64,000 nucleotides of DNA from Alicyclobacillus acidiphilus NBRC 100859 (lineage in GTDB: Bacteria; Bacillota; Bacilli; Alicyclobacillales; Alicyclobacillaceae), in contig NZ_BCQI01000003.1 in assembly GCF_001544355.1 (NCBI RefSeq), positions 1 to 64,000 on the forward strand. Direction: 5' to 3'. The notes under the pieces are model-generated. The model worked only from the letters and a program-made list of their open reading frames with translations, ran no database searches and was not told the origin of the DNA. Positions 1 to 64,000 of the stretch are shown here, one piece after another. Both the position numbers and the translations under genes were made by a program. The stretch's first letter is position 1, and the number at the start of each line of letters is the position of its first letter.

Positions 1-302
1 TGCCGACGACCGGCCGACTCGGGTGTCGTAAGGGACAAAAGTACCGCTATGGGGACGAAGTGGCGTCGTCGGTCGGCCGGCTCGGGTGTCGTAAGGGACA
101 AAAGTACCGCTATGGGAACGAAGTGGTGACGACGACCGGCCGACTCGGGTGCCGTAAGGGACAAAAGTACTGCTATGGGGACGGTGTGGCGTCGTCGATC
201 GGCCGGTTTGGGTGTTGTAAGGGACAAAAGTACCGCTATGGGGACGGTGTGGCGTCGTCGGTCGGCCGGCTCGGGTGCCGTAAGGGACAAAAGTACCGCT
301 AA
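1..302 (+). repeat. 63-bp tandem repeat array (at least five units)
   Basis: The conserved core CGTAAGGGACAAAAGTACCG starts at 27, 90, 153, 216 (first base changed) and 279, an exact 63-bp period. Between cores lies a GC-rich segment (CCGGC, GTCGTCGGTC) with a few substitutions per unit. The array probably continues beyond the left edge. Because 63 is a multiple of three it gives an open frame with a 21-residue repeat, but there is no ribosome site. The same core recurs with the same period on the other strand at 17835/17898 and once at 25731, so this is a dispersed family. Function unknown. Confidence 0.85.
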
Positions 303-348
303 GGCGCCAAGCTCGCACCCAGCGCACCCGGTACCCAGCGCAGCTGGG

Positions 349-840
349 TTATTCTCGTGGCAACAGTCGAACTCGCACCACAATGGTCACAATTCGCACC
401 AGGACCATGACGGCCGTCAAGAAGATGAATGCTGGACCGATGATGTTCGGTATGCTGATCTGGTGCTTTATCGCAAAATGCATTGTCTGCAACTCATGGT
501 GAGTCATCCATTCAATTGGAATGATGCGGATGAGGAACGCGATCGCGAATACAATCACACTTCCTATCCCCGTTTTCAGGTACACCGCACCGTCGTCTTT
601 GGATATTTTTGTGAGTGCTGACAAAATGCCTCCTAAGACGGCCCCGATCACGATGAAGAGAACTAACACGACGATATTGTTTCCGTTGGTCGGAATGTCT
701 TTGATATATTCGTGTGCGAAATACGCCAGGACGACGATTGGGATGATAAAGCGAGATATACCAAACTTTCTCTTGCCGTATGACATCCCTGCGAGCACGA
801 CAAAAAGAACAATCATCTCAATCCAGGTTGCTGTGGTCAA
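349..840 (-). CDS. multi-pass membrane protein of unknown function (CcdC/DUF1453-like layout)
   Basis: About 163 residues with roughly five hydrophobic segments and a short basic tail (RVRLLPRE). I chose the TTG at 840 because AAAGGAGG (849-856 on the complement) lies 8 nt upstream; a longer ATG start at 924 has no such site. The middle part, a hydrophobic helix followed by TKISKDDGAVYLKTG and another helix, resembles the short KDG-x-VY-K loop of CcdC-type (DUF1453) membrane proteins. That resemblance is from memory and weak. It is transcribed away from the deacetylase gene at 1017, so the ~175 bp between them holds two divergent promoters. No function can be assigned. Confidence 0.6.
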   Translation of the reverse strand: MTTATWIEMIVLFVVLAGMSYGKRKFGISRFIIPIVVLAYFAHEYIKDIPTNGNNIVVLVLFIVIGAVLGGILSALTKISKDDGAVYLKTGIGSVIVFAIAFLIRIIPIEWMTHHELQTMHFAIKHQISIPNIIGPAFIFLTAVMVLVRIVTIVVRVRLLPRE

Positions 841-1016
841 AACTGACGCCTCCTTTAGTGTGGAACAACTACACGTCTCATCATAAAGGTGTGCGGTGGA
901 TTGAGAATCTCCCTTTGGATGCATGTTCGCGGCGGAGCCTCTCTATCTTTCGATATACGCCGAATCGGCGATTCGCTTCGTGTTATCATAGGCGGTAGAA
1001 GGAGTTGGTGCAGTCG

Positions 1017-1868
1017 ATGGACATCGCGGCGATACTTGGGGTTCAGGATGTGCGGGATGTCAAGTCGGTCGTCTGTGTACAGCCGCATCCGGACGACAAT
1101 GAAGTGGGCGCGGGCGGCACGTTGGCTCTGCTTGCTGCGGCGGGCTGCAGGATCGTGTTCGTGACGGTGACGGATGGTCGATACGGATCGGCAAATCCGG
1201 CGGTGAATCCGCTCGAGTTGGCGGCGATTCGCAGGCGTGAGCGAGACGAGGCGGGGCGGCTTCTGAGCGTGTCGAAGCAGATCGATCTCGGCTTTGCAGA
1301 CGGCGGCGATTATTCTGAATTCGATGTCATGAAAGCGCTTGTAAAGGTGCTGCGAAGCGAGCAGCCAGAACTCGTGATGACCGTGGATCCGTGGATGCCG
1401 TACGAGGCGCATCCGGATCACGTGAAGACGGGGCGGGCTGTCGCTGCGGCTGTTCTCAACGCGGGCAATATCTCGTTTCCGGAAGCGGGATCGCCATGTC
1501 GCATTCCGCAAGTCGCGTTTTATGCGTCGAGCTACCCGAACGTGTTCATCGATGTGACTTCACATTGGCAGACGAAGATGGCGGCGATTCTCGCGCACAA
1601 GAGTCAGTTCGACAACGAGGAGTGGCCGCTGCTGCAGCAGTTTTTCGCCTACCAGGCGGCACAGGCGTACGCGGCGGGCGGGATCGGCCAATCCAACGCG
1701 GACGGGGCCGCGGCTGGAACCGGTGTCGAGATCGAAGCGGCGAAGCCTGATTCCGCGCAACCCGAGCCGACGCATTCCGATCCGGCGCCGCCTCAGAGGT
1801 TCGCCGAAGCGTTCAAGGTTCTGGCGGCGCGGCAACTGCATTTCTTTCCAATGGCACTCTATAGTTGA
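1017..1868 (+). CDS. PIG-L/LmbE-family N-deacetylase
   Basis: A zinc-dependent deacetylase of the PIG-L family, about 283 residues. The N-terminal HPDD motif (residues ~24-27, QPHPDDNEVGAGGT) and the later AHPDHVKTG supply the usual metal ligands and general base. Family members remove N-acetyl groups from GlcNAc conjugates such as bacillithiol precursors or chitooligosaccharides. The ATG at 1017 follows a GGAG by 12 nt; TTG 1005 and GTG 1008 sit too close to it. It lies 33 bp upstream of a GPH-type sugar symporter, probably in one operon, which favours a role in using an N-acetylated sugar or glycoside over bacillithiol synthesis. Between ~residues 220 and 260 there is a low-complexity Ala/Pro/Gln/Ser stretch before a conserved-looking C-terminus. 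Confidence 0.8.
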   Translation: MDIAAILGVQDVRDVKSVVCVQPHPDDNEVGAGGTLALLAAAGCRIVFVTVTDGRYGSANPAVNPLELAAIRRRERDEAGRLLSVSKQIDLGFADGGDYSEFDVMKALVKVLRSEQPELVMTVDPWMPYEAHPDHVKTGRAVAAAVLNAGNISFPEAGSPCRIPQVAFYASSYPNVFIDVTSHWQTKMAAILAHKSQFDNEEWPLLQQFFAYQAAQAYAAGGIGQSNADGAAAGTGVEIEAAKPDSAQPEPTHSDPAPPQRFAEAFKVLAARQLHFFPMALYS

Positions 1869-1901
1869 TGCGAATAGTTGATACGAATGGAGGATGGGCG
1901 G

Positions 1902-3230
1902 ATGGAATCGGGCGGCGGGATGTCGGAGGCATCGACTGGCGAGGGCATGCGCGTTCCGACGGGGAAGCGCATGGCGTATGCGGCGAATCAAATTGGCGTC
2001 AATCTGCTGTGGCAGGCGTTCAATACGGTGGCGGTCTACTTTTACGTGACCGAGTTGAAGGTGCCAGGGGTGGCGATTTCGGCGGGAATGATTGTGTATG
2101 GCATCGTGAACGCGTTCTTCAACTTGCTTGCGGGACATGTCAGCGATCGCACCCGGACCCGCTGGGGCCGCCGCATCCCATACATTGCTGTGTGTTCGCT
2201 GCCGTTCGGCCTCTCGTTCTACTTCCTGTTTGCGCCGCCCGCGATCGGCCACACCGGCCTGCTTGTCTACTTTTTCGTCCTGACTTTTCTCTTCGATCTC
2301 TTCTTTACCTTCACAGCCCTCAATACGGGCGCGCTGTTTCCGGAGATGTACCCGCGGGATCGCGATCGGGCGTACGTATCCGCCCTGCAGCAGGTCGGGG
2401 GCATCGTCGGCATGATTATCGGTGTCGCGCTGGCCAAGTCGCTCGGTCAGACCTTGGGCTGGCACGCGATGGGACTGATTTTTGGGCTCATCGCGGTTGT
2501 CAGCCTGTACGTCTCCCTTTACGGCAGTTTCGAGAACCCGTCGCATGGCGAACCGCCGTTTCGCCTCCGCGAGGCTGTGAAGGCCACGTTCACAAACCGC
2601 GCTTTCCTGCTCTACGTCGCAGGCAGTTTCCTCGTCCAGTTCACCACGACCCTGTCCACCAGTGTTGCAGCCTACTACACGCAGTATGTCGTACCCGTCG
2701 GCGCGATGGAAAATTCCCTCTTTCTCGGCGGCATCTTCATTGTCGCCATGCCGCTGTCGTTCGTGTGGGCGCGACTCGCCATCTGCTTCACGCCCTCCCG
2801 CATGATTCTCGTGGCCATCGTACTCTACGTGATTGTCACACTGGCTTTTCTTTTCGATCACTCCGCCCTTCCGCTCCTCATCACCGGCTTCGCGCTCGGC
2901 GTGCCAGTTGCTGGTTTCATGGTGCTGCTGAATGTCTTGCTGGCCGAAGTGATCGACAGGGACGCAACTCGCACGCGCCGCCGGCGCGAAGGGATGTACC
3001 TTGGCATGAACGGTTTCATCGTCCGCCTCGGCCTGTCGCTGCAATACGCCCTGATGGCGATTTTCTTTCAGCTGAGCGGCTACGACGCCAAGCGTGCCAT
3101 CCAACCAGACACAGCCATCGTTGGCTTCCGGCTGCTGATGGGCGGTGTGCCGGTTGTCTTCCTGGCTATCGCGTTTGTGTTGTTCGCGGGCTACTTGAGA
3201 AAAACTCGCGCTGGCGCGGCACGAGTGTAG
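1902..3230 (+). CDS. GPH-family (MelB-like) sugar:cation symporter
   Basis: About 442 residues with 12 predicted membrane segments. The segment from ~residue 20 (RMAYAANQIGVNLLWQAFN) and the loop GHVSDRTRTRWGRRIPYI match the glycoside-pentoside-hexuronide:cation symporter family, in which the D-x-R-T-x-x-x-GRRxP loop between helices 2 and 3 is characteristic. Start ATG 1902 has GGAGG 8 nt upstream; the TTG at 1878 and ATG at 1887 do not. It follows the PIG-L deacetylase, so the two may import and process an acetylated amino sugar or glycoside. The C-terminal helix region is intact. Substrate cannot be read from sequence; hexuronides are also possible given the uronate cluster at 26-34 kb. Confidence 0.85.
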   Translation: MESGGGMSEASTGEGMRVPTGKRMAYAANQIGVNLLWQAFNTVAVYFYVTELKVPGVAISAGMIVYGIVNAFFNLLAGHVSDRTRTRWGRRIPYIAVCSLPFGLSFYFLFAPPAIGHTGLLVYFFVLTFLFDLFFTFTALNTGALFPEMYPRDRDRAYVSALQQVGGIVGMIIGVALAKSLGQTLGWHAMGLIFGLIAVVSLYVSLYGSFENPSHGEPPFRLREAVKATFTNRAFLLYVAGSFLVQFTTTLSTSVAAYYTQYVVPVGAMENSLFLGGIFIVAMPLSFVWARLAICFTPSRMILVAIVLYVIVTLAFLFDHSALPLLITGFALGVPVAGFMVLLNVLLAEVIDRDATRTRRRREGMYLGMNGFIVRLGLSLQYALMAIFFQLSGYDAKRAIQPDTAIVGFRLLMGGVPVVFLAIAFVLFAGYLRKTRAGAARV

Positions 3231-3248
3231 GGTGGCAGGGAGTCGGAC

Positions 3249-3276
3249 GGATGGTGGATGGTGGATGGTGGATGGG
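3249..3276 (+). repeat. 7-bp minisatellite (GGATGGT, about four units)
   Basis: GGATGGT is repeated in tandem directly before the first hairpin of the 3278 element. The last unit is GGATGGG. It is one of several short G-rich tandem repeats in the window, each with its own unit, that abut a four-hairpin element. Confidence 0.8.
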
Positions 3277-3277
3277 C

Positions 3278-3471
3278 GAAATAAGGGGCCGAGGGCGGCT
3301 TAAATCTGTCGATCCGGCGGATTGGAAGCAAATAAGCAGCCGGGAACTGTTTATGGTGCTCCGTTCGCATCCGATTGGGCCGATTTTGAACGAATAAGCC
3401 GCCGAGGGCGGCTTATTTCGCTTGATTTAGAAAATTCGACATGAATAAGCGGCTATGGGCCGCTTATTCGG
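3278..3471 (+). repeat. four-hairpin intergenic element, copy E1
   Basis: Four inverted repeats start at about 3278, 3329, 3391 and 3443 (steps 51, 62, 52). The third (3391-3420, CGAATAAGCCGCC paired with GGCGGCTTATTTCG) and fourth (3443-3470) are near perfect. The first two are imperfect. The spacer after hairpin 1 has the shared string CTGTCGATCC and that before hairpin 4 has TTCGACA, the complement of TGTCGAA. The element is almost identical to E2, 277 bp downstream, and shares layout with six other copies in the window. The plus strand is defined by the TTAAATSTGTCGA reading. Confidence 0.85.
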
Positions 3472-3554
3472 TCCGCCTCGCCCTTCGCCTCGCCCCTTCG
3501 CTCGGCATCACCGTGTTCCGTGCGTTGCTTCGCTATGCTTAACGTGAACCGGGC

Positions 3555-3748
3555 GAAATAGGCGGCCGAGGGCGGCTTAAATCTGTCGATCCGGCGGATT
3601 GGAAGCAAATAAGCAGCCGGGAACCGCTTATGGTGCTCCGTTCGCATCCGATTGGGCCGATTTTGAACGAATAAGCCGCCGAGGGCGGCTTATTTCGCTT
3701 GATTTAGAAAATTCGACACGAATAAGCGTCTGAGGGCGGCTTATTCGG
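3555..3748 (+). repeat. four-hairpin intergenic element, copy E2
   Basis: A near-identical copy of E1 displaced by 277 bp, with hairpins starting at about 3555, 3606, 3668 and 3720. Differences are concentrated in the hairpin stems: hairpin 2 is better paired here (GGGAACCGCTTATGG against GGGAACTGTTTATGG in E1), and hairpin 4 has GCGTC in place of GCGGC. The 83 bp between E1 and E2 and the GGTCCGG/GGCCCGG-rich stretch after E2 (to about 3782) are GC-rich with no coding signal. From 3783 to the ribosome site at 3911 I see nothing further. Confidence 0.85.
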
Positions 3749-3924
3749 CGGTCCGGTCCAGCCCGGTCCGGCCCGGCCCGGGCGAGACCACTGCCACCCC
3801 GCTGCTCGCCCGCCCCGCGGCGCCCATCCTCCCATTGTCGTTTCTCGCAGGCTTCCGTATCATTGTGCCAGAGACTCACCGTAGATTCGGTCTGCGAGAG
3901 ATGTACATGTAGGAGGAAAAGTTG

Positions 3925-5214
3925 ATGTCGAAAGGTTTACATAATCAAGGCTCCTATCCGTCCCATCCGTCCTACCATCCCGCATCCACCGCATTCACCG
4001 CATTCACCGCCGCGGCGTTCGAGAAGATGCTGCGGGACGAGCGGGTGAGGCGGGCGATGGCGGTGATCGAAGCGGACGACGAACGTACCTTGCGGGAGCA
4101 GATTGAGCTGACGCAGATTCCGGCGCCTCCGTTTCAGGAGAAGGTGCGTGGGGAGGCCTATCGGGATCGGCTGCTGGCGCTGGGGCTGAAGGATGTGCAC
4201 GTGGATGCGGAGGGCAACGTCCATGGCGTTCGGAAGGGAGTGGGCGGCGGTCCGACTGTGTTCGTGTGCGCGCACTTGGACACGGTGTTTCCGGAGGGGA
4301 CCGATACGGTTGTGCGCGATCGCGACGGCAAGTACTTCGCGCCGGGCATCGCCGACGATGGGCGCGGCTTGGCCGCGGTGCTGGCGATCCTGCGCGGATT
4401 CGAGGCTGCTGGGATTGCGACGCGCGGCGATGTGATGTTCGGCGCGACGGTTGGCGAAGAGGGGCTGGGCGATCTCCGCGGCGTCAAAGCGCTCTTTCGC
4501 AATGGTCCGAAAATCGACGCGTTCATCTCGATTGAGCCTGGCGATGCCGGCGCCATCACGTATTTGGCGACGGGCAGCCGACGCTATCGGGTCACGTTTC
4601 GGGGACCGGGCGGGCACAGCTATGGCGACTTTGGCAAGCCGAGCGCCATCCATGCGATGGGCCGGGCAATCGCGGCGATCGGCGACATCGAGGTGCCCGA
4701 CGAGCCGAAGACGACGTTCACCGTCGGTGAAGTGCGCGGCGGGACGTCGGTGAATACGATTGCGGCCGAGGCGGAGATGATGGTGGATATGAGATCGACT
4801 TCCGAAGCGGCGCTCGACGCCTTGGAAGCGAAGGTGCTGAAGTTGATCGACGAAGCCGTGGAACGTGAAAATCGACGCTGGGGCAGCGACGCCATTCGGG
4901 TCGAGAAGGTGTTGATGGGCAATCGGCCGTCGGGATCGCAGCCGGAGGACGCTGCGATTGTCCGGGTTGCTGCGGCTGCGGCGATCGCGATGGGGAAAGA
5001 GCCGGTGCTGCTCGGGCCGAGTTCCACCGACGCCAATGTGCCGATTCACCTGGGCGTTCCAGCTCTGACGCTGCATGGCGGCGGCGACTTTGGCGGGATT
5101 CATACGCTGGACGAGTACTTCGAGCCGAAGAACGCGTTTGCAGGCGTGCAGCACGTTTTTCTTACCGTTCTGGGCCTCGTCGGGGTCGAGGGCGTGATCG
5201 AGCCGGCACTGTGA
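3925..5214 (+). CDS. M20-family metallopeptidase (PepT/ArgE-type)
   Basis: About 429 residues. Metal-binding motifs are in family order: AHLDTVFPEG (first zinc His, Asp base), GIADDGRG (bridging Asp), GEEGLGD (catalytic Glu and ligand), SIEPGD (ligand) and a C-terminal LHGGGDFGGIHTLDE (last His). A dimerisation lid domain lies between, with GGHSYGDFG. Such enzymes hydrolyse dipeptides, tripeptides or N-acyl amino acids in the cytoplasm. ATG 3925 has AGGAGG 8 nt upstream. The first ~30 residues are low complexity (Ser/Pro/His/Tyr, then a repeated TAF) and come from a short tandem duplication in the DNA (about 3950-4013); this leader is not part of the fold and may be recently expanded. No signal peptide. 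Confidence 0.88.
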   Translation: MSKGLHNQGSYPSHPSYHPASTAFTAFTAAAFEKMLRDERVRRAMAVIEADDERTLREQIELTQIPAPPFQEKVRGEAYRDRLLALGLKDVHVDAEGNVHGVRKGVGGGPTVFVCAHLDTVFPEGTDTVVRDRDGKYFAPGIADDGRGLAAVLAILRGFEAAGIATRGDVMFGATVGEEGLGDLRGVKALFRNGPKIDAFISIEPGDAGAITYLATGSRRYRVTFRGPGGHSYGDFGKPSAIHAMGRAIAAIGDIEVPDEPKTTFTVGEVRGGTSVNTIAAEAEMMVDMRSTSEAALDALEAKVLKLIDEAVERENRRWGSDAIRVEKVLMGNRPSGSQPEDAAIVRVAAAAAIAMGKEPVLLGPSSTDANVPIHLGVPALTLHGGGDFGGIHTLDEYFEPKNAFAGVQHVFLTVLGLVGVEGVIEPAL

Positions 5215-5301
5215 GGCTCACGCGGTGAGGATGGGGCATGAACGGCAAACGGACATGGTATCATGAAAATAAGCCAACAGGTTGAGGAAAGGGATGGGAC
5301 T

Positions 5302-6990
5302 GTGTTCAATGCGCTCGAAAGCAATGTCGGGATCGACTTAAAAGATACAGCGGGCCTTGAGGCGGAACTGCGGGCCTTGCGGGATCGGGAGATTTCGTCG
5401 GTAGGGGAACTCGAGACGTGGCTTGACGACGAGCAAACGCTTGCCGAGGATATCATGGAGGTGACGAGCCGTCACGCCATCGCATTTCACCAGGACACGC
5501 GCAACGAAGAGGCGCGAGAGCTGTACATGCACGATCAAACGGTGGTCCAACCCATCCTTCTACAATATCAGGGCGAATTGGACAAGAAGTTTTGCGATTG
5601 TCCGTTCACGCCGCGGTTGGATGATGGGAAATACGGCCTGATGCGCCGAGTGCGTCAAACGAAAGTGAAGTTGTTTCGCCAGGAGAACATTCCGCTCATC
5701 GTGCGCGAGCAGGAGATTGTCGCTCGGTATCAGGAGCTGATGGGCGGATTGACGGTGGCGTGGAACGGCGAGAAAAAGCCGCATCCGTACGTTCAGGCGC
5801 AGTTGGACAGCCCGGATCGGGCGACGCGGGAAAAAGCGTGGCAGGCACTGGCGGCTGTAAGGCGTGAGATCAAGCCGCAGGTTGACGAGATGATGAACGA
5901 ACTCGTGCGCGTTCGCCACCAAATCGCGACCAACGCTGGATTCGAGAATTACCGCGATTACGTGTTCGCCGCGAAGAACCGCGAGTTCACGTTGGAGCAA
6001 ATTCTCGCTTACCACGACGCAATTGAAAAGCATGCGGTGCCGGCGGCGGATCGACTGGCGCAGGTCTTCCAAGCGAAACTTGGTGTCGCGACGTATCGTC
6101 CGTGGGACGCGACCAACTGCTTGCTGCCCGGCGCGCCGTTCGAAAACGTGACGGAGTTGATGGACGGCGTCGCCAAGATGCTCGGCGAAACCGATCCGGC
6201 ATTTCGGGCGACGTTCGATCATATGCGCAGCAACGGCCTGCTCGATCTCGACGTCCGCGAAGGCAAAGCGCCGGGTGGTTTTTGCATGCCCTTGCCGCGA
6301 TCGAAAGAGGTCTTCGTGTTCGCGAATTTCAGTCCGTCGTTCTTCGCCGTGATTGCGCTGATTCACGAGATGGGGCACGCGGTCAACTTCTACCACCAGT
6401 TTGAGAGCGGGCAGCGATTCAGCGAATACACGATGCGCATGGAAGTCGCCGAGTTGTACTCGCACGGCATGGAACTGCTCAACCTCGACAAGCTGCGGAC
6501 GTTCTACACGTCCGACGAAGCGTTTGACAACGCGAAGGCGGCGGAGTTGAACCGGGCGTTCCGCATGCTCATTGGCCCAATGAGCGGCGATGTGTTCCAG
6601 CACTGGCTGTACACGCACCCGAATCACACGGTCGAGGAGCGCGACGCCAAGTTCCTCGAGATGTGCCGTCGCTTCACGCACCATGCAACCGATATCACAG
6701 GCCTCGAAGCCGATCTCGCCAACTCCTGGATCGAGTCGCACCACATCGTGGGCCTGCCGTTCTACAATATCGAGTATTCGCTGTCCGAGCTGGGCGCCAT
6801 CCAACTGCTTGAGCTGTACCGGGACGATCCGGCGAACGCCACGCGTCTTTTCCGCCAGGGTGCCGCGAGTGACTCGAACATGTCGATTGCGGACATCTAC
6901 CGCGCCACCGGCGTCGACTTCGACTTCACCGAACCAGCCATCCGGAAGCACGCGGCGTTCGTCGAGCAATTGGTAAGCGAACTGGCGTAA
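5302..6990 (+). CDS. M3-family oligopeptidase (PepF/thimet-like)
   Basis: About 562 residues. HEMGH at residues 355-359 gives the two zinc His and catalytic Glu, and EVAELYSHGMELL ~30 residues later gives the third ligand, typical of M3 oligopeptidases, which cut short peptides in the cytoplasm. The GTG at 5302 is preferred since an AAAGGG lies 8 nt upstream; the ATG at 5263 has no ribosome site. The N-terminal helical domain (LEAELRALRDREISSVGELE) and the long C-terminal domain are intact. It follows the M20 peptidase by 87 bp on the same strand, so both may serve peptide breakdown. Confidence 0.88.
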   Translation: MFNALESNVGIDLKDTAGLEAELRALRDREISSVGELETWLDDEQTLAEDIMEVTSRHAIAFHQDTRNEEARELYMHDQTVVQPILLQYQGELDKKFCDCPFTPRLDDGKYGLMRRVRQTKVKLFRQENIPLIVREQEIVARYQELMGGLTVAWNGEKKPHPYVQAQLDSPDRATREKAWQALAAVRREIKPQVDEMMNELVRVRHQIATNAGFENYRDYVFAAKNREFTLEQILAYHDAIEKHAVPAADRLAQVFQAKLGVATYRPWDATNCLLPGAPFENVTELMDGVAKMLGETDPAFRATFDHMRSNGLLDLDVREGKAPGGFCMPLPRSKEVFVFANFSPSFFAVIALIHEMGHAVNFYHQFESGQRFSEYTMRMEVAELYSHGMELLNLDKLRTFYTSDEAFDNAKAAELNRAFRMLIGPMSGDVFQHWLYTHPNHTVEERDAKFLEMCRRFTHHATDITGLEADLANSWIESHHIVGLPFYNIEYSLSELGAIQLLELYRDDPANATRLFRQGAASDSNMSIADIYRATGVDFDFTEPAIRKHAAFVEQLVSELA

Positions 6991-7053
6991 CGCGCCAAAC
7001 GGGTGAACGCGGGGACTCGCCTGCAGGGGACTCGCCACGATCCCACCTGCAAA

Positions 7054-7071
7054 GGCCGCGAATCAGCGGCC
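7054..7071. terminator. GC hairpin between convergent genes
   Basis: GGCCGC (7054-7059) and GCGGCC (7066-7071) form a 6-bp stem with a GAATCA loop between the convergent oligopeptidase and niaR genes. There is no clear U-tract on either side, so terminator activity is only a guess from position. Confidence 0.35.
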
Positions 7072-7079
7072 GGGCGGAC

Positions 7080-7598
7080 TCACAACACCTGAATCCCGGC
7101 CCCCTGAAGTTTGGCGATGGCTTCCTGGAGCATGTCGTCGGCGGCGTATTCCACTTGGTGGTAATGAAGGCCGCCGGTCAAGGTCGACAGCAAAGGGGCG
7201 CCTTCTCCTTCGATTTTCCGCATGAAGTGAGCTACGTCCCGCCTTGAGCTCAGGTACAGATTCCCAATCAATTCGCCGTACACGCTGTGTTCAACACGGA
7301 CGTCGAGCACGCGCACGCCGCAGTCGACGAAGGTATTCAGTTCCGTTTCGGTATCTTCTGGCCGATGGCAGACGGCCAGCAATGTGCGCTTCAGGTGAGT
7401 TGCCGAGTTGCCGAGCAGCAGATAGCCTTTTGGCGTCGACAGGATCTCGATGCCGGCGGCGCGCAGAACGGCGATATCGTGTACGATGACTTGCCGCGTC
7501 ACGCCGAGCTTCTCGGCGAGTGCTTGGCCGGATACGGGCGTCGTACGCTTCTTAAGCGTGTCGATGACGGCCTGCTGCCGCTGGGTCAGTTCCGCCAT
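7080..7598 (-). CDS. niaR: NiaR-family niacin-responsive repressor
   Basis: About 172 residues: an N-terminal winged helix (residues ~5-60, LTQRQQAVIDTLKKR then VTRQVIVHDIAVLRAAG), followed by a 3H domain with the His-containing motifs VEHSVYG and GGLHYHQVEY. NiaR (B. subtilis YrxA) represses NAD-synthesis and niacin-uptake genes when nicotinic acid binds the metal-bound His cluster. ATG 7598 has GGAG 11 nt upstream. An alternative GTG at 7607 overlaps the stop of the upstream cyclodeaminase-like gene (GTGA) but sits only 2 nt from that GGAG. The two genes are therefore translationally linked. No NAD-synthesis gene is next to it here, so its targets must lie elsewhere. Confidence 0.88.
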   Translation of the reverse strand: MAELTQRQQAVIDTLKKRTTPVSGQALAEKLGVTRQVIVHDIAVLRAAGIEILSTPKGYLLLGNSATHLKRTLLAVCHRPEDTETELNTFVDCGVRVLDVRVEHSVYGELIGNLYLSSRRDVAHFMRKIEGEGAPLLSTLTGGLHYHQVEYAADDMLQEAIAKLQGAGIQVL

Positions 7599-7603
7599 GG
7601 CCG

Positions 7604-8233
7604 TCACAACTCCATTCTTGCCCGTAGGGCGTTCATCATCTCGGCCTTCGTTGAAGCGAGCGATTGCGCCAAGCTGTCGATTCGCTCCCGAACTTGGACG
7701 CGGATCGACTCGTCCGTCAGCGATGCGAGATTGCCGGCGGCGGTGAGTAGCGCGCTCTGACCGGCGGTCTCGAGGAGGAGGACGGCGAGGCCGAGATCGG
7801 ACAGGATAAACGGCGTCGCCAAGGGCAACGAGCCGCGGCTGGCCTTCAATGCGTCGAGGCAGGCCTGGGCCAGTTCGATCGGGACTTCTGTCGCGGATGC
7901 CATGGCTGCCTGCAAGGCGGCGGTGCGGGCAGCCTTTTCCGCCGCAGTTTGCTTGGGCAGCCGCAAGGCGTTCATGTATGTGTCGAACGCGACCGAGTCA
8001 GCGTTCAGGATGCGCTCGAACGACGTGATCGCCTCGTTCATGCGGGCGACGAGATCGTCCAAAGTCTGGACCGTGTCATCCGGCGCCCGCCGCTTTGACA
8101 CGTTCGCCACCATGGCACTCATTGCCGCACCCAGGGCCGCCGCCAGCGCCGCGACGCTGCCGCCGCCTGGCGTTGGCGCGCTCGAAGCCGCGTCGGCGAG
8201 AAATTGGCGAATCGATTGATCAAACACGCTCAT
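7604..8233 (-). CDS. cyclodeaminase/cyclohydrolase-family (FchA-like) protein
   Basis: About 209 residues, all-alpha, with the family signature SAPTPGGGSVAALAAALGAA near the N-terminus, which binds the folate polyglutamate or pterin ring. Members include formiminotetrahydrofolate cyclodeaminase and methenyl-THF cyclohydrolase. ATG 8233 has AGGTGG 8 nt upstream. The gene precedes niaR with a 4-bp overlap of the alternative niaR start. No histidine-degradation genes are nearby, so the role in one-carbon metabolism is general and the exact substrate is not known. Confidence 0.82.
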   Translation of the reverse strand: MSVFDQSIRQFLADAASSAPTPGGGSVAALAAALGAAMSAMVANVSKRRAPDDTVQTLDDLVARMNEAITSFERILNADSVAFDTYMNALRLPKQTAAEKAARTAALQAAMASATEVPIELAQACLDALKASRGSLPLATPFILSDLGLAVLLLETAGQSALLTAAGNLASLTDESIRVQVRERIDSLAQSLASTKAEMMNALRARMEL

Positions 8234-8267
8234 CTCGGAACCCACCTTGCCTGTCGATGAATTTCAC

Positions 8268-9192
8268 TCACCGCAATCTGCTGTCGCGCAGCATGCGGGC
8301 GAACCGTTCACTGATGGCGATCCCGTCCCCAGCACCCCCATCCCCGCCGCCGCCGTTCAGCGCCCAGCACGCTTCGAGCGCGCCGCGAACGACGCCCCAC
8401 CACCCAATCCTGGCAGGGTCAAGATGGAGGCGCTTCGCCATTTCGCCAACGCGCCTCGCCAAAACGACATCCGCGTCTCCATCGCGCTCGGTGTCGTTGA
8501 GGAGGAACTGGATGGTGTCGAAATGCGGATCGCCGAGGATGCCTTTCGGATCGATCACGACCCAATCGTCCAACCCTTGCCTCAATATGTTCTCATGGTG
8601 CAAGTCGCCGTGCAACAGGGTTTGACAGGTGGTCGTACGGAGGAGATGGGCCAGTTTCGCTTCGGCCATCTCGATCCAATCCGACCGCAGCGGACCTTGG
8701 ACGTCAGCGCCACCATATCGCTCCGCGCCATGGTGAATCCTGGGGCGACGTGACGCGTCCCCGATGCAATCGCGAAAAGACCTGGCAAAACGCCGTGATC
8801 GCTGCATCGTCCGACTGCTCGTCGAGCAGCGATGTTCCTGGATCCGCGCGTTGGAGGAGAAGCGCACCTTCTTCCGGCGCAACGTCGATGACGCAAACCG
8901 CGCCCCGATCCGCCCACGTCCGCAGCACACGCGCTTCTCGCGCAAGCTCGTCCCCGCGCGGGCCGACTTTGACGATGGCCGGGAGTCCGCCGCCCGTGAT
9001 GGCTTCCAACAGCAGATTCCACGATAGGTTCGGCAGCGGTCTCAGCAACCGGACATCCAATCGCTTCGCGATGGTCTCCAGCCTATCTGGCAGATGTGTC
9101 AACCATTCGGCACCAAGTGGCCCATACAATTGTGGCACCCGGTCCTGAAAGATCGGTGGGATGAGCGAGGCGAAAGGTCTCTTGTCGGCCAT
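8268..9192 (-). pseudogene. aminoglycoside phosphotransferase-family gene, frameshifted
   Basis: Two overlapping frames together make one kinase of the APH(6)/streptomycin-kinase type. The upstream frame (9192 to ~8704) gives the N-lobe: PNLSWNLLLEAITGGGLPAIVKVG and FCQVFSRLHRG. The other frame (about 8760 to 8268) gives the C-lobe: the catalytic loop LLHGDLHHENIL and the metal-binding VVIDPKGILGDPHFD. The switch falls near 8720-8760, where the first frame ends in GAIWWR-stop and the second reads HHGAERYGGADVQG. The kinase motifs themselves are intact, so this is either a recent single-base indel or a sequencing error. The C-terminus holds a Gly/Asp run. It would phosphorylate a small-molecule hydroxyl; natural substrate unknown. 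Confidence 0.75.
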
Positions 9193-9300
9193 GGCGGGAC
9201 TCCTCCTGCGATTGACTCGCGCATGTATAAGGATGCGTGACGGTTGGCGCGGGCCCGCCGGGCAGGGTGGCGGGTGGGCCCGCGGCGCCGGAAAGTGTGC

Positions 9301-9340
9301 GGCGAAGGCGTGCGAAGGCGTGCGAAGGCGTGCGAAGGCG
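9301..9340 (+). repeat. 10-bp minisatellite (TGCGAAGGCG)
   Basis: Three exact 10-bp units (9311-9340) preceded by an imperfect one, ending 6 bp before hairpin 1 of element E3. The rest of 9193-9345 is GC-rich with no coding signal. Confidence 0.8.
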
Positions 9341-9345
9341 ATAAG

Positions 9346-9540
9346 GAAAATAAGCGTCCCTCAGACGCTTATTTCCGAGAAAGGGCCAGATGGAAAGTAA
9401 ATAAGCGTCTCGGAGACGCTTATTTGCCTCCGTTGCCTCCAAAACGGCGTGGACTCGGCCACTTAAGCGTCTGTGAGCCGCTTATTCGCGCCAAATCATA
9501 CGATTCGACACACTTAAGCGTCCCTCGACCGCTTATTCTC
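9346..9540 (-). repeat. four-hairpin intergenic element, copy E3
   Basis: Hairpins start at about 9346, 9398, 9460 and 9511. Hairpins 1 and 2 are almost perfect (GTAAATAAGCGTCTC against GAGACGCTTATTTGC). The last two have the TTAAGCG/CGCTTATT form. The spacer before hairpin 4 contains GATTCGACACA, the complement of TGTCGAA. It is in the opposite orientation to E1. Immediately after it, about 9541-9595, is a C-rich imperfect repeat of CCCGCCGCCTCC. Confidence 0.85.
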
Positions 9541-9693
9541 GCCCAGCCCTCCGCCTCCCAGCCCGCCGCCTCCCGGCCCGCCGCCTCCCCAGACCCCTCC
9601 GCACATATATAAAAGACATCGCCCGAAGTGAAGGCGATGCCTGTTAACAGATCATGTCTCATATTTCGTCGTATCTCTCGTCACGCGAAACCT

Positions 9694-9846
9694 TTAATGC
9701 GAAACTTCACCCGGAACTTCATCCGTGACGGATGCTGCGTCGCGGTGGTACATAACCGCTCGATCGCCGTTGCCTGCCGCGACCATGAGCGCCGTTCCGA
9801 ACATACCGAATAAAAATCCACACAACACACCAACAGATATCCACAT
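9694..9846 (-). CDS. small single-span membrane protein (DUF3789-like)
   Basis: About 50 residues: one hydrophobic segment near the N-terminus (MWISVGVLCGFLFGMFG, continuing TALMVAAG) then a polar tail ending DEVPGEVSH. The pattern of an aromatic/Gly-rich helix ending in a Met-Ala-Ala-Gly motif recalls small DUF3789 proteins. A GTG at 9855 is an equally good start, and the frame is open up to 10017, so the 5' end is uncertain. It stands alone between E3 and the solute-binding protein gene. Confidence 0.4.
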   Translation of the reverse strand: MWISVGVLCGFLFGMFGTALMVAAGNGDRAVMYHRDAASVTDEVPGEVSH

Positions 9847-10069
9847 ACCTATCACACACCCTCGATCTTTGTCACAAAATCGCGTGAGGGCACTACGGCA
9901 ACTGGCAAGCATATCAGATCGTGTCTGACTTAGCCCCGATAGTTTTGCGTCATCGCCTTTCGACGACTTTGCCTTTTTCGCAACTTTGTGTGACTCGTAG
10001 TAGATTATAGCGGACATACGACAGATTTCAATGTTTTTCTACCGACAGAAGTCGACGGAAAACGTCGTG

Positions 10070-11380
10070 TTACGACAGTGGGTTTTCGTCTTCTGCCGAT
10101 TTCAGCGCGTGAACGAACTGGTTGACGTCCTTCGTGTTGATGAGCATGGTCACGGCTTGCGTAACGGCCATTTCGAAGGCAGGGTTGACTGCCTCGCCAT
10201 TGGCGACGCTTGGCACGAGCACGTCGTGCCGGAAATCGGACATCGCTTGTTTGCTGTAGCTGTCGAATAGGTTCATGTTGGCATCGGTGCGGGCAGGGAT
10301 GGAACCTTTCCAAAGATTAAATTCATCCTGTCCTTGCTTCGATGCCACCAACTTGAGAAAATCCTTCGCGCCAGTCGGATTTTTTGCGCCTTTTGGCAGG
10401 CCAAACGAGTCGATCACGTACTCGAAATCACCCTGTGTCCCTGGGAAGACGGTCCAGCCAAATTGCTTTCCTTCCACGAGTCCCCTCGAAAGGAAGTAGG
10501 CCTTCGCCCAATCCCCCATCAAGTTGAACGCGGCTTGTCCGTTGGCGACCATTTGATCGGCCTGATCCCAAGACAGACTGGAATGGTTTGCGTTGGTGTA
10601 GTTCAGGATTTGCAGGAACGTGTTGGCAGCCGCCTTCACTTGTGGGCTGGAAAACGGGATCTGGCCCTTCCACAGTTGAGTGTATTTGTGCGGCCCCAGT
10701 ACGGACAGCATGACATTCTCCCAGAGCATGACGGAACCAAGCTGATCTTTGTCGCCGTACGCGATGGGCGTGACGCCGTTCGACTTGAGGACGGCGAGTT
10801 CGGCCAAAAACTGCATCATCGTCTTTGGCGGCGACAGATGATTCTTGGCCAGCACCGCAGGGTTGTACCACAACACGTTGCCGCGACCGACGTCGGCTGG
10901 GACGGCATAGACATGCCCGTCCTTCGACAGTCCCGAGATGATCTGCTTCGGGATCACAGAGTACAGGTTCAACTGCTTATACAAGGCGTCGAGCGGCTGC
11001 ATTTTGCCAGCGTTGACCCAGAACATCAGCTCCTGGCCAGCGTGAACCTGAAATGTCTCAGGCGGGTTGCCAGCCTGCATTCGGCTGGCGAGCACCGCCT
11101 TTGCGTTCGATCCGCCGCCGCCCTTGACTGCTTCATTGTCGATTTTCTCGGACGGATACAGCTTGCGGAACGTCTTGATGAGCGCGTTCAGACCACTCGC
11201 TTCGCCGCCGGCCGTCCACCAACTGAAGATCTGCACTTCGTTGTTCGCGGCCTTCGCGGTCGTCTTGGCGCGATGCGTCGCGGCCCAGGTGATGCCTGCC
11301 TCTGGCCCGTTGGCGACGACAATCGTCGCAAGCCCGACGATCACGACGGATCCGCCAGCCCAAAACCACCGTTTCTTCAT
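10070..11380 (-). CDS. sugar ABC-type extracellular solute-binding protein
   Basis: About 436 residues. An N-terminal hydrophobic segment (KKRWFWAGGSVVIVGLATIVVA) acts as a signal peptide or anchor; there is no lipobox cysteine, which is unusual for a Gram-positive binding protein. The mature part reads as a cluster B/D sugar-binding protein (VQIFSWWTAGGEASGLNALI, VLWYNPAVL, NLMGDWAKAYF), similar to glucose/mannose binders. ATG 11380 has GGAGG 8 nt upstream. There are no permease or ATPase genes next to it. Instead it follows a HAMP membrane protein by 20 bp, and a ROK regulator is divergent from both. This suggests a ligand-sensing role or a transporter whose other parts lie elsewhere. Confidence 0.82.
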   Translation of the reverse strand: MKKRWFWAGGSVVIVGLATIVVANGPEAGITWAATHRAKTTAKAANNEVQIFSWWTAGGEASGLNALIKTFRKLYPSEKIDNEAVKGGGGSNAKAVLASRMQAGNPPETFQVHAGQELMFWVNAGKMQPLDALYKQLNLYSVIPKQIISGLSKDGHVYAVPADVGRGNVLWYNPAVLAKNHLSPPKTMMQFLAELAVLKSNGVTPIAYGDKDQLGSVMLWENVMLSVLGPHKYTQLWKGQIPFSSPQVKAAANTFLQILNYTNANHSSLSWDQADQMVANGQAAFNLMGDWAKAYFLSRGLVEGKQFGWTVFPGTQGDFEYVIDSFGLPKGAKNPTGAKDFLKLVASKQGQDEFNLWKGSIPARTDANMNLFDSYSKQAMSDFRHDVLVPSVANGEAVNPAFEMAVTQAVTMLINTKDVNQFVHALKSAEDENPLS

Positions 11381-11400
11381 CTCGGGATCCTCCCCTCCGT

Positions 11401-12534
11401 TTACGTCGTTTCGAATGTGGCAATCTGCTCGCGAAGTTCGCTTGCCATTTGACTGAGTCGCGCCGCTGTCCTGTTCACTTCCTGGATCGCGCCGAGTTGG
11501 CCGTTGGCCGTCGATGTGATCGCCTGCAGGTGATCCGCCATCTCACGCGTGCGTTCGATCACGGCGTCGACGGTCGTCAGCCATGTGCCTACGTCTTCCA
11601 TCAAGGCCACTTGCGAACGTCGCGTACTGCGAACGACCTTGTCGCCGCCCGTCGTCCAATCGATTTGCGACTTGAGGCTGAGCAGCTGCGCTTCTTGTTC
11701 AGTGATCGATTTTGCCACGTGATTGATGACGTCTGAGACGTGCAGCGCGCCGGTGGCGGTGTAATCTCCGTGTTTGACGAGTTGCTCGAAATCCTTGCTC
11801 AATTCGTGCGCCGTTTCGGCCATTCGCCGCATCAACTGTCGCAAGGTCGTCGCCATTAAATCAAAGCTTCGCGACAGATGGCCAATTTCGTCGCGTCGAC
11901 GTTTGAATTGCGAAAGGTCCACATGAAGATTGCCGGTCGCGACATCGTTTACCGCTGCAACAATCGCGAGAACGGGCTTGGATAAAAACTCTCTGGTAAA
12001 CAGCCATGCCGACAGGATCGCGAGAATGATTGCCGAAATTCCGATAAGCAGCACTTGTATCAGCAAATTGCGGTTCGATCGCAGATCGTCCGCGATCGAA
12101 AACTTCACGTTCGCGTCGTAGATTCCACCGGCATACCCGGTAATGGGCACAGTAATCTGCATCACGTTGCCCTGGAGGTTCGTGATGGGTCGCTTGCTGC
12201 CGAGCGCGACAACGCTGGACGGGCTTGCCTGCGTGCCGATCCGCTGCGGATTGGTCGACGCGATATCGTACAGCGAATCATTCAACTTATAGATGTCGAA
12301 CGAGATGATGTTCGGATCCTGCTTTTTCAAATGGAGCAGCACGTTTTCAAATTGATAGTCTGGTACATTACTGAGAAGTGCAGAGTCAATGGTTTGAATA
12401 ATTGAAACCGCTTTCTCTCCGGACAGGGCGATGATGGTGCGTCGGCTTTCGGAATACACGATGGCGAGTGTGGTCGACAGTACGACAAGCATGACCACGC
12501 CAAACAGGATCACGAGTTTTCGAAAAAGTGACAA
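11401..12534 (-). CDS. HAMP membrane receptor, MCP-like but lacking the signalling tip
   Basis: About 377 residues: a first membrane helix (~residues 7-27), an extracytoplasmic domain of ~130 residues, a second helix (LLIQVLLIGISAIILAILSA, ~158-177), a HAMP domain (LSKPVLAIVAAVNDVATGN to EIGHLSRSFDLMATTL) and then coiled coil. The last ~60 residues (VIERTREMADHLQAITSTAN and on, to LREQIATFETT) resemble the C-terminal helix of a methyl-accepting protein, yet the conserved hairpin tip that binds CheA/CheW is absent. TTG start at 12534 has GGAGG 7 nt upstream. It is co-directional with the sugar-binding protein gene 20 bp downstream, so the pair may form a ligand sensor. Downstream partner unknown. 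Confidence 0.75.
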   Translation of the reverse strand: MSLFRKLVILFGVVMLVVLSTTLAIVYSESRRTIIALSGEKAVSIIQTIDSALLSNVPDYQFENVLLHLKKQDPNIISFDIYKLNDSLYDIASTNPQRIGTQASPSSVVALGSKRPITNLQGNVMQITVPITGYAGGIYDANVKFSIADDLRSNRNLLIQVLLIGISAIILAILSAWLFTREFLSKPVLAIVAAVNDVATGNLHVDLSQFKRRRDEIGHLSRSFDLMATTLRQLMRRMAETAHELSKDFEQLVKHGDYTATGALHVSDVINHVAKSITEQEAQLLSLKSQIDWTTGGDKVVRSTRRSQVALMEDVGTWLTTVDAVIERTREMADHLQAITSTANGQLGAIQEVNRTAARLSQMASELREQIATFETT

Positions 12535-12575
12535 CCGGGCTCCTCCTTGTGAGGCACTTCAGTACTTTTGAGTCA

Positions 12576-12608
12576 CTTTAGTTACGGGAACGGACAGCGT
12601 ATACTAAG
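12576..12608. promoter_or_regulatory. candidate ROK operator (imperfect inverted repeat)
   Basis: CTTTAGT (12576-12582) and ACTAAG (12603-12608) form an inverted repeat between the divergent HAMP-receptor and ROK genes. TTAGT/ACTAA half-sites are typical of XylR-type ROK operators in Bacillus, but the 20-bp gap is longer than usual. Suggestive only. Confidence 0.3.
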
Positions 12609-12724
12609 AACACATAACCTGATTCGGTAACAATCGACTATGATCTTCCTATTATGCATGCTATGGCATTCGAGTCCTGTTTGCAATAGATTCGATAGGC
12701 GGCTTTAAGGAGTGACCGGCGTCC

Positions 12725-13942
12725 ATGCAATCGAATATCGACGCATCGGCTATGCGCCGGATGAATCGGGCTACGGTGCTGAAACTCGTACGCGATATGA
12801 GAACCACGTCGAGAATTGACATCTCGCAAATGACGGGGCTGAACAAAGCGACCGTGTCCAACATTGTCGACGAGTTGATTGCAGAGCAATTGGTTGTCGA
12901 GATTGGCTATGGTTCTTCCAGCGGCGGTCGCAAGCCCATTTTGTTGCGATTTAACGGCAATGCGGCGTACGCCATTGGGCTCGACGTCCAGCTGTCGCAC
13001 GTGACCACGGTGGTGTGCAATATCCGCGGCGAGTCGGTGTATCGGCGAGTCAGTCAGATTCCACGGGGCGAGACTGCCGACGATGCCCGAGGCCACATTG
13101 TGGAGGTGATCGTCGACGAGATCCGGCAGGCCATGGATGCCGCGCCCGACAGTCCTTACGGGATTGTCGGCGCGTGTGTGGCATTCCCAGGCATGGTCAA
13201 TTTTCAGTCGGGGATCGTCTACTATCTGCCGAATACATTTCTTGGAGAATGGGACATTCGCTCGGAACTGGCTGGACAAATTCCCATTCCCCTGTATTTT
13301 GAGAACGACGCCAATTGCGGCGTGTGGAACGAGTTCGTGGGTCAGGGCACCAGATTGAAGAACATCGTGTATATCAATGCCGGCATTGGCGTCGGGGCCG
13401 GCATGGTCATCGACGGCAAGTTGTATCGCGGCCGCGATGGCATCGCGGGGGAATTTGGACATATGACCATCCATCCCATGGGCGCCAGTTGTATGTGCGG
13501 CGGCTATGGATGCTGGGAGGAATACGCATCGGAGCGGAGTCTGCTGCGGTATCTGCGCGAGTCAGGCGAAGCGGATCCGAAGCTGTCGCCAGACACCTCG
13601 GTCATGGAACAGGCGTTGACGCAAGCGCAGCGGGACAACCGCGCCTATATTCGCGCCTTGCACGCGTTGGGGCAGAATCTGGGATTTGGCATTGCGAACA
13701 TTCTGAACGCGTTGAATCCGGACGAGATCGTGCTCGGCGGCAGCATCGTCGGGGCGGCGACATTTCTCTTGCCCGAGATCGATCGCGTGCTGAAACACCG
13801 CGCGTTACTGATGAACAAACGGGTTCCGGTGCGGATGGGGAGCGTGAACGCAGTAGCCGTTGGCGCGTCTTCGCTCGTCGTCCACGAGGTGTTGTTTGCG
13901 TCTGCCGGAGAATCATTTTCAATTCCTGCGTCTGATCTCTAG
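12725..13942 (+). CDS. ROK-family transcriptional repressor (XylR/NagC type)
   Basis: About 405 residues. An N-terminal helix-turn-helix (residues ~15-65, LKLVRDMRTTSRIDISQMTG then NKATVSNIVDELI) is followed by a full ROK sugar-kinase-like domain with the ATP-site motif and the zinc motif CMCGGYGCWEEYAS, and the ROK signature around GIGVGAGMVIDGKLYRG. ATG 12725 follows AAGGAG. It is divergent from the sugar-binding protein/HAMP pair at a shared ~190-bp intergenic region, which makes those genes its likely targets, released by a sugar ligand. No catabolic enzyme lies on its other side. Confidence 0.85.
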   Translation: MQSNIDASAMRRMNRATVLKLVRDMRTTSRIDISQMTGLNKATVSNIVDELIAEQLVVEIGYGSSSGGRKPILLRFNGNAAYAIGLDVQLSHVTTVVCNIRGESVYRRVSQIPRGETADDARGHIVEVIVDEIRQAMDAAPDSPYGIVGACVAFPGMVNFQSGIVYYLPNTFLGEWDIRSELAGQIPIPLYFENDANCGVWNEFVGQGTRLKNIVYINAGIGVGAGMVIDGKLYRGRDGIAGEFGHMTIHPMGASCMCGGYGCWEEYASERSLLRYLRESGEADPKLSPDTSVMEQALTQAQRDNRAYIRALHALGQNLGFGIANILNALNPDEIVLGGSIVGAATFLLPEIDRVLKHRALLMNKRVPVRMGSVNAVAVGASSLVVHEVLFASAGESFSIPASDL

Positions 13943-14016
13943 CGTTCAAGCACGCGCACGGTTATGATGATTTCAAGTCCAATGACAGCATCGAAGAGAG
14001 GAACGAATAGACAACC

Positions 14017-14517
14017 ATGAGAGTCACCTTATTTGTCGACGGCGCAAACTACTATTACATGCAAAGGGACAAACTGAAATGGAATATTGACGCACAGAAG
14101 TTGCGAGATTGGGCGGCGTCCAAAGGGGAATTGGTCGACGCCTTTTATTACATTGGTAAAAGTGCGCCGTCCGATCTCCGTGAGCAGAAGTACTTGGACA
14201 TGTTGACCTACAGCGGTTACTCACTGGTGACGAAAGAAATCAAAGAAATTTTGCAAGACGATGGTTCCATTACCCGTAAGGCAAACCTCGATATTGAGAT
14301 CGTCCTCGATATGTTTAACACCATCGACAATTACGACATGGCTATCCTGGTCAGCGGCGACGGCGACTTTGAACGCCCACTGCAGTTGCTGCGGGCGCGC
14401 GGAAAGAAATTCCTCGTCCTTTCGACGGCAGGCTTCGTCGCGTCGGAAATACGCGCCGTGGCCGGCATGCACTTCATCGACGTGTCGACGCTTCGCGACG
14501 AACTGGAGCGACTGTAG
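14017..14517 (+). CDS. NYN-domain (LabA/DUF88-like) putative ribonuclease
   Basis: About 166 residues, a PIN-like NYN domain. The acidic residues expected for metal binding are visible: LFVDGANYYY at the N-terminus, KANLDIEIVLDMFN in the middle and ILVSGDGDFERPLQLLRARG near the end. Such proteins are single-domain nucleases or RNA-processing factors. ATG start follows a GAGAGGAACG stretch. Its last 44 bp overlap the convergent MFS gene, so both 3' ends share DNA. No partner gene is evident. Confidence 0.85.
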   Translation: MRVTLFVDGANYYYMQRDKLKWNIDAQKLRDWAASKGELVDAFYYIGKSAPSDLREQKYLDMLTYSGYSLVTKEIKEILQDDGSITRKANLDIEIVLDMFNTIDNYDMAILVSGDGDFERPLQLLRARGKKFLVLSTAGFVASEIRAVAGMHFIDVSTLRDELERL

Positions 14518-15673
14518 AGCGCTTTGGCGCCAGCCAGAATGTCGCGACGAAGGCCGCGAAGCTGACGCAGGCAATGACATAAAATCCTGTGCTAAGGTGA
14601 AACGCGTTGCCGAGCCAGCCGACAATGGCTGGCCCGCCAAACATGCCGAGCGAGTAGATGGCCTGGTAAAAGCCCATGGCCGTCGCGCGGCGGGCGGGAT
14701 CGATATGTTTGATGGCGAGCCCCATGAGCACAGGCATACACAGACCTTGCCCGAGCCCGTTCGCGGCTTGGGTGAGGTACAGCCAGCCGAGCGAAGGCAG
14801 CAGCGGAATCGCGAGCGTGAACACGGCCGCGATGGCAAATCCGAGAGCCACGACGTTTCGTTCGCCGAGGCGGCGCGAGAGAATGCCGCCGCTGTACAGG
14901 GACGCGAAGGCGTTTGGCAGCGTCGACGCCAAGGTCAGCAGGCTCAAATCGGCCTTGTTGGCGCCGAGCGCAGTGGCTGCCTGAGGCGTGAATCCGAACA
15001 TCGTGGAAAAGGTGATGACCTGTGCGAGAACCGCAAGCGCGGACACGCCGATCACGATGCGATCCCGGCCCACCGCCACCAGTTCGCGCGGTTGGATTTT
15101 TGCGCTGCCCGGATCCGGCGCGCGATCGCGGATGCCAAACGAGCAGATGAGACTGACACAGCCGCCTCCGACGGCCAGCCAGAACGCCGAGTGCCACCCG
15201 AACCGCTGCGCCACCAACCCGCCGAGCGTGGTAGCGAGCAACTGGCCGATGGATGTGAAGAAGCTGATGACGCCCATCGCTTTCGGGGCGTGATCGGCAT
15301 CGTGATAGCTCGCGTAGAGGACGGTGAACACCACCCAGCTTCCTGCCGCGACGCCCGCCAGCAGACGGAACACGAGCGCTGCCCAGACGGAACTGGTGAG
15401 GGCGAAACCGAGCGAGCTCACAATTCCAACCACGATCCCGGCGATGATGAACGGCTTGCGCGTGCCCAACCGATCCGACCATACGCCTAGCGGTATCCGT
15501 ACGAGCATTTGAGAGAATCCGTAGGAGCCGATAATCACGCCCGACATGGTCAGAGACCCGCCGAGCGCGAGTACATAGGGGGACAACAGAGGGACGTACG
15601 TGTACGTGGAAAACCAGTAGAACATTGTCACGATATAGAAGAGGCCAATTCGATTCGCTGTCAACGAGTCCAC
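14474..15673 (-). CDS. MFS transporter
   Basis: About 399 residues with 12 predicted helices. The helix 2-3 loop GVWSDRLGTRKPFIIAG is the major facilitator signature, and a Gly-rich helix 5 (FFTSIGQLLATTLGGLVAQRFGW) follows. The family resembles drug or metabolite efflux carriers (MFS_1); substrate unknown. GTG 15673 is preceded by an AGGA-type site; TTG 15664 is a possible alternative. The 3' end runs 44 bp into the convergent NYN gene. About 65 bp separates its start from the end of the sugar transferase gene on the same strand, so the two could be co-transcribed. Confidence 0.83.
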   Translation of the reverse strand: MDSLTANRIGLFYIVTMFYWFSTYTYVPLLSPYVLALGGSLTMSGVIIGSYGFSQMLVRIPLGVWSDRLGTRKPFIIAGIVVGIVSSLGFALTSSVWAALVFRLLAGVAAGSWVVFTVLYASYHDADHAPKAMGVISFFTSIGQLLATTLGGLVAQRFGWHSAFWLAVGGGCVSLICSFGIRDRAPDPGSAKIQPRELVAVGRDRIVIGVSALAVLAQVITFSTMFGFTPQAATALGANKADLSLLTLASTLPNAFASLYSGGILSRRLGERNVVALGFAIAAVFTLAIPLLPSLGWLYLTQAANGLGQGLCMPVLMGLAIKHIDPARRATAMGFYQAIYSLGMFGGPAIVGWLGNAFHLSTGFYVIACVSFAAFVATFWLAPKRSTVAPVRREASTRR

Positions 15674-15739
15674 ATCCTAACTCTTCCGACTCACTCTTCC
15701 GAAGGAATCCGCGGAGCAGTCGGCGCCAACGCCGAGCTG

Positions 15740-17137
15740 TCAGCTCGCGCCGCGCCTGCGCAGGACCGCCGGAATGGTCTTCGCGATAATCTTCAGATCA
15801 CCTATATAACTCCAGTTGTCGATGTATGCGAGATCGAGATCGACCCACTCCTGGAAATTGATTTCGTTGCGCCCGCTGATCTGCCAAAGACACGTCAGCC
15901 CAGGTTTGACGCTCAAGCGGCGCCGATGTTGGGGATCATATTGATTGACCTCGGACGGGAGCGGCGGGCGCGGCCCGACCAGGCTCATCTCGCCCCGCAG
16001 CACGTTGAAAAACTGCGGGAGCTCGTCCAGGCTCGTCTTGCGCAAAAACCTGCCTATGCGGGTGATCCGCGGATCATTTTTGATCTTGAACACAGGCCCG
16101 TCCATTTCGTTCAGATGGAGCAGCTTGTGGCGAATCGCTTCGGCGTCCGTGCGCATCGAGCGGAACTTGTACATCGTGAACGTCTTGCCGTTCAGACCGG
16201 AACGGGCTTGTTTGAAAAAGACAGGTCCGCGATCATCCAGCTTGATGAGCACGGCGATCACGAGCATGACTGGCGACAGGATCACAAGCGCGATCCATGA
16301 CACAAGAAGGTCCGTGGCCCGCTTGAGGAGCAGTTGCTCAGACGTGTGCGGTGTCTGCGCGATCACCAGAAACGGTACACCGCCAGCCCCGTCCACCAGC
16401 GTACTGTTGGCGATACGCGACGAAATGCTGTCCAGCATCAACTCCACCTGCACACCCTGGAGCTCGCACTCCCTGATGACCAACTCAAACGCAGGGTGCG
16501 AGACGACCAGTCCCAAAACCACCGCGTCGACTCGATGTTCTTTCAGGACGTTGCGCAATTCCTCAATTCTACCCAAGTAATCGGCATCCAGACCGTTTGG
16601 TTGATCATCCAAGTAGCCGATCACGCGAAGTCCCAACTCAGGATGCCCAATGGTTCTGTTCAAGTAGTCATGCGTCGACGGCGTGCTGCCGATGATCAAT
16701 CGCGTGCGCGTGTTTCTTCCGTTTGCCCTCGCCAGTTCCAAGGCGACCCGCAACAGAAGGCGAACACACAACATCAGAACCGTGATGTCGATGATGCTGA
16801 TTGCCAGGAACATTCGACTCAATTCGAGCCGCAGCGCGTACGACACAAACGCGAACCCAAGCGCCCCGACAAGATTGATTCGAATCACGGCTGAAACCTC
16901 GCGTACAAACGGGTTCAACCGCCTGACTGGATACTCGCCGACGAATACGATGGAGAGGACCCAGCAGATCATCATCGCGAGGAACGTCTCGTAATAGGTT
17001 CGGCCGTGACTTCTGAAGATAGCGTGATGAAGCAGTGGAGAGATGATGAAGTACGTGCATTGGAAAGAAAGTAATATGACACAAAAGTCCAGTACTCGTC
17101 CGAGCAAGCGACTCGATGCACTTACCCGTTGGCCCAT
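15740..17137 (-). CDS. polyprenyl glycosylphosphotransferase (exopolysaccharide initiating sugar transferase)
   Basis: About 465 residues. Four or so N-terminal membrane helices, a CoA-binding-like NAD fold (TRLIIGSTPSTHDYLNRTIG, residues ~140-240), a further helix and the catalytic bacterial sugar-transferase domain (MYKFRSMRTDAEAIRHKL, KTSLDELPQFFNVLRGEMS, LVGPRPPLPSEV, VKPGLTCLWQISGRN). It transfers a sugar-1-phosphate to undecaprenyl phosphate to begin repeat-unit assembly. ATG 17137 has GGAGG 7 nt upstream; the GTG at 17167 does not. Other EPS control genes (phosphatase, Wzz-like, kinase) lie on the same strand at 23.0-25.5 kb, so the locus appears split by the secreted-protein genes. 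Confidence 0.9.
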   Translation of the reverse strand: MGQRVSASSRLLGRVLDFCVILLSFQCTYFIISPLLHHAIFRSHGRTYYETFLAMMICWVLSIVFVGEYPVRRLNPFVREVSAVIRINLVGALGFAFVSYALRLELSRMFLAISIIDITVLMLCVRLLLRVALELARANGRNTRTRLIIGSTPSTHDYLNRTIGHPELGLRVIGYLDDQPNGLDADYLGRIEELRNVLKEHRVDAVVLGLVVSHPAFELVIRECELQGVQVELMLDSISSRIANSTLVDGAGGVPFLVIAQTPHTSEQLLLKRATDLLVSWIALVILSPVMLVIAVLIKLDDRGPVFFKQARSGLNGKTFTMYKFRSMRTDAEAIRHKLLHLNEMDGPVFKIKNDPRITRIGRFLRKTSLDELPQFFNVLRGEMSLVGPRPPLPSEVNQYDPQHRRRLSVKPGLTCLWQISGRNEINFQEWVDLDLAYIDNWSYIGDLKIIAKTIPAVLRRRGAS

Positions 17138-17356
17138 ATCGAGTCCTCCCGTCTTAACCCCTGACACAGCTTCGCATCTCTATGCTTTCTAGTTCTGGTT
17201 GCTGGTTGGCGGTGCGCAGTTTATCTCTACAGACAAATTATATAGATTCGACAGGATTTTTCCAGACCGACAAATTTCTCATGTGCAACGAATTTTTCTA
17301 CTAGCGAAATAGATGAGAGACGACCTGGTCAACTGCGGGTGCGGCGAGCTGGGTGC

Positions 17357-17440
17357 GGAACGGAGGGGGAACGGAGGGGGAACGGAGGGGGAACGGAGGG
17401 GGAACGGAGGGGGAACGGAGGGGGAACGGAGGGGGAACGG
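17357..17440 (+). repeat. 11-bp minisatellite (AACGGAGGGGG, about eight units)
   Basis: The C of AACGG falls at 17361, 17372, 17383 and so on, an 11-bp period with nearly identical units. The stretch from 17138 to 17356 before it holds the AT-rich promoter region of the sugar transferase gene and no other gene. Confidence 0.9.
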
Positions 17441-17511
17441 CAGAAGGTTCTGAAAGTATTCGTGGTATGTGTGAACCGCGAAACGCGACCGTAGCAGAGA
17501 CGACCGGGGCG

Positions 17512-17556
17512 GGGGTGAGCGGGGTGAGCGGGGTGAGCGGGGTGAGCGGGGTGAGC
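17512..17556 (+). repeat. 9-bp minisatellite (GGGGTGAGC, five units)
   Basis: Five exact 9-bp units end 8 bp before the first hairpin of E4. Its unit is unrelated to the 11-bp array 70 bp upstream. Confidence 0.9.
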
Positions 17557-17563
17557 GGGGTGC

Positions 17564-17755
17564 GAATAAGCGGCTGAAGGACGCTTAAATGTGTCGAATC
17601 AGCGGATTTGCGCCAAATAGGCGGCCGTCAGGCGCTTAAGTGAAGGAACCTGCTTCGTGTTGGGGGTAGTGGAGGCAAATAAGCGTCCTGGCGACGCTTA
17701 TTTGCTTTCCATCCGGTCATTTCTCCGAAATAAGCGTCTGAGAGACGCTTATTTG
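17564..17755 (+). repeat. four-hairpin intergenic element, copy E4
   Basis: Hairpins start at about 17564, 17613, 17675 and 17727. The last two are near-perfect (GAAATAAGCGTCTGAGAGAC, continuing GCTTATTTG). The first spacer reads TTAAATGTGTCGAATCAGCG and includes TGTCGAA. It lies in the divergent intergenic region between the sugar transferase and the secreted protein genes, which argues against a simple terminator role. Confidence 0.85.
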
Positions 17756-17828
17756 ACCGTTCACCTTTGTTCTCCCTCCGCAGACTGCCGTCCACCTTCG
17801 CCGGCAGCAGTCCGCCCACGGCGTCGGG

Positions 17829-17925
17829 CGACCGTAACGGAACTTTTGTCCCTTACGTCGCACTCGTCTGCCGCATTCCGCCGCGATCGCGCCACTGTAA
17901 CGGATCTTATTCCCTTATGCCGCGC
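17829..17925 (-). repeat. 63-bp repeat family, two units, inverted
   Basis: TAACGGAACTTTTGTCCCTTACG at 17835 (read on plus in two parts: TAACGGAACTTT, TGTCCCTTACG) and a degenerate TAACGGATCTTATTCCC at 17898 are exactly 63 bp apart. They are the reverse complement of the core in the array at 1-302. From 17926 to 18212 is an AT-richer region that must hold the promoter of the secreted protein gene; no other gene is seen. Confidence 0.75.
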
Positions 17926-18212
17926 AAGCCCGCCGCCCGCCGCCCCTATCGCCCAGCAACGCTCTATCAATCTGCAAAACGCTCGATCCTTAGACCGTCA
18001 CCCGCGAAATCCTGTCGAATCACGCGAAAGAGTGCAAAATCTTGTTACAATATACTTCCTATGGATGCAATATTCGCGTAGAATAGGTAGCAGTTGTATA
18101 TTAGGGTTCACGTGGCTATATCCGCGTGTCGAAACAGGACTTTTCATCACTACGACCCACGGAGATACATAGGAGTATCGAAGTAGGATTCGTATGGAGC
18201 GGAGGGAATTGA

Positions 18213-20447
18213 GTGAATAGAAAGTTGATAGGAACCATCGCCGCCCTTGTTAGTTTGAGCACGGTGGCCCCCGTAGCCTTTGCTGCGACATCGACGAGCA
18301 ACAGCCAGTTTTTGTCGAGCATATCGCTTGATGGAAAAGTCATTGTGAAGCCATACGGGATCGTACAAAAGGAAGGGTCCGTCAATACGACGTACATGCC
18401 CATCTACTATTTGGATGAAGCTTTGAAGCAAGTTGGCTTCACGGCGACATGGGATGGCGGCTCGAAAACATGGGCATTGACCAGCAGCCAGAAAAACTAC
18501 GATTTTTCGACGCTGTCGGTCGGCACAGGCAACACGACGATCTTGGTCAACGGGACGGTCATCAAGAAGATCAACACCATCGTGCAGAAGGATCCCGCAG
18601 GTGGTCCCAAAGCGAAGCCGACGACATATGTTCCAGTCTATTACTTGCAACAGGTTCTCGACACGCTCGGTGTCCAGGTCTCATGGAACGGCAATACGCA
18701 TGTGCTCGCTGCGACGTCGCCTAAGGTTGTGACGACAGGTTCGCTTGGGCCTGCGTCAGGTTCGGCACAAACGCTCAAGCAGGACGTCTGGGTCAAGGGT
18801 AACGGCGTGACCCTGCAGAACCTCAATGTGAGCGGAGATGTGTTCCTTGATCCCGGCGCCAACGGCACTGTCACTTTGTCGAACGTCACCGTCAGCGGGC
18901 GAATCGTCGTTTTGTCCGGTGCTGATCACTCCGTTCACTTGACCAACACGACCGCGTCGTCAGTGGACGTGCATACGAGCACACCGGTGGACGTCGACAT
19001 TGTGGACAGTTCAATTGGTTCCATCCAGTTGACGAGCACAAACGATGCCAACACCGTTACGCTGAACGTCACAGGTGGGACGGTCGGCCCGGTCAATGAC
19101 GATTCGACTGCGCCGGTGGTACTCGCAGGCGATGGTTACACCGTGGTGAACGTCGACGGTACGAATACGGTGGAAGTGACGGGCACCGTGAAATCGATCA
19201 CGGTGAACTCGAAGACCAAGGTCAACATCGTTGTCGATCAAGGTGCTTCGGTCGGCACGTTGACGATTTCAGCGAATGCTGCAGCGGATGCGATTTCCAT
19301 CACGAACAACGGCACCATTTCCACCTTGGCAAACCAAGCGGCGGTGGCGGTGCAAGTGGCGGGATCGGGTAGCGTGACAACGATCACTGGCGAAGCGACT
19401 GGCACTGGCCTCAGCGGCAGTGGCGGTGGTGCAGCTGGCGGTGGAGCAGTTGGCGGCGGTGGGAGCACTGGTGGTAGTACCGGCGGTGGTGGCAGCACTG
19501 GCGGCAACTCCGGCAGCAATCCTGGCGGCGGTAGCAACCCTGGTGGTGGCAGCAGTTCCGTCACGCTTTCTTCCGACGAAGTTGCCACGCTGGAACATCT
19601 GAATGCTGAGCTCGCATCTATCCACTCCCAGCTTGAGGACAACGAGACGATCCCGAACGGTTTACAGGCTGTGGAGAGTTTTGAAGCGACGTTACATGGG
19701 CTGAGCAAGGATCAAATTGCGCAAATTCTGTACGGTTCAACCTATGCCGGGGTGTCTTCGAATGAACAAAAATTGATCGATGCCGGAGCCGACATCCTAC
19801 CGCTTCTCACGTTTACGAACATTTCATCGAGTGCAAGCGCGGATGCAAGCAGCGGCAGTCTGTCGGGTTCCACGGATCCGTTGTATGAAATCTATGAACA
19901 GCTCAACGGTCTCGATAGCAACATTACGGTGGACAATCTTTATGCGTTCTACAATGAGTTCAAGTCTGCTCTTCCGCAGGCCGCACTCGACGCGCTCGAT
20001 TCTGGAACTCCTGTCTCAGGCTCCGCCATCCTGGAAGATGCGCTCACCACGGCCGCAACGAATGACACCACGTTCCAAGGCTTACTCGGTGAGTATGGTC
20101 TGAGCGTCTCGGACATTTCGGGAATCTATCAGAGACTGAGCGCACTCAGTGGGTTCAAGGCCGCAGAAGACGCATTGGTGAATGCGGTAGGAAACACGAT
20201 GTTCGACCCGATCACGTCCATCTCGACGGGTGGTACACTCCAACTGCAACTGTCGAGCAGCGCCCCTGGTCTTCTGAGCGGATTGACGATTCCAGCGTCC
20301 CATGTGACGTGGACGTTCAACGAGACCCCGGTCTCCGTTGATTCATCGGGCACGGTCACCACGCAACTCACGACTGGACAAACGGGCATTCTCACTGCGA
20401 CGGTACACGGGCTTGTTGTGTACAGCGCACATGTTACTGTTTCCTAA
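18213..20447 (+). CDS. large secreted protein with N-terminal paired stalk-like domain and beta-repeat region
   Basis: About 744 residues. A signal peptide (residues 1-25, ending PVAFAA) leads to a ~135-residue module with two repeats of the form '..V.KPYGIVQKEG..TTYMPIYYLDEALKQ' and 'TIVQKD..TTYVPVYYLQQVLDTLG', then W-x-G. Next comes a Thr/Val-rich region with short repeats of beta-strand type (VTLSNVTVSG, residues ~190-370), a Gly/Ser linker (about residues 400-448) and a helical region ending in an Ig-like strand segment. The paired module also occurs at the C-terminus of the next gene. Start GTG 18213 has GGAGGG upstream. Probably cell-wall or matrix associated; function not known. A terminator follows. 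Confidence 0.75.
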   Translation: MNRKLIGTIAALVSLSTVAPVAFAATSTSNSQFLSSISLDGKVIVKPYGIVQKEGSVNTTYMPIYYLDEALKQVGFTATWDGGSKTWALTSSQKNYDFSTLSVGTGNTTILVNGTVIKKINTIVQKDPAGGPKAKPTTYVPVYYLQQVLDTLGVQVSWNGNTHVLAATSPKVVTTGSLGPASGSAQTLKQDVWVKGNGVTLQNLNVSGDVFLDPGANGTVTLSNVTVSGRIVVLSGADHSVHLTNTTASSVDVHTSTPVDVDIVDSSIGSIQLTSTNDANTVTLNVTGGTVGPVNDDSTAPVVLAGDGYTVVNVDGTNTVEVTGTVKSITVNSKTKVNIVVDQGASVGTLTISANAAADAISITNNGTISTLANQAAVAVQVAGSGSVTTITGEATGTGLSGSGGGAAGGGAVGGGGSTGGSTGGGGSTGGNSGSNPGGGSNPGGGSSSVTLSSDEVATLEHLNAELASIHSQLEDNETIPNGLQAVESFEATLHGLSKDQIAQILYGSTYAGVSSNEQKLIDAGADILPLLTFTNISSSASADASSGSLSGSTDPLYEIYEQLNGLDSNITVDNLYAFYNEFKSALPQAALDALDSGTPVSGSAILEDALTTAATNDTTFQGLLGEYGLSVSDISGIYQRLSALSGFKAAEDALVNAVGNTMFDPITSISTGGTLQLQLSSSAPGLLSGLTIPASHVTWTFNETPVSVDSSGTVTTQLTTGQTGILTATVHGLVVYSAHVTVS

Positions 20448-20468
20448 TCATGGATTCCTCGTGTTACC

Positions 20469-20504
20469 AGAGACCTCCGACAGTTGAGCGGGGGTCTCTC
20501 TTTC
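20469..20504 (+). terminator. Rho-independent terminator
   Basis: AGAGACC (20469-20475) pairs with GGTCTCT (20493-20499), followed by CTTTCT. It directly follows the stop of the 18213 gene, so the next gene is likely transcribed from its own promoter within 20505-20613 or by read-through. Confidence 0.7.
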
Positions 20505-20613
20505 TGTGGGTTTCGGTGAATCCAGCAATTGGGCAGGGGTTGACGATGGAGTGTCGAATCCTAAAGAGGGCTCAGCATGGATTGATGACGTGTGGACGCC
20601 CTGGGAGGTTAAC

Positions 20614-22206
20614 ATGAACATATCCAAATATGTCAGATCAGTTCCGATAGCGATTCTCACGTTGTCCACCGTTGGCGGCATCGCGTTTTCCTCGCAGGTT
20701 GCCATGGCAGGAACTACTTCGATATCCGATTTGGAGCAAACCATCACGACAGATCAACAACTGATTCAAAGTTCAACAGGACAATCGTTGGCCTCAGGCG
20801 TTCTGTCGATTATCCAATCTCCAACATTCAACTGGAATGAAGTTTTGTTCGGGACGGATGCGCCAAGCGCTTGGCAGCAGCAGGTGGCAGTTGCCTTGAA
20901 ACCTGACCTTGAATCTTTGGTCAGCTTTTCTTCTGTCAATGCTTCGGATTTGGTTACCTCGATTGTGACAACCATGACGACACTTAACCCCAGCGTTCAG
21001 GAGTCGGACGTGGTTGGCTTCCTGTCTTCGATCGTGAACAATGCGGTGACCATTTTCGGCCAACTGCAGGGTGAAACAGCGATTCAGGCCGCTGAGACGC
21101 TGCATGCCGATTTTGTCGCGTATATGGCGCCTTACGCGAATATCCAAGCCATCTTCTCCGCCTCAGGACCGTCTGCTTCCTCCGGATCGGCAGGTGTCGG
21201 CGGTGCTGTTGGGGGCGCAAGTGGAGGAGGAGATTCCGGGGCCGCTACGACACCAACTGTTCCCGTTGGGTCGGGCAACGCATTCTCGACTCTCCTGCAA
21301 ACGCTGAACGTTACTTCCGCGGCGCAGACGTTTCAAGTGCCGGTGTCCGGTGCCAACGTCACCATTAACGTGCCAGCAGGCGCGTTTTCGCAGCCGGAGA
21401 CGATCAGCGTCGTATCCGGGACCGCCTCGGACCTGTCAAGTCTCCTCGCGGCGAACGCCAGCTACGCGACACTCGCGCCGCTTGCGACGTTCGGCGTTTC
21501 GTTCTCTGGCGCCGCACCGACCGTGCCCATCACCATCACCGTGACCAGCAGCCATATTCCAGCAGGCGCGCAGGTGTTGAAAGTCAATGCCGATGGTTCG
21601 CTCACGCCAGTGCAAGCGACGGTCGCTGCGGGACAGGTGACGTTGTCCATCACGTCCGATCCCGATTTCGTGATCGCAGCCCCGAACACGACGGACTCAG
21701 GAAGTGGAACAACATCGTCTGCGGGCACAAGCTCGGGGGCGGGATCGAATAGTATGACAGGCATTCCGAAAGGGCCAACGCCTTCGTGGAAAGGTTACTT
21801 GACCGTGGAAATCGACGTCAATGGCGTGCCAAAGTACGAAGTTCCTGGCCTGGTCCACGGCGGCACCACATACGTTCCCATTTGGTACGCGATGAAGGCG
21901 CTCAACGCCATCGGCTTCACGAACACGTGGAGCGGGAGCGGTTGGGGCATTCAAGCTCCGGCACAGGTGAACCCGGATTACAGCAACCTGAAGATCGGGA
22001 CGGGCGTGCCGATCTCGCTTGATGGCAAAGTCGTCGAAAAAGTGCCAACGATGACTGCAATCGACCCAACGTCTAAGAAAAAGACGACGTATATGCCGAT
22101 TTGGTATGTGATGCAGGCACTCGATAGGGCGAAGGTCACGAGCAATTGGAAAAGTCCAGTCTGGACGTTGAATTTCGTGGCAGGCATGACCAACCAACCG
22201 CAGTAA
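20614..22206 (+). CDS. secreted protein with C-terminal paired stalk-like domain
   Basis: About 530 residues. Signal peptide (residues ~1-32, ending SSQVAMAG), a helical N-terminal part, a Gly-rich linker (~residues 192-220), an Ig/ZU5-like segment (FQVPVSGANVTINVPAGAFSQ then ETISVVSG), a second linker and a C-terminal ~135-residue module with two repeats (GTTYVPIWYAMKALNAIGF and KTTYMPIWYVMQALDRAKV). This module corresponds to the N-terminal one of the upstream protein, but sits at the other end. ATG 20614 has GGGAGG 5 nt upstream; an in-frame start at 20506 lacks a site and would mask the signal peptide. Likely cell-envelope associated. Confidence 0.75.
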   Translation: MNISKYVRSVPIAILTLSTVGGIAFSSQVAMAGTTSISDLEQTITTDQQLIQSSTGQSLASGVLSIIQSPTFNWNEVLFGTDAPSAWQQQVAVALKPDLESLVSFSSVNASDLVTSIVTTMTTLNPSVQESDVVGFLSSIVNNAVTIFGQLQGETAIQAAETLHADFVAYMAPYANIQAIFSASGPSASSGSAGVGGAVGGASGGGDSGAATTPTVPVGSGNAFSTLLQTLNVTSAAQTFQVPVSGANVTINVPAGAFSQPETISVVSGTASDLSSLLAANASYATLAPLATFGVSFSGAAPTVPITITVTSSHIPAGAQVLKVNADGSLTPVQATVAAGQVTLSITSDPDFVIAAPNTTDSGSGTTSSAGTSSGAGSNSMTGIPKGPTPSWKGYLTVEIDVNGVPKYEVPGLVHGGTTYVPIWYAMKALNAIGFTNTWSGSGWGIQAPAQVNPDYSNLKIGTGVPISLDGKVVEKVPTMTAIDPTSKKKTTYMPIWYVMQALDRAKVTSNWKSPVWTLNFVAGMTNQPQ

Positions 22207-22267
22207 TGGACACGGCACGCGGCGGATGGATCGCGGAGCAAGCAAGGACGCGTGAAGGGAGATCGCT

Positions 22268-22933
22268 ATGAAGAAATGGATGTGGGTTGTCTCTGCCGTC
22301 GTGATCGTCGCGGCGGCAGGAGGCTGGTATGGACAGCATCGTCTCAAAGAGATTGCCGCCGATCAAGTCGTCTCGCTGTTGAGCCAACCACAGACCAAGC
22401 AAGAGATCAACGACGCGATTTCACACATGCTCAAGCAGGGCAAATCTGGATCCGGTTCGACCTTTGGCTCGGCTGGATCGGGTTCGCAAGCGAACGCCGT
22501 CAGCGCCGCACTGGCCACAGTCGGTCAATCGATCGCGAACGCAAATACCACATCTGCCACACGAGGTGCATCATCAAGCGGCGCAAGCGGGGCGAATTCT
22601 GGTTCAGCGCAGAGCGAATTGCAGGGAACTCAAGGCGGGGGAGATTCGTCGAAACCGGGAGCCTCCACGGGATCGGCTGCGGGTAACCCCGGAGCGAACG
22701 GAGAATCGGGCTCGGGTGCGAATGATTCCGATGTGCCGAAGTTCACGAGTGAACAGCAGGTTATCCAATATGCGATGAGTCACTTCACGACACAGCAGCT
22801 GCTTTACTTTGCGCAAGCGTACGCGAACCGCGGCAAGTTGACCACAGCTCAAAAGGACGCCATCAAGCAGCAAATCTTGTCGCAATTTACACCGCAGGAG
22901 ATTCAGGCGATGGAACGGGCCTTGGGAGGCTGA
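22268..22933 (+). CDS. membrane-anchored low-complexity protein of unknown function
   Basis: About 221 residues. One N-terminal hydrophobic helix (MWVVSAVVIVAAAGGWYG) acts as anchor or uncleaved signal. A short helical segment, then ~100 residues rich in Gly/Ser/Ala/Asn, then a C-terminal helical domain (FTSEQQVIQYAMSHFTTQQL to EIQAMERALGG). GGGAG lies 7 nt before the ATG. It follows the secreted protein gene by 61 bp and is probably co-transcribed with it; all three products seem to be envelope proteins. I recognise no family. Confidence 0.65.
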   Translation: MKKWMWVVSAVVIVAAAGGWYGQHRLKEIAADQVVSLLSQPQTKQEINDAISHMLKQGKSGSGSTFGSAGSGSQANAVSAALATVGQSIANANTTSATRGASSSGASGANSGSAQSELQGTQGGGDSSKPGASTGSAAGNPGANGESGSGANDSDVPKFTSEQQVIQYAMSHFTTQQLLYFAQAYANRGKLTTAQKDAIKQQILSQFTPQEIQAMERALGG

Positions 22934-23055
22934 CGTGCCGCGATCGGATCCCAATCAGATCGCCGTCATCCATCCGGCGGTCGGCCGGCCACCATCTTGC
23001 GAGGGCCTGCCAGCGACCGTTCGGCACACCACGCCTCCTGTCCCGTTACTTCCGC

Positions 23056-23859
23056 TTACGATCTCGCGAACAAGCCGCGAAGCCCCGACCGGCCTGTTCG
23101 CGTTTTGACTTCGACGGGTTGACACTCGCCATTGTCCCATATCGCATTGGCGTTGGCGATGAGAGTTTCCGTCACGTCGTCGCCGAATTTGGCTGCGATG
23201 CGATCATACGCGTCCATCAGACCAGGCGGGCGCGTGGTCGTGTTGTGGGCGTCGGAGGCAATCACGTCCAGTTTTCCCTGTTCGAGCAGGTTCCAGGCGA
23301 GTTTGAACGATCGGTGGTTGGATACACCTTCCTCGGAAACAAAGCACTGCGCTGTCCCCTGCATGAGGACGCCGGAATCCCGCAATGTGTCAATCAAGCT
23401 CGGATCGCGTTGTATGGCGATGTTGCGTTCCGGGTGCGCCACGATGGGAATCAGGTGGCGAATGGACAATTCATATAAGAACGACAGTGCCAAGTCCGTG
23501 ATCTCGGCTGTGGCAAATTCGACGAGAACGTATCTCGTGTTACCAAGCGTGGGAATATGCCCGTCGCGGATATCGTCTGCGAGCGAGGGAGCAAGTCGAA
23601 CTTCGGCTCCGCGTTCGAGTGTGACGGATGTGTTCTGGTGAGATGGATGCTGCGATCGATGGGTTGAAAGGTGATCGAACGCTTGGTCCATGTCCGCGAT
23701 TTCTACCGCAAAGTGCGGACTGCGGAAGTGGGATGTACAGAACACCCTATCCGTGTGTGTCTGCTGCATGCTGTTGAGGAGGGCGACGGAGGAATCCATA
23801 TCCTTTGGGCCGTCGTCAAGGCCGGGTAACACGTGAGCGTGTATGTCCGTTATCAACAT
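23056..23859 (-). CDS. CpsB/YwqE-family tyrosine-protein phosphatase (PHP fold)
   Basis: About 267 residues. Metal-binding motifs of the PHP-type polysaccharide phosphatases are present: DIHAHVLPGLDDGP at the N-terminus, CTSHFRSPHF, a glutamate in ERGAEVRL, PIVAHPERN, and DVIASDAHNTTTRPPGL. These enzymes remove phosphate from the Tyr cluster of the BY-kinase, here encoded at 24786. ATG 23859 is the start. The 3' end of the coding sequence forms the stem of a terminator that works for the opposite strand. Together with the Wzz-like and kinase genes upstream it forms an EPS length-control module. Confidence 0.88.
   Translation of the reverse strand: MLITDIHAHVLPGLDDGPKDMDSSVALLNSMQQTHTDRVFCTSHFRSPHFAVEIADMDQAFDHLSTHRSQHPSHQNTSVTLERGAEVRLAPSLADDIRDGHIPTLGNTRYVLVEFATAEITDLALSFLYELSIRHLIPIVAHPERNIAIQRDPSLIDTLRDSGVLMQGTAQCFVSEEGVSNHRSFKLAWNLLEQGKLDVIASDAHNTTTRPPGLMDAYDRIAAKFGDDVTETLIANANAIWDNGECQPVEVKTRTGRSGLRGLFARS
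23065..23106 (+). terminator. Rho-independent terminator overlapping the phosphatase 3' end
   Basis: CGCGAACA (23065-23072) pairs with TGTTCGCG (23095-23102), followed by TTTTGA on the plus strand. It would end transcripts from the 22268 gene and lies inside the last codons of the minus-strand phosphatase gene. Confidence 0.6.
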
Positions 23860-23970
23860 CGTGCTCTATCTCCTAGGCTCGAGAGGTCATCCGGCCATTC
23901 TATCTATTTTGCCCGGTCGGAAGCCTCTGCATGTAATCTCCATACGCTATTTTAGCATAGGCCAATGAGA

Positions 23971-24005
23971 ACGGGCCTGCCGAATTTCACCATGGACAGG
24001 CCCGT
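23971..24005. terminator. inverted repeat, possible bidirectional terminator or processing site
   Basis: ACGGGCCTG (23971-23979) and CAGGCCCGT (23997-24005) form a 9-bp perfect stem with a 17-nt loop. It lies between the Wzz-like gene and the phosphatase gene on the minus strand. There is no strong U-tract, so it might limit but not abolish read-through into the phosphatase gene. Confidence 0.5.
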
Positions 24006-24034
24006 ATATTTGCATATGAGATGGTGGCAGCAGC

Positions 24035-24718
24035 TTACTTCATCGACTCGTAATCCGGAACAACGCCAAGTACCGGAACATTCAAGTAACGTGCCACGTC
24101 GTCTTCCGTGCGAAGACGATTGTCGAGATATTCCCGCATGAACGCAATGCCGACACTGACGAGAATCCCGAGGATCAAGGCAATGGCAAGATTCAGCTTC
24201 TTGTTTGGCTTCACTGGCTTCGCAACGGACGGCTGGACCGCTTTGTCGACGATTTGCACGTTCTGCACATTCATCAACGTCTCAGCTCGTTTTTGAAAAT
24301 CCGATGCCAATTGATTGGCCACGGCAACCGCCTGAGACTCACTCGGTGCAATGACTTTGACATCAATCACCTGACTCTGCGTTGGTGAAGATACAGAGAC
24401 CATGCCATCGAGCACACTCTGTGAATACGGCAAATGCAACTGTTGAATGACTTCGTCTTCGAGCGAAGCGCTTTTGATGATGGCGCTGTACGTGTTGACC
24501 AGGGCCTGGTTCGCCTGAATGTCGCTCAGCAGATTGAGTTGCGTGTCGCCCGTGATCTGCTGATTGACCAAGAGCGTCGTGTCCGCCTCATACTGCGGTT
24601 TTATCACCATGAACGACAAAATGCCGCTGACGATGACCGCGATAATCGGGATAGAGATCACAAGAATCCAATTGCGACGGATGATCTGCCAATATTGCCT
24701 CAGTTCGATTTCTTCCAT
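24035..24718 (-). CDS. Wzz/YveK-like BY-kinase modulator
   Basis: About 227 residues with two membrane helices: WILVISIPIIAVIVSGILSF near the N-terminus and LNLAIALILGILVSVGIAFM near the C-terminus, flanking an extracellular coiled-coil Wzz domain. The proline-rich PxxP-type stretch before the second helix (VQPSVAKPVKPNKKLN) and the cytoplasmic tail (REYLDNRLRTEDDVARYLNV) are typical of CapA/YveK adaptors, which activate the separate cytoplasmic tyrosine kinase and set polymer length. ATG 24718 is followed by EEIELRQYWQII. The kinase gene lies 67 bp upstream. Confidence 0.88.
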   Translation of the reverse strand: MEEIELRQYWQIIRRNWILVISIPIIAVIVSGILSFMVIKPQYEADTTLLVNQQITGDTQLNLLSDIQANQALVNTYSAIIKSASLEDEVIQQLHLPYSQSVLDGMVSVSSPTQSQVIDVKVIAPSESQAVAVANQLASDFQKRAETLMNVQNVQIVDKAVQPSVAKPVKPNKKLNLAIALILGILVSVGIAFMREYLDNRLRTEDDVARYLNVPVLGVVPDYESMK

Positions 24719-24785
24719 GGTTTGTTACACCTTTCCGGAGGTTGCCCGATCTTCTCCGACACCGGACGTCTTTGATGCGATCGCT

Positions 24786-25478
24786 TTATACAGATACACT
24801 CGTATCAGACGAGTAATAGTAGTAGTACGACTCGTTCTTCTTTCGCTTTGCGCGATTCAGAACAACGCCGAGAACCCGAGCGTCAACCTGCTGCAACGAT
24901 TGGATCGCACGTCGGACAAGATTCCGATTGGTGCGTTGCGAATCCACGACGAACAAGACGCCATCGACTACCCTAGTCAGGTTCAACGTGTCAGAAACCG
25001 ACAAGGTCGGCGGTGTGTCAAGTACAATGAAGTCATACACTTTACGCAGTGATTCAATCAGTTCAGCCATCGCCTTACTTGAAAGCATTTCGGCTGGATT
25101 CGGTGGAATGGGGCCACTCGTAAGCAAGAATAAATTCTCTGTTTCTGTTTGCACGATGCACGATTCAATCGCACGTTCTCGAATCAAAACCGTGCTCAAC
25201 CCAAACAGGTTGCTGACCTGAAAGCGTTGATGCACTTGCGGTTTTCGCATATCGGCGTCGATCAACAACACTTTTTTCCCGGCAGCCGCTGACACGACTG
25301 CAAGATTGGATGCCGTCGACGTCTTGCCCTCGCCTGGGGCCGTACTCGTCACCAGAATCACGCTTGTTTCATCTACGACACTGGCAAACTGAATGTTAGT
25401 ACGAATTGTGCGATACGACTCGGTAATGGGCGACCGAGGATTCGTTTGCGAAATCGGCTTCTGCATCCGCTCGCGCAT
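24786..25478 (-). CDS. BY-kinase (CpsD/CapB/YwqD-type tyrosine kinase)
   Basis: About 230 residues. Walker A in TSTAPGEGKTSTASNL, Walker A' in VLLIDADMRKP, and Walker B in FIVLDTPPTL mark a bacterial tyrosine kinase. The C-terminus has a Tyr cluster (five consecutive Tyr, ESYYYYYSSDTS) for autophosphorylation. The conserved ESYRTIRTNIQF is the oligomer and activator contact. It works with the Wzz-like protein and the phosphatase to control exopolysaccharide synthesis. Start is uncertain: ATG 25478 fits homologues best, TTG 25484 and ATG 25466 are alternatives, and the longest frame at 25520 has no ribosome site. Confidence 0.88.
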   Translation of the reverse strand: MRERMQKPISQTNPRSPITESYRTIRTNIQFASVVDETSVILVTSTAPGEGKTSTASNLAVVSAAAGKKVLLIDADMRKPQVHQRFQVSNLFGLSTVLIRERAIESCIVQTETENLFLLTSGPIPPNPAEMLSSKAMAELIESLRKVYDFIVLDTPPTLSVSDTLNLTRVVDGVLFVVDSQRTNRNLVRRAIQSLQQVDARVLGVVLNRAKRKKNESYYYYYSSDTSVSV

Positions 25479-25669
25479 TGCCAACGTCAGGCACTTCCCT
25501 TCAATTATGACAACTGTCATTTAATGACTTGACCGATTTCGACATCAAACGGCAATTTCCTTCATGTTCACGGATGTGTAACAAATTTCTAAATATGTTT
25601 TGCAGAGTGATAGAGCATTGCTGGGCAAAAGTCTTAGAAGCATGAAAGAGGGGAGTTATTCCAACGTTG

Positions 25670-25765
25670 CGGCGGGCGAGTGCGACGGTGTGCGGGCGGG
25701 ATCGCGTCGTCGGGCGGCGGGCGAGTGCGACGTAAGGGACAAAAGTTCCGTTATGGCGACCTGAT
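25670..25765 (+). repeat. 63-bp repeat family, single unit
   Basis: The core CGTAAGGGACAAAAGTTCCG at 25731 matches the array at 1-302. It is preceded by GGCGGGCGAGTGCGACG, which is itself duplicated 45 bp upstream. It sits 60 bp from element E5, just as the 17835 copies sit 80 bp from E4. The stretch 25479-25669 is AT-rich and must carry the promoter of the kinase operon. Confidence 0.65.
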
Positions 25766-25811
25766 CTCGCCGGAGGGTGGCAGGCCCGCGCAGCCGGTGA
25801 AGGTGTGCGTT

Positions 25812-26005
25812 CAAATAAGCGTCGCTCAGACGCTTATTTCGATGACATGGCTGGGTGGAAGGCAAATAGGCGGCTCCAGGCCGCTTATTTGCCTCTATGG
25901 CCCTCGGAATGGCGCGGTTTGCACCACTTAAGCCTCTGTGGGACGCTTATTCGGGGGCAAATCGGACGATTCGACACATTTAAGCGTCTGTGAGACGCTT
26001 ATTCG
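25812..26005 (-). repeat. four-hairpin intergenic element, copy E5
   Basis: Hairpins start at about 25812, 25862, 25925 and 25977 (steps 50, 63, 52). Stem pairs such as CAAATAAGCGTCGCTCAGAC with GCTTATTTCG are near perfect. The spacer before hairpin 4 contains GATTCGACACA (complement of TGTCGAA). Same orientation as E3 and E8. Confidence 0.85.
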
Positions 26006-26010
26006 CCCCG

Positions 26011-26088
26011 GGTCTGCCGGGGTCTGCCGGGGTCTGCCGGGGTCTGCCGGGGTCTGCCGGGGTCTGCCGGGGTCTGCCGGGGTCTGCC
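26011..26088 (+). repeat. 10-bp minisatellite (GGTCTGCCGG, seven exact units plus part)
   Basis: Seven exact units run 26011-26080, then GGTCTGCC. The array starts 6 bp after the last hairpin of E5 and ends 19 bp before the stop codon of the ThuA-like gene. The absence of any mismatch suggests recent expansion. Confidence 0.95.
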
Positions 26089-26106
26089 CCAGTCGCCCCA
26101 TGCAAA

Positions 26107-26766
26107 TCACAGTTCCTTCATACACCACTGCAAAGCCCTGAGAAGAAGGGCCTGAACGCCGGGATGAGTCATGCCTTCGAGTGTGTGTGCAGGTGTGATG
26201 CAGGCGACGCGGCCTTCTCCATATGCGTGAGCCCAGCCAGCGTAGGATTCACCGTCGCCGGACTGCGATGTCACCAGGATTTCTGTTTCGCCGGTCTGGA
26301 CGACGACGAAGTAGTGTTCGTCGACGAATTCAAATGGTTCAAGACCAGCAACAATCGGGTGGCTGCCTGTCGGCGTGTACGTGACCGGGGACATGGCTGG
26401 GTGGTGATCGAAATAGCCTCTCAGCATCTCGGTATACGCGCCGGGCACTGGGTACAGAGACATGCCGGCGTGCCATGCCAGCCAGGCGCCGCCTTGACGA
26501 ACATACGTCGTGATGGCTTCCTCTTCGGTGGGCCCCATCCAAAGATGTTTGTCTTCTTCGTTCGGTGTCACGCGGTTCTCCTTGAACAGAATAGCACCGA
26601 CGGGATTTTCCGAGAGATGTTGAACCAACTCTTTCGGCTCGACGATGCGAAGCTCATAACCCTTTTCGGCGAGCGGTGCAAACCAAATCTGCAGAGCCTG
26701 CTCAATGGGTTCCGTCGGGTGGTAGTAGTCGCCAATTGAAGCGTAGACTGTCTTGGATTGTGTCAT
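26107..26766 (-). CDS. ThuA-like domain protein
   Basis: About 219 residues, a class I glutamine-amidotransferase-like fold as in ThuA (trehalose-utilisation type) proteins: GDYYHPTEPIEQALQ at the N-terminus, then VRQGGAWLAWHAGMSLYP, YFDHHPAMSPVTYTP and a C-terminal AYGEGRVACITPAHTLEGM. Family members act in sugar or keto-sugar metabolism, in part undefined. ATG 26766 has AGGAGG 7 nt upstream. The frame continues open upstream to 27054, see the separate entry. It is divergent from the glycerate kinase and uronate genes. Confidence 0.8.
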   Translation of the reverse strand: MTQSKTVYASIGDYYHPTEPIEQALQIWFAPLAEKGYELRIVEPKELVQHLSENPVGAILFKENRVTPNEEDKHLWMGPTEEEAITTYVRQGGAWLAWHAGMSLYPVPGAYTEMLRGYFDHHPAMSPVTYTPTGSHPIVAGLEPFEFVDEHYFVVVQTGETEILVTSQSGDGESYAGWAHAYGEGRVACITPAHTLEGMTHPGVQALLLRALQWCMKEL

Positions 26767-27054
26767 TCGAATTCCTCCTCGGTGATGATGGAACATGGCG
26801 ATCGCGTTCGCGCCGCTCGCATTCCAGGTGTCCGCCTTCAACGTGACCGCTTTCATGTCGCCCGCCTTCACGCAGGCGGCCGCTTCGTCGACTGACACGG
26901 CCGTAGTTTCCGGGTTGTCTGGGAAGTATCCGGTCCATGTCGGTGCGATTTTTGATAGATTGTACCCATATAACTCTGTGGTCCCCACCGCGGCGCACCC
27001 GCGCGCACCCGTGGCGCACCGCATGGCGCACCCGTGGCCGCGCCTGTGGTCCAC
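26767..27054 (-). other. open in-frame stretch upstream of the ThuA-like gene, possible gene remnant
   Basis: The ThuA frame is open for ~96 further codons. The part nearest ThuA (complement of about 26770-26975, containing YNLSKIAPTWTGYF and later VKAGDMKAVTLKADTW) looks protein-like in composition, while the distal part is low complexity from a GCGCACCCGTG-type repeat near 26990-27045. The strong ribosome site just before ATG 26766 argues that translation starts there, so this may be a remnant of a fused or deleted gene. It otherwise fills the 411-bp gap between ThuA and glycerate kinase. Confidence 0.3.
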
Positions 27055-27177
27055 AGATGACGATGCTGCCAGCTTCCGACCACATGTTGAAAATGAATTT
27101 CTTTCGCCCGCGAGATGAGGGTCTGTTCAAAAGATAGCACGAATCGGGCAATTGTACGAGTGATGTTGAAATGGGGG

Positions 27178-28359
27178 ATGGCGGTGAACGTTCTCGTCGC
27201 ACCAGATTCATTTAAGGGCTCATTGACGGCTCGATCGGCGGCGGAGGCGATGGCGTCCGGCATTCGGCGGGCGGATCCGGACTGCACGGTTCGGGTGGTG
27301 CCCATCGCCGATGGCGGTGAAGGAACGGCGGAGGCGATGATCGCGGCGCAAGGCGGCCGCCGGGTCGAAGTCGAGGTGCGCGATCCGCTGGGACGGATCG
27401 TCACGGCGGCATACGGCGTTCTGCCGGATGGCACGGTCGTGATGGATGTCGCCTCGACGTCGGGACTTGGGCTGGTCGCCTCGACGGAATTGGACGTGTG
27501 GAACGCCAGCACGCACGGAGTCGGCGACATGCTGCGCCACGCGCTCGACGCGGGGTTTCGGCAGTTTGTCGTGGGGCTGGGTGGGAGCGCGACAAACGAT
27601 TGCGGCATGGGCATGCTGCAGGCACTTGGCGCCAGATTGTGGGACGCCGCGGGACAGGAAATCACACGGGCGACGCCGGACACTTGCCGGGCGGTGCGGA
27701 GACTGGATCTGTCTTTGCTGCATCCGGCCATTCGGGAAGCTTCCATCCGCGTGGCCTGCGACGTGGCCAATCCGCTGTGCGGGCCAGAGGGCGCGACCGC
27801 GGTCTATGGACCGCAAAAAGGGGTTCGGCCGGAGTGGATTCCGGAGTTGGATGCGGTACTGTTCAAGCTTGGCAGCGCACTGACGGACGCCAGTGGCGTG
27901 GACGTTCTCGGGCAGCTGCCTGGCGCTGGTGCCGCAGGGGGCCTTGGCGCGGCGTTCGTCGCGGGCCTTGGCGCGAAACTCGTCGGCGGAATTGAGCTGG
28001 TGTTGTCCATGCTCGATTTCGATAGCCGTCTTCGATCCGCCGATCTCGTGTTCACCGGCGAGGGCCGCACGGATGCCCAGACCGCGTTCGGCAAGGCGGT
28101 GCTTGGCGTTGCGACTGCGGCGGCGAGGGCTGGCGTGCCGGTCATCTGCCTGTCTGGGGCTGTGACCGACGACGCTCGGGTGCTCTATCAGCGCGGGGTC
28201 ACGGCGCTCTTTTCCGTGGCGCAACAGCCTGCATCCTTGGCCGAGGCGCAGGCGAATGCTGCCGACTGGGCGGCGAGATCTGCGGAATCCGCGATGCGGC
28301 TCTTCTTGGCGGGGCGCCAGTCGGCGCTGAAGTCGAGGGAACCGCAGCAATTGCGGTAA
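27178..28359 (+). CDS. glycerate kinase (GarK/GlxK family)
   Basis: About 393 residues. Family motifs are visible: LVAPDSFKGSLTARSAAEAM at the N-terminus, IADGGEGTAEAM, GLGGSATNDCGMGML and, near the C-terminus, FTGEGRTDAQTAFGKAVLGV. The enzyme phosphorylates glycerate with ATP and feeds 2- or 3-phosphoglycerate into glycolysis. Start ATG 27178 follows GGGGG; a GTG at 27184 is possible. It leads the plus-strand uronate cluster, with ~150 bp before the SDR gene. Glycerate can arise from aldarate breakdown, so the cluster may also serve galactarate or glucarate, but no aldarate dehydratase is present. Confidence 0.88.
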   Translation: MAVNVLVAPDSFKGSLTARSAAEAMASGIRRADPDCTVRVVPIADGGEGTAEAMIAAQGGRRVEVEVRDPLGRIVTAAYGVLPDGTVVMDVASTSGLGLVASTELDVWNASTHGVGDMLRHALDAGFRQFVVGLGGSATNDCGMGMLQALGARLWDAAGQEITRATPDTCRAVRRLDLSLLHPAIREASIRVACDVANPLCGPEGATAVYGPQKGVRPEWIPELDAVLFKLGSALTDASGVDVLGQLPGAGAAGGLGAAFVAGLGAKLVGGIELVLSMLDFDSRLRSADLVFTGEGRTDAQTAFGKAVLGVATAAARAGVPVICLSGAVTDDARVLYQRGVTALFSVAQQPASLAEAQANAADWAARSAESAMRLFLAGRQSALKSREPQQLR

Positions 28360-28511
28360 TGCCAGGAATCGCGGAAATCGTCGAAAAACAATTTGTGCGG
28401 GCCGGCAAATTGATAGACCTACATGAGACGACTTTGACTATACTAGATATGGTAGCCCGATACAGGGTAACGGGGCGTGAAATCGCTTTCCGAGTTAAGG
28501 GGATGTCTCAG

Positions 28512-29276
28512 GTGGACTTGTTTGATTTGCATGGTCGTACGGCGCTGATCATCGGCGGAACCGGGGTCCTCGGGCAATCCATCGCGCAAGGACTTGCCGC
28601 GCATGGCGCCGCTGTTGCCATCGCTGGACGCAGTGAGGAGAAGGGGAGCGAGATCGTCCGCGAGTTGGACGCAGCGGGAGCGGGGAAGGCGGCGGCGTTT
28701 GCGGTCGACATCGTCGATCGCGCCTCCATTGAGCGGCTCGTCGCGGATGTCTGCGGGTGGAGCGGGCGGATCGACATCTTGGTCAATTGCGCCGGTATCA
28801 ACAGCAAAACCCCGTTCTTCGAGATCTCTGAGGACGAGTGGGATCACGTGCTGTCCACCAACGCCAAGGGCGTATTCCTAGCGTCGCAATGCGTGGGCAG
28901 GCACATGCTGGAGGCAGGCGGCGGCAGTATCATCAACATCTCATCCGTCTCGTCTGGGCCGCCCTTGTCCGGCGTCTTCGCGTACTCCGCGTCAAAGGCG
29001 GCGGTGAACAGCATGACCCAGTATCTCGCGCGCGAACTGGCGCCGACCGTCCGCGTCAACGCCATCATTCCGGGCTTTTTCCCAGCAGAGCAAAACCGCA
29101 AAATCCTGACGCCCGAGCGCATTGCCAACATCGAGCGGCATACGCCCATGCGACGTTTGGGCGAACCGCACGAACTCCAGGGTGTCGCCGTGTGGCTGGC
29201 GTCGGACAGAGCTTCCGGGTTTGTGACAGGCGCCTTGATCCCAGTCGACGGCGGCTTTACCGCCATGACCATTTGA
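28512..29276 (+). CDS. SDR-family oxidoreductase, probable fructuronate reductase (mannonate oxidoreductase)
   Basis: About 255 residues, a classical short-chain dehydrogenase: TALIIGGTGVLGQSIAQGLA (cofactor site), NCAGIN, and the catalytic Ser-Tyr-Lys set in SSVSSGPPLSGVFAYSASKAA. Arg after GR in the second strand (AGRSEEK) leaves NADH or NADPH undecided. Firmicute uronate operons often use an SDR (like B. subtilis YjmF) to reduce fructuronate to mannonate; position just before the uronate isomerase gene supports this. GTG 28512 has AAGGGG 9 nt upstream; ATG 28503 abuts it. Confidence 0.8.
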   Translation: MDLFDLHGRTALIIGGTGVLGQSIAQGLAAHGAAVAIAGRSEEKGSEIVRELDAAGAGKAAAFAVDIVDRASIERLVADVCGWSGRIDILVNCAGINSKTPFFEISEDEWDHVLSTNAKGVFLASQCVGRHMLEAGGGSIINISSVSSGPPLSGVFAYSASKAAVNSMTQYLARELAPTVRVNAIIPGFFPAEQNRKILTPERIANIERHTPMRRLGEPHELQGVAVWLASDRASGFVTGALIPVDGGFTAMTI

Positions 29277-29300
29277 TCAATTCGAATTGAGGTGGTTAGG

Positions 29301-30530
29301 ATGACAGACGTTCGGCGTCTCGTTCACGAAGCAGTTCAATCGGTTCGGATCACCGACATGCATACGCACCTGTTTCCACCTTCGTTTTCAGCACTGCAGA
29401 AAAGCGGTGCGGACAATGTGATGACCTACCACTATTTGATCGCCGAGGCCCTGCGCGTCGGAGATCTCTCCTATGAGCAATTTTGGGCCATGGATACGGC
29501 TGCGCAGGCGGACTGGATTTGGACACAGTTGTTCGAGAAAGTGACGCCAGTCAGCGAAGCGGCGCTTGGCGTCGTTCAGATTGCCCGGGCTTTCGATCTC
29601 GATCCTCGAACGGACAAACTCGCGGCGCTCCGCGAAGCGCTGGACGCGGCGCCGACGGAAACCTATGTCAATCGGATTTTGGACATGGCCGGGGTCGAGT
29701 CGGTGGTCATGACGAACGATCCGTTCGACGAGATCGAACGCCGGTATTGGGAGAAGCAGTTGCCGCGTGGTCCGCGTTTCCACGCCGCTCTTCGCCTGGA
29801 CGTCTTGCTCAACGATTGGGCCGGGGTTGTGCCGCGCCTGAAAAGCCAGGGCTATGACGTCGGCGAAGAGATGACGGAGGTTCATCTCGCGGAAGTTCGG
29901 CGATTCCTGAAGGACTGGGTCGGTATCATGGAGCCGCTCTACTTCGCCTTCTCTGCCCCCGACACGTTCGCCTTCCCAGAACAGACGCCGCGCGGGAAGC
30001 TGATTGCTGAGGCGATTTTGCCCGTATGCCGGGAACTGAAGCTGCCGCTGGCGCTGATGATTGGCGTGCGCAGACAGGTCAACCCGGCATTGCAATCCGC
30101 CGGAGATTCGACAGGCAAGGCGTCCATCGTTCCCATTGAGAATCTGGCCCGCCAATTCCCCGACAACAAATTCTTCGTCACCTTCCTGTCCCGCGAAGAT
30201 CAGCACGAGCTTGCCGTGACGGCCCGCAAGTTTGGCAACGTGATGCCGTTTGGCTGCTGGTGGTTCCTCAATACCGAGACGCTCGTCGCGGAAATTACCC
30301 GAATGCGCCTGGAACTGATTGGACCCACATTTGTCGCGCAGCACTCCGATGCGCGCGTGCTCGAGCACGTGATTTACAAATGGCAGAGGGCGCGGCACGT
30401 GATCGGGAATGTCTTGGCTGACAAATATCAATCGCTGGCCGATACGGGATGGACGGTCCGGGAAGACGACATCGCCCGCGACGTCGACGCGTTGTTCAAT
30501 CGAAACTTCTGGACGTTCGTGCATCGGTAA
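29301..30530 (+). CDS. uxaC: uronate (glucuronate) isomerase family protein
   Basis: About 409 residues, amidohydrolase-like TIM barrel. The metal motif TDMHTHLFPP is at residues ~15-24; MTNDPFDEIERRYW and later FVTFLSREDQHELAV and MPFGCWWFLN match uronate isomerases, which convert glucuronate to fructuronate. It is shorter than E. coli UxaC (470 residues), as in the compact Firmicute branch. ATG 29301 follows GAGGTGGTTAGG. It is 24 bp after the SDR gene and 53 bp before the KDG kinase gene, in one run of co-directional genes. Confidence 0.82.
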   Translation: MTDVRRLVHEAVQSVRITDMHTHLFPPSFSALQKSGADNVMTYHYLIAEALRVGDLSYEQFWAMDTAAQADWIWTQLFEKVTPVSEAALGVVQIARAFDLDPRTDKLAALREALDAAPTETYVNRILDMAGVESVVMTNDPFDEIERRYWEKQLPRGPRFHAALRLDVLLNDWAGVVPRLKSQGYDVGEEMTEVHLAEVRRFLKDWVGIMEPLYFAFSAPDTFAFPEQTPRGKLIAEAILPVCRELKLPLALMIGVRRQVNPALQSAGDSTGKASIVPIENLARQFPDNKFFVTFLSREDQHELAVTARKFGNVMPFGCWWFLNTETLVAEITRMRLELIGPTFVAQHSDARVLEHVIYKWQRARHVIGNVLADKYQSLADTGWTVREDDIARDVDALFNRNFWTFVHR

Positions 30531-30583
30531 CTCGCCGGTGGATGGCGGGCGTGAAACAAGATCATCAAACGAGGTGAGCGGCA

Positions 30584-31564
30584 TTGACTGAAGCGCTTGG
30601 GCGCGTATTGACGTTTGGCGAACCATTGATTGTCTGCGTGCCCGACCAGGAGGGCAAGCTTTCGACGGTTCGATCCTTTCACACCGACTGCGCCGGTGCT
30701 GAGTTCAACACGGCTGTCGGATTGGCGCGGCTGCAGACACCGGTCGCGTACGCGGCGTTGGTGGGGGCGGATCCATTTGGCGATTTGATCCGCCGTGAAC
30801 TCCGCGCGGAAGGTGTGGACGATTCCCTGCTCGCATCGACCGCTGCCGCGCCGACAGGGATGTATTTCAAACAATGGTCCGGTTTGGGCCGGGACACGCA
30901 CGTGTTTTACTACCGCGCGACCTCGGCCATCGCGACGCAACCGTGGGACATCGAGCCGATCCTTGCGCGGATGCGGGACGGTTCGCTGACTTGGGTTCAC
31001 GCGACCGGGATCACGTGGATGATCGGCGAATCCGCTCGATCCCGCTGCCTCGACATCTTCAAGGCGGCGCAGGAAAACGGACTTTCGATCTCGTTTGACG
31101 CCAACCTTCGCCTGAAGTTGGGCGGGATCGACGCGTGGAAGCAGGTGATGGACGAGACCTTGCCGTTCGTCACCTGGTTCCTCCTGGGCGACACGGAGGC
31201 GCAGCAACTGTACGGCACGGACGAACCGAAGGAAGTCGAGGCCATGGTCCGCAAGGCCGGGTTTCGCGGGCGTGGCGTTCTCATCAAACGCGGCGCGGAC
31301 GGCGCGACCCTGGCGATGGACGGAGGATCGACACACATCCCTGCGTGGCCGGTGCCACGCGTCGTCGATACGGTTGGGGCGGGCGACGGTTTCAACGCAG
31401 GCTGGATTGCCGGCATGGTGCGCAGCTGGGAGATGAAGAAGTGCATGGCGCTCGGTTCGCTCGTCGGCGCCTACGCCGTCACGAACCCGGGCGATTACAA
31501 CGGTTATCCGACTTGGGATGAGGCCGTGCAGTCGCTTGAAGGACAGGAGGGAATCACGCGATGA
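30584..31564 (+). CDS. kdgK: 2-keto-3-deoxygluconate kinase (PfkB family)
   Basis: About 326 residues. LTFGEPLIVCVPDQEG at the start, the substrate-binding GAEFNTAVGLARLQ and the PfkB signature with catalytic Asp in DTVGAGDGFNAGWIAG. It phosphorylates KDG to KDPG. TTG start with GAGGTGAG upstream. The stop overlaps the start of the aldolase gene (ATGA), so the two are translationally coupled, consistent with consecutive pathway steps. Confidence 0.9.
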   Translation: MTEALGRVLTFGEPLIVCVPDQEGKLSTVRSFHTDCAGAEFNTAVGLARLQTPVAYAALVGADPFGDLIRRELRAEGVDDSLLASTAAAPTGMYFKQWSGLGRDTHVFYYRATSAIATQPWDIEPILARMRDGSLTWVHATGITWMIGESARSRCLDIFKAAQENGLSISFDANLRLKLGGIDAWKQVMDETLPFVTWFLLGDTEAQQLYGTDEPKEVEAMVRKAGFRGRGVLIKRGADGATLAMDGGSTHIPAWPVPRVVDTVGAGDGFNAGWIAGMVRSWEMKKCMALGSLVGAYAVTNPGDYNGYPTWDEAVQSLEGQEGITR

Positions 31565-32205
31565 AGATGGGACAAGTCGCACAGTTTTTGGAGGACGCAC
31601 GCGTCGTGGTCGTCGTTCGCAGACTGCCGGAGGAGGTGTTTGCGGACGTCATTCGGGCGTTGATCGACGGCGGCATCCAGGCTTTGGAAATCACGATGGA
31701 CGCCAAAGGCGCAGCCGGTTTGATTCGACAGGTGCGCGACGCGTATGGGGATCGGGCGACCATCGGCGCCGGCACCGTGCTGACCGAAGGGCAACTGAAG
31801 GAAGCCGTGGAAGCTGGTGCGGAGTTTTTGGTTGGACCGCATTTCGATCCCGCCCTGCTCTCGCTCGCCAACGAACGCGGTCTGCCGCTGATTCCCGGCG
31901 TGTTGACGCCGTCCGAGATTCAAAGCGCGCGTCTCGCGGGCGCGGAGGCTTTGAAGATATTCCCGGCAGGCACGATGGGCCCGGGTTACATCAAGGATTT
32001 GCTGGGGCCGTTCCACGATCTCCAAGCCATGGTGACCGGAGGCATCACGGAGGACAACGCGCCGGAATTCATCCGCGCGGGGGCGAAGGCCGTCGGCATG
32101 GGGAGCAGCCTGTTCCCCAAGGACGAGATCGCGAACCGGGATTATGCGGCCATATCGCGCCGCGTGGATCGCGTGCTGGCGTCCCTCGCGTCCTTGGGTG
32201 ATTGA
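31561..32205 (+). CDS. eda: KDPG aldolase
   Basis: About 214 residues, class I aldolase barrel. Catalytic Glu is in ALEITMDAKG, the Schiff-base Lys in ALKIFPAGTMGPGY, and the phosphate-binding loop in MVTGGITEDNAPEFIRAGA. It cleaves KDPG to pyruvate and glyceraldehyde-3-phosphate. The start overlaps kdgK by 4 bp. The 29-bp gap to uxuA indicates one operon. Confidence 0.92.
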   Translation: MKMGQVAQFLEDARVVVVVRRLPEEVFADVIRALIDGGIQALEITMDAKGAAGLIRQVRDAYGDRATIGAGTVLTEGQLKEAVEAGAEFLVGPHFDPALLSLANERGLPLIPGVLTPSEIQSARLAGAEALKIFPAGTMGPGYIKDLLGPFHDLQAMVTGGITEDNAPEFIRAGAKAVGMGSSLFPKDEIANRDYAAISRRVDRVLASLASLGD

Positions 32206-32234
32206 CCTCGACAATGCAGTGAGGAGGAATGGCC

Positions 32235-33335
32235 ATGCAGCTATCGTTCCGCTGGTATGGTCCGGCCGATCCGGTGACATTGCGCCACATCCGCCAGATC
32301 CCTGGCATGGAGGGCATCGTGACGTCGCTGTACGAGACGCCGGTCGGACAGGCGTGGGACAAGGACGAGATCGATGGACTTCGGGCACAGGTGGAAGACG
32401 CGGGTATGAACATTGCCGTGATCGAAAGCGTGCCGGTCCACGAGGACATCAAAATGGGGCTTCCTGCGCGGGACGCCTATATCGAGAATTACATCACCAC
32501 GCTGCGGCGGTTGGCGCAGGCGGGGATCCGAACGGTCTGCTACAATTTCATGCCCTTGTTCGATTGGTTGCGGACGTCGCTGGCCTACGAACTGCCGGAC
32601 GGCTCCAACACGTTGGCGTACGTGGACGAGGAAGTCGACGAAGACGCTTTGCTCTCCGGCAAGCTTCGATTGCCGGCGTGGGATATGGAAGCGGATGGAG
32701 AGCGCATGACACGTCTGCTCGCGGCGTATCGCGAGATGGGCGCTGAGGATTTGTGGCAGCATCTCGCATATTTCGTGCGAGCCGTCATGCCGATGGCGGA
32801 GGAACTGGGCATCCGCATGGCGATTCATCCGGACGATCCGCCTTGGCCAGTCCTCGGCATCCCTCGCATTATCGTCGACGGCGCCGCTTTGCGCCGCCTG
32901 GTCCAGTTGTACGACAGTCCCTCCAACGGCGTGTGTTTTTGCGCCGGATCGCTCGGCTCCTCGGCGACCAACGATTTGCCGGCGATCCTGCACGAGTTGT
33001 TGGAGGCGGACAGGGTCAACTTCGTACATCTGCGTAACGTCAAGCGCATCGGGCCGAAATCGTTTTACGAGTCGGGCCACCTGAGCAAGGATGGCTCTGT
33101 GAATATGTACGAGTTGATGCGCTTGCTCGCAGACTTTGAATACGATGGCCCGATTCGGCCGGATCACGGCCGGATGATTTGGGACGAGACGGGCAACGCG
33201 GGGTACGGTTTATTCGATCGCGCCCTTGGCGCCGCGTACCTGAACGGCCTCTGGGAAGCCGCGAGCCAATCAGGCCAGTCGCGCCAGTCGCCTCAGGCGA
33301 ACGCCGCATCTCGGGTAGAGACCGCATCCAAGTGA
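32235..33335 (+). CDS. uxuA: mannonate dehydratase
   Basis: About 366 residues. Starts QLSFRWYGPADPVTLRHIRQ and has the UxuA metal motifs: MAIHPDDPPWPVLGIPRI, NGVCFCAGSLGSSATNDL, VNFVHLRNVKR and IRPDHGRMIW. It dehydrates mannonate to KDG. ATG 32235 has GGAGG 8 nt upstream; ATG 32229 is too close. The last ~25 residues (SQSGQSRQSPQANAASR) are low complexity and encoded by short tandem repeats of GCCAGTCGC type, so the tail is probably dispensable. Confidence 0.92.
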   Translation: MQLSFRWYGPADPVTLRHIRQIPGMEGIVTSLYETPVGQAWDKDEIDGLRAQVEDAGMNIAVIESVPVHEDIKMGLPARDAYIENYITTLRRLAQAGIRTVCYNFMPLFDWLRTSLAYELPDGSNTLAYVDEEVDEDALLSGKLRLPAWDMEADGERMTRLLAAYREMGAEDLWQHLAYFVRAVMPMAEELGIRMAIHPDDPPWPVLGIPRIIVDGAALRRLVQLYDSPSNGVCFCAGSLGSSATNDLPAILHELLEADRVNFVHLRNVKRIGPKSFYESGHLSKDGSVNMYELMRLLADFEYDGPIRPDHGRMIWDETGNAGYGLFDRALGAAYLNGLWEAASQSGQSRQSPQANAASRVETASK

Positions 33336-33375
33336 CTCTGGACCTGCAGAAAACGTAGAGAAAGGGATGGAACCT

Positions 33376-34440
33376 ATGCCAAACTTCGAAATCCCATCCA
33401 CCATGAAAGCCGCCTACCTCGTTCGCCCGATGGACGTGGAGATTCGCGAGATTCCGGTTCCGGAGATCGCGGACGACGAGGTGCTCATTCGCATGGAAGC
33501 CGTCGGCGTTTGCGGCTCTGACGTCCACTACTACGAACACGGCAAAATTGGGCGTTATGTCGTCGAACAGCCGTTGATTCTCGGTCACGAATGCGCCGGC
33601 ACGATTGTCCGCGCAGGCAAAGCTGTGACGAATGTCAGCGTCGGGGATCGAGTCGCCGTGGAACCCGGCGTGACTTGCGGCCGTTGTCCCGCGTGCAAGG
33701 CCGGGCGCTACAACCTATGCCCGGACGTTCAGTTTCTCGCCACGCCGCCCGTCCACGGCGCATTCGCCGAATATATCGCGCACCGCAGCGATTTCGTCTA
33801 TCGCATCCCTGACGACATGTCGTTCGAGAAGGCGTCGCTGGTCGAGCCTTTCTCCGTCGGCGTTCACGCACTTCGCCGCGCCCGCTTCCAGGCCGGGGAA
33901 AGCGTTGTGATCATGGGCATGGGGCCGGTCGGGCTTACCGCCGTGATCGCCGCGAAGCAAGCCGGCGCCTCCGCGATTGTCGTCGGCGACGTCGAACAAA
34001 ACCGGCTGGACGTCGCCATGGCGCTGGGAGCCACCAAGGCTGTGAACGTCCGGACGGAAAGCCTGCCGGACGCCATCGCCAGTGTCGCCGACGGTGTCGG
34101 TCTCGACGTCGGCATCGAAACGGCGGGCAACCCGGCAGCGCTGAAGAGCCTCTTCACCGCAGTCCGACGCGGCGGGCGCATCGCGATTGTCGGCCTGCCG
34201 CCGATTGAAACGAACGATCTCAACATCCCCATGATCGTCGACAACGAGATCGAGATGATTGGCGTCTTCCGCTACGCGAACACCTATCCGGCCGGCATCG
34301 CGCTGTTGAATTCCGTCGACGTCGATGTGCTGCTCACCGACACATACGGCTTGGAGGATGCTGGAGCGGCCCTAGAGCGCGCCCGCACGAACAAGGCCGG
34401 CAGCATCAAAGTGATGGTCTACCCACAGCGCGGCAAGTGA
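33376..34440 (+). CDS. zinc-dependent medium-chain dehydrogenase (sorbitol/polyol dehydrogenase type)
   Basis: About 354 residues. Catalytic zinc ligands in AVGVCGSDVHYYEHG and LGHECAGTIV, four structural zinc cysteines in CGRCPACKAGRYNLC, and the nucleotide motif MGMGPVGLTAVIAA. VGDVEQNR after the third strand has an acidic residue favouring NAD. It matches sorbitol/xylitol dehydrogenases; in this place it may oxidise or reduce a uronate-related polyol such as mannonate or a pentitol. ATG 33376 is 9 nt from AAAGGG. Last gene of the cluster, with no clear terminator after it. Confidence 0.88.
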   Translation: MPNFEIPSTMKAAYLVRPMDVEIREIPVPEIADDEVLIRMEAVGVCGSDVHYYEHGKIGRYVVEQPLILGHECAGTIVRAGKAVTNVSVGDRVAVEPGVTCGRCPACKAGRYNLCPDVQFLATPPVHGAFAEYIAHRSDFVYRIPDDMSFEKASLVEPFSVGVHALRRARFQAGESVVIMGMGPVGLTAVIAAKQAGASAIVVGDVEQNRLDVAMALGATKAVNVRTESLPDAIASVADGVGLDVGIETAGNPAALKSLFTAVRRGGRIAIVGLPPIETNDLNIPMIVDNEIEMIGVFRYANTYPAGIALLNSVDVDVLLTDTYGLEDAGAALERARTNKAGSIKVMVYPQRGK

Positions 34441-34627
34441 GATGAACGGCCGTACGCGACGCAGCGGCTGGGCTGGGCAGGCGCGGACTGGCAGCGGATC
34501 GACATGGCCGCTGCCGATCACGCGGCTTGCCCGTGGCTCGACCGGCGGGTCAGTTACATGCAATGATCTCGGCGGTGAGCAAAACCGTGATCGACGTACG
34601 CTCGCTCGTGCAAAGCGTGCAGGGCTC

Positions 34628-35189
34628 GTCGACGAATTGGATATCGACGAGGAACTTGTGCGTCGTCTGATTACCGATCAGTTTCCCCATTGGGCGGAAC
34701 TACCCCTGCGGCGAGTCGAGCCAGCAGGCACGGTCAACGCCATTTATCGACTTGGCGACGAATATTCAGTTCGGCTCGCACGGCGGGAAGGACCCACGAC
34801 ACCAGGAAGTCGCGAGTTCACATGGTTGCCAAAACTTGCACCGCTGGTTCCACTTGAAGTCCCAGTGCCCATCGCTCAGGGGCATCCGAACCACGAATAT
34901 CCCTGGTTTTGGGAGATACATACGTGGCTTGACGGCAAGACAGTGCCAATTGAGGAGATCGACGTGATTCAGGCAGCGCTCGATCGCATGGAAGTTGCAC
35001 TCACCATTGGCTCGCGATGCGTTCCGCGAGGCTCTTCCAACGGACGACGAAACGTGGGCAAGGGCCCGAGGATGGGTCGTACTCCAAGCGGTCGCAATTC
35101 TCGCTTATTATACGCAGCAAACCAATCCGATTCTGTACAATGAGGCAAAATCATGGCTCGATTTGGTGCTGAGCGAAGAATTATTTTGA
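34628..35189 (+). pseudogene. decayed aminoglycoside phosphotransferase-family gene (internal deletion, frameshift)
   Basis: The first frame gives a typical APH N-lobe (DELDIDEELVRRLITDQFPH, NAIYRLGDEYSVRLARREG, WLPKLAPLVPLEVPVPIAQG, WFWEIHTWLDGK). Near 34990 the similarity jumps to another frame that encodes only the C-terminal tail (FREALPTDDETWARARGWVV, YYTQQTNPILYNEAKSWLD). The whole middle, including the HGD catalytic loop and the metal-binding DFG-like motif (about 130 residues), is missing. The gene cannot make an active kinase. It is unrelated in detail to the frameshifted kinase gene at 8268. Confidence 0.75.
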
Positions 35190-35250
35190 AGTACGAACAC
35201 AACCGGGGCCCATATGGAAGACGGCGGTTCAAAGAGAAGGGAAAGATGCT

Positions 35251-35757
35251 ATGTCTGCGAAGCAAAAACACTCCTTAGCCATGAAGCGTGCCATTGGTTT
35301 GTGCATTCAAGGCGACGTGACAGGGGCTTACGAATATCTTCTGCGCCAAGCCGACATCGGCAGTGAGGAAAGGGAATTCGCTCGACAACTGAGGATACGA
35401 TTTCTGGAAAATAACCCTGATTTTCAAATCAACTCAGCGGATACCTGGGTTCAAAATGTGGTTGCGATCTACTATCGATATTTCACGTGTGTCCTCACCA
35501 AGCGAATGTCATTAGATCAAGGTGAAGATATGTTGTTGGCGGAATTGAGCAATGTGGTTGCCGCTCAAAACATCGAGGAAGCCGAAGAAAAACTGAAACA
35601 GGAGTTCCACGCACGAGGATACTATTTCCTGGGCGGAAAGACGCTTCCTTTTTGGGGGCCTTACATTTGGAAGGCACAGGATTCACGGATGGCGATGTCA
35701 AACCACTCGCGAGATTCGGGAAGAAACAACCCCCGTAGACGTCCAACAAGACAGTAA
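35251..35757 (+). CDS. hypothetical protein upstream of the germination operon
   Basis: About 168 residues, no signal peptide or membrane helix. N-terminal helices (KQKHSLAMKRAIGLCIQGDV) are followed by YYFLGGKTLPFWGPYIWK near residue 135; the last ~27 residues are basic and disordered (DSGRNNPRRRPTRQ), which could be a frame-changed tail. GGGAAAG precedes the ATG. It lies 86 bp before the gerA-type gene on the same strand. I recognise no function. Confidence 0.55.
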   Translation: MSAKQKHSLAMKRAIGLCIQGDVTGAYEYLLRQADIGSEEREFARQLRIRFLENNPDFQINSADTWVQNVVAIYYRYFTCVLTKRMSLDQGEDMLLAELSNVVAAQNIEEAEEKLKQEFHARGYYFLGGKTLPFWGPYIWKAQDSRMAMSNHSRDSGRNNPRRRPTRQ

Positions 35758-35843
35758 CATCGTCTCCTTCGGCCGCCTTGGTATTGTATATGGAAAAATG
35801 AGCATCGTAAAGAAGGAGACAGCGCGACGAAGGGGAGGATTTC

Positions 35844-37427
35844 GTGTTTGCACGTTTTCGACGATCCGACCAGGCAAGTTCTCCTTCTGGAAGGAAACCG
35901 CGGACAGCATCCGATCTGAACATCTCAGAAAGTGACGAACCCATCCCGGATCGTCCGGAGTCGATGCATCGGTGGTTAGACACCGAGTGGGCTCGTTGCA
36001 TCGATTTTCAAATGAGGGACATCGAGGTGTGCGGTACGCGTATCACGCTGTTTTGGCTGCGCGGAATCGTCGACTTGTTGCGCTTGGAGACGGGGATAAT
36101 GCAGCCTTTGGAGAGTGTGTCGAAGCGGCGTCTCCAACTGCGTGACCTGGCGTCCGTGTTGCACACGGTGATCGTTCGTGAGATTTCGACGCTAGGCGAG
36201 TTCAACGCTGCTGTCACGGATGGGCAGGTTGTCCTCCGTATGTGGGGAACCTCGCACGCTCTTGTACTCGAAGTGAGTGATCCACCAGGACGTCCCATAG
36301 ACAAACCGGAGAATGAACCGACTCTCGAAGGTCCACAAGAGGCGTTCGTCGAGCACATACAATTGAATCTTGCGCTCATCCGTAAACGGATCCGCAGTCC
36401 GCGGCTAAAGGTGGAGTCGATGCGAGTTGGAACGTACTCCCATTCCACCGTTTGTGTGGTATATGTTGAGGGCGTTGCAAAGCCTACACTGGTAGCGGAA
36501 GCGAAGCGGCGGATTCAGAAGATCTCCATCGACAGCTTAAACGATATTAATAAATTGCGAGAATTGATTGGTGACGCGCCATTTACATTATTTCCGGTAA
36601 CGGACGAAACGGAGCGTCCGGATCGCGTGACCAGCAATTTGTTGCAAGGCCGGATCGCGATCATGGTTGATGGAGCACCGAATTGTTTGCTGGTTCCGGC
36701 CCAGTTCATCCATTTTTTAGTCGCCGCTGACGATTACTATGTTCACTATACTTTGACGATCTTTCTCCGTATGTTGAGACATCTGGCCTACTGGTCGTCA
36801 CTGTTTCTGCCTGCGCTCTACGTGGCACTGTCGTCCTACAATCAGGACTTACTTCCGACCCCCTTGCTGATCACCGTGGCGGCTCAACATCGAGGTATTC
36901 CATTTCCATCGATTCTCGAAGCTTTGGTGATGTTGACCATCTTCGAGGTTCTGCGCGAGGCGGGAACCCGTTTGCCGAGGGCTGTGGGTCAGTCGGTCAG
37001 TATCGTGGGTACGCTGGTGGTCGGGGATTCGGCTGTGCGGGCCGGGTTGGTATCGCCCGGGATGGTGATTGTAATCGCCAGCACCGGTGTTGCTTCGTTT
37101 GCCTTACCCGCCTATGGATTCGTGAATTCGAGCCGCCTCATCCAGTTTGCGTTTGTGCTCGCGGCGGGGCTCGGAGGGTTGGTTGGCGTTTTGCTCCTGG
37201 CCCTCATCCTGATCACACACCTCGTGTCGCTGAGATCGTTCGGCGTTCCTTACATGGCGCCGGGAGCTCCGTTTGAGTGGGCCGATATGAAGGACATGTT
37301 CATTCGAGCCCCGTGGTTTGCGATGAGACGTCGTCCCAAACACCTGGAACCGATTGACAGTGTGAACAATCGAACGCCTGTTCCGGGTAAATCGAAAGCG
37401 TCCAGTTGGGATTTGAGCGAATCATGA
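35844..37427 (+). CDS. spore germination protein, GerA/GerKA family (A subunit)
   Basis: About 527 residues. A soluble N-terminal region of ~290 residues with two GerA subdomains (FQMRDIEVCGTRITLFWLRG; ILEALVMLTIFEVLREAGTR in the membrane part) precedes about five membrane helices (~residues 295-460) and a cytoplasmic tail. GerA-family A subunits assemble with B and C subunits in the spore inner membrane as nutrient-gated ion channels. RVTSNLLQGRIAIMVDGAPN and RLPRAVGQSVSIVGTLVVGD are strong family motifs. The ATG of the C-subunit gene overlaps the stop (ATGA). Operon order A-C-D-B. Confidence 0.92.
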   Translation: MFARFRRSDQASSPSGRKPRTASDLNISESDEPIPDRPESMHRWLDTEWARCIDFQMRDIEVCGTRITLFWLRGIVDLLRLETGIMQPLESVSKRRLQLRDLASVLHTVIVREISTLGEFNAAVTDGQVVLRMWGTSHALVLEVSDPPGRPIDKPENEPTLEGPQEAFVEHIQLNLALIRKRIRSPRLKVESMRVGTYSHSTVCVVYVEGVAKPTLVAEAKRRIQKISIDSLNDINKLRELIGDAPFTLFPVTDETERPDRVTSNLLQGRIAIMVDGAPNCLLVPAQFIHFLVAADDYYVHYTLTIFLRMLRHLAYWSSLFLPALYVALSSYNQDLLPTPLLITVAAQHRGIPFPSILEALVMLTIFEVLREAGTRLPRAVGQSVSIVGTLVVGDSAVRAGLVSPGMVIVIASTGVASFALPAYGFVNSSRLIQFAFVLAAGLGGLVGVLLLALILITHLVSLRSFGVPYMAPGAPFEWADMKDMFIRAPWFAMRRRPKHLEPIDSVNNRTPVPGKSKASSWDLSES

Positions 37428-38641
37428 AAGCGTTTCGAATTCGTTGGTGGCAACGAACGCGAGCATTGATGGTTGTCGGCGTGGGATCGGTTCTCTTGAC
37501 AGGATGTTACGACATTCAGGAAGTCGACAATATGAATCTTGTGTTGGCCATCGGCGTTGACGAAGACAGAGCGCGTGGAGTGAACGTTACGGCGGAAATT
37601 GTAAACCCTGCCAGCGTACCTTCCTCAGGGGGTGGTGAATCGAGCACGAGCGGCGAGAGGCGTGCCACGCTCATTCGGCAGGCAACCGGTGTGTCCATTG
37701 AGGATGCTATTGGCAACTTGGAGCGCGAAGTACCACATTCGGTCTATCTTGCCCAAAATATGTTAGTGGTGTTTGGTCAATCCTATGCGAAACACGGCGT
37801 CGAACGAGCGTTTGACTATTTAGAACGTGATCGTGCGTTTCGAAGAAATCAGTTGTTTCTCGCGACACCCGAACGCGCCAGCGACGTTCTGTCGGCGTCG
37901 GCGGAGCCGGAGGCACTGAACGCGTTGGGCATCCGCGAACTGGTCGAGCAAACCTCGAGACAATTGCCTATTGTCCAATCCGAGCAGCAACAGGTGATGA
38001 AGGAATATTTGTCGCCTTCGCAAGCACCGGTCATGGCCTCCATTGCGCTGAATGATTCCCAGCATCCTGTGGTACAAGGCATAGCCGTCTTTCGAGCCGG
38101 TCACCTGGTGGACACGTTGTCCATTCGAGAGATGCAAGGGCTAGGATGGATGCTTGGCCGTACGCGCCAAGTGGCCATTCGTCTTCCCTGCCGCGACAAA
38201 GAGAACGGAACAGGGACCACCATTCGTCTTCTTGATTCCGACACGCGGTTCGATTCGGAACCCGTTCCGGGCGGTTTGCGCGTGCGTCTCACCGTCCATG
38301 CGCGAGCGGAAATCGGACAACTCTGTCCATATGAACAACTGGACGAACAGAAACTCGCACAGTTGAATCAGATGGCTTCCGCGTACATTGGGCAAAGCAT
38401 GCAATTGGTGCTGAACAAGCTCCAGCGGGACGATGTGGATGCGTGCCAATTCGGAAGACGCGTGTTTATGCAACACCCCGCGTATTGGCGGCGTATCAGC
38501 GCGTCGTGGCCGACCATCTTTCCTAAGGTACAGATGGACTGTCAAGTGAAGGTCCAGACAATCCGTACCAACCTCGCATTCAGCGCACCCGAATCGACTG
38601 TATCCAGAAGCAGCGCGGTTCCCTCGGGGGTGGGGCGTTGA
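37424..38641 (+). CDS. germinant receptor lipoprotein, GerC family (C subunit)
   Basis: About 405 residues. Lipoprotein signal with lipobox LLTGC (Cys28) followed by YDIQEVDNMNLVLAIGVDED, the typical GerAC start. ALNALGIRELVEQTSRQLPI and the C-terminal part fit the three-domain GerC fold. It is anchored on the outer face of the spore inner membrane. ATG 37424 overlaps the A-subunit stop by 4 bp. Its own stop overlaps the next small gene (TTGA). Confidence 0.92.
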   Translation: MKAFRIRWWQRTRALMVVGVGSVLLTGCYDIQEVDNMNLVLAIGVDEDRARGVNVTAEIVNPASVPSSGGGESSTSGERRATLIRQATGVSIEDAIGNLEREVPHSVYLAQNMLVVFGQSYAKHGVERAFDYLERDRAFRRNQLFLATPERASDVLSASAEPEALNALGIRELVEQTSRQLPIVQSEQQQVMKEYLSPSQAPVMASIALNDSQHPVVQGIAVFRAGHLVDTLSIREMQGLGWMLGRTRQVAIRLPCRDKENGTGTTIRLLDSDTRFDSEPVPGGLRVRLTVHARAEIGQLCPYEQLDEQKLAQLNQMASAYIGQSMQLVLNKLQRDDVDACQFGRRVFMQHPAYWRRISASWPTIFPKVQMDCQVKVQTIRTNLAFSAPESTVSRSSAVPSGVGR

Positions 38642-38862
38642 CTTGGTTGGCACTTGTGGCTTCCGCTTCGGTCGTCGCCATCGATTGGCGGTCGTTGCGA
38701 AGCGCGAAACGTCGAGAGATTGTACTTTATATAGTCTTAATCTGCATGACGCTGACGATGGCAGTGTGCCTGGACATACACCTGTTTCATCGCATTGATT
38801 TACTGTCGCCGGTGAACGCGTTGTTTCGCCCGCTAACCGAGTGGCTGTATCGAGTTCTGTAG
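38638..38862 (+). CDS. small two-helix membrane protein in ger operon (D-type subunit)
   Basis: About 74 residues with two hydrophobic segments (WLALVASASVVAI; IVLYIVLICMTLTMAVCLDI) and a short ending (LTEWLYRVL). TTG 38638 overlaps the GerC stop. Bacillus germination operons often include such ~70-80 residue, two-helix 'D' proteins that modulate receptor response. Position and topology fit; sequence alone would not identify it. Confidence 0.75.
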   Translation: MTWLALVASASVVAIDWRSLRSAKRREIVLYIVLICMTLTMAVCLDIHLFHRIDLLSPVNALFRPLTEWLYRVL

Positions 38863-38876
38863 AGAGTGGGTGTCAC

Positions 38877-39989
38877 ATGTCGAAAGCTCAAATATCTCGT
38901 TCCCAGTTTGTCATGACGCTCACGTGGAGCATTCTTGGCACCGGTATCGTTTCTATTCCGACCGCTGTGGCCCAATTCACGGTGCGGGACGCCTGGCTCA
39001 GCACATCGTGTTTTCTCGTGGGAGGATTCATTGCGGTCGTCGTCACTTTGTTCTTCATCCGACGGTTTCCGAAACGAACGCTGACCGCCGCGCTTGTCGA
39101 TACGTGGGGGGCGTGGATAGGGCGTATCTTCGGGATCTGGATTCTTCTATGTTTGTACGTGATCAACTGCACGGTGCTTCGGGAAACGGAAGTATTTGTC
39201 GGTATCACAATTCTTCCGAAAACATCGGAGTCAACGATTGGCGCGGCGGTCATGATTGCCGTCGCGTACGCGGTATATGCTGGCGTGGAGGTGATTATGC
39301 GCGATGGAGAGTTCATCATGCCGCTCGTGATGTTGATAGCGCCCATCCTGTTCTTTCTATCGCTTCAGCATACGGATGTCCACGAACTGATGCCGGTACT
39401 GGCGGACGGCTGGACGCCGGTTTTGCGCGGCGGGGTTGTTGCGGCGCTGGCCTACGCACTGGAATTGTTGATAGGACTTCAGTTCGTGTTATTTTTGCGA
39501 AATGGGCGCAAGGCGGCGCAGGATGTAGGAACGGCGGCGGGGCTCGTTACGGTCGTGTTGACGCTCGTGACCGTCGTCACGGTTGGCGTGGTTGGGCCCT
39601 CAACCCATTACATCACTTACCCTGTTTTGGAGGCAGTTCGGAGTATTCGAGTCGGACGCTTTATCGAACGACTCGACACTTTGTACGTCATCGTGGTTAT
39701 CTCGATGGTGTTCATTAAATTGGCAGTGTTTCACTACGCATGGTGCGTTGGTATGAAAGACGTGTTTCGGTTGTCTTCCCATCGCGTCACTGCGCTCACT
39801 GGCGCGCTTCTCGTGTGGGGTGGGGGTACCGCGATGTTTTCGAGTTCGGACGAGGTGCAACGCTTCGTCTCCCACACTGTGCCGCTGTACTTCGTGGTCA
39901 CGTTTGTAGGTATTCCTTTGCTGACGGTGGCCGTGATGGCGGTGAAAGTCGGCGTGCAGCAAAGACGCGTTGCGTCGGCCAGGCGGTAA
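38877..39989 (+). CDS. germinant receptor permease-like protein, GerB family (B subunit)
   Basis: About 370 residues with ten predicted helices of the APC-type spore germination permease (ISRSQFVMTLTWSILGTGIV, SIPTAVAQ at the start; VALAYALELLIGLQFVLFL later). B subunits bind germinants. ATG 38877 is 14 bp after the D-type gene. Operon complete with A, C, D and B, which implies a working receptor. Confidence 0.9.
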   Translation: MSKAQISRSQFVMTLTWSILGTGIVSIPTAVAQFTVRDAWLSTSCFLVGGFIAVVVTLFFIRRFPKRTLTAALVDTWGAWIGRIFGIWILLCLYVINCTVLRETEVFVGITILPKTSESTIGAAVMIAVAYAVYAGVEVIMRDGEFIMPLVMLIAPILFFLSLQHTDVHELMPVLADGWTPVLRGGVVAALAYALELLIGLQFVLFLRNGRKAAQDVGTAAGLVTVVLTLVTVVTVGVVGPSTHYITYPVLEAVRSIRVGRFIERLDTLYVIVVISMVFIKLAVFHYAWCVGMKDVFRLSSHRVTALTGALLVWGGGTAMFSSSDEVQRFVSHTVPLYFVVTFVGIPLLTVAVMAVKVGVQQRRVASARR

Positions 39990-40069
39990 GGAGAGGATGC
40001 GACAGATCTATCGTCATTGTGCTGGGCACAGTACCGTCCGTCATCTTCCCAAAGGGAGTTGAATCACGC

Positions 40070-41509
40070 ATGAACGGGTGGATTATGTCATTTCGCTCTA
40101 CGGCATGGTCGTCTTCAGCTGACGCGTGGATCTGGATGTTCATGCTGTCCTTCGTGGCGTGGGCGCTTGTGGTACTTCTGACGGTGCTAACCTCTCCGTT
40201 TTGGCTGAGGTTGATCATCAAGAAAGCAACAGGTCGCGCGACTGCGCTATTGTTCACCGAGCCATACACGAAAAATGTGCTGGAAGGGGTCACCGCTCTG
40301 CGCAAGGTAGGATTGCAGTGGACGGTCGAAAACGAACTGCGGGCGCATACGGGCACACCACTTGAGAAGCCCATCGGAACATCAAGGACATTTCCGCACT
40401 TTGACGGTCTGCTGTTCTCGTCCGCCCAATTGCATCGCCGACCTCTGGATCACTCGGTATCCATCGAGATGGAGACTGTCATTGGTCGCAGGGCGAAACG
40501 TCCATTGGTGATTTCAATGCCAGTGATGGTGACAGGCATGGGATATGGAGTGGCCCTGAGTAAATCATTTGAGCGTGCCATCGCAAAAGGGACAAGCATG
40601 GTCGGAACTGCGTTCAATACCGGACAGGGACCCGTATTGCAGGAATTTAGGGATTTGGCACGGCACCTTGTGGTTCAATATCACGGTGCGCCTTGGAAAC
40701 CTTCCGCGCCTGTGTTGCGTCAGGCCGATATGGTCGAAATTCGATTTGGGCAAGGAGCCAACGCGGGGGCGGGAACGGTGGTTTCCGCCAATGGATTGAA
40801 TGAGCGCGTGAAACGCGATCTGAAGATGTCCTCGTCAGATTCATACACATATATTCCTGCTGGGCAGCCGGAGGTCCGACGCATGCACGATTTGCAGAAC
40901 CTAATACACAGACTGCGCTTGGACTCGGATGGAGCTCCGATTGCCGTCAAACTGGCGGCAGGTCACGATATTGAACAGGATATCAAAATTGCTGTCCAAG
41001 CGGGTGCTGATGTGCTCGTGATCGACGGGGCGCAGGGTGGAACACATTCGTCGCCGGCGATTCTCGTGGACGATTTTGGTCTACCAACGCTTGCGGCGCT
41101 ATGCCGTGCTGTTCGCTTTCTCGAACACAGTGGTTATCGAAGTAAGGTGGACTTGATTATTTCAGGGGGAATACGGACACCCGGCGACATGCTCAAAGCA
41201 TTGGCCTTGGGAGCGAATGCGGTATATATTGGAACCGCCGCCCTGTTTGCCGTTGTTCATACGCAAATCGTAAAAGTGATACCAATGGAACCGCCGACAC
41301 AGCTTGCATGGGCTAACGCCGAGTTGTTGAGCAAGTTTGAAGAGGACGAGGGCGCGCAAAGTTTAGCTCGCTTTCTCAATGGCTGTATGGAAGAAATGAA
41401 GAACGGAGTTCGCGCGCTGGGGAAACAATCAGTCCATGATGTAAACCGCGAAGATCTGGTGTCCTATGACGTCGATGTGGCTCGCATCACTCAATTGCCA
41501 TTGGTGTAA
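40070..41509 (+). CDS. FMN-binding glutamate synthase-like protein (YerD-type)
   Basis: About 479 residues. One N-terminal membrane helix (MFMLSFVAWALVVLLTVLTS) then a GltB central/FMN domain: LVISMPVMVTGMGYGVALSK, VEIRFGQGANAGAGTV, VKLAAGHDIEQDIKIAVQAG, VLVIDGAQGGTHSSPAILVD and LIISGGIRTPGDMLKALALG. The amidotransferase and C-terminal GltB domains are absent, as in B. subtilis YerD. ATG 40070 is 11 nt from AAAGGGAG. It follows the germination operon by 80 bp; a link to spores is possible from context only. Confidence 0.8.
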   Translation: MNGWIMSFRSTAWSSSADAWIWMFMLSFVAWALVVLLTVLTSPFWLRLIIKKATGRATALLFTEPYTKNVLEGVTALRKVGLQWTVENELRAHTGTPLEKPIGTSRTFPHFDGLLFSSAQLHRRPLDHSVSIEMETVIGRRAKRPLVISMPVMVTGMGYGVALSKSFERAIAKGTSMVGTAFNTGQGPVLQEFRDLARHLVVQYHGAPWKPSAPVLRQADMVEIRFGQGANAGAGTVVSANGLNERVKRDLKMSSSDSYTYIPAGQPEVRRMHDLQNLIHRLRLDSDGAPIAVKLAAGHDIEQDIKIAVQAGADVLVIDGAQGGTHSSPAILVDDFGLPTLAALCRAVRFLEHSGYRSKVDLIISGGIRTPGDMLKALALGANAVYIGTAALFAVVHTQIVKVIPMEPPTQLAWANAELLSKFEEDEGAQSLARFLNGCMEEMKNGVRALGKQSVHDVNREDLVSYDVDVARITQLPLV

Positions 41510-41579
41510 TCAGGAACCCGCAGCCTGTCTGGACGGCCGGCAAGGGACTTGTCGTCTTGGGTGTCCAGTGCGATCCCGC

Positions 41580-42767
41580 TCACGAATTTGATTCGGGAAC
41601 CGCACCGGCCTCTACCGGATGACTGGAGTCGAGCTGAGGGGATCGGTGCCTTGCGAAAATGATGTACCCTAACAAGGCAATACCGCCAATCCCGGCATTC
41701 ACGAAATACATCGCTTTTGGGCCGTACCCTTCCAGCAACCAGCCGCCGACTACCGATCCAACGATGCTGCTTAAACTGCTTGCCACAGCTCCATACAGCG
41801 TCTGAGCGGTTGCGCTGCGGCCTTTTGGACTGAGGTTGGCGACAATTTGCACGCCGGCGCTCCAATAAAACGCATATCCGACTCCATCCAACACTTGAAT
41901 GGCGATGACGAGTGCTGGCGGCGGCGCGAACCCCATCAAGACATATTTCGCGACGTAAAACGCGCTGGCGATCACGATGACCACGCGCGCCCCGAACTTT
42001 TTGATGATCGGACCGGAAACATAAAATAAAGGTACTTCGACCAACGCCGCGACGGTGAAGTTTAGACCCACCCAGCCAAGTGGGTAGTGTAACGCTTTGA
42101 AGTAGAGCGGCAGATATGTAAAGTTGACGGTGATTGCCGTTGCGAGTACGAAGCAAAGTCCAATAAACACCATCAGCCGCGTGTTTTTTGCGACGTTCCA
42201 AACGCCTCGAACCAGCATTTCGGTCGAATGCGTCGAGGCTGGTGTTCGAGGAAGAAATCGAGCGACGAAGACAAGAATCAGTGAAAGTCCAGCGTAAAAG
42301 ACAAACGAATAGCTAATTCCGATCACGTGGTACACGTAACCTGCGACCATCGTTGTGATGGCAAAGCTGAGTGCCCCCCATAGTCGGACTTGACCATAGG
42401 AAAATCCGTACTCGTTACCTGATTGAATCGCCATCGCGTCGGCGATCGGGCCGGTTGACTGCACCACGGCGTAGAAGAAGGCGACGACGAGAAGCAAAGC
42501 GTAAGGATGGAAAAGAGCATACAAAGCGTATATCGCGGGCGAGATGATCGCCGACAGGATGAGCAGACGCCGGGTATCCGTCGCTCGATCGTTGACGTAT
42601 CCCAAGAGCGGCTGTGCGAACATGCCAGCGACAGCTCCAACCGCCATCAACACGCCTATTTGTTCGCTGGAGAGACCCCTCCCGCTTAGGTACAGGCTTA
42701 AAAACGGCTGGGTTGAGGCCATCGCCACGAAGAACAAGAAGTAGTAACCGCTGAATACGCTCTTCAT
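41580..42767 (-). CDS. MFS transporter (MFS_1-like, LacY/NupG-type)
   Basis: About 395 residues, 12 helices. SVFSGYYFLFFVAMASTQPF at the start and YGQVRLWGALSFAITTMVAG in helix 5 match the PPP/3-phenylpropionate-nucleoside-sugar branch. Loop YVNDRATDTRRLLIL replaces the canonical MFS motif A. Substrate unknown. Convergent with the glutamate synthase-like gene, 70 bp apart. Confidence 0.83.
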   Translation of the reverse strand: MKSVFSGYYFLFFVAMASTQPFLSLYLSGRGLSSEQIGVLMAVGAVAGMFAQPLLGYVNDRATDTRRLLILSAIISPAIYALYALFHPYALLLVVAFFYAVVQSTGPIADAMAIQSGNEYGFSYGQVRLWGALSFAITTMVAGYVYHVIGISYSFVFYAGLSLILVFVARFLPRTPASTHSTEMLVRGVWNVAKNTRLMVFIGLCFVLATAITVNFTYLPLYFKALHYPLGWVGLNFTVAALVEVPLFYVSGPIIKKFGARVVIVIASAFYVAKYVLMGFAPPPALVIAIQVLDGVGYAFYWSAGVQIVANLSPKGRSATAQTLYGAVASSLSSIVGSVVGGWLLEGYGPKAMYFVNAGIGGIALLGYIIFARHRSPQLDSSHPVEAGAVPESNS

Positions 42768-42928
42768 TCCAGATCTCTCCCTATTAAGGACATGATATAG
42801 TTTACGTCAAGTGAGTTCGCTGAGGCAGCAATATGAAACAACGGCGCTGAAGAAATCTTTGAGAGTGCAATCCGGACGGAACAGTATCATGTTGAAATGA
42901 GGATAGGTAGACGAAGGGACTGTATGTC

Positions 42929-43285
42929 ATGGCGGAGCTGATTCGCGAAGAAAACACTATTGTCTTGCGAATGTCCACATTAGAGAAACTAGAGGGAGTT
43001 CACGGCGATATACGAGTAGCTGTTTCCACCGTTCAGTCTGTGACAGTGCTTGACGATGTCATTCATGCCGTTCACGGCGTAAAGATGCCCGGCAGCCGTA
43101 TTCCTGGCGTATTCGCCATGGGAACGTTTGTATCTAATAACGAGGGAACCAGTTTTGCGATGGTTCACCATCAGCATAAACGAGGCTTGAAGATCACTTT
43201 GAAGGGGGCACCATACGACGCGCTTATCGTAGGTGTGGATGACCCTGAGAAGGTTGTCAGGAGTTTAGGACTCACGGTTGAATGA
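42929..43285 (+). CDS. conserved hypothetical small protein (PH-like)
   Basis: About 118 residues, no signal or helix. The segment VHGVKMPGSRIPGVFAMGTF then FAMVHHQHKRGLKITLKGAP, DALIVGVDDPEKV resembles a small uncharacterised family also seen in actinobacteria, with beta-rich, PH-domain-like character. The start has no strong ribosome site (ACGAAGGGAC). Function unknown. Confidence 0.65.
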   Translation: MAELIREENTIVLRMSTLEKLEGVHGDIRVAVSTVQSVTVLDDVIHAVHGVKMPGSRIPGVFAMGTFVSNNEGTSFAMVHHQHKRGLKITLKGAPYDALIVGVDDPEKVVRSLGLTVE

Positions 43286-43433
43286 GCTTGAATGCCTCCA
43301 TGTATCTAACCAACTTCGGGCGATGTATGGGACGTTGGCACTGCGTCAGCTTCATGTATAATCGGGATATGTGCCTTGGCGGGAGAGTGTCCGCATTGCT
43401 TGGCTTGATCACGGAGAGAGAGGTCTGCAGACA

Positions 43434-44234
43434 TTGACATCCATTAATCGCGAGTTTTTGCAGTCGGTAGCCGAATTGGTGAAAGGGGCCGGCGAGATCG
43501 TTCAAGATATCGCGCGTGAAGGGTTTGACACGAAGTTCAAGGAAGGCACGGATCCGGTGACGACGGCCGATCTCGCCGCAGACAAGTTTCTGCGCGAGAA
43601 GTTGCTGGCTTTGCTGCCTGGATCGGGTTGGTTGTCGGAGGAGACGCGCGACAATCCGGCACGGCTGAATCAGGAATACGTGTGGATTGTCGATCCCATC
43701 GACGGAACGCGCGAATTTGTCGAGCAGGTGCCTCAGTACGCGGTGTCCGTCGCTTTGGCGAGATCGGGTGAGGTTGTTCTCGGCGTGGTTTGCAATCCTG
43801 CCAAGGGCGAGCTGTTCACCGGGTTGGTTGGCGAAGGCGCGTGGCTCAACGACGAGCCGATTCAAGCGGTGCATCCTGCCGGTGAAAAATTGATTGTGCT
43901 TGGCAGCCGATCCGAAATCAAGCGCGGTGAATTCGAGCCGTTTGTCGACAAGATGATCGTGGAAGCCGTCGGCTCCATCGCCTACAAGTTGGCTTTGATC
44001 GCCGCTGGCCGCGCGAATACGACGTTCAGCCTCGGACCCAAAAACGAGTGGGACATTGCGGCCGGCGTGGCGTTGATTGAGGCTGCAGGCGGAAAAGTGA
44101 CGGAGAAAACGGGGGAACGGTTCGTGTTTAACCAGCCGGACACGTTGGTGAGCGGCATCATCGCGGCGACCGCGGCGGATTATCCGACGGTTTGGTCGTT
44201 GATTCAAGAAGCCAACGGCCAATCTGCACCATGA
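43434..44234 (+). CDS. inositol monophosphatase-family phosphatase (CysQ/SuhB-like)
   Basis: About 266 residues. FKEGTDPVTTADLAADKFLR, GSGWLSEETRDN, VWIVDPIDGTREFV (metal-binding WIVDPxDGT) and the second metal site NEWDIAAGVALIEAAGG. Members dephosphorylate inositol phosphates, PAP or sugar phosphates. TTG 43434 follows GAGAGAGG by 11 nt; the longer frame from 43371 has no site. The following MFS gene starts in its stop codon (ATGA), so they are coupled. Confidence 0.85.
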   Translation: MTSINREFLQSVAELVKGAGEIVQDIAREGFDTKFKEGTDPVTTADLAADKFLREKLLALLPGSGWLSEETRDNPARLNQEYVWIVDPIDGTREFVEQVPQYAVSVALARSGEVVLGVVCNPAKGELFTGLVGEGAWLNDEPIQAVHPAGEKLIVLGSRSEIKRGEFEPFVDKMIVEAVGSIAYKLALIAAGRANTTFSLGPKNEWDIAAGVALIEAAGGKVTEKTGERFVFNQPDTLVSGIIAATAADYPTVWSLIQEANGQSAP

Positions 44235-45406
44235 GCGTCCTGTACGACCTTCGGCGATTTTTCCTGATTCCGGGCGCCTGGAAGCTGCTTGCCGCGATGC
44301 TGGTGTACGGCTGCGGCACCGGAATCCTTGTGCCCATGAACGCCATCTACTTAAAAAATGGCGTGCATTTGAGCAAATTGGAGATCTCGCTGGTTGTATC
44401 GACAGCCATCATCGTCAATCTGTCGATCACGCTCGCCAGCGGTCTCTTGAGCGATCGCCTGCGCCGTCGCAAGCCGTTCCCGGTCGTCGCGTCGGCGCTC
44501 TGCGTGATTGGCCTGTTCGGGTACGATCACGCTAGCACATTCGCGACCGCGCTGGTTTTCTATATTCTCGCAACCACGCCTTCCGGCGCGATCGTCGGGC
44601 AATTATACGCGATGGCGCGCAGCCATTTCGTCGAGGAAGCGCCTGACATCGTCGACATGGCTTTGGTGTGGCTGCGCACCTTGATGAGTTTCGGCTTTTT
44701 CGTCGGTTTGCTGCTCGGGAGCGCATTGTACACGGCGATCTCGTTTCACGGCGTCATCCTTGGCAACCTGTTTTCCTATGCCGTTCTCTTTCTACTCTTC
44801 CTCAGCTATCGCGAACGCCAAGGCACGCCGCCTACGAAGCGGCAGGCTGGCACCAGCGTCAACTGGTTCGTGCTGATGGCCGTACTCATTATCCTTTGCA
44901 GCGACAACATTCGCAGTCTCTATTTTCCGTTGATGGTCGACAACCTGTACAAGAATCCCGTCCTCGTCTCGCATCTGTGGACTGTGCAAGTCGTGTTCGA
45001 GTTTGTCTGGATGACGCTCGGCGGCATTGCCGCGCAGCGGTTCGGCGATACGCGCGTCGTGATCGTCGCCATCGTATGCTCCATTTGCGTCTACCTGACG
45101 TACGCCTTGCACCCGATTCTGCCGTTGCTGTTCGGCGCGCAGCCCATCTACTCGTTCTTTGTCTCGGTTGAAAACACGGTCGCCATGGGCATGATTCAGC
45201 GGATGTTCCTGCATCGCAGCGGTTTCGGCAGTTCGCTGTACTTCGTGCTGAGCCAGGCCGCGTCGTTTATTGGCTACATGATACCCAATGTCATCCCCGG
45301 CCTGTCCCCGCACATCTTTTTCATTCCGAGCGTGCTGAGCTGCGGCGCGTTGCTGCTATTGGCCTTTCAAGCCCATCGCGTCCGCCAGCAGCTCGAACGT
45401 GCGTAA
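44231..45406 (+). CDS. MFS transporter (sugar-efflux/SET-like)
   Basis: About 391 residues with 12 helices. RRFFLIPGAWKLLAAMLVYG at the start, loop GLLSDRLRRRKPFPVV (motif A), and a VMGMIQRMFL-like C-terminal part (VAMGMIQRMFLHRSGFGSSL) resemble SetA-type sugar efflux carriers. The ATG overlaps the phosphatase stop by 4 bp. Its last 51 bp overlap the convergent LLM gene. With the phosphatase it may handle a phosphorylated sugar or polyol, an inference from context. Confidence 0.82.
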   Translation: MSVLYDLRRFFLIPGAWKLLAAMLVYGCGTGILVPMNAIYLKNGVHLSKLEISLVVSTAIIVNLSITLASGLLSDRLRRRKPFPVVASALCVIGLFGYDHASTFATALVFYILATTPSGAIVGQLYAMARSHFVEEAPDIVDMALVWLRTLMSFGFFVGLLLGSALYTAISFHGVILGNLFSYAVLFLLFLSYRERQGTPPTKRQAGTSVNWFVLMAVLIILCSDNIRSLYFPLMVDNLYKNPVLVSHLWTVQVVFEFVWMTLGGIAAQRFGDTRVVIVAIVCSICVYLTYALHPILPLLFGAQPIYSFFVSVENTVAMGMIQRMFLHRSGFGSSLYFVLSQAASFIGYMIPNVIPGLSPHIFFIPSVLSCGALLLLAFQAHRVRQQLERA

Positions 45407-46360
45407 CCGGTCTTCGAAATCCGGCGTCCGGGTCGACACAATGACCTCGTCGACGCCGTATCGCCTCGCGAACGCCTCCAACTGTTGGCGGACGGAGACG
45501 GGATCGCCGACAATCATTCGCTCCCGGTTCTCGCGAACGACCATCCGCTCCCTGGCGGTATACGGATAATCGCGAGCCATTTCGTACGTCGGCGTGCCTT
45601 CCATGCGTTGTCCGTTCGCCAGCATCAGGAGCGAGAGGTCCATCGTCATGGCCAGCCGTTCCGCGGCTTCCGCCGTGTCCGCGCAAAAGACAAAGACCGC
45701 GACGGACGCTTCCGGTTCAGCGTACAGGCGGGAAGGCTGAAACCTGTCGCGATACATTTGTACGGCCTCGACGCCGCCTTCCGCGTTGATGAAGTGCGCA
45801 AACGTGAACGCGGTGCCGTGCTCCGCCGCGATGGCCGCCGATCCATAGCTCGACCCGAGCAGCCACAATTCCGGCACACCTTCGGGGATTGGGCGGGCTC
45901 TCAGGCCGTAGAGCGGGTGATTGTCCGGCAGCGAGTCGGTGATGTACGCAATCAGGTCGGCCACCTGTTGGCTGTAGTCCGCCTTCGGCACTCGGCCGCC
46001 TTGCAGCGCGATGGTCGATCTCGGCATGCCGCCAGGCGCCCGCCCAACGCCGAGATCGATCCGGCCTGGGTACAACGCCTCCAGCATCCGAAAGTTTTCG
46101 GCGACTTTGTAGCTGCTGTAGTGCGGCAGCATGACGCCACCGGAGCCGAGCCGAATCCGCTTGGTTTTGGCGCCGATGTGGGCGAGCAGGACCTCGGGTG
46201 TGGATCCGGCGAGGCCGGGCGCGTCGTGGTGTTCGGAAACCCAAAAGCGATGGTACCCGAGGTCGTCGGCCAATTGGGCGGTCCGAACGGTCTGGGCCAG
46301 GGCTTCACTTGCGGTCGATCCCGTCGCGATAGGCGATTGATCGAGGATGCTTACACGCAT
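45356..46360 (-). CDS. LLM-class flavin-dependent oxidoreductase
   Basis: About 334 residues, luciferase-like barrel: SILDQSPIATGSTASEALAQ, RFWVSEHHDAPGLAGSTPEV, RIRLGSGGVMLPHYSSYKVA and RIDLGVGRAPGGMPR. These give the 'MsnO8/YceB' subfamily without known substrate. ATG 46360 has GGAGG 7 nt upstream. Its 3' end shares 51 bp with the convergent MFS gene. Confidence 0.88.
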   Translation of the reverse strand: MRVSILDQSPIATGSTASEALAQTVRTAQLADDLGYHRFWVSEHHDAPGLAGSTPEVLLAHIGAKTKRIRLGSGGVMLPHYSSYKVAENFRMLEALYPGRIDLGVGRAPGGMPRSTIALQGGRVPKADYSQQVADLIAYITDSLPDNHPLYGLRARPIPEGVPELWLLGSSYGSAAIAAEHGTAFTFAHFINAEGGVEAVQMYRDRFQPSRLYAEPEASVAVFVFCADTAEAAERLAMTMDLSLLMLANGQRMEGTPTYEMARDYPYTARERMVVRENRERMIVGDPVSVRQQLEAFARRYGVDEVIVSTRTPDFEDRLRTFELLADAMGLKGQ

Positions 46361-46374
46361 GAACAATCCTCCAT

Positions 46375-47160
46375 TCATCCTCTGATGCCGATGTCTGTCG
46401 CTGCAAGACCGATGTACTCTCGCAACGCGGTATACGTATTTTGCAGCCCTTGCATTGATGGCAGCCAAACAAACGAGTACCGCTGTCCGCCGCGATTTGC
46501 CAAATACGCGGTGGGATAGGGTGTTACCTGAATGCCTGCGCGCCGGAAGTCCATCACAGCCCGCGGCATATGATATGCGGACGTCACGAGAATGGGCCGC
46601 GCGAAATGGTGGCTGCGCAGGATGACCGCTGAATCGGCAGCATTCTCTTCCGTATTGCGGCTGTTCGGTTCGACATACACCATTCGAGCCGGAATGCCGA
46701 GCGCTTCCAACTCTCGCAGGCCAATTTGAGCAAACGAGTAGGAAACGCCGCGAGACACGGTTTCCGGTCCACCGGAGAGTAGAATCGGAACGTGCAGCCG
46801 CCGATAGAGCGCCGCCGCCGTCACAATGCGACTGGACGAATCCCCATATAGATTGCCACGGCCATCGACGTCGGGCGTGCCAATGGTGAAGCCGGCGCCA
46901 AGTACGACAATCACGTCTCCTTTCGGAGCGGCTGGCTGTGGGTATGCGTCTTCGAGCGGCCGTAGCAAGGCGTTGCCGACCATGGTTGTGCACGCGAAAT
47001 ACATCAACGCAATGGCGATCCAACGCGCCGATACTCGTCTCTTGCGTCCCTTCGTCTTCTTGTTCTTGCGCCTGGACACCAGCGCAAAGCCGATGGCCAC
47101 CGTCACAAACAGGCCAGGAGGCACAATCAAGCTTTCAATGATTTTGATGAGGTAGAACAT
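46375..47160 (-). CDS. YdcF/ElyC-family (DUF218) membrane protein
   Basis: About 261 residues. Two N-terminal helices (IIESLIVPPGLFVTVAIGFA; WIAIALMYFACTTMVG), then the DUF218 domain with VIVVLGAGFTIGTPDV, PILLSGGPETVSRG, VEPNSRNTEENAADSAVILR and VTSAYHMPRAVMDFRRAGI. Such proteins act in envelope or peptidoglycan-precursor metabolism. It lies 14 bp upstream of the LLM gene on the same strand. Confidence 0.85.
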   Translation of the reverse strand: MFYLIKIIESLIVPPGLFVTVAIGFALVSRRKNKKTKGRKRRVSARWIAIALMYFACTTMVGNALLRPLEDAYPQPAAPKGDVIVVLGAGFTIGTPDVDGRGNLYGDSSSRIVTAAALYRRLHVPILLSGGPETVSRGVSYSFAQIGLRELEALGIPARMVYVEPNSRNTEENAADSAVILRSHHFARPILVTSAYHMPRAVMDFRRAGIQVTPYPTAYLANRGGQRYSFVWLPSMQGLQNTYTALREYIGLAATDIGIRG

Positions 47161-47186
47161 CCCTGTGCCCCCTGCTGGTTGTCCGA

Positions 47187-47621
47187 TTATTCCTCAAACA
47201 GGACGAGATATTCCGCATATCCTTCCCGAGCCATATCCTCTTTCGGGACAAAGCGAAGCGCGGCCGAATTGATGCAGTACCTGAGTCCGCCTGCTTCCTG
47301 CGGACCGTCCGGAAATACGTGGCCAAGATGCGAGTCGGCCTGCTCGCTTCTGACTTCCGTGCGGACCATGCCGTGACTGTAATCCGGTTTTTCGATCACG
47401 CGGTCAAGCGAGATGGGTTTCGTGAAACTGGGCCACCCGCATCCCGAATCGTACTTGTCGCGCGAACTGAACAGCGGTTGCCCCGATACGACATCCACAT
47501 AGATGCCTTCTTGGTGATTGTCCCAATATTCGTTGCGAAATGGCGGTTCGGTAGCGTTGTTTTGCGTAACCTCGTACTGGAGGGGAGTCAGTTTGTTCTT
47601 CAGATCTTCCTTGGAGGACAT
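47187..47621 (-). CDS. msrB: peptide-methionine (R)-S-oxide reductase
   Basis: About 144 residues. [31 protein letters not shown] and the catalytic [11 protein letters not shown] near the C-terminus are the MsrB signatures; it reduces the R-sulfoxide of protein methionine. The two CxxC zinc pairs of other MsrB types are absent, as usual in Bacillus enzymes. GGAAG precedes the ATG. The 372-bp gap to the kinase gene at 47994 holds a short AT-rich promoter region and a small hairpin near 47718 (GCAAGA/TCTTGC). Confidence 0.9.
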
Positions 47622-47993
47622 GCGTCTCTTCCTTTCTCGTATCTCACTTGTCGTGCCAGCGGTGACCGATGCGACGGGGCAGACCGATTCTTCCGCTTAA
47701 GATACACATCTAATGTAGCAAGAGTTGTTCTTGCGATGCAAAGCCCCAACATATCATGGATCATCGATCGAACCCTATGAATGAACCACTGTTCGAAAAT
47801 ATTTTGCGATTATGGTAAATGTCTGACAGTTTATGCGTTACTTCGACATGCTGGATACAGAATAATGGACGTGGGTGATCCTATGAAGACAATGCATATG
47901 CTGGACGACGTCGATATTCAACAGAGGTTGACAGAGTTTCGTCAAAATCGCGATCGATCGATTGCGAGAACATAGCGTCGGTGAGGATTATTT

Positions 47994-49157
47994 ATGGAGA
48001 AGCGCAAGTACGATGAGTTGCCGTTGGATCGGTGGATGCAATATGAGTCGATATTTCAGAACCACCCGTTAAGCATGATTGGTATCGATATGACCGGCCG
48101 CATCTCGGATGTCAACGACGCGTTCGTGCGGTTGATCGGCTTTTCTGCCAACGAATTGTTGGGGCAACACGTTCAATGCGTCATGAATCCAGAGGACGTC
48201 GTCTCATTTGTCCGCAAACATGTGCATCGCGTCGGCGACACGACATTGCACGACCGTACCGCGATTCGTCTCCGCACCAAACACCATCGTTTGGTACCTT
48301 GTCAATTTGTCCAAGTCCCCATGGGAATGGACAGGCCATGCCTCGACGTATATTTCATCGTGAAGCCGATCACCAATGAAGATGGGCTTGAAGTCGTTGT
48401 TGACGCGCTTCAAAGCGCGATCGAGGAGCATGCGTGGGAACGCAGCGATTGGTCGATGGTATGTGACAACGCCGAGGATTATTTGTATAGATCCCAATAC
48501 TTGTCGATTGCCGGCCAACTCGCCGCTGGTGTGGCTCACGAAATCAGAAATCCACTGACAGCGGTCAAAGGGTTTTTGAAACTATTGCCCACGCTGTCGG
48601 ATCGAAATCAAGCGATCGATATTATGATGGACGAAATTGGACGAATCGAGCAGATTGTCAATGAACTGCTGGTATTGTCCAAATCACAACAGCATGGATT
48701 TGCGGATGAAGATATTGGTTACCGTTTTTTTGAGGTGATCCAGTTGCTTCGCGCGCAAGCGATTTTGGAGAATGTGGAAATCGAATTGAACATTGAAGAC
48801 GACCTTCCGCCTGTCGCGTGTGAGGCCAATCGGATGAAGCAGGTGTTTATCAATTTGCTGAAAAACAGCATGGAAGCCATGCCGGGCGGGGGCAAGGTCG
48901 ACGTCCGGATCGCCAAGCACGGAGTGGACAAGGTGTCCATTCAAGTCCGCGATCACGGTGTTGGCATGACCAAGGAACAACTTCGCCAACTGGGAGAGCC
49001 GTTTTACACGACGAAAGACGGCGGAACCGGCTTAGGCTGGATGATCAGCCGGCGGATCGTTCAAGAGCACGCAGGGCGCTTGAGTGTCGAGAGCGAGCCG
49101 GGAAAGGGGACGACTGTCGTGATCGAACTCCCAATCGCGCAGTCGGTTTCCCCCTGA
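47994..49157 (+). CDS. PAS sensor histidine kinase, orphan (sporulation-kinase type)
   Basis: About 387 residues, soluble. An N-terminal PAS domain (~residues 15-125, QNHPLSMIGIDMTGRISDVN), then HisKA with phospho-acceptor His182 in VAHEIRNPLTAVKGF and a HATPase domain (NLLKNSMEAMPGGGKVDV, VRDHGVGMTKEQL, GGTGLGWMISRRIVQEHAG). No response regulator is adjacent. Orphan PAS kinases of this layout often feed the Spo0A phosphorelay in spore formers; direct proof is lacking. Start ATG has GAGG 7 nt upstream. Confidence 0.85.
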   Translation: MEKRKYDELPLDRWMQYESIFQNHPLSMIGIDMTGRISDVNDAFVRLIGFSANELLGQHVQCVMNPEDVVSFVRKHVHRVGDTTLHDRTAIRLRTKHHRLVPCQFVQVPMGMDRPCLDVYFIVKPITNEDGLEVVVDALQSAIEEHAWERSDWSMVCDNAEDYLYRSQYLSIAGQLAAGVAHEIRNPLTAVKGFLKLLPTLSDRNQAIDIMMDEIGRIEQIVNELLVLSKSQQHGFADEDIGYRFFEVIQLLRAQAILENVEIELNIEDDLPPVACEANRMKQVFINLLKNSMEAMPGGGKVDVRIAKHGVDKVSIQVRDHGVGMTKEQLRQLGEPFYTTKDGGTGLGWMISRRIVQEHAGRLSVESEPGKGTTVVIELPIAQSVSP

Positions 49158-49180
49158 CGCCGATGTGGTGATGGGACACT

Positions 49181-49369
49181 TCAGTGCGTCTGTTGTCTCG
49201 CCTCTTTGAGTTCCGAAACGGGCACGTTGGTCACGGCGCCGTTGTCGTAGCGTACTTCGGCGTACGGACTTGTGTCGAACAGACGATTGATGTAGATTGG
49301 CGTCCCTTCGTATTCAACGGGGATAAACGATTCTGACTCGAAGATTTCCTTGGCGCGCGACATCTCCAC
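49181..49369 (-). CDS. sspH: small acid-soluble spore protein, H type (SspH-like)
   Basis: About 62 residues. SRAKEIFESESFIPVEYEGT followed by PIYINRL and a C-terminal TNVPVSELKEA match SspH, a minor spore-core protein of Bacilli. GTG 49369 is 8 nt from GGGAG; ATG 49363 would start at MSRAKE. It is a stand-alone gene, as expected for a forespore-expressed SASP. Confidence 0.78.
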   Translation of the reverse strand: MEMSRAKEIFESESFIPVEYEGTPIYINRLFDTSPYAEVRYDNGAVTNVPVSELKEARQQTH

Positions 49370-49516
49370 GAGAGACACTCCCTTCCTGAAATCATGTCTA
49401 GGGTGTCTTCTCAGGGGGACCGTTATGCACCGCGGATGCCAAGCGATACAGCTTCCGAGCCGGCTCAGCCGGATCAGGAACGTCCGGCTAGCGGCCGGCT
49501 CCGGCCCGGGTCGGGC

Positions 49517-50602
49517 TTATCCGGCGATGTCGTCCACGGCCACCGCGTCATCACCCGCAGCGAGCGCTGTGAGTTTTGGCAGGAGGCTGGCGAATTCAAG
49601 TTCGCTGAACTTCTCTGCGGCGCCATTCATGTCCAGTTCGAGGCGGAGGTCTCGCTCCATGATCGAAGAGAGCGCTTCGATATCGGTGTGAATGGTCGCC
49701 AAGGCTTTACTGAGAAACGCTGCCGCCTTGCCGCACAACTCATCCTCGGACGTCTTCAACAGCGGTGAGAGCGGCGATCGCGAAATACCAAGCGACTTCA
49801 ACAACGACTTGAATTCGGCTTCTTCGGAAGCGGACATGTCTTCAATAAAGTGATACAGATTTTCGATGGTGCCGAACTCCTGCAGCAGCGGGATCGCCGC
49901 CTTTTCGCCGACGCCTTTGACACCGGGAATGTTGTCGCTGCTGTCGCCTTCCAAGGCTTTCTTGTCGATCATCTGCAGAGGCTTCAATCCATACTCTTCT
50001 TCAAAGGTCACAGGTGTGTATTCAAATGCGCCGTCTGGGACCAGCAACTGTTTCGACTTGAGACCGCGGGTCTCATACATGTCCTGCGCCTTGCTCGTCA
50101 ACAGCCACACGCGCGTCCTGTCTGTGACCAACTGAAGGGCGTCCTGATCCTTGGTAAGAATGTATACGGGCATGTCCTGTTCAAATTTTCGCGACAGCGT
50201 TCCAATGATGTCGTCCGCCTCGTAATCGTCGAACCAGAACTGCGGAATTTTCATCCCGGACAGCAGCGATTGCATGGTGCTGTATTGTTGCCCCAGCGTC
50301 GGCAAGGCTTCTTCGCGATGTCCTTTGTAGTCAGGGTACAGACGTCTTCGAAACGTGTCCCGCGAAACATCCCACGCCACGGCAAAGTGCGTCGGCTTCT
50401 GGACGCTGAGCAGATTCATCAAGATCCGTGTCATCGGCAACACGCCATTGGTATAAATTCCGGAGGACGTCTGCAGCGATTTCCTGCGAAGCAAGGCGTC
50501 GCGCTCTCCTGCCGACTTCAACGTGTAGAATTCCCTCGGTACATTTCCGAAAAACGAGGTTGTTAGGATGGATGATCCATCGACGATCACGAGTTTCGCC
50601 AC
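49517..50602 (-). CDS. 5'-3' exonuclease (PolI N-domain/flap-nuclease type)
   Basis: About 361 residues without polymerase domain. LVIVDGSSILTTSFFGNVPR, AWDVSRDTFRRRLYPDYKGH, DDYEADDIIGTL, ILTKDQDALQLV and the helix-hairpin-helix DNIPGVKGVGEKAA carry the acidic metal ligands. It removes RNA primers or flaps. B. subtilis YpcP is shorter (~296); this protein has an insertion of ~25 residues after residue 22 and a longer C-terminus. GTG 50602 has GGGGG 8 nt upstream. Ends in a short acidic tail. Confidence 0.88.
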   Translation of the reverse strand: MAKLVIVDGSSILTTSFFGNVPREFYTLKSAGERDALLRRKSLQTSSGIYTNGVLPMTRILMNLLSVQKPTHFAVAWDVSRDTFRRRLYPDYKGHREEALPTLGQQYSTMQSLLSGMKIPQFWFDDYEADDIIGTLSRKFEQDMPVYILTKDQDALQLVTDRTRVWLLTSKAQDMYETRGLKSKQLLVPDGAFEYTPVTFEEEYGLKPLQMIDKKALEGDSSDNIPGVKGVGEKAAIPLLQEFGTIENLYHFIEDMSASEEAEFKSLLKSLGISRSPLSPLLKTSEDELCGKAAAFLSKALATIHTDIEALSSIMERDLRLELDMNGAAEKFSELEFASLLPKLTALAAGDDAVAVDDIAG

Positions 50603-50629
50603 GCATTCGGCCCCCTGCCTATAAAATGC

Positions 50630-50657
50630 AAATTGCCACCCGAAACGGTGGCAATTT
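50630..50657 (-). terminator. Rho-independent terminator of the DUF1641 gene
   Basis: AAATTGCCACC (50630-50640) pairs perfectly with GGTGGCAATTT (50647-50657), loop of six. On the minus strand it is followed by GCATTTTATA. It lies between the DUF1641 gene and the exonuclease gene on the same strand. Confidence 0.75.
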
Positions 50658-50685
50658 GGTACAGCCTTCGCAAAATTCCTCCGGA

Positions 50686-51177
50686 TCAACCGTGATGCGC
50701 GGATGTCGATCCCTCTCCAAGTTCGTCGAGGAACGCCGTTGCCAGACGAAGTGCCTTCTGGATGTTTGGATCTTTGAGAAGTTTCAGGAGACTGAATACG
50801 CTGTACGTCGTCGTATCGTGCTCCGCACGTTCTTTCGCAGCTTGATAAGCTTTGAGTCCCTTTTGCGCGGTGGTGAACACCGGATGCGTGTACTTCTGCA
50901 GCATTTTTGCCGCTCCGTCGAGCGTATCGCCGTCGGTTACCACGTCTTCCGCAGCCTGATAGACTCGTCCGAGCAGATATACGATTTTGGACAGACGGGG
51001 AAGTTGCTCAATGAGGGTGGTCAAACTTGCCAAGGTCTCCTCATCTTTGGTGAGGGCGGTCATGACCTGAGCCAGTTGCGGAAGTTTTTCCAAAATCGTG
51101 TTTAGGGATACCTGAACTTGAGGGTCGAGCAGAACGTCCGAAACGTCTACTCCTTCTTTGTGCGTCGCGTCAGTCAC
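50686..51177 (-). CDS. DUF1641 family protein
   Basis: About 163 residues, helical. LNTILEKLPQLAQVMTALTK, RLSKIVYLLGRVYQAAEDVV and YSVFSLLKLLKDPNIQKALR are typical DUF1641 segments. In B. subtilis this domain (YrhD) is encoded beside a formate dehydrogenase-like gene; none is near here. GTG 51177 has AGGAGG 9 nt upstream. A terminator follows, so it is a single-gene unit. Role unknown. Confidence 0.82.
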   Translation of the reverse strand: MTDATHKEGVDVSDVLLDPQVQVSLNTILEKLPQLAQVMTALTKDEETLASLTTLIEQLPRLSKIVYLLGRVYQAAEDVVTDGDTLDGAAKMLQKYTHPVFTTAQKGLKAYQAAKERAEHDTTTYSVFSLLKLLKDPNIQKALRLATAFLDELGEGSTSAHHG

Positions 51178-51443
51178 GGTCTTGTTCCTCCTTGCTCTCC
51201 ACTGCACCTATGGAACCGCGTGCGTTCATCCTAATGTAAATCGTGAATTTCCATCCCTCAGTATAGTGGACATGGACGGCGTTTGTCACGCTTTGAGTAT
51301 ATATTAGCAAGAAACGACAACCAGAAGATTCCCCAGCAAGGTGAAATCTACCTTATGATGGACGCGGCTTGCCCGTTGTCATTCGGTTCGTAAAACTCTA
51401 AGATAAGGCGGTACAGAGTCTCCGCAATGGAGTGGTGGTTCCT

Positions 51444-52265
51444 TTGACCAGAAATCCGTGCATGCAGACTGGGACACATATCCGAAGTGTGGGCTTTGCC
51501 GAGCACGGTGAACCGTACGTCCACAACGCCCGAGGCGGACTTGATTGCTACCTATTTAGATTGCAGACGGACGGTCGCGCGCACGTCCTCATCAATAAGG
51601 ACATGATGGTGGTTGAATCGGGCGATCTCGTGATGTTCGCCCCAGGTCATGCGTATGAACTTCGAATTGAACCAGAGTCGGCCCAGAAGTCCCAACCGGA
51701 CGTATTGTCGACCGATCTGTTCTTACTTTGCGAAGGTCCATGGTTAGACCATTGGTGGAATTCGCGTCCGCGCAAAACGCATTTGCGATTGGCCCTTCAC
51801 GAGAATTGCGTCTATTTGTGGAGACTATTGATTGAAGAATTTCGCCGCCCAGGCAAAACCGATGAGGAACTGTGCGACTATCTGTTGCGTGCATTGTGCC
51901 TGACCATCGACAAGAACGGCTACGATCCAACTTCCGCATCGCCGATCCCGCTGGCCGCCGAGCGCATTCGCTCTTATATCGAACGCCACGCCGCGGACGA
52001 ATTCACCCTGCGCGACGTCGCAGACGCCATCGGGCTGTCGATATCGAGAACAGTGCACATCTTCAAAGAAACGTACGGCCAAACCATCGTTCAATACCTC
52101 CAGGATGTTCGGCTGCAAATGGCTTGCGACCGCATGCGGTTCAGCAATTTAAACCTGGAACAAATTGCGGACATGTGTGGCTTTCGGTCATACTCCTACT
52201 TCTACCGCGTATTTCGATCCAAATACGGCATCTCCCCCCGAGCCTTTCGCCAACGAGCCCAGTAA
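51444..52265 (+). CDS. AraC-family transcriptional regulator with cupin domain
   Basis: About 273 residues. An N-terminal cupin ligand domain (HNARGGLDCYLFRLQTDGRA, MFAPGHAYEL) and a C-terminal pair of helix-turn-helix motifs (FTLRDVADAIGLSISRTVHI; LEQIADMCGFRSYSYFYRVF, RSKYGISPRAFRQR). It probably responds to a sugar. TTG 51444 is the best start after GGTGG. No target gene is adjacent; the repeats at 52.4 kb follow. Confidence 0.85.
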   Translation: MTRNPCMQTGTHIRSVGFAEHGEPYVHNARGGLDCYLFRLQTDGRAHVLINKDMMVVESGDLVMFAPGHAYELRIEPESAQKSQPDVLSTDLFLLCEGPWLDHWWNSRPRKTHLRLALHENCVYLWRLLIEEFRRPGKTDEELCDYLLRALCLTIDKNGYDPTSASPIPLAAERIRSYIERHAADEFTLRDVADAIGLSISRTVHIFKETYGQTIVQYLQDVRLQMACDRMRFSNLNLEQIADMCGFRSYSYFYRVFRSKYGISPRAFRQRAQ

Positions 52266-52423
52266 GCCCCCTGCACGGGGACTTACTGGCTGCTCCTCGC
52301 CGACAGTTCGCCGACAGTTCGTCGCGATCGCACCGGAGTGAGCGACTCCGGGCCTGGGAATGAGCCGGAGAGAGCCGAGTGGCTCCGGCCGATTCCGGCG
52401 GCAACCTCCGGCAACCTCCGGCC

Positions 52424-52616
52424 GAAATAAGCCTCCCAGAGCCGCTTAAGTGTGTCGAATTCTCCGAGCTGCAAGGAATAAGCGGCCTTGAGCCGCTTAA
52501 ATGGAGCAACCGACGCCCGCCCCGACGGATTCGACCGAAATAAGCGTCCCAGGGCCGCTTAAGTTTATCGATCTCGCCGCTTTCCGAAGAATAGGCGGCT
52601 GTGGGCCGCTTATTCG
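52424..52616 (+). repeat. four-hairpin intergenic element, copy E6
   Basis: Hairpins start at about 52424, 52475, 52536 and 52588. The spacer after hairpin 1 reads GTGTGTCGAATTCTCC and includes TGTCGAA. It is preceded by two GCAACCTCCG units (52401-52420). A 240-bp block from 52401 is repeated 280 bp downstream with only a few mismatches. 52266-52400 holds low-complexity GC-rich sequence with short direct repeats (GACAGTTCG). Confidence 0.85.
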
Positions 52617-52703
52617 GCGTGACCCCACTCCGCCCCTCGCCACATCGGCCCCTCGCACCACCACCGCCCCGGCCGACTCCGCAACCTCCGGCAACCTCCG
52701 GCC

Positions 52704-52896
52704 GAAATAAGCGTCCCAGAGCCGCTTAAGTGTGTCGAATTCTCCGAGCTGCAAGGAATAAGCGGCCTTGAGCCGCTTAAATGGAGCAACCGGCGCCCGC
52801 CCCGACGGATTCGACCGAAATAAGCGTCCCAGGGCCGCTTGAGTTTATCGATCTCGCCGCTTTCCGAAGAATAGGCGGCTGCGGGCCGCTTATTCG
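52704..52896 (+). repeat. four-hairpin intergenic element, copy E7
   Basis: A near-identical copy of E6 with the same GCAACCTCCG pair in front (52681-52700) and the same CGCCCCTCGCC tail, followed by ACCGCC repeats (about 52940-52957). Differences include GCCTC to GCGTC in hairpin 1 and single transitions elsewhere. 52960-53134 has AT-rich promoter-like sequence for the ABC operon. Confidence 0.85.
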
Positions 52897-53134
52897 GCGT
52901 GACCCCGCTTCGCCCCTCGCCTCATCCGGCCCCTCGCACCGCCACCGCCACCGCCACACCCCTCGCCTATTCATAATCTTCGCGCTTCACGGTATTGCTC
53001 GACTGTTTTTGCGGGACAGCAAAATGAGTCAATAGATGACCAAATCGTGTATATCCAGTCGGTTAGGATTGTGGTTAAATGACTTTCGTGTCACTTGTTA
53101 CAGGGTGTGGGAAAATGGGAGAGGAGAGAACTTC

Positions 53135-54910
53135 GTGGAAGGCGTGTACCGACGACTTCGTCGCTTTTATCGCCCATATCTGCCCTTATTGTACGTGAGT
53201 TTATCGTTGATGTTGTTGACGACGGCGCTTCAGCTTGCGTACCCGTACTTATTGAAAATGATTGTGAACCGAGTTGTGATTGGGCATCAATTCGGTGAAC
53301 TGTTGCCGTTGTCGGCGGCCATCCTCGTGGCGGCGCTGATCAAAGGCGTGTTTAACTTTACGCAGGCTTACCTTGCACAGGTTTTTGGCAGCAGGACCAG
53401 CTTTGATTTGCGGAATGCACTCTATAAGAAATTGAATCATCAGCCATTTTCCTATTACGACCGCATTCACACTGGAGACCTGATGTCGCGCATGACCGCC
53501 GATTTGGACGCGGTTCGGATGTTTTTCGCGTTCGGTATCAACAACCTTATGAGTATCGTCCTCATCGTGTTCATGGGCATCGGATTGATGCTTTCGATGA
53601 ACTGGGTACTGGCTTTGGTGCTCACCGCGCTGATGCCCATCCTCGCCGTGACGGCGCTTCGCTTCAACTCGCGCCTGCACCCGGTCTTTCAGAACGTCCG
53701 GCGTGCGCTTGGGAGGTTGAACTCCGGAGTTCAGGAAAACTTGATGGGGATGCGGACGGTGAAATCGTTTGCGAAGGAACCGTTCGAGATCGACAAATTC
53801 AATGAGCGGAACAACGCCTACTACGATGCCAACATGGACGCGACAAAATTGTGGCGCACATTTTTTCCATTCATCGAGTTTGTCGGTAACATTGGCGTCG
53901 TCCTCATTTTGATGGTGGGCGGCTGGCTGGTGATGTCCCAGCGAATGAATCTGGGCGACCTTATCGCGTTCCTGTCGGTCGTGTGGTACATGATTTGGCC
54001 GATGTCACAGTTGGGCTTCTACCTGAACAACTGGACGCAGGCGACTGCGGCCAGCGAACGATTGCTTGAAATTCTTGAATATCCGGACGATTTTGATGCG
54101 GAGACGGAGCACGTCTCGAAGGAGATGCAGGGACGCGTCGAGTTTCGCAACGTCTCTGTCAAATTTGGCGACAAGAATGTTCTCTCGAACATCGATTTCG
54201 TTGCGGAACCTGGGCAAACCATCGCGCTTCTCGGACTCACCGGTGCTGGCAAGTCTACGTTGACGTCGCTCATCGCGCGATTCCGGGATGCGTCGGAAGG
54301 GCAGGTGCTCATTGACGGGATCGACGTCAAGGAGTGGGATCGGCACCGCCTGCGGTCGCAGATTGGCGTCGTGTTCCAGGAACCGTTCTTGTTCTCCACG
54401 ACGATCTTCGCCAACATCGCGTACGGCAGACCGAACGCGAGTGTGGAGGAAGTCGAGCGAGCTGCGAGAGTCGCGGATGCGGCGGAGTTCATCGACGCCT
54501 TGCCCGAAGGGTACATGACGCTGGTTGGCGAGCGCGGACTCGGGCTGTCAGGCGGACAAAAGCAACGTGTCGCCCTGGCGCGTGCCATCTTGTTGAATCC
54601 GAGCATTTTGATTTTGGACGATGCGACCAGCGCTGTCGACATGGAGACCGAATACGAGATCCAGCAGGCGTTGCAGCAGGTTATGGAAGGAAGAACGACA
54701 TTTATCATCGCGCACCGGATATCGTCGCTCAAACGCGCTGACCAGATCTTGGTCTTGGACGACGGCAAGATCGTGCAGCGCGGCACGCATGATGAACTCG
54801 CGAACCAGGAAGGACTTTATCAGGAGATTTTCAGAATGCAGTTCCAAGATTTCGCTTCCATGAGCGAGGTTCCAGTAGCGATGCAGACCGGAACGGAGGG
54901 CAATTGCTGA
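53135..54910 (+). CDS. ABC exporter half-transporter with degenerate catalytic site
   Basis: About 591 residues: six membrane helices (residues ~20-310) then a nucleotide-binding domain with Walker A ALLGLTGAGKSTL, signature LSGGQKQRVALAR, Walker B ILILDDATSA and H-loop IIAHRIS. The catalytic Glu after Walker B is Asp, as in the non-canonical partner of heterodimeric exporters (BmrC/D, LmrC/D, TmrA/B). GTG 53135 has AGGAG 8 nt upstream. Its stop overlaps the next start. Probable multidrug or lipid export. Confidence 0.88.
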   Translation: MEGVYRRLRRFYRPYLPLLYVSLSLMLLTTALQLAYPYLLKMIVNRVVIGHQFGELLPLSAAILVAALIKGVFNFTQAYLAQVFGSRTSFDLRNALYKKLNHQPFSYYDRIHTGDLMSRMTADLDAVRMFFAFGINNLMSIVLIVFMGIGLMLSMNWVLALVLTALMPILAVTALRFNSRLHPVFQNVRRALGRLNSGVQENLMGMRTVKSFAKEPFEIDKFNERNNAYYDANMDATKLWRTFFPFIEFVGNIGVVLILMVGGWLVMSQRMNLGDLIAFLSVVWYMIWPMSQLGFYLNNWTQATAASERLLEILEYPDDFDAETEHVSKEMQGRVEFRNVSVKFGDKNVLSNIDFVAEPGQTIALLGLTGAGKSTLTSLIARFRDASEGQVLIDGIDVKEWDRHRLRSQIGVVFQEPFLFSTTIFANIAYGRPNASVEEVERAARVADAAEFIDALPEGYMTLVGERGLGLSGGQKQRVALARAILLNPSILILDDATSAVDMETEYEIQQALQQVMEGRTTFIIAHRISSLKRADQILVLDDGKIVQRGTHDELANQEGLYQEIFRMQFQDFASMSEVPVAMQTGTEGNC

Positions 54911-56733
54911 TGAGTGTGCATGAGACGTCCACCAAGCCTTCCGACGAGATGCTTCGGGCGCCGTTTATCTATCGCGACGACGAGGCGCTCGAAAAGAGCT
55001 TTCAATTCACACTGATGAAGCGGCTCGCTTCCTATATGCTGCCGTATCCGGGGTTGATCGTGGCGGCGTTCTGCGCGACGCTCGGCAATTTGGCCGTCAC
55101 GCTGATCGCGCCGTATCTCGTCGGCCGCACCATCGACACGGCGATTTCCAATCACCACGTGAGTTCGCTGATGACGTATGGCGCAATTTTGGCGGGATTG
55201 TACGTGTTGAACTTTGCGGCGTCGTCATTTCGAATTTATTTGACGAACCAATTGGGGCAGCGCGTCATCCAAGGGTTGCGCAAAGAGTTGTTCGAGCACG
55301 TTCAGGGACTTTCGAGCGACTTCTTCGACAGCAGACCGGCCGGATCGATTCTCGTTCGTATTCTGAACGACGTGAACTCGCTGCAAGACTTGTTTACAAA
55401 CGGTGTCATCAACTCCATCACGAATCTGTTCACATTGATTGGCGTCATCGCAATTATGTTCTCGCTGAATTGGCAATTGTCGATCATCACGCTCATTGTG
55501 GTGCCTTTCATGTTCATCCTGTCGCTGCGGCTGACCATCCAAATCCGGCGATCATGGCAACAGGTTCGCTTGCGCCTCAGCCGGATCAATGCGCACTTGG
55601 CCGAAGGCATTCAAGGCATGCGCGTCACCGAGTCGTACGTGCGCCAGGAAGAAAACCAGGAATTTTTCGAGTCGATGAATCGGGATTACATGAAGACGTT
55701 CCTGATGGCGCAGCGTTGGAGTATCCCGTTTGGTCCGCTCGTCGATATCACGGGTGCCCTTGGAAGCGCACTCCTCTTCTGGTACGGCGTGCACCTGCTG
55801 CACAACGGCGTTGTCACCGTGGGTCTCTTGGTCGCGTTCGCGAACTATCTTGGCAACTTCTGGACGCCGATTGGACAGCTTGGCCAGGTCTACAATCAGA
55901 TTCTCGTCGCGATGGCATCCTCGGAAAGAATTTTTCAATACCTCGACACGCGCCCGAATATCGTGGACAGGGACGGAGCCTTGCCGATCCCGCCCATCAA
56001 AGGTCACGTCGAGTTTCGCAATGTGGGCTTTTCCTACGAGCTCGGCCGCCGTGCGCTGACAGACGTGTCTTTTGAGGCGTTACCGGGACAGACCATCGCG
56101 CTCGTCGGGCACACCGGCGCTGGCAAGAGTACCGTGATGAATCTGCTGGGCAGGTTTTACGATCCGACCGAGGGCCAAATCCTGATCGACGGCAAGGACA
56201 TCACTTCGGTCTCACTCGACAGTTTGCGCAGCCAAATCGGTATGGTGCTCCAGGAGACGTTCATTTTCTCTGGAACCATCATGGAAAACATCCGGTACGG
56301 AAATCCGGCCGCCAGCGACGACGACGTCAAGGCCGCGGCGCGCGCCGTGTTCGCCAGCGAGTTCATCGAGCGCCTGCCGGACGGCTACCACACCGAGGTG
56401 CTGGAACGCGGCAGTCGGCTCTCGCAGGGGCAGCGTCAATTGATTTCGTTCGCGCGGGCGATATTGGCCGATCCGCGCATTCTCATTCTCGACGAAGCGA
56501 CGGCAAGCATCGACACGTATACGGAGCACCTGATTCAGAAGGGGCTCGAAGTGCTGCTCGCGGGCCGCACCGCCTTCGTCGTGGCGCACCGATTGTCGAC
56601 CATCCGCGACGCAGACCAAATTCTCGTCTTTGATGGCGGGAAAATCGTCGAGCGCGGCGATCACGCCCATCTCATGTCCGTCGGCGGCTATTACTACGAT
56701 CTCGTCGCGGCCCAATATCGCTTTCTCGCCTAA
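54910..56733 (+). CDS. ABC exporter half-transporter, catalytic partner
   Basis: About 607 residues: ~45-residue cytoplasmic leader, six helices, then Walker A ALVGHTGAGKSTVMN, signature LSQGQRQLISFARAI and a canonical Walker B with Glu, ILILDEATASID, and H-loop VVAHRLS. LSQGQ instead of LSGGQ is also common in such heterodimers. It pairs with the upstream product; the TGATG overlap couples their translation and fixes stoichiometry. Confidence 0.9.
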   Translation: MSVHETSTKPSDEMLRAPFIYRDDEALEKSFQFTLMKRLASYMLPYPGLIVAAFCATLGNLAVTLIAPYLVGRTIDTAISNHHVSSLMTYGAILAGLYVLNFAASSFRIYLTNQLGQRVIQGLRKELFEHVQGLSSDFFDSRPAGSILVRILNDVNSLQDLFTNGVINSITNLFTLIGVIAIMFSLNWQLSIITLIVVPFMFILSLRLTIQIRRSWQQVRLRLSRINAHLAEGIQGMRVTESYVRQEENQEFFESMNRDYMKTFLMAQRWSIPFGPLVDITGALGSALLFWYGVHLLHNGVVTVGLLVAFANYLGNFWTPIGQLGQVYNQILVAMASSERIFQYLDTRPNIVDRDGALPIPPIKGHVEFRNVGFSYELGRRALTDVSFEALPGQTIALVGHTGAGKSTVMNLLGRFYDPTEGQILIDGKDITSVSLDSLRSQIGMVLQETFIFSGTIMENIRYGNPAASDDDVKAAARAVFASEFIERLPDGYHTEVLERGSRLSQGQRQLISFARAILADPRILILDEATASIDTYTEHLIQKGLEVLLAGRTAFVVAHRLSTIRDADQILVFDGGKIVERGDHAHLMSVGGYYYDLVAAQYRFLA

Positions 56734-56809
56734 GCCGATGTGACGTACGGATGTGTTTTGCTCGATGGATCGCAGCTTTAGTTGCGGACCGAAAAGTTGT
56801 ATACTGTGC

Positions 56810-56843
56810 GGAGCCCGGCAGTTCTGGCCGGGCTCCTGCTTTG
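56810..56843 (+). terminator. strong hairpin before coaA (terminator or attenuator)
   Basis: GGAGCCCGGC (56810-56819) pairs perfectly with GCCGGGCTCC (56827-56836), followed by TGCTTT. It ends the ABC operon. A TATACT box at 56800-56805 with a weak TTTAGT 17 bp upstream lies just before it, so if that promoter is real the hairpin would sit in the coaA leader. Confidence 0.65.
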
Positions 56844-56940
56844 AGGCTTGAGCTCGCGGTGTCGCCGTTCCAGCTGTTGGATGGAGCGTTCGACGGATCG
56901 GCAGCAAGGAGCGCTTCAAGCTTGCTGATGGAGGCGAATG

Positions 56941-57918
56941 ATGGACAGCAACCACGTTTCAAACGCAGTTTCTAACGGACGCAAGTTTTCACCATACATT
57001 AAATTTACGCGAGACGAATGGCGCAACTTGCGCGCGTCCACTCCGCTTTTGTTGGAAGAATCCGACTTGGCCGCATTGCACGGGCTCAACGAGCGGGTTT
57101 CGCTCACGGAAGTCGAAGAGATTTACCTGCCGCTCTCCCGACTCCTGAATCTGTACGTCGGCGCCACACAGAAGCTGTATCAAGCGACGCATGACTTTCT
57201 CGGACATACAGGCAGCAAGGTGCCTTATATCATTGGGATCGCAGGAAGCGTGGCTGTAGGCAAGAGCACCACTGCCCGCATCATTCAGGCGCTGCTCGCG
57301 CGGTGGCCGGATCATCCCAAGGTCGACCTAGTCACGACGGACGGCTTCCTCTATCCGAATGCGGAACTCGAACGCCGAGGAATTATGCACCGGAAAGGTT
57401 TCCCGGAAAGCTACGATTTGCGCAGGCTCATTCATTTTTTGGCCGACGTGAAATCCGGCATGCCTGAAGTGACCGCGCCGGTATATTCGCATTTGACGTA
57501 CGATATCGTGCCGTCGCAAGTCATTTCGATCCGGCAGCCCGACATCGTCATCCTCGAAGGTCTGAACGTGCTGCAGACCAAATCCAGCGGCAAACACGGC
57601 AAGTCGCTCAATATCAACGTCTCGGACTTCTTCGACTTTTCGATCTACGTCGACGCTCCGGAACGCACGATTCGCGAATGGTACATCTCGCGTTTCTTTA
57701 CTTTGCGCGAGACCGCCTTCAGGGACGAGAAATCCTATTTTCACCGTTACGCCACGCTCTCCGACGAAGAGGCCGAGGCGACGGCGAGCCGGATTTGGGA
57801 AGAGATCAACGCCAAGAATCTGCGAGAAAATATTCTGCCAACCAAACAGCGCGCCGATCTCATCCTAGAAAAAGGCGACGAGCACCGCGTCACCGGCGTC
57901 CAACTGCGGAAAATCTAG
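56941..57918 (+). CDS. coaA: pantothenate kinase, type I
   Basis: About 325 residues. P-loop GSVAVGKS at residues 102-109, [20 protein letters not shown] and [20 protein letters not shown] are type I CoaA motifs. It catalyses the first step of coenzyme A synthesis and is CoA-inhibited. ATG 56941 has GGAGG 6 nt upstream; ATG 56938 is one codon earlier. Single-gene unit. Confidence 0.93.
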
Positions 57919-57963
57919 CGGCCGATCGGGCAGGTTGTGGCCGGGTGGGCAAAGCGGGGTATC

Positions 57964-58081
57964 GGGGTAGCGGGGTAGCGGGGTAGCGGGGTAGCGGGGT
58001 AGCGGGTAGCGGGTAGCGGGTAGCGGGTAGCGGGTAGCGGGTAGCGGGTAGCGGGTAGCGGGTAGCGGGTAGCGGGGTAGC
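57964..58081 (+). repeat. compound minisatellite (8-bp then 7-bp units)
   Basis: Five GGGGTAGC units (57964-58003) are followed by ten GGGTAGC units (58004-58073) and a final GGGGTAGC. The array abuts hairpin 1 of E8. The change of one G across the whole run indicates slippage expansion from a single event. Confidence 0.95.
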
Positions 58082-58276
58082 GCAAATAGGCGTCTCTCAG
58101 CCGCTTATTTCAGCGAAGTGACAGGATAGAAGGCAAATAAGCGGCCCTCAGCGCCTTATTTGCCTCCGGCGCCTCCAGAATGGGGCGATGTCCGCCACTT
58201 AAGCGTCTGTGAGCGGCTTATTCGTGGCAAATCACACGATTCGACACACTTAAGCGTCTCTGGGCCGCTTATTTGC
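58082..58276 (-). repeat. four-hairpin intergenic element, copy E8
   Basis: Hairpins start at about 58082, 58133, 58196 and 58247 (steps 51, 63, 51). The spacer before hairpin 4 contains GATTCGACACA. It is followed by C-rich repeats: CCCCCGAC twice and GTCCCTC three times (58277-58328). Same orientation as E3 and E5. Confidence 0.85.
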
Positions 58277-58411
58277 CCCCGACCCCCGACCCCCGCCCGC
58301 CCCCCGTCCCTCGTCCCTCGTCCCTCGGCCTCCCGCTTGCCCCCGCCCCGATCGCGGCATCGCGGTCATCGAGCCCTCTCGCTGTATGCACCCAAATTCA
58401 TCGATGCAGTC

Positions 58412-58440
58412 TTGCACTTACTGTGCGATGAGGATACACT
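58412..58440 (+). promoter_or_regulatory. sigma-A type promoter of cggR-gapA
   Basis: TTGCAC (58412-58417), 17 bp, TACACT (58435-58440). The expected transcription start is near 58447, immediately before the CggR operator. Confidence 0.7.
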
Positions 58441-58448
58441 GTAGTCGT

Positions 58449-58484
58449 CGGGACGAAATATGATGCACAGGGACGAATAGGGTC
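58449..58484 (+). promoter_or_regulatory. CggR operator
   Basis: CGGGAC (58449-58454), 6 bp, TGAT, 4 bp, AGGGAC (58469-58474), 6 bp, GGTC (58481-58484). This follows the B. subtilis CggR operator layout CGGGAC-N6-TGTC-N4-CGGGAC-N6-TGTC with a few mismatches and the same 20-bp period. It lies just after the promoter, as in the known case. Confidence 0.75.
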
Positions 58485-58493
58485 CCGCAAGTT

Positions 58494-58633
58494 AGCTCGA
58501 TATCAGCTCGATATCAGCTCGATAGTCGGCTGAAATGATCATCGTCGGGTTTGGCTCTGCCGGATCGGCGGTTCGCCGGATCAGCTTAATCGAACTGGCG
58601 GTTACTCTTATTCCATACGTTTATTCCATACGT
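58494..58633 (+). repeat. short direct repeats in the cggR leader
   Basis: AGCTCGATATC is repeated at 58494, 58505 and (partly) 58516, and TTATTCCATACGT at 58608 and 58621. They lie in the ~270-nt untranslated leader of cggR. No hairpin of note; significance unknown. Confidence 0.6.
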
Positions 58634-58722
58634 TTCGGACAGGTGGACTGTTAAGACTGGATTGGCTCAGAACGTTGGCTCCATTTCCTTCAGAATGCGC
58701 CGTAGCCAAAAGGGGAAACGTC

Positions 58723-60772
<2,050 letters not shown>

Positions 60773-60830
60773 GACGAAGGAATGCTGCCGTCGAGATCGG
60801 GCAGCGGTTGATTCACCTCATAAGATGCGC

Positions 60831-60870
60831 AATGGCTCCGGCGATGAGTTGACTCGCCGGGGCCATTTTT
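60831..60870 (+). terminator. Rho-independent terminator of gapA
   Basis: AATGGCTCCGGCGA (60831-60844) pairs with TCGCCGGGGCCATT (60854-60867), ending in TTTTT. It closes the cggR-gapA unit. Confidence 0.88.
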
Positions 60871-60908
60871 ACATGGGATCGCTCTACTGGCGGTCGCTTC
60901 GCTGGGGG

Positions 60909-62378
60909 TCACTCCGCGTTCAACATCGAAATGATTGGATTGGACGTATCCAGCTCGGTGACGTTGGTGATGGTGAAGCCGAGTGCCGATGGTTGCGTGA
61001 CATCAGTCACTTGTCCGTTGGTGAAGTCGATCCAACCGCTTTGAAACGCGTAGAGACCATTTTCGAAATCGAACCGGAATCCGAAATCGTGCACCTGTTT
61101 CTTGCCGACAGTCAGCTTCGTCGTGGGGACGACCGAGATGTAGGCGGAGGTTGGATCAGGCGAGTCTGTAGGCTTCTCTGCTGCCGCGCCAGCAAGTGAA
61201 CTGACGAGGGAGCCGTTCTTGTTCCATTTAATTTGATGTGTTCCTGACTGCAGAGCGACCGCTTGGTAGTGAGACTGATCGGGGCCGAGGAACTGGATGC
61301 TTCCACTCACATGACTGGCTACGTTGATGGTGACCAGCGCGCCGCTGTTCGGCTCTTTAGCGGCGACCTCCAGTTGCTTGGTGAACTGCGTGTTGAATGC
61401 CGCGACCGATTCGCCGAACGTCGATTGGAAGGCTTGGTCCGCGTTTTCGTGCGTCAGGGCGTTGGCGAGCCTGGCGATGGACGATATCCCGAATTGGTGA
61501 ATGAGATTGCACATGGCAAGCCAATCCTGCAACTCGTAATCGTACGTTTCCGTTCCCGCGAGAATGGCGCTCTCGTCTCCAGTCAGGGGAACCAGTTGGT
61601 TGCTTTGAACGACCTGCAGGATGTCCTCTGCGTATTCTCGTTCGTCGCCCTCAAACTGAACGAGCGGCTCCAACGATTTTTGTGCGTTAAAGCCCATGTA
61701 GACAGCCATGCCTTCATTCATCCAACTCGGGATCGACGAGATATTCTGATTGATGGTCGCGTGCGTCAACTCGTGGGTCAAGGTGTTGGCGAGATCAGCG
61801 TCCGACGGGTTTTGATTTAACGGAATGATAATCGTATTGCCCAAAGTGAATCCGTTGGAATCCTCCGATAAACTTTGCGCGTCGCCTTTGGAGACGCCGA
61901 TGCTCTTGAGCAGCTTGGCATACGAGCTCGACGATCGCACCAGATAGATGGTGGCCGGCGTCGACATGCGCAAGCCGAGAAACGAGCTCACTCGGCCGAC
62001 AGAGCCGACTTCCTTGAGAATCGACGTGACGTGATTGACGTCGGCCGTTGTCACATCGGACCCGTAGGCCTTGACTTTGACGAGACTCAAGTTGCTAGGA
62101 TAGGGAGAGTAGGCGTAATGCGCCTGCGCGGCGGTGTCAACCTTGGCCCGCTGCGGTTGCGCCGAATGGTCGAGGGATGCAATCGCGTCAGCCGATCCCG
62201 CTGGTCTGCCAGCGGGCAAAGGGAGAGGGGCGATGTCGCCACTGGTGTGAACGCGCGAGACAGCGGCTGACTGACTGTGTTTGAAAACGTTTGCCCCAAA
62301 TGTCGAAAACGACGACAAACCGCTCAATACGACAGCCGAGGACACGATAGCAATAGCAGTATGGGCAGCTTTCCTCAT
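60909..62378 (-). CDS. secreted gluzincin-like (peptidase MA-type) protein
   Basis: About 489 residues. Signal peptide (MRKAAHTAIAIVSSAVVLSG, then LSSFSTFGA), a linker, and a domain with LTHELTHATINQNI (HExxH) and 18 residues on WMNEGMAVYMGF, whose Glu is the third zinc ligand. This is the peptidase MA-like layout. The C-terminal ~150 residues are beta-rich. ATG 62378 follows AGAGGAT; the longer frame has no site. Extracellular; substrate unknown. Confidence 0.78.
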   Translation of the reverse strand: MRKAAHTAIAIVSSAVVLSGLSSFSTFGANVFKHSQSAAVSRVHTSGDIAPLPLPAGRPAGSADAIASLDHSAQPQRAKVDTAAQAHYAYSPYPSNLSLVKVKAYGSDVTTADVNHVTSILKEVGSVGRVSSFLGLRMSTPATIYLVRSSSSYAKLLKSIGVSKGDAQSLSEDSNGFTLGNTIIIPLNQNPSDADLANTLTHELTHATINQNISSIPSWMNEGMAVYMGFNAQKSLEPLVQFEGDEREYAEDILQVVQSNQLVPLTGDESAILAGTETYDYELQDWLAMCNLIHQFGISSIARLANALTHENADQAFQSTFGESVAAFNTQFTKQLEVAAKEPNSGALVTINVASHVSGSIQFLGPDQSHYQAVALQSGTHQIKWNKNGSLVSSLAGAAAEKPTDSPDPTSAYISVVPTTKLTVGKKQVHDFGFRFDFENGLYAFQSGWIDFTNGQVTDVTQPSALGFTITNVTELDTSNPIISMLNAE

Positions 62379-62489
62379 GCTGGACAATCCTCTCGGGCTA
62401 AATGAACGCAACACAGCGTCTATCTATCATTTAGCCCGAATTTGCCTTTGAATTCAAGACTTTCCTGGGGGCGAATCGGGACGAATTGT

Positions 62490-63767
62490 TTACGCTTGCG
62501 TTTCCATATCGCCGCGCAGGATGGTCTGCGCCCGATCCGGTCCCACGCTCACATATCGAACCGGAACGCCAACCCATGCTTCCACTTGGCGTACGAAGGC
62601 CTGCGCGTTCGCAGGGAGATCGGCAAATGTTCTGCAGTCGGAAATATCCTCCTGCCAGCCGGGCAACGTCTCATAGACTGGTTGAACGAGTTCCATGTCG
62701 TAGGCGGGCAAGGGCCATTCGTACTGAGTTCCGTCTTTCTCATAGCGGACGGCGACTTGGATCTGGTCCAGTCCAGACAGGACGTCGAGCTTCATCAACG
62801 CGAGTTCTGTATATCCGTTGATCCAAGCGCCGTAGCGCAGCGTCGGAATGTCCAGCCAGCCGCATGCCCGCGGTCGGCCCGTCGTGGCTCCATATTCGTG
62901 GCCTTTGTCCTGCAGGTACGTTCCGTAGGAATCGTTCAACTGTGTCGGGAACGGGCCCTCTCCAACCGCGGTCGTGTACGCCTTGGTGATGCCCGTGATA
63001 CGCCGGATCGCCGTCGGCGGCACGCCCGCGCCAGCTCCGATGCCGCCGGCAATTGGATTGGATGAAGTCACGAACGGATAGACGCCCCAGTCCAGGTCTC
63101 GCATGATGCCCAACTGTCCTTCGAACAACACGTCTTTCTCGGCCTGATGCGCTTCGTACAGCAACGGAGTCGTATCGGCGATATACGGCAGCAGTTTGTC
63201 CCTGGCTGCGAGCAGAGAGGTCCAAATTTCGTCAAACGTCCCGTACGACGCGAGGCCTGGAATGCGGTTGATCTTGGCCTGGAACGCGGTTTCGAGGCGG
63301 GTGCGAAGACGATGGAGATCGCGCAGTTCACCGACCTGCAGTCCGAATCGCCCCACCTTGTCCTGGTACGCGGGGCCAATGCCTTGAAGCGTGGTGCCGA
63401 CTTTCTTCGATCTCTGTTCTTCTTCCCACTTATCCTGCCATATGTGGTACGGCAGAACCATATGCGCCCGTTCCGAGATCACGAGGCGTCGCGTGTCGAT
63501 GCCAGCGGCTTCGAGTGTCGTCAACTCGTCGACCAACTGCTGCGGGTGCAGCACCACGCCTGCGCCAAGCACGGAGATGGTGTGATTGTGAAAGATGCCG
63601 GACGGAACCAGGTGCAACGCGAACTTGCCGTACTGGTTGACAATGGTATGACCAGCGTTGCCGCCGCCCTGGTAGCGAACAACCAGATCGGCTTTCTCCG
63701 CCAAATAATCGACCATTTTGCCTTTGCCTTCGTCGCCGTATTGGGCGCCTACCACCGCGTGGAACAA
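62490..63767 (-). CDS. purA: adenylosuccinate synthetase
   Basis: About 425 residues. GAQYGDEGKGKMVDYLAEKA with the P-loop GDEGKGK (residues 11-17), GNAGHTIV, TTLQGIGPAYQDKVGR, GATTGRPRACGWLD. It joins IMP and aspartate with GTP in AMP synthesis. TTG 63767 has GGAGG 8 nt upstream. No purine riboswitch or G-box is visible in the upstream 170 bp. Confidence 0.95.
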   Translation of the reverse strand: MFHAVVGAQYGDEGKGKMVDYLAEKADLVVRYQGGGNAGHTIVNQYGKFALHLVPSGIFHNHTISVLGAGVVLHPQQLVDELTTLEAAGIDTRRLVISERAHMVLPYHIWQDKWEEEQRSKKVGTTLQGIGPAYQDKVGRFGLQVGELRDLHRLRTRLETAFQAKINRIPGLASYGTFDEIWTSLLAARDKLLPYIADTTPLLYEAHQAEKDVLFEGQLGIMRDLDWGVYPFVTSSNPIAGGIGAGAGVPPTAIRRITGITKAYTTAVGEGPFPTQLNDSYGTYLQDKGHEYGATTGRPRACGWLDIPTLRYGAWINGYTELALMKLDVLSGLDQIQVAVRYEKDGTQYEWPLPAYDMELVQPVYETLPGWQEDISDCRTFADLPANAQAFVRQVEAWVGVPVRYVSVGPDRAQTILRGDMETQA

Positions 63768-63943
63768 TGCGTTTCCTCCTCAGGTCCCGACTGTCCGTGC
63801 GACCGTCGCAGCTCCTTCGTGCTGCGGCTTGTCGCGGACCGGACATCGCGTCATGTACAACGATAGTGTACGCTTCGTCGATATATGTGTAAAATGAATA
63901 ATAAGTATGATTTTGATACGGAATTCGTATGGGAGGCGGGCGA

Positions 63944-64000
63944 GTGGAACAGCTCTACGAGACGTTTTTGCGGGTTGTGGAATGTCAATCGTTGTCCCGA
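63944..64000 (+). CDS. LysR-family transcriptional regulator, 5' end only
   Basis: GTG 63944 with GGAGG 8 nt upstream begins VEQLYETFLRVVECQSLSR, the first helix of a LysR winged-helix domain. The gene runs off the right edge. It is divergent from purA; an imperfect palindrome (ATACGGAATTCGTAT, 63916-63930) just before its ribosome site could be its own operator. Confidence 0.6.
   Translation, partial: MEQLYETFLRVVECQSLSR

Follow-up and report, generated by a model that had tools for sequence, protein, structure and literature searches.

The left edge of the window, the 64,000-nucleotide stretch of DNA analyzed here (C3:1-64000), carries a short sequence repeated at 63-bp intervals, which raises the question of what this repeat is and whether it belongs with the four-hairpin elements of the same stretch. 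The window is part of the genome G000 (3.86 Mb, 165 contigs). A sequence-only reading had counted a core five times at a strict 63-bp period at the left edge, twice on the other strand at 17835/17898 and once at 25731, and had proposed, based on shared length and location, that the cores and the four-hairpin elements are parts of one larger unit.

Core dyads and their arrays

The core site is a 23-bp imperfect dyad, RTAASGGACAAAAGTWCCSYTAY. Allowing up to three mismatches, CGTAAGGGACAAAAGTACCG was matched seven times in the window (+ strand at 27, 90, 153, 216, 279 and 25731; − strand at 17838-17857), while 100 shuffles gave no match. TRF described positions 7-301 as 4.7 copies of a period of 63 with 0% indels, so that the five left-edge copies are confirmed by both approaches; the single copy at 25731 is confirmed by the pattern search. 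The opposite-strand pair is also real, its second member being a degenerate core, GTAACGGATCTTATTCCCTTAT, which is one base shorter, keeps the 63-bp step and was not picked up by the three-mismatch search.

Across G000, 64 core copies were found at up to two mismatches (reversed-pattern control: 0), distributed over approximately 20 arrays of 1-12 copies, the longest being the 12 copies at C8:60 kb. The 63-bp period is nearly exact, as it accounts for 43 of the 48 steps (the others being 64 twice, 52 twice and 70 once), but it is not strict throughout, since C113 mixes two values (63/52/63/63/52/63/63). Between arrays, cores are 87% identical and the 40-bp spacers 43% (35% when shuffled). Inside one array the spacers are 78% identical and not unrelated, and a CRISPR array was therefore rejected. 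Spacers frequently start with GGCGGCGYGATCGCG, and a left-end motif, GCAGATTGAT, precedes only about five cores. Some copies have fully complementary arms (ATAGCGG...CCGCTAT, GTAACGG...CCGTTAC, GCAAGGG...CCCTTGC), and most combine unlike halves, e.g., TAAGGG with TAGCGG. The core was not detected in 40 relatives at up to one mismatch, and its occurrence in other species was dismissed, as the single match among genome contigs is probably due to chance.

Table 1. Core dyads, four-dyad elements and private tandem repeats of the window, followed by loci on other contigs and in G056.
Feature	Position	Strand
Core array, five 23-bp dyads, period 63 (28-50, 91-113, 154-176, 217-239, 280-302)	28..302	+
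Four-dyad element, tandem copy 1, steps 51/62/51	3269..3475	-
Four-dyad element, tandem copy 2	3546..3752	-
Private tandem repeat GCGAAGGCGT abutting element	9302..9340	
Coreless four-dyad element, flanked on each side by private tandem repeats	9342..9548	+
Private tandem repeats GGAACGGAGGG and GGGGTGAGC beside element	17357..17562	
Four-dyad element paired with 17834 core	17554..17760	-
Core dyad, upstream of four-dyad element at 17.55 kb	17834..17856	-
Degenerate core, one 63-bp step from the 17834 core	about 17897..17918	-
Core dyad, upstream of four-dyad element at 25.8 kb	25732..25754	+
Four-dyad element paired with 25732 core	25807..26014	+
Private tandem repeat GGGTCTGCCG abutting element	26010..26088	
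First of two tandem four-dyad elements (280-bp unit)	52415..52621	-
Four-dyad element, tandem copy 2	52695..52901	-
Private tandem repeat GGGTAGC abutting element	57965..58082	
Four-dyad element	58078..58284	+
Core loci with adjoining element	C3:17.8, C3:25.7, C3:87, C30, C55, C10, C20, C17, two in C33	
Core loci without element (six)	C3:1-302, C29/C72, C8:60 kb (12 copies), C5, C116, C9	
Six-dyad loci of G056	C1: L249, L259, L260, L261, L269, L275, L277	

Four-dyad elements and their association with the cores

A covariance model built from nine of the four-hairpin elements, here called four-dyad elements, detected more than 100 of them in G000. In a step scan of 88 elements, with 46-56/56-68/46-56 allowed, 57 had steps of exactly 51/62/51 and the rest were within one base. 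The elements are 204-207 bp long with a mean inter-locus identity of 66%, and the nearest copy at another locus has a median identity of 78%. Entire elements also often occur as tandem duplicates with periods of approximately 280-380 bp (52401-52949 and 3269-3752 in the window; C70, C12, C21, C16 and others). A plasmid or phage origin was rejected, as searches did not find the four-dyad element in plasmids or the core array in phages; two viral matches had 57- and 53-bp steps. Besides, a c-di-GMP-I riboswitch was detected at 9894-9983 of the window (− strand, 77.8 bits).

The cores at 17.8 and 25.7 kb do lie close to four-dyad elements, in both cases with the element downstream and the dyad starts 83-107 bp apart. 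Genome-wide, an element is present within about 150 bp downstream at 10 of the approximately 16 decidable core loci, always with its H1 side facing the core and in one orientation, while five core loci end at contig ends. In agreement with this polarity, 16 of 68 H1-side flanks contain a core-like site, vs 0 of 65 H4-side flanks. With ten loci having an element and six lacking it, the proposed larger unit is supported as a polar composite of a single core and a four-dyad element at most single-core loci. It does not extend to the long core arrays, which are mostly free-standing, the one at 1-302 included, nor to the approximately 90% of four-dyad elements without an intact core. The sequence-only reading had regarded a location of most copies far from the elements as evidence against a common unit; this is the case by copy (about 18 near, 32 far and 22 at contig ends), yet not by locus. 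It had also suggested a search for a further element to the left of the window. C72 probably continues the 1-302 array, because its spacers are 87% identical to those of that array (contig joins being inferred from spacer similarity), and within its first 4 kb there are three cores but no four-dyad element.

Helical phasing and relatives in other genera

Both families share a 21-bp frame of two six-base half-sites nine bases apart (TAAGCG-N9-CGCTTA in the hairpins, TAASGG-N9-CCSYTA in the cores). The best Fourier period was 10.3 bp for the four-dyad types of three genomes and 10.5 for the core. In the four-dyad elements and the six-dyad elements of G056, the centre step is about 11 bp (one turn) longer than the outer ones, and the 63/52 alternation in C113 resembles the 62/51 alternation of the four-dyad elements. 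Judging from this spacing, the step of 62/63 bp common to both families is not a coincidence, because both consist of 21-bp dyads set about 5 or 6 helical turns apart.

Two dyads at a 51-bp step were matched 208 times in G000, 109 in G015, 20 in G055, 11 in G056 and 6 in G019, with no matches of the reversed controls save in one genome, and a broader two-dyad pattern gave 115 matches in G056. The letters of the dyads vary among genera and the steps stay constant, with peaks at 51 and 61/62 in both G015 and G056. G012 and G006 fit 51/62/51, and further arrays were found in G054 (an array of eight at 52 bp), G019 (62/52 and 63/51), G020 (53/42) and G043 (a core-like CAAGGGACAAATGTTCCCTTA at a 51-bp step). 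The high-copy families of G015 and G056 differ, and most congeners have few or none. The presence of only one or two arrays in some relatives indicates that not every member of the family requires the system. The same spacing in different letters across genera points to a DNA-binding protein rather than to RNA hairpins, while copies within one genome share descent, so that their spacing could partly be inherited.

A second family (family B) in G056 consists of six-dyad arrays, TAGTGATC-N5-GATCACTA, with steps of 41/42/53/42/41 and 125 pairs genome-wide. Of the 33 strongest family-B loci, six have a four-dyad element no more than 1.5 kb away (0.6 at random), and one locus runs from a G-rich stretch through six and then four dyads to a C-rich stretch, the same layout as at 25.7 kb of the window. 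Taking dnaA (position 367) as the origin reference, family-B loci cluster near oriC (KS p = 0.0005), 18 of the 33 being no farther from it than 10% of the genome in either direction (vs 6.6 expected, at a cutoff set post hoc), while family A alone gave no significant result (KS p = 0.13). This enrichment, seen in one genome and in family B only, suggests a possible role in chromosome organization.

Composition of the flanks

The element flanks are a strong natural hot spot of minisatellite birth. A short tandem repeat, nearly always with its own unit, was found within 120 bp of 70 of 82 elements, compared to 4.4% of random intervals. Tandem repeats cover 27.5% of the flanks and 3.0% of non-ORF sequence in G000 (18.2% and 3.0% in G056; 3.9% and 1.6% in G015). 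The GC content at the edges is 72-74%, with a skew (+0.42 left, −0.34 right) that decays over about 150 bp, hence on either flank it is the strand read 5' to 3' into the element that is rich in G. The skew is weaker in G056 and absent in G015. Replication forks that stall or break at a putative protein patch, followed by repair synthesis, are one possible cause. An array of Chi sites was considered for the G-rich flanks and rejected as too weak (AGCGG 98 times vs 78 expected by composition). The octamer GCGATCGC, known in cyanobacteria as HIP1, repeatedly follows cores and is present in 22 of the 68 left flanks.

Proposed interpretation and alternatives

Based on these patterns, we propose that 63-bp repeats and four-hairpin elements alike are phased dyad arrays that probably bind dimers of a putative protein. 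Both kinds of array are made of 21-23 bp dyads with half-sites of about six to nine bases, neighboring dyads standing about 4, 5 or 6 whole helical turns apart. Each dyad would bind a dimer of a sequence-specific DNA-binding protein and, because of the whole-turn spacing, successive dimers would lie on the same face of the DNA and form a regular nucleoprotein patch. The 51/62/51 and 41/42/53/42/41 elements are mirror-symmetric, their centre step being longer than the others by about one turn, and the patch would share this symmetry. The 63-bp arrays would have arisen where the upstream core module expanded in tandem, in flanks that are very prone to such duplication. While the dyads, their spacing and symmetry, the spacing kept across genera, the scarcity of half-site covariation and the makeup of the flanks can be read directly from the sequences, we infer protein binding, oligomerization and a function as landmarks along the whole chromosome (for anchoring, segregation or as domain boundaries) in preference to purely selfish copies. 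A further idea, tentative and rather doubtful, is that of a new chromosome-organizing system of this bacterial family, with symmetric phased arrays at dozens to more than a hundred intergenic sites, enriched near oriC in one complete genome. Its oligomeric patches would serve as scattered landmarks comparable to centromeres or anchors, and joint evolution of site and protein would leave the geometry alone conserved between genera.

Selfish, MITE-like elements are a possible, if somewhat improbable, alternative: the dyads would be sites of a putative transposase or recombinase, and the symmetric halves the two ends of an element spread by transposition. The more than 100 dispersed copies in G000 with common inter-dyad sequence, the lineage-specific high-copy families of G015 and G056, their scarcity in most congeners, and mirror-symmetric halves that look like joined transposon ends all agree with this. 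However, the transposase search, which addressed Y1_Tnp (PF01797), gave no match in G000, while the same search was positive in G001, G015, G055 and five control genomes. (The G015 matches, in C220, C150 and C98, contain in-frame stops and look like pseudogenes.) No constant boundary or target duplication is visible either, although private tandem repeats at the flanks mask the boundaries and the congeners compared for empty sites are too diverged from G000 to show them. The median nearest identity of 78% argues against a recent burst, and recent mobility therefore appears unlikely, a judgement that covers recent spread only. It is unlikely, too, that the 63-bp period is the mere unit length of a minisatellite that arose once and was then copied. 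The abundance of private tandem repeats in the flanks would favor this, as would the spacers common to some arrays (identity of 0.87 for C3/C72, 0.82 for C29/C72 and 0.66 for C3:87/C18), but the periods of the other tandem repeats close to elements range freely from 5 to 23 while core arrays almost always have 63. Moreover, cores are conserved between arrays whose spacers are near shuffled identity, and the step that C113 adds, 52, is another helical value.

Single-stranded hairpins, whether REP-like, transcription terminators or structured RNA, would explain that the dyads can be folded into hairpins of 7-11 bp, and covariation in G000 is slightly above expectation at a single inner position in each of H1 and H2, as well as at a few others. 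Family B of G056 is near neutral, with marginally positive values at two positions. Against this, most of the variable positions of G015 and G056 show no covariation or a negative one: position 4 of G015 pairs in 8% of dyads vs 49% expected, and most half-site positions in G056 are neutral or negative. Cores also conserve unlike halves, and step constancy to 1 bp would not be expected of independent hairpins. Known RNAs were rejected, as Rfam gave no match near the elements, and so were intrinsic terminators, as there is no preference for gene 3' ends: convergent, divergent and co-directional gene pairs flank the elements equally often (-- 20, -+ 19, ++ 18, +- 18, by simple ORF calling). We thus consider single-stranded hairpins very unlikely. 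Half-sites that vary largely without compensation, the absence of Y1_Tnp and the even gene orientation fit half-sites that would be read independently in double-stranded DNA by a putative protein dimer.

Comparison with known systems

Dispersed palindromes in bacteria are commonly read as hairpins mobilized by RAYTs. Here, relatives share geometry and not sequence, G000 has no Y1 transposase and the half-sites barely covary; no description of such repeats was found in the open-access literature. Like REP, BIME and REPIN sequences, the arrays are short, dispersed, intergenic palindromes of high copy number, often in small clusters and with lineage-specific sequence. They differ in the fixed helical steps among four or six dyads and in the GTAG/CGTC tag, which is part of the REP definition (PMC3733652) and is not present at the palindrome end in the consensus, sites starting with ATAA/GTAA (core) or AAATAAGCG and GTAG occurring only in a minority core variant. 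Compared to REP/RAYT systems, they also appear to show little or negative pairing covariation, slightly positive at few positions in G000, and have no Y1 transposase in G000. Identity with REP/RAYT was rejected on the last point, although REPs that had lost their RAYT would also fit that absence.

The centromere sopC (parS-F) of plasmid F consists of 12 tandem 43-bp repeats with 16-bp inverted repeats bound by ParB-F (PMC6238139). The core arrays resemble it in their fixed-length tandem repeats with one inverted repeat each, and the copy number of the C8:60 kb array is likewise 12, but their period is 63 and not 43 bp, their sequence is another and they occupy many chromosomal loci instead of one; a parAB-type operon linked to each of the approximately 20 array loci per genome is implausible. 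MITEs are likewise small, non-coding, dispersed and symmetric, but no defined terminal inverted repeats or target duplications were seen here at boundaries masked by private tandem repeats, nor a partner transposase in the search for Y1_Tnp. A further, tentative comparison is with the palindromes bound by Noc and RacA in Bacillus subtilis, dispersed chromosomal anchor sites known as single sites. The dyads share with them the many short palindromes per chromosome and, in family B of G056, the enrichment near the origin, and differ in forming phased symmetric arrays. If a protein occupies these phased dyads, they would offer a testable handle on chromosome organization or on a new class of mobile repeats.
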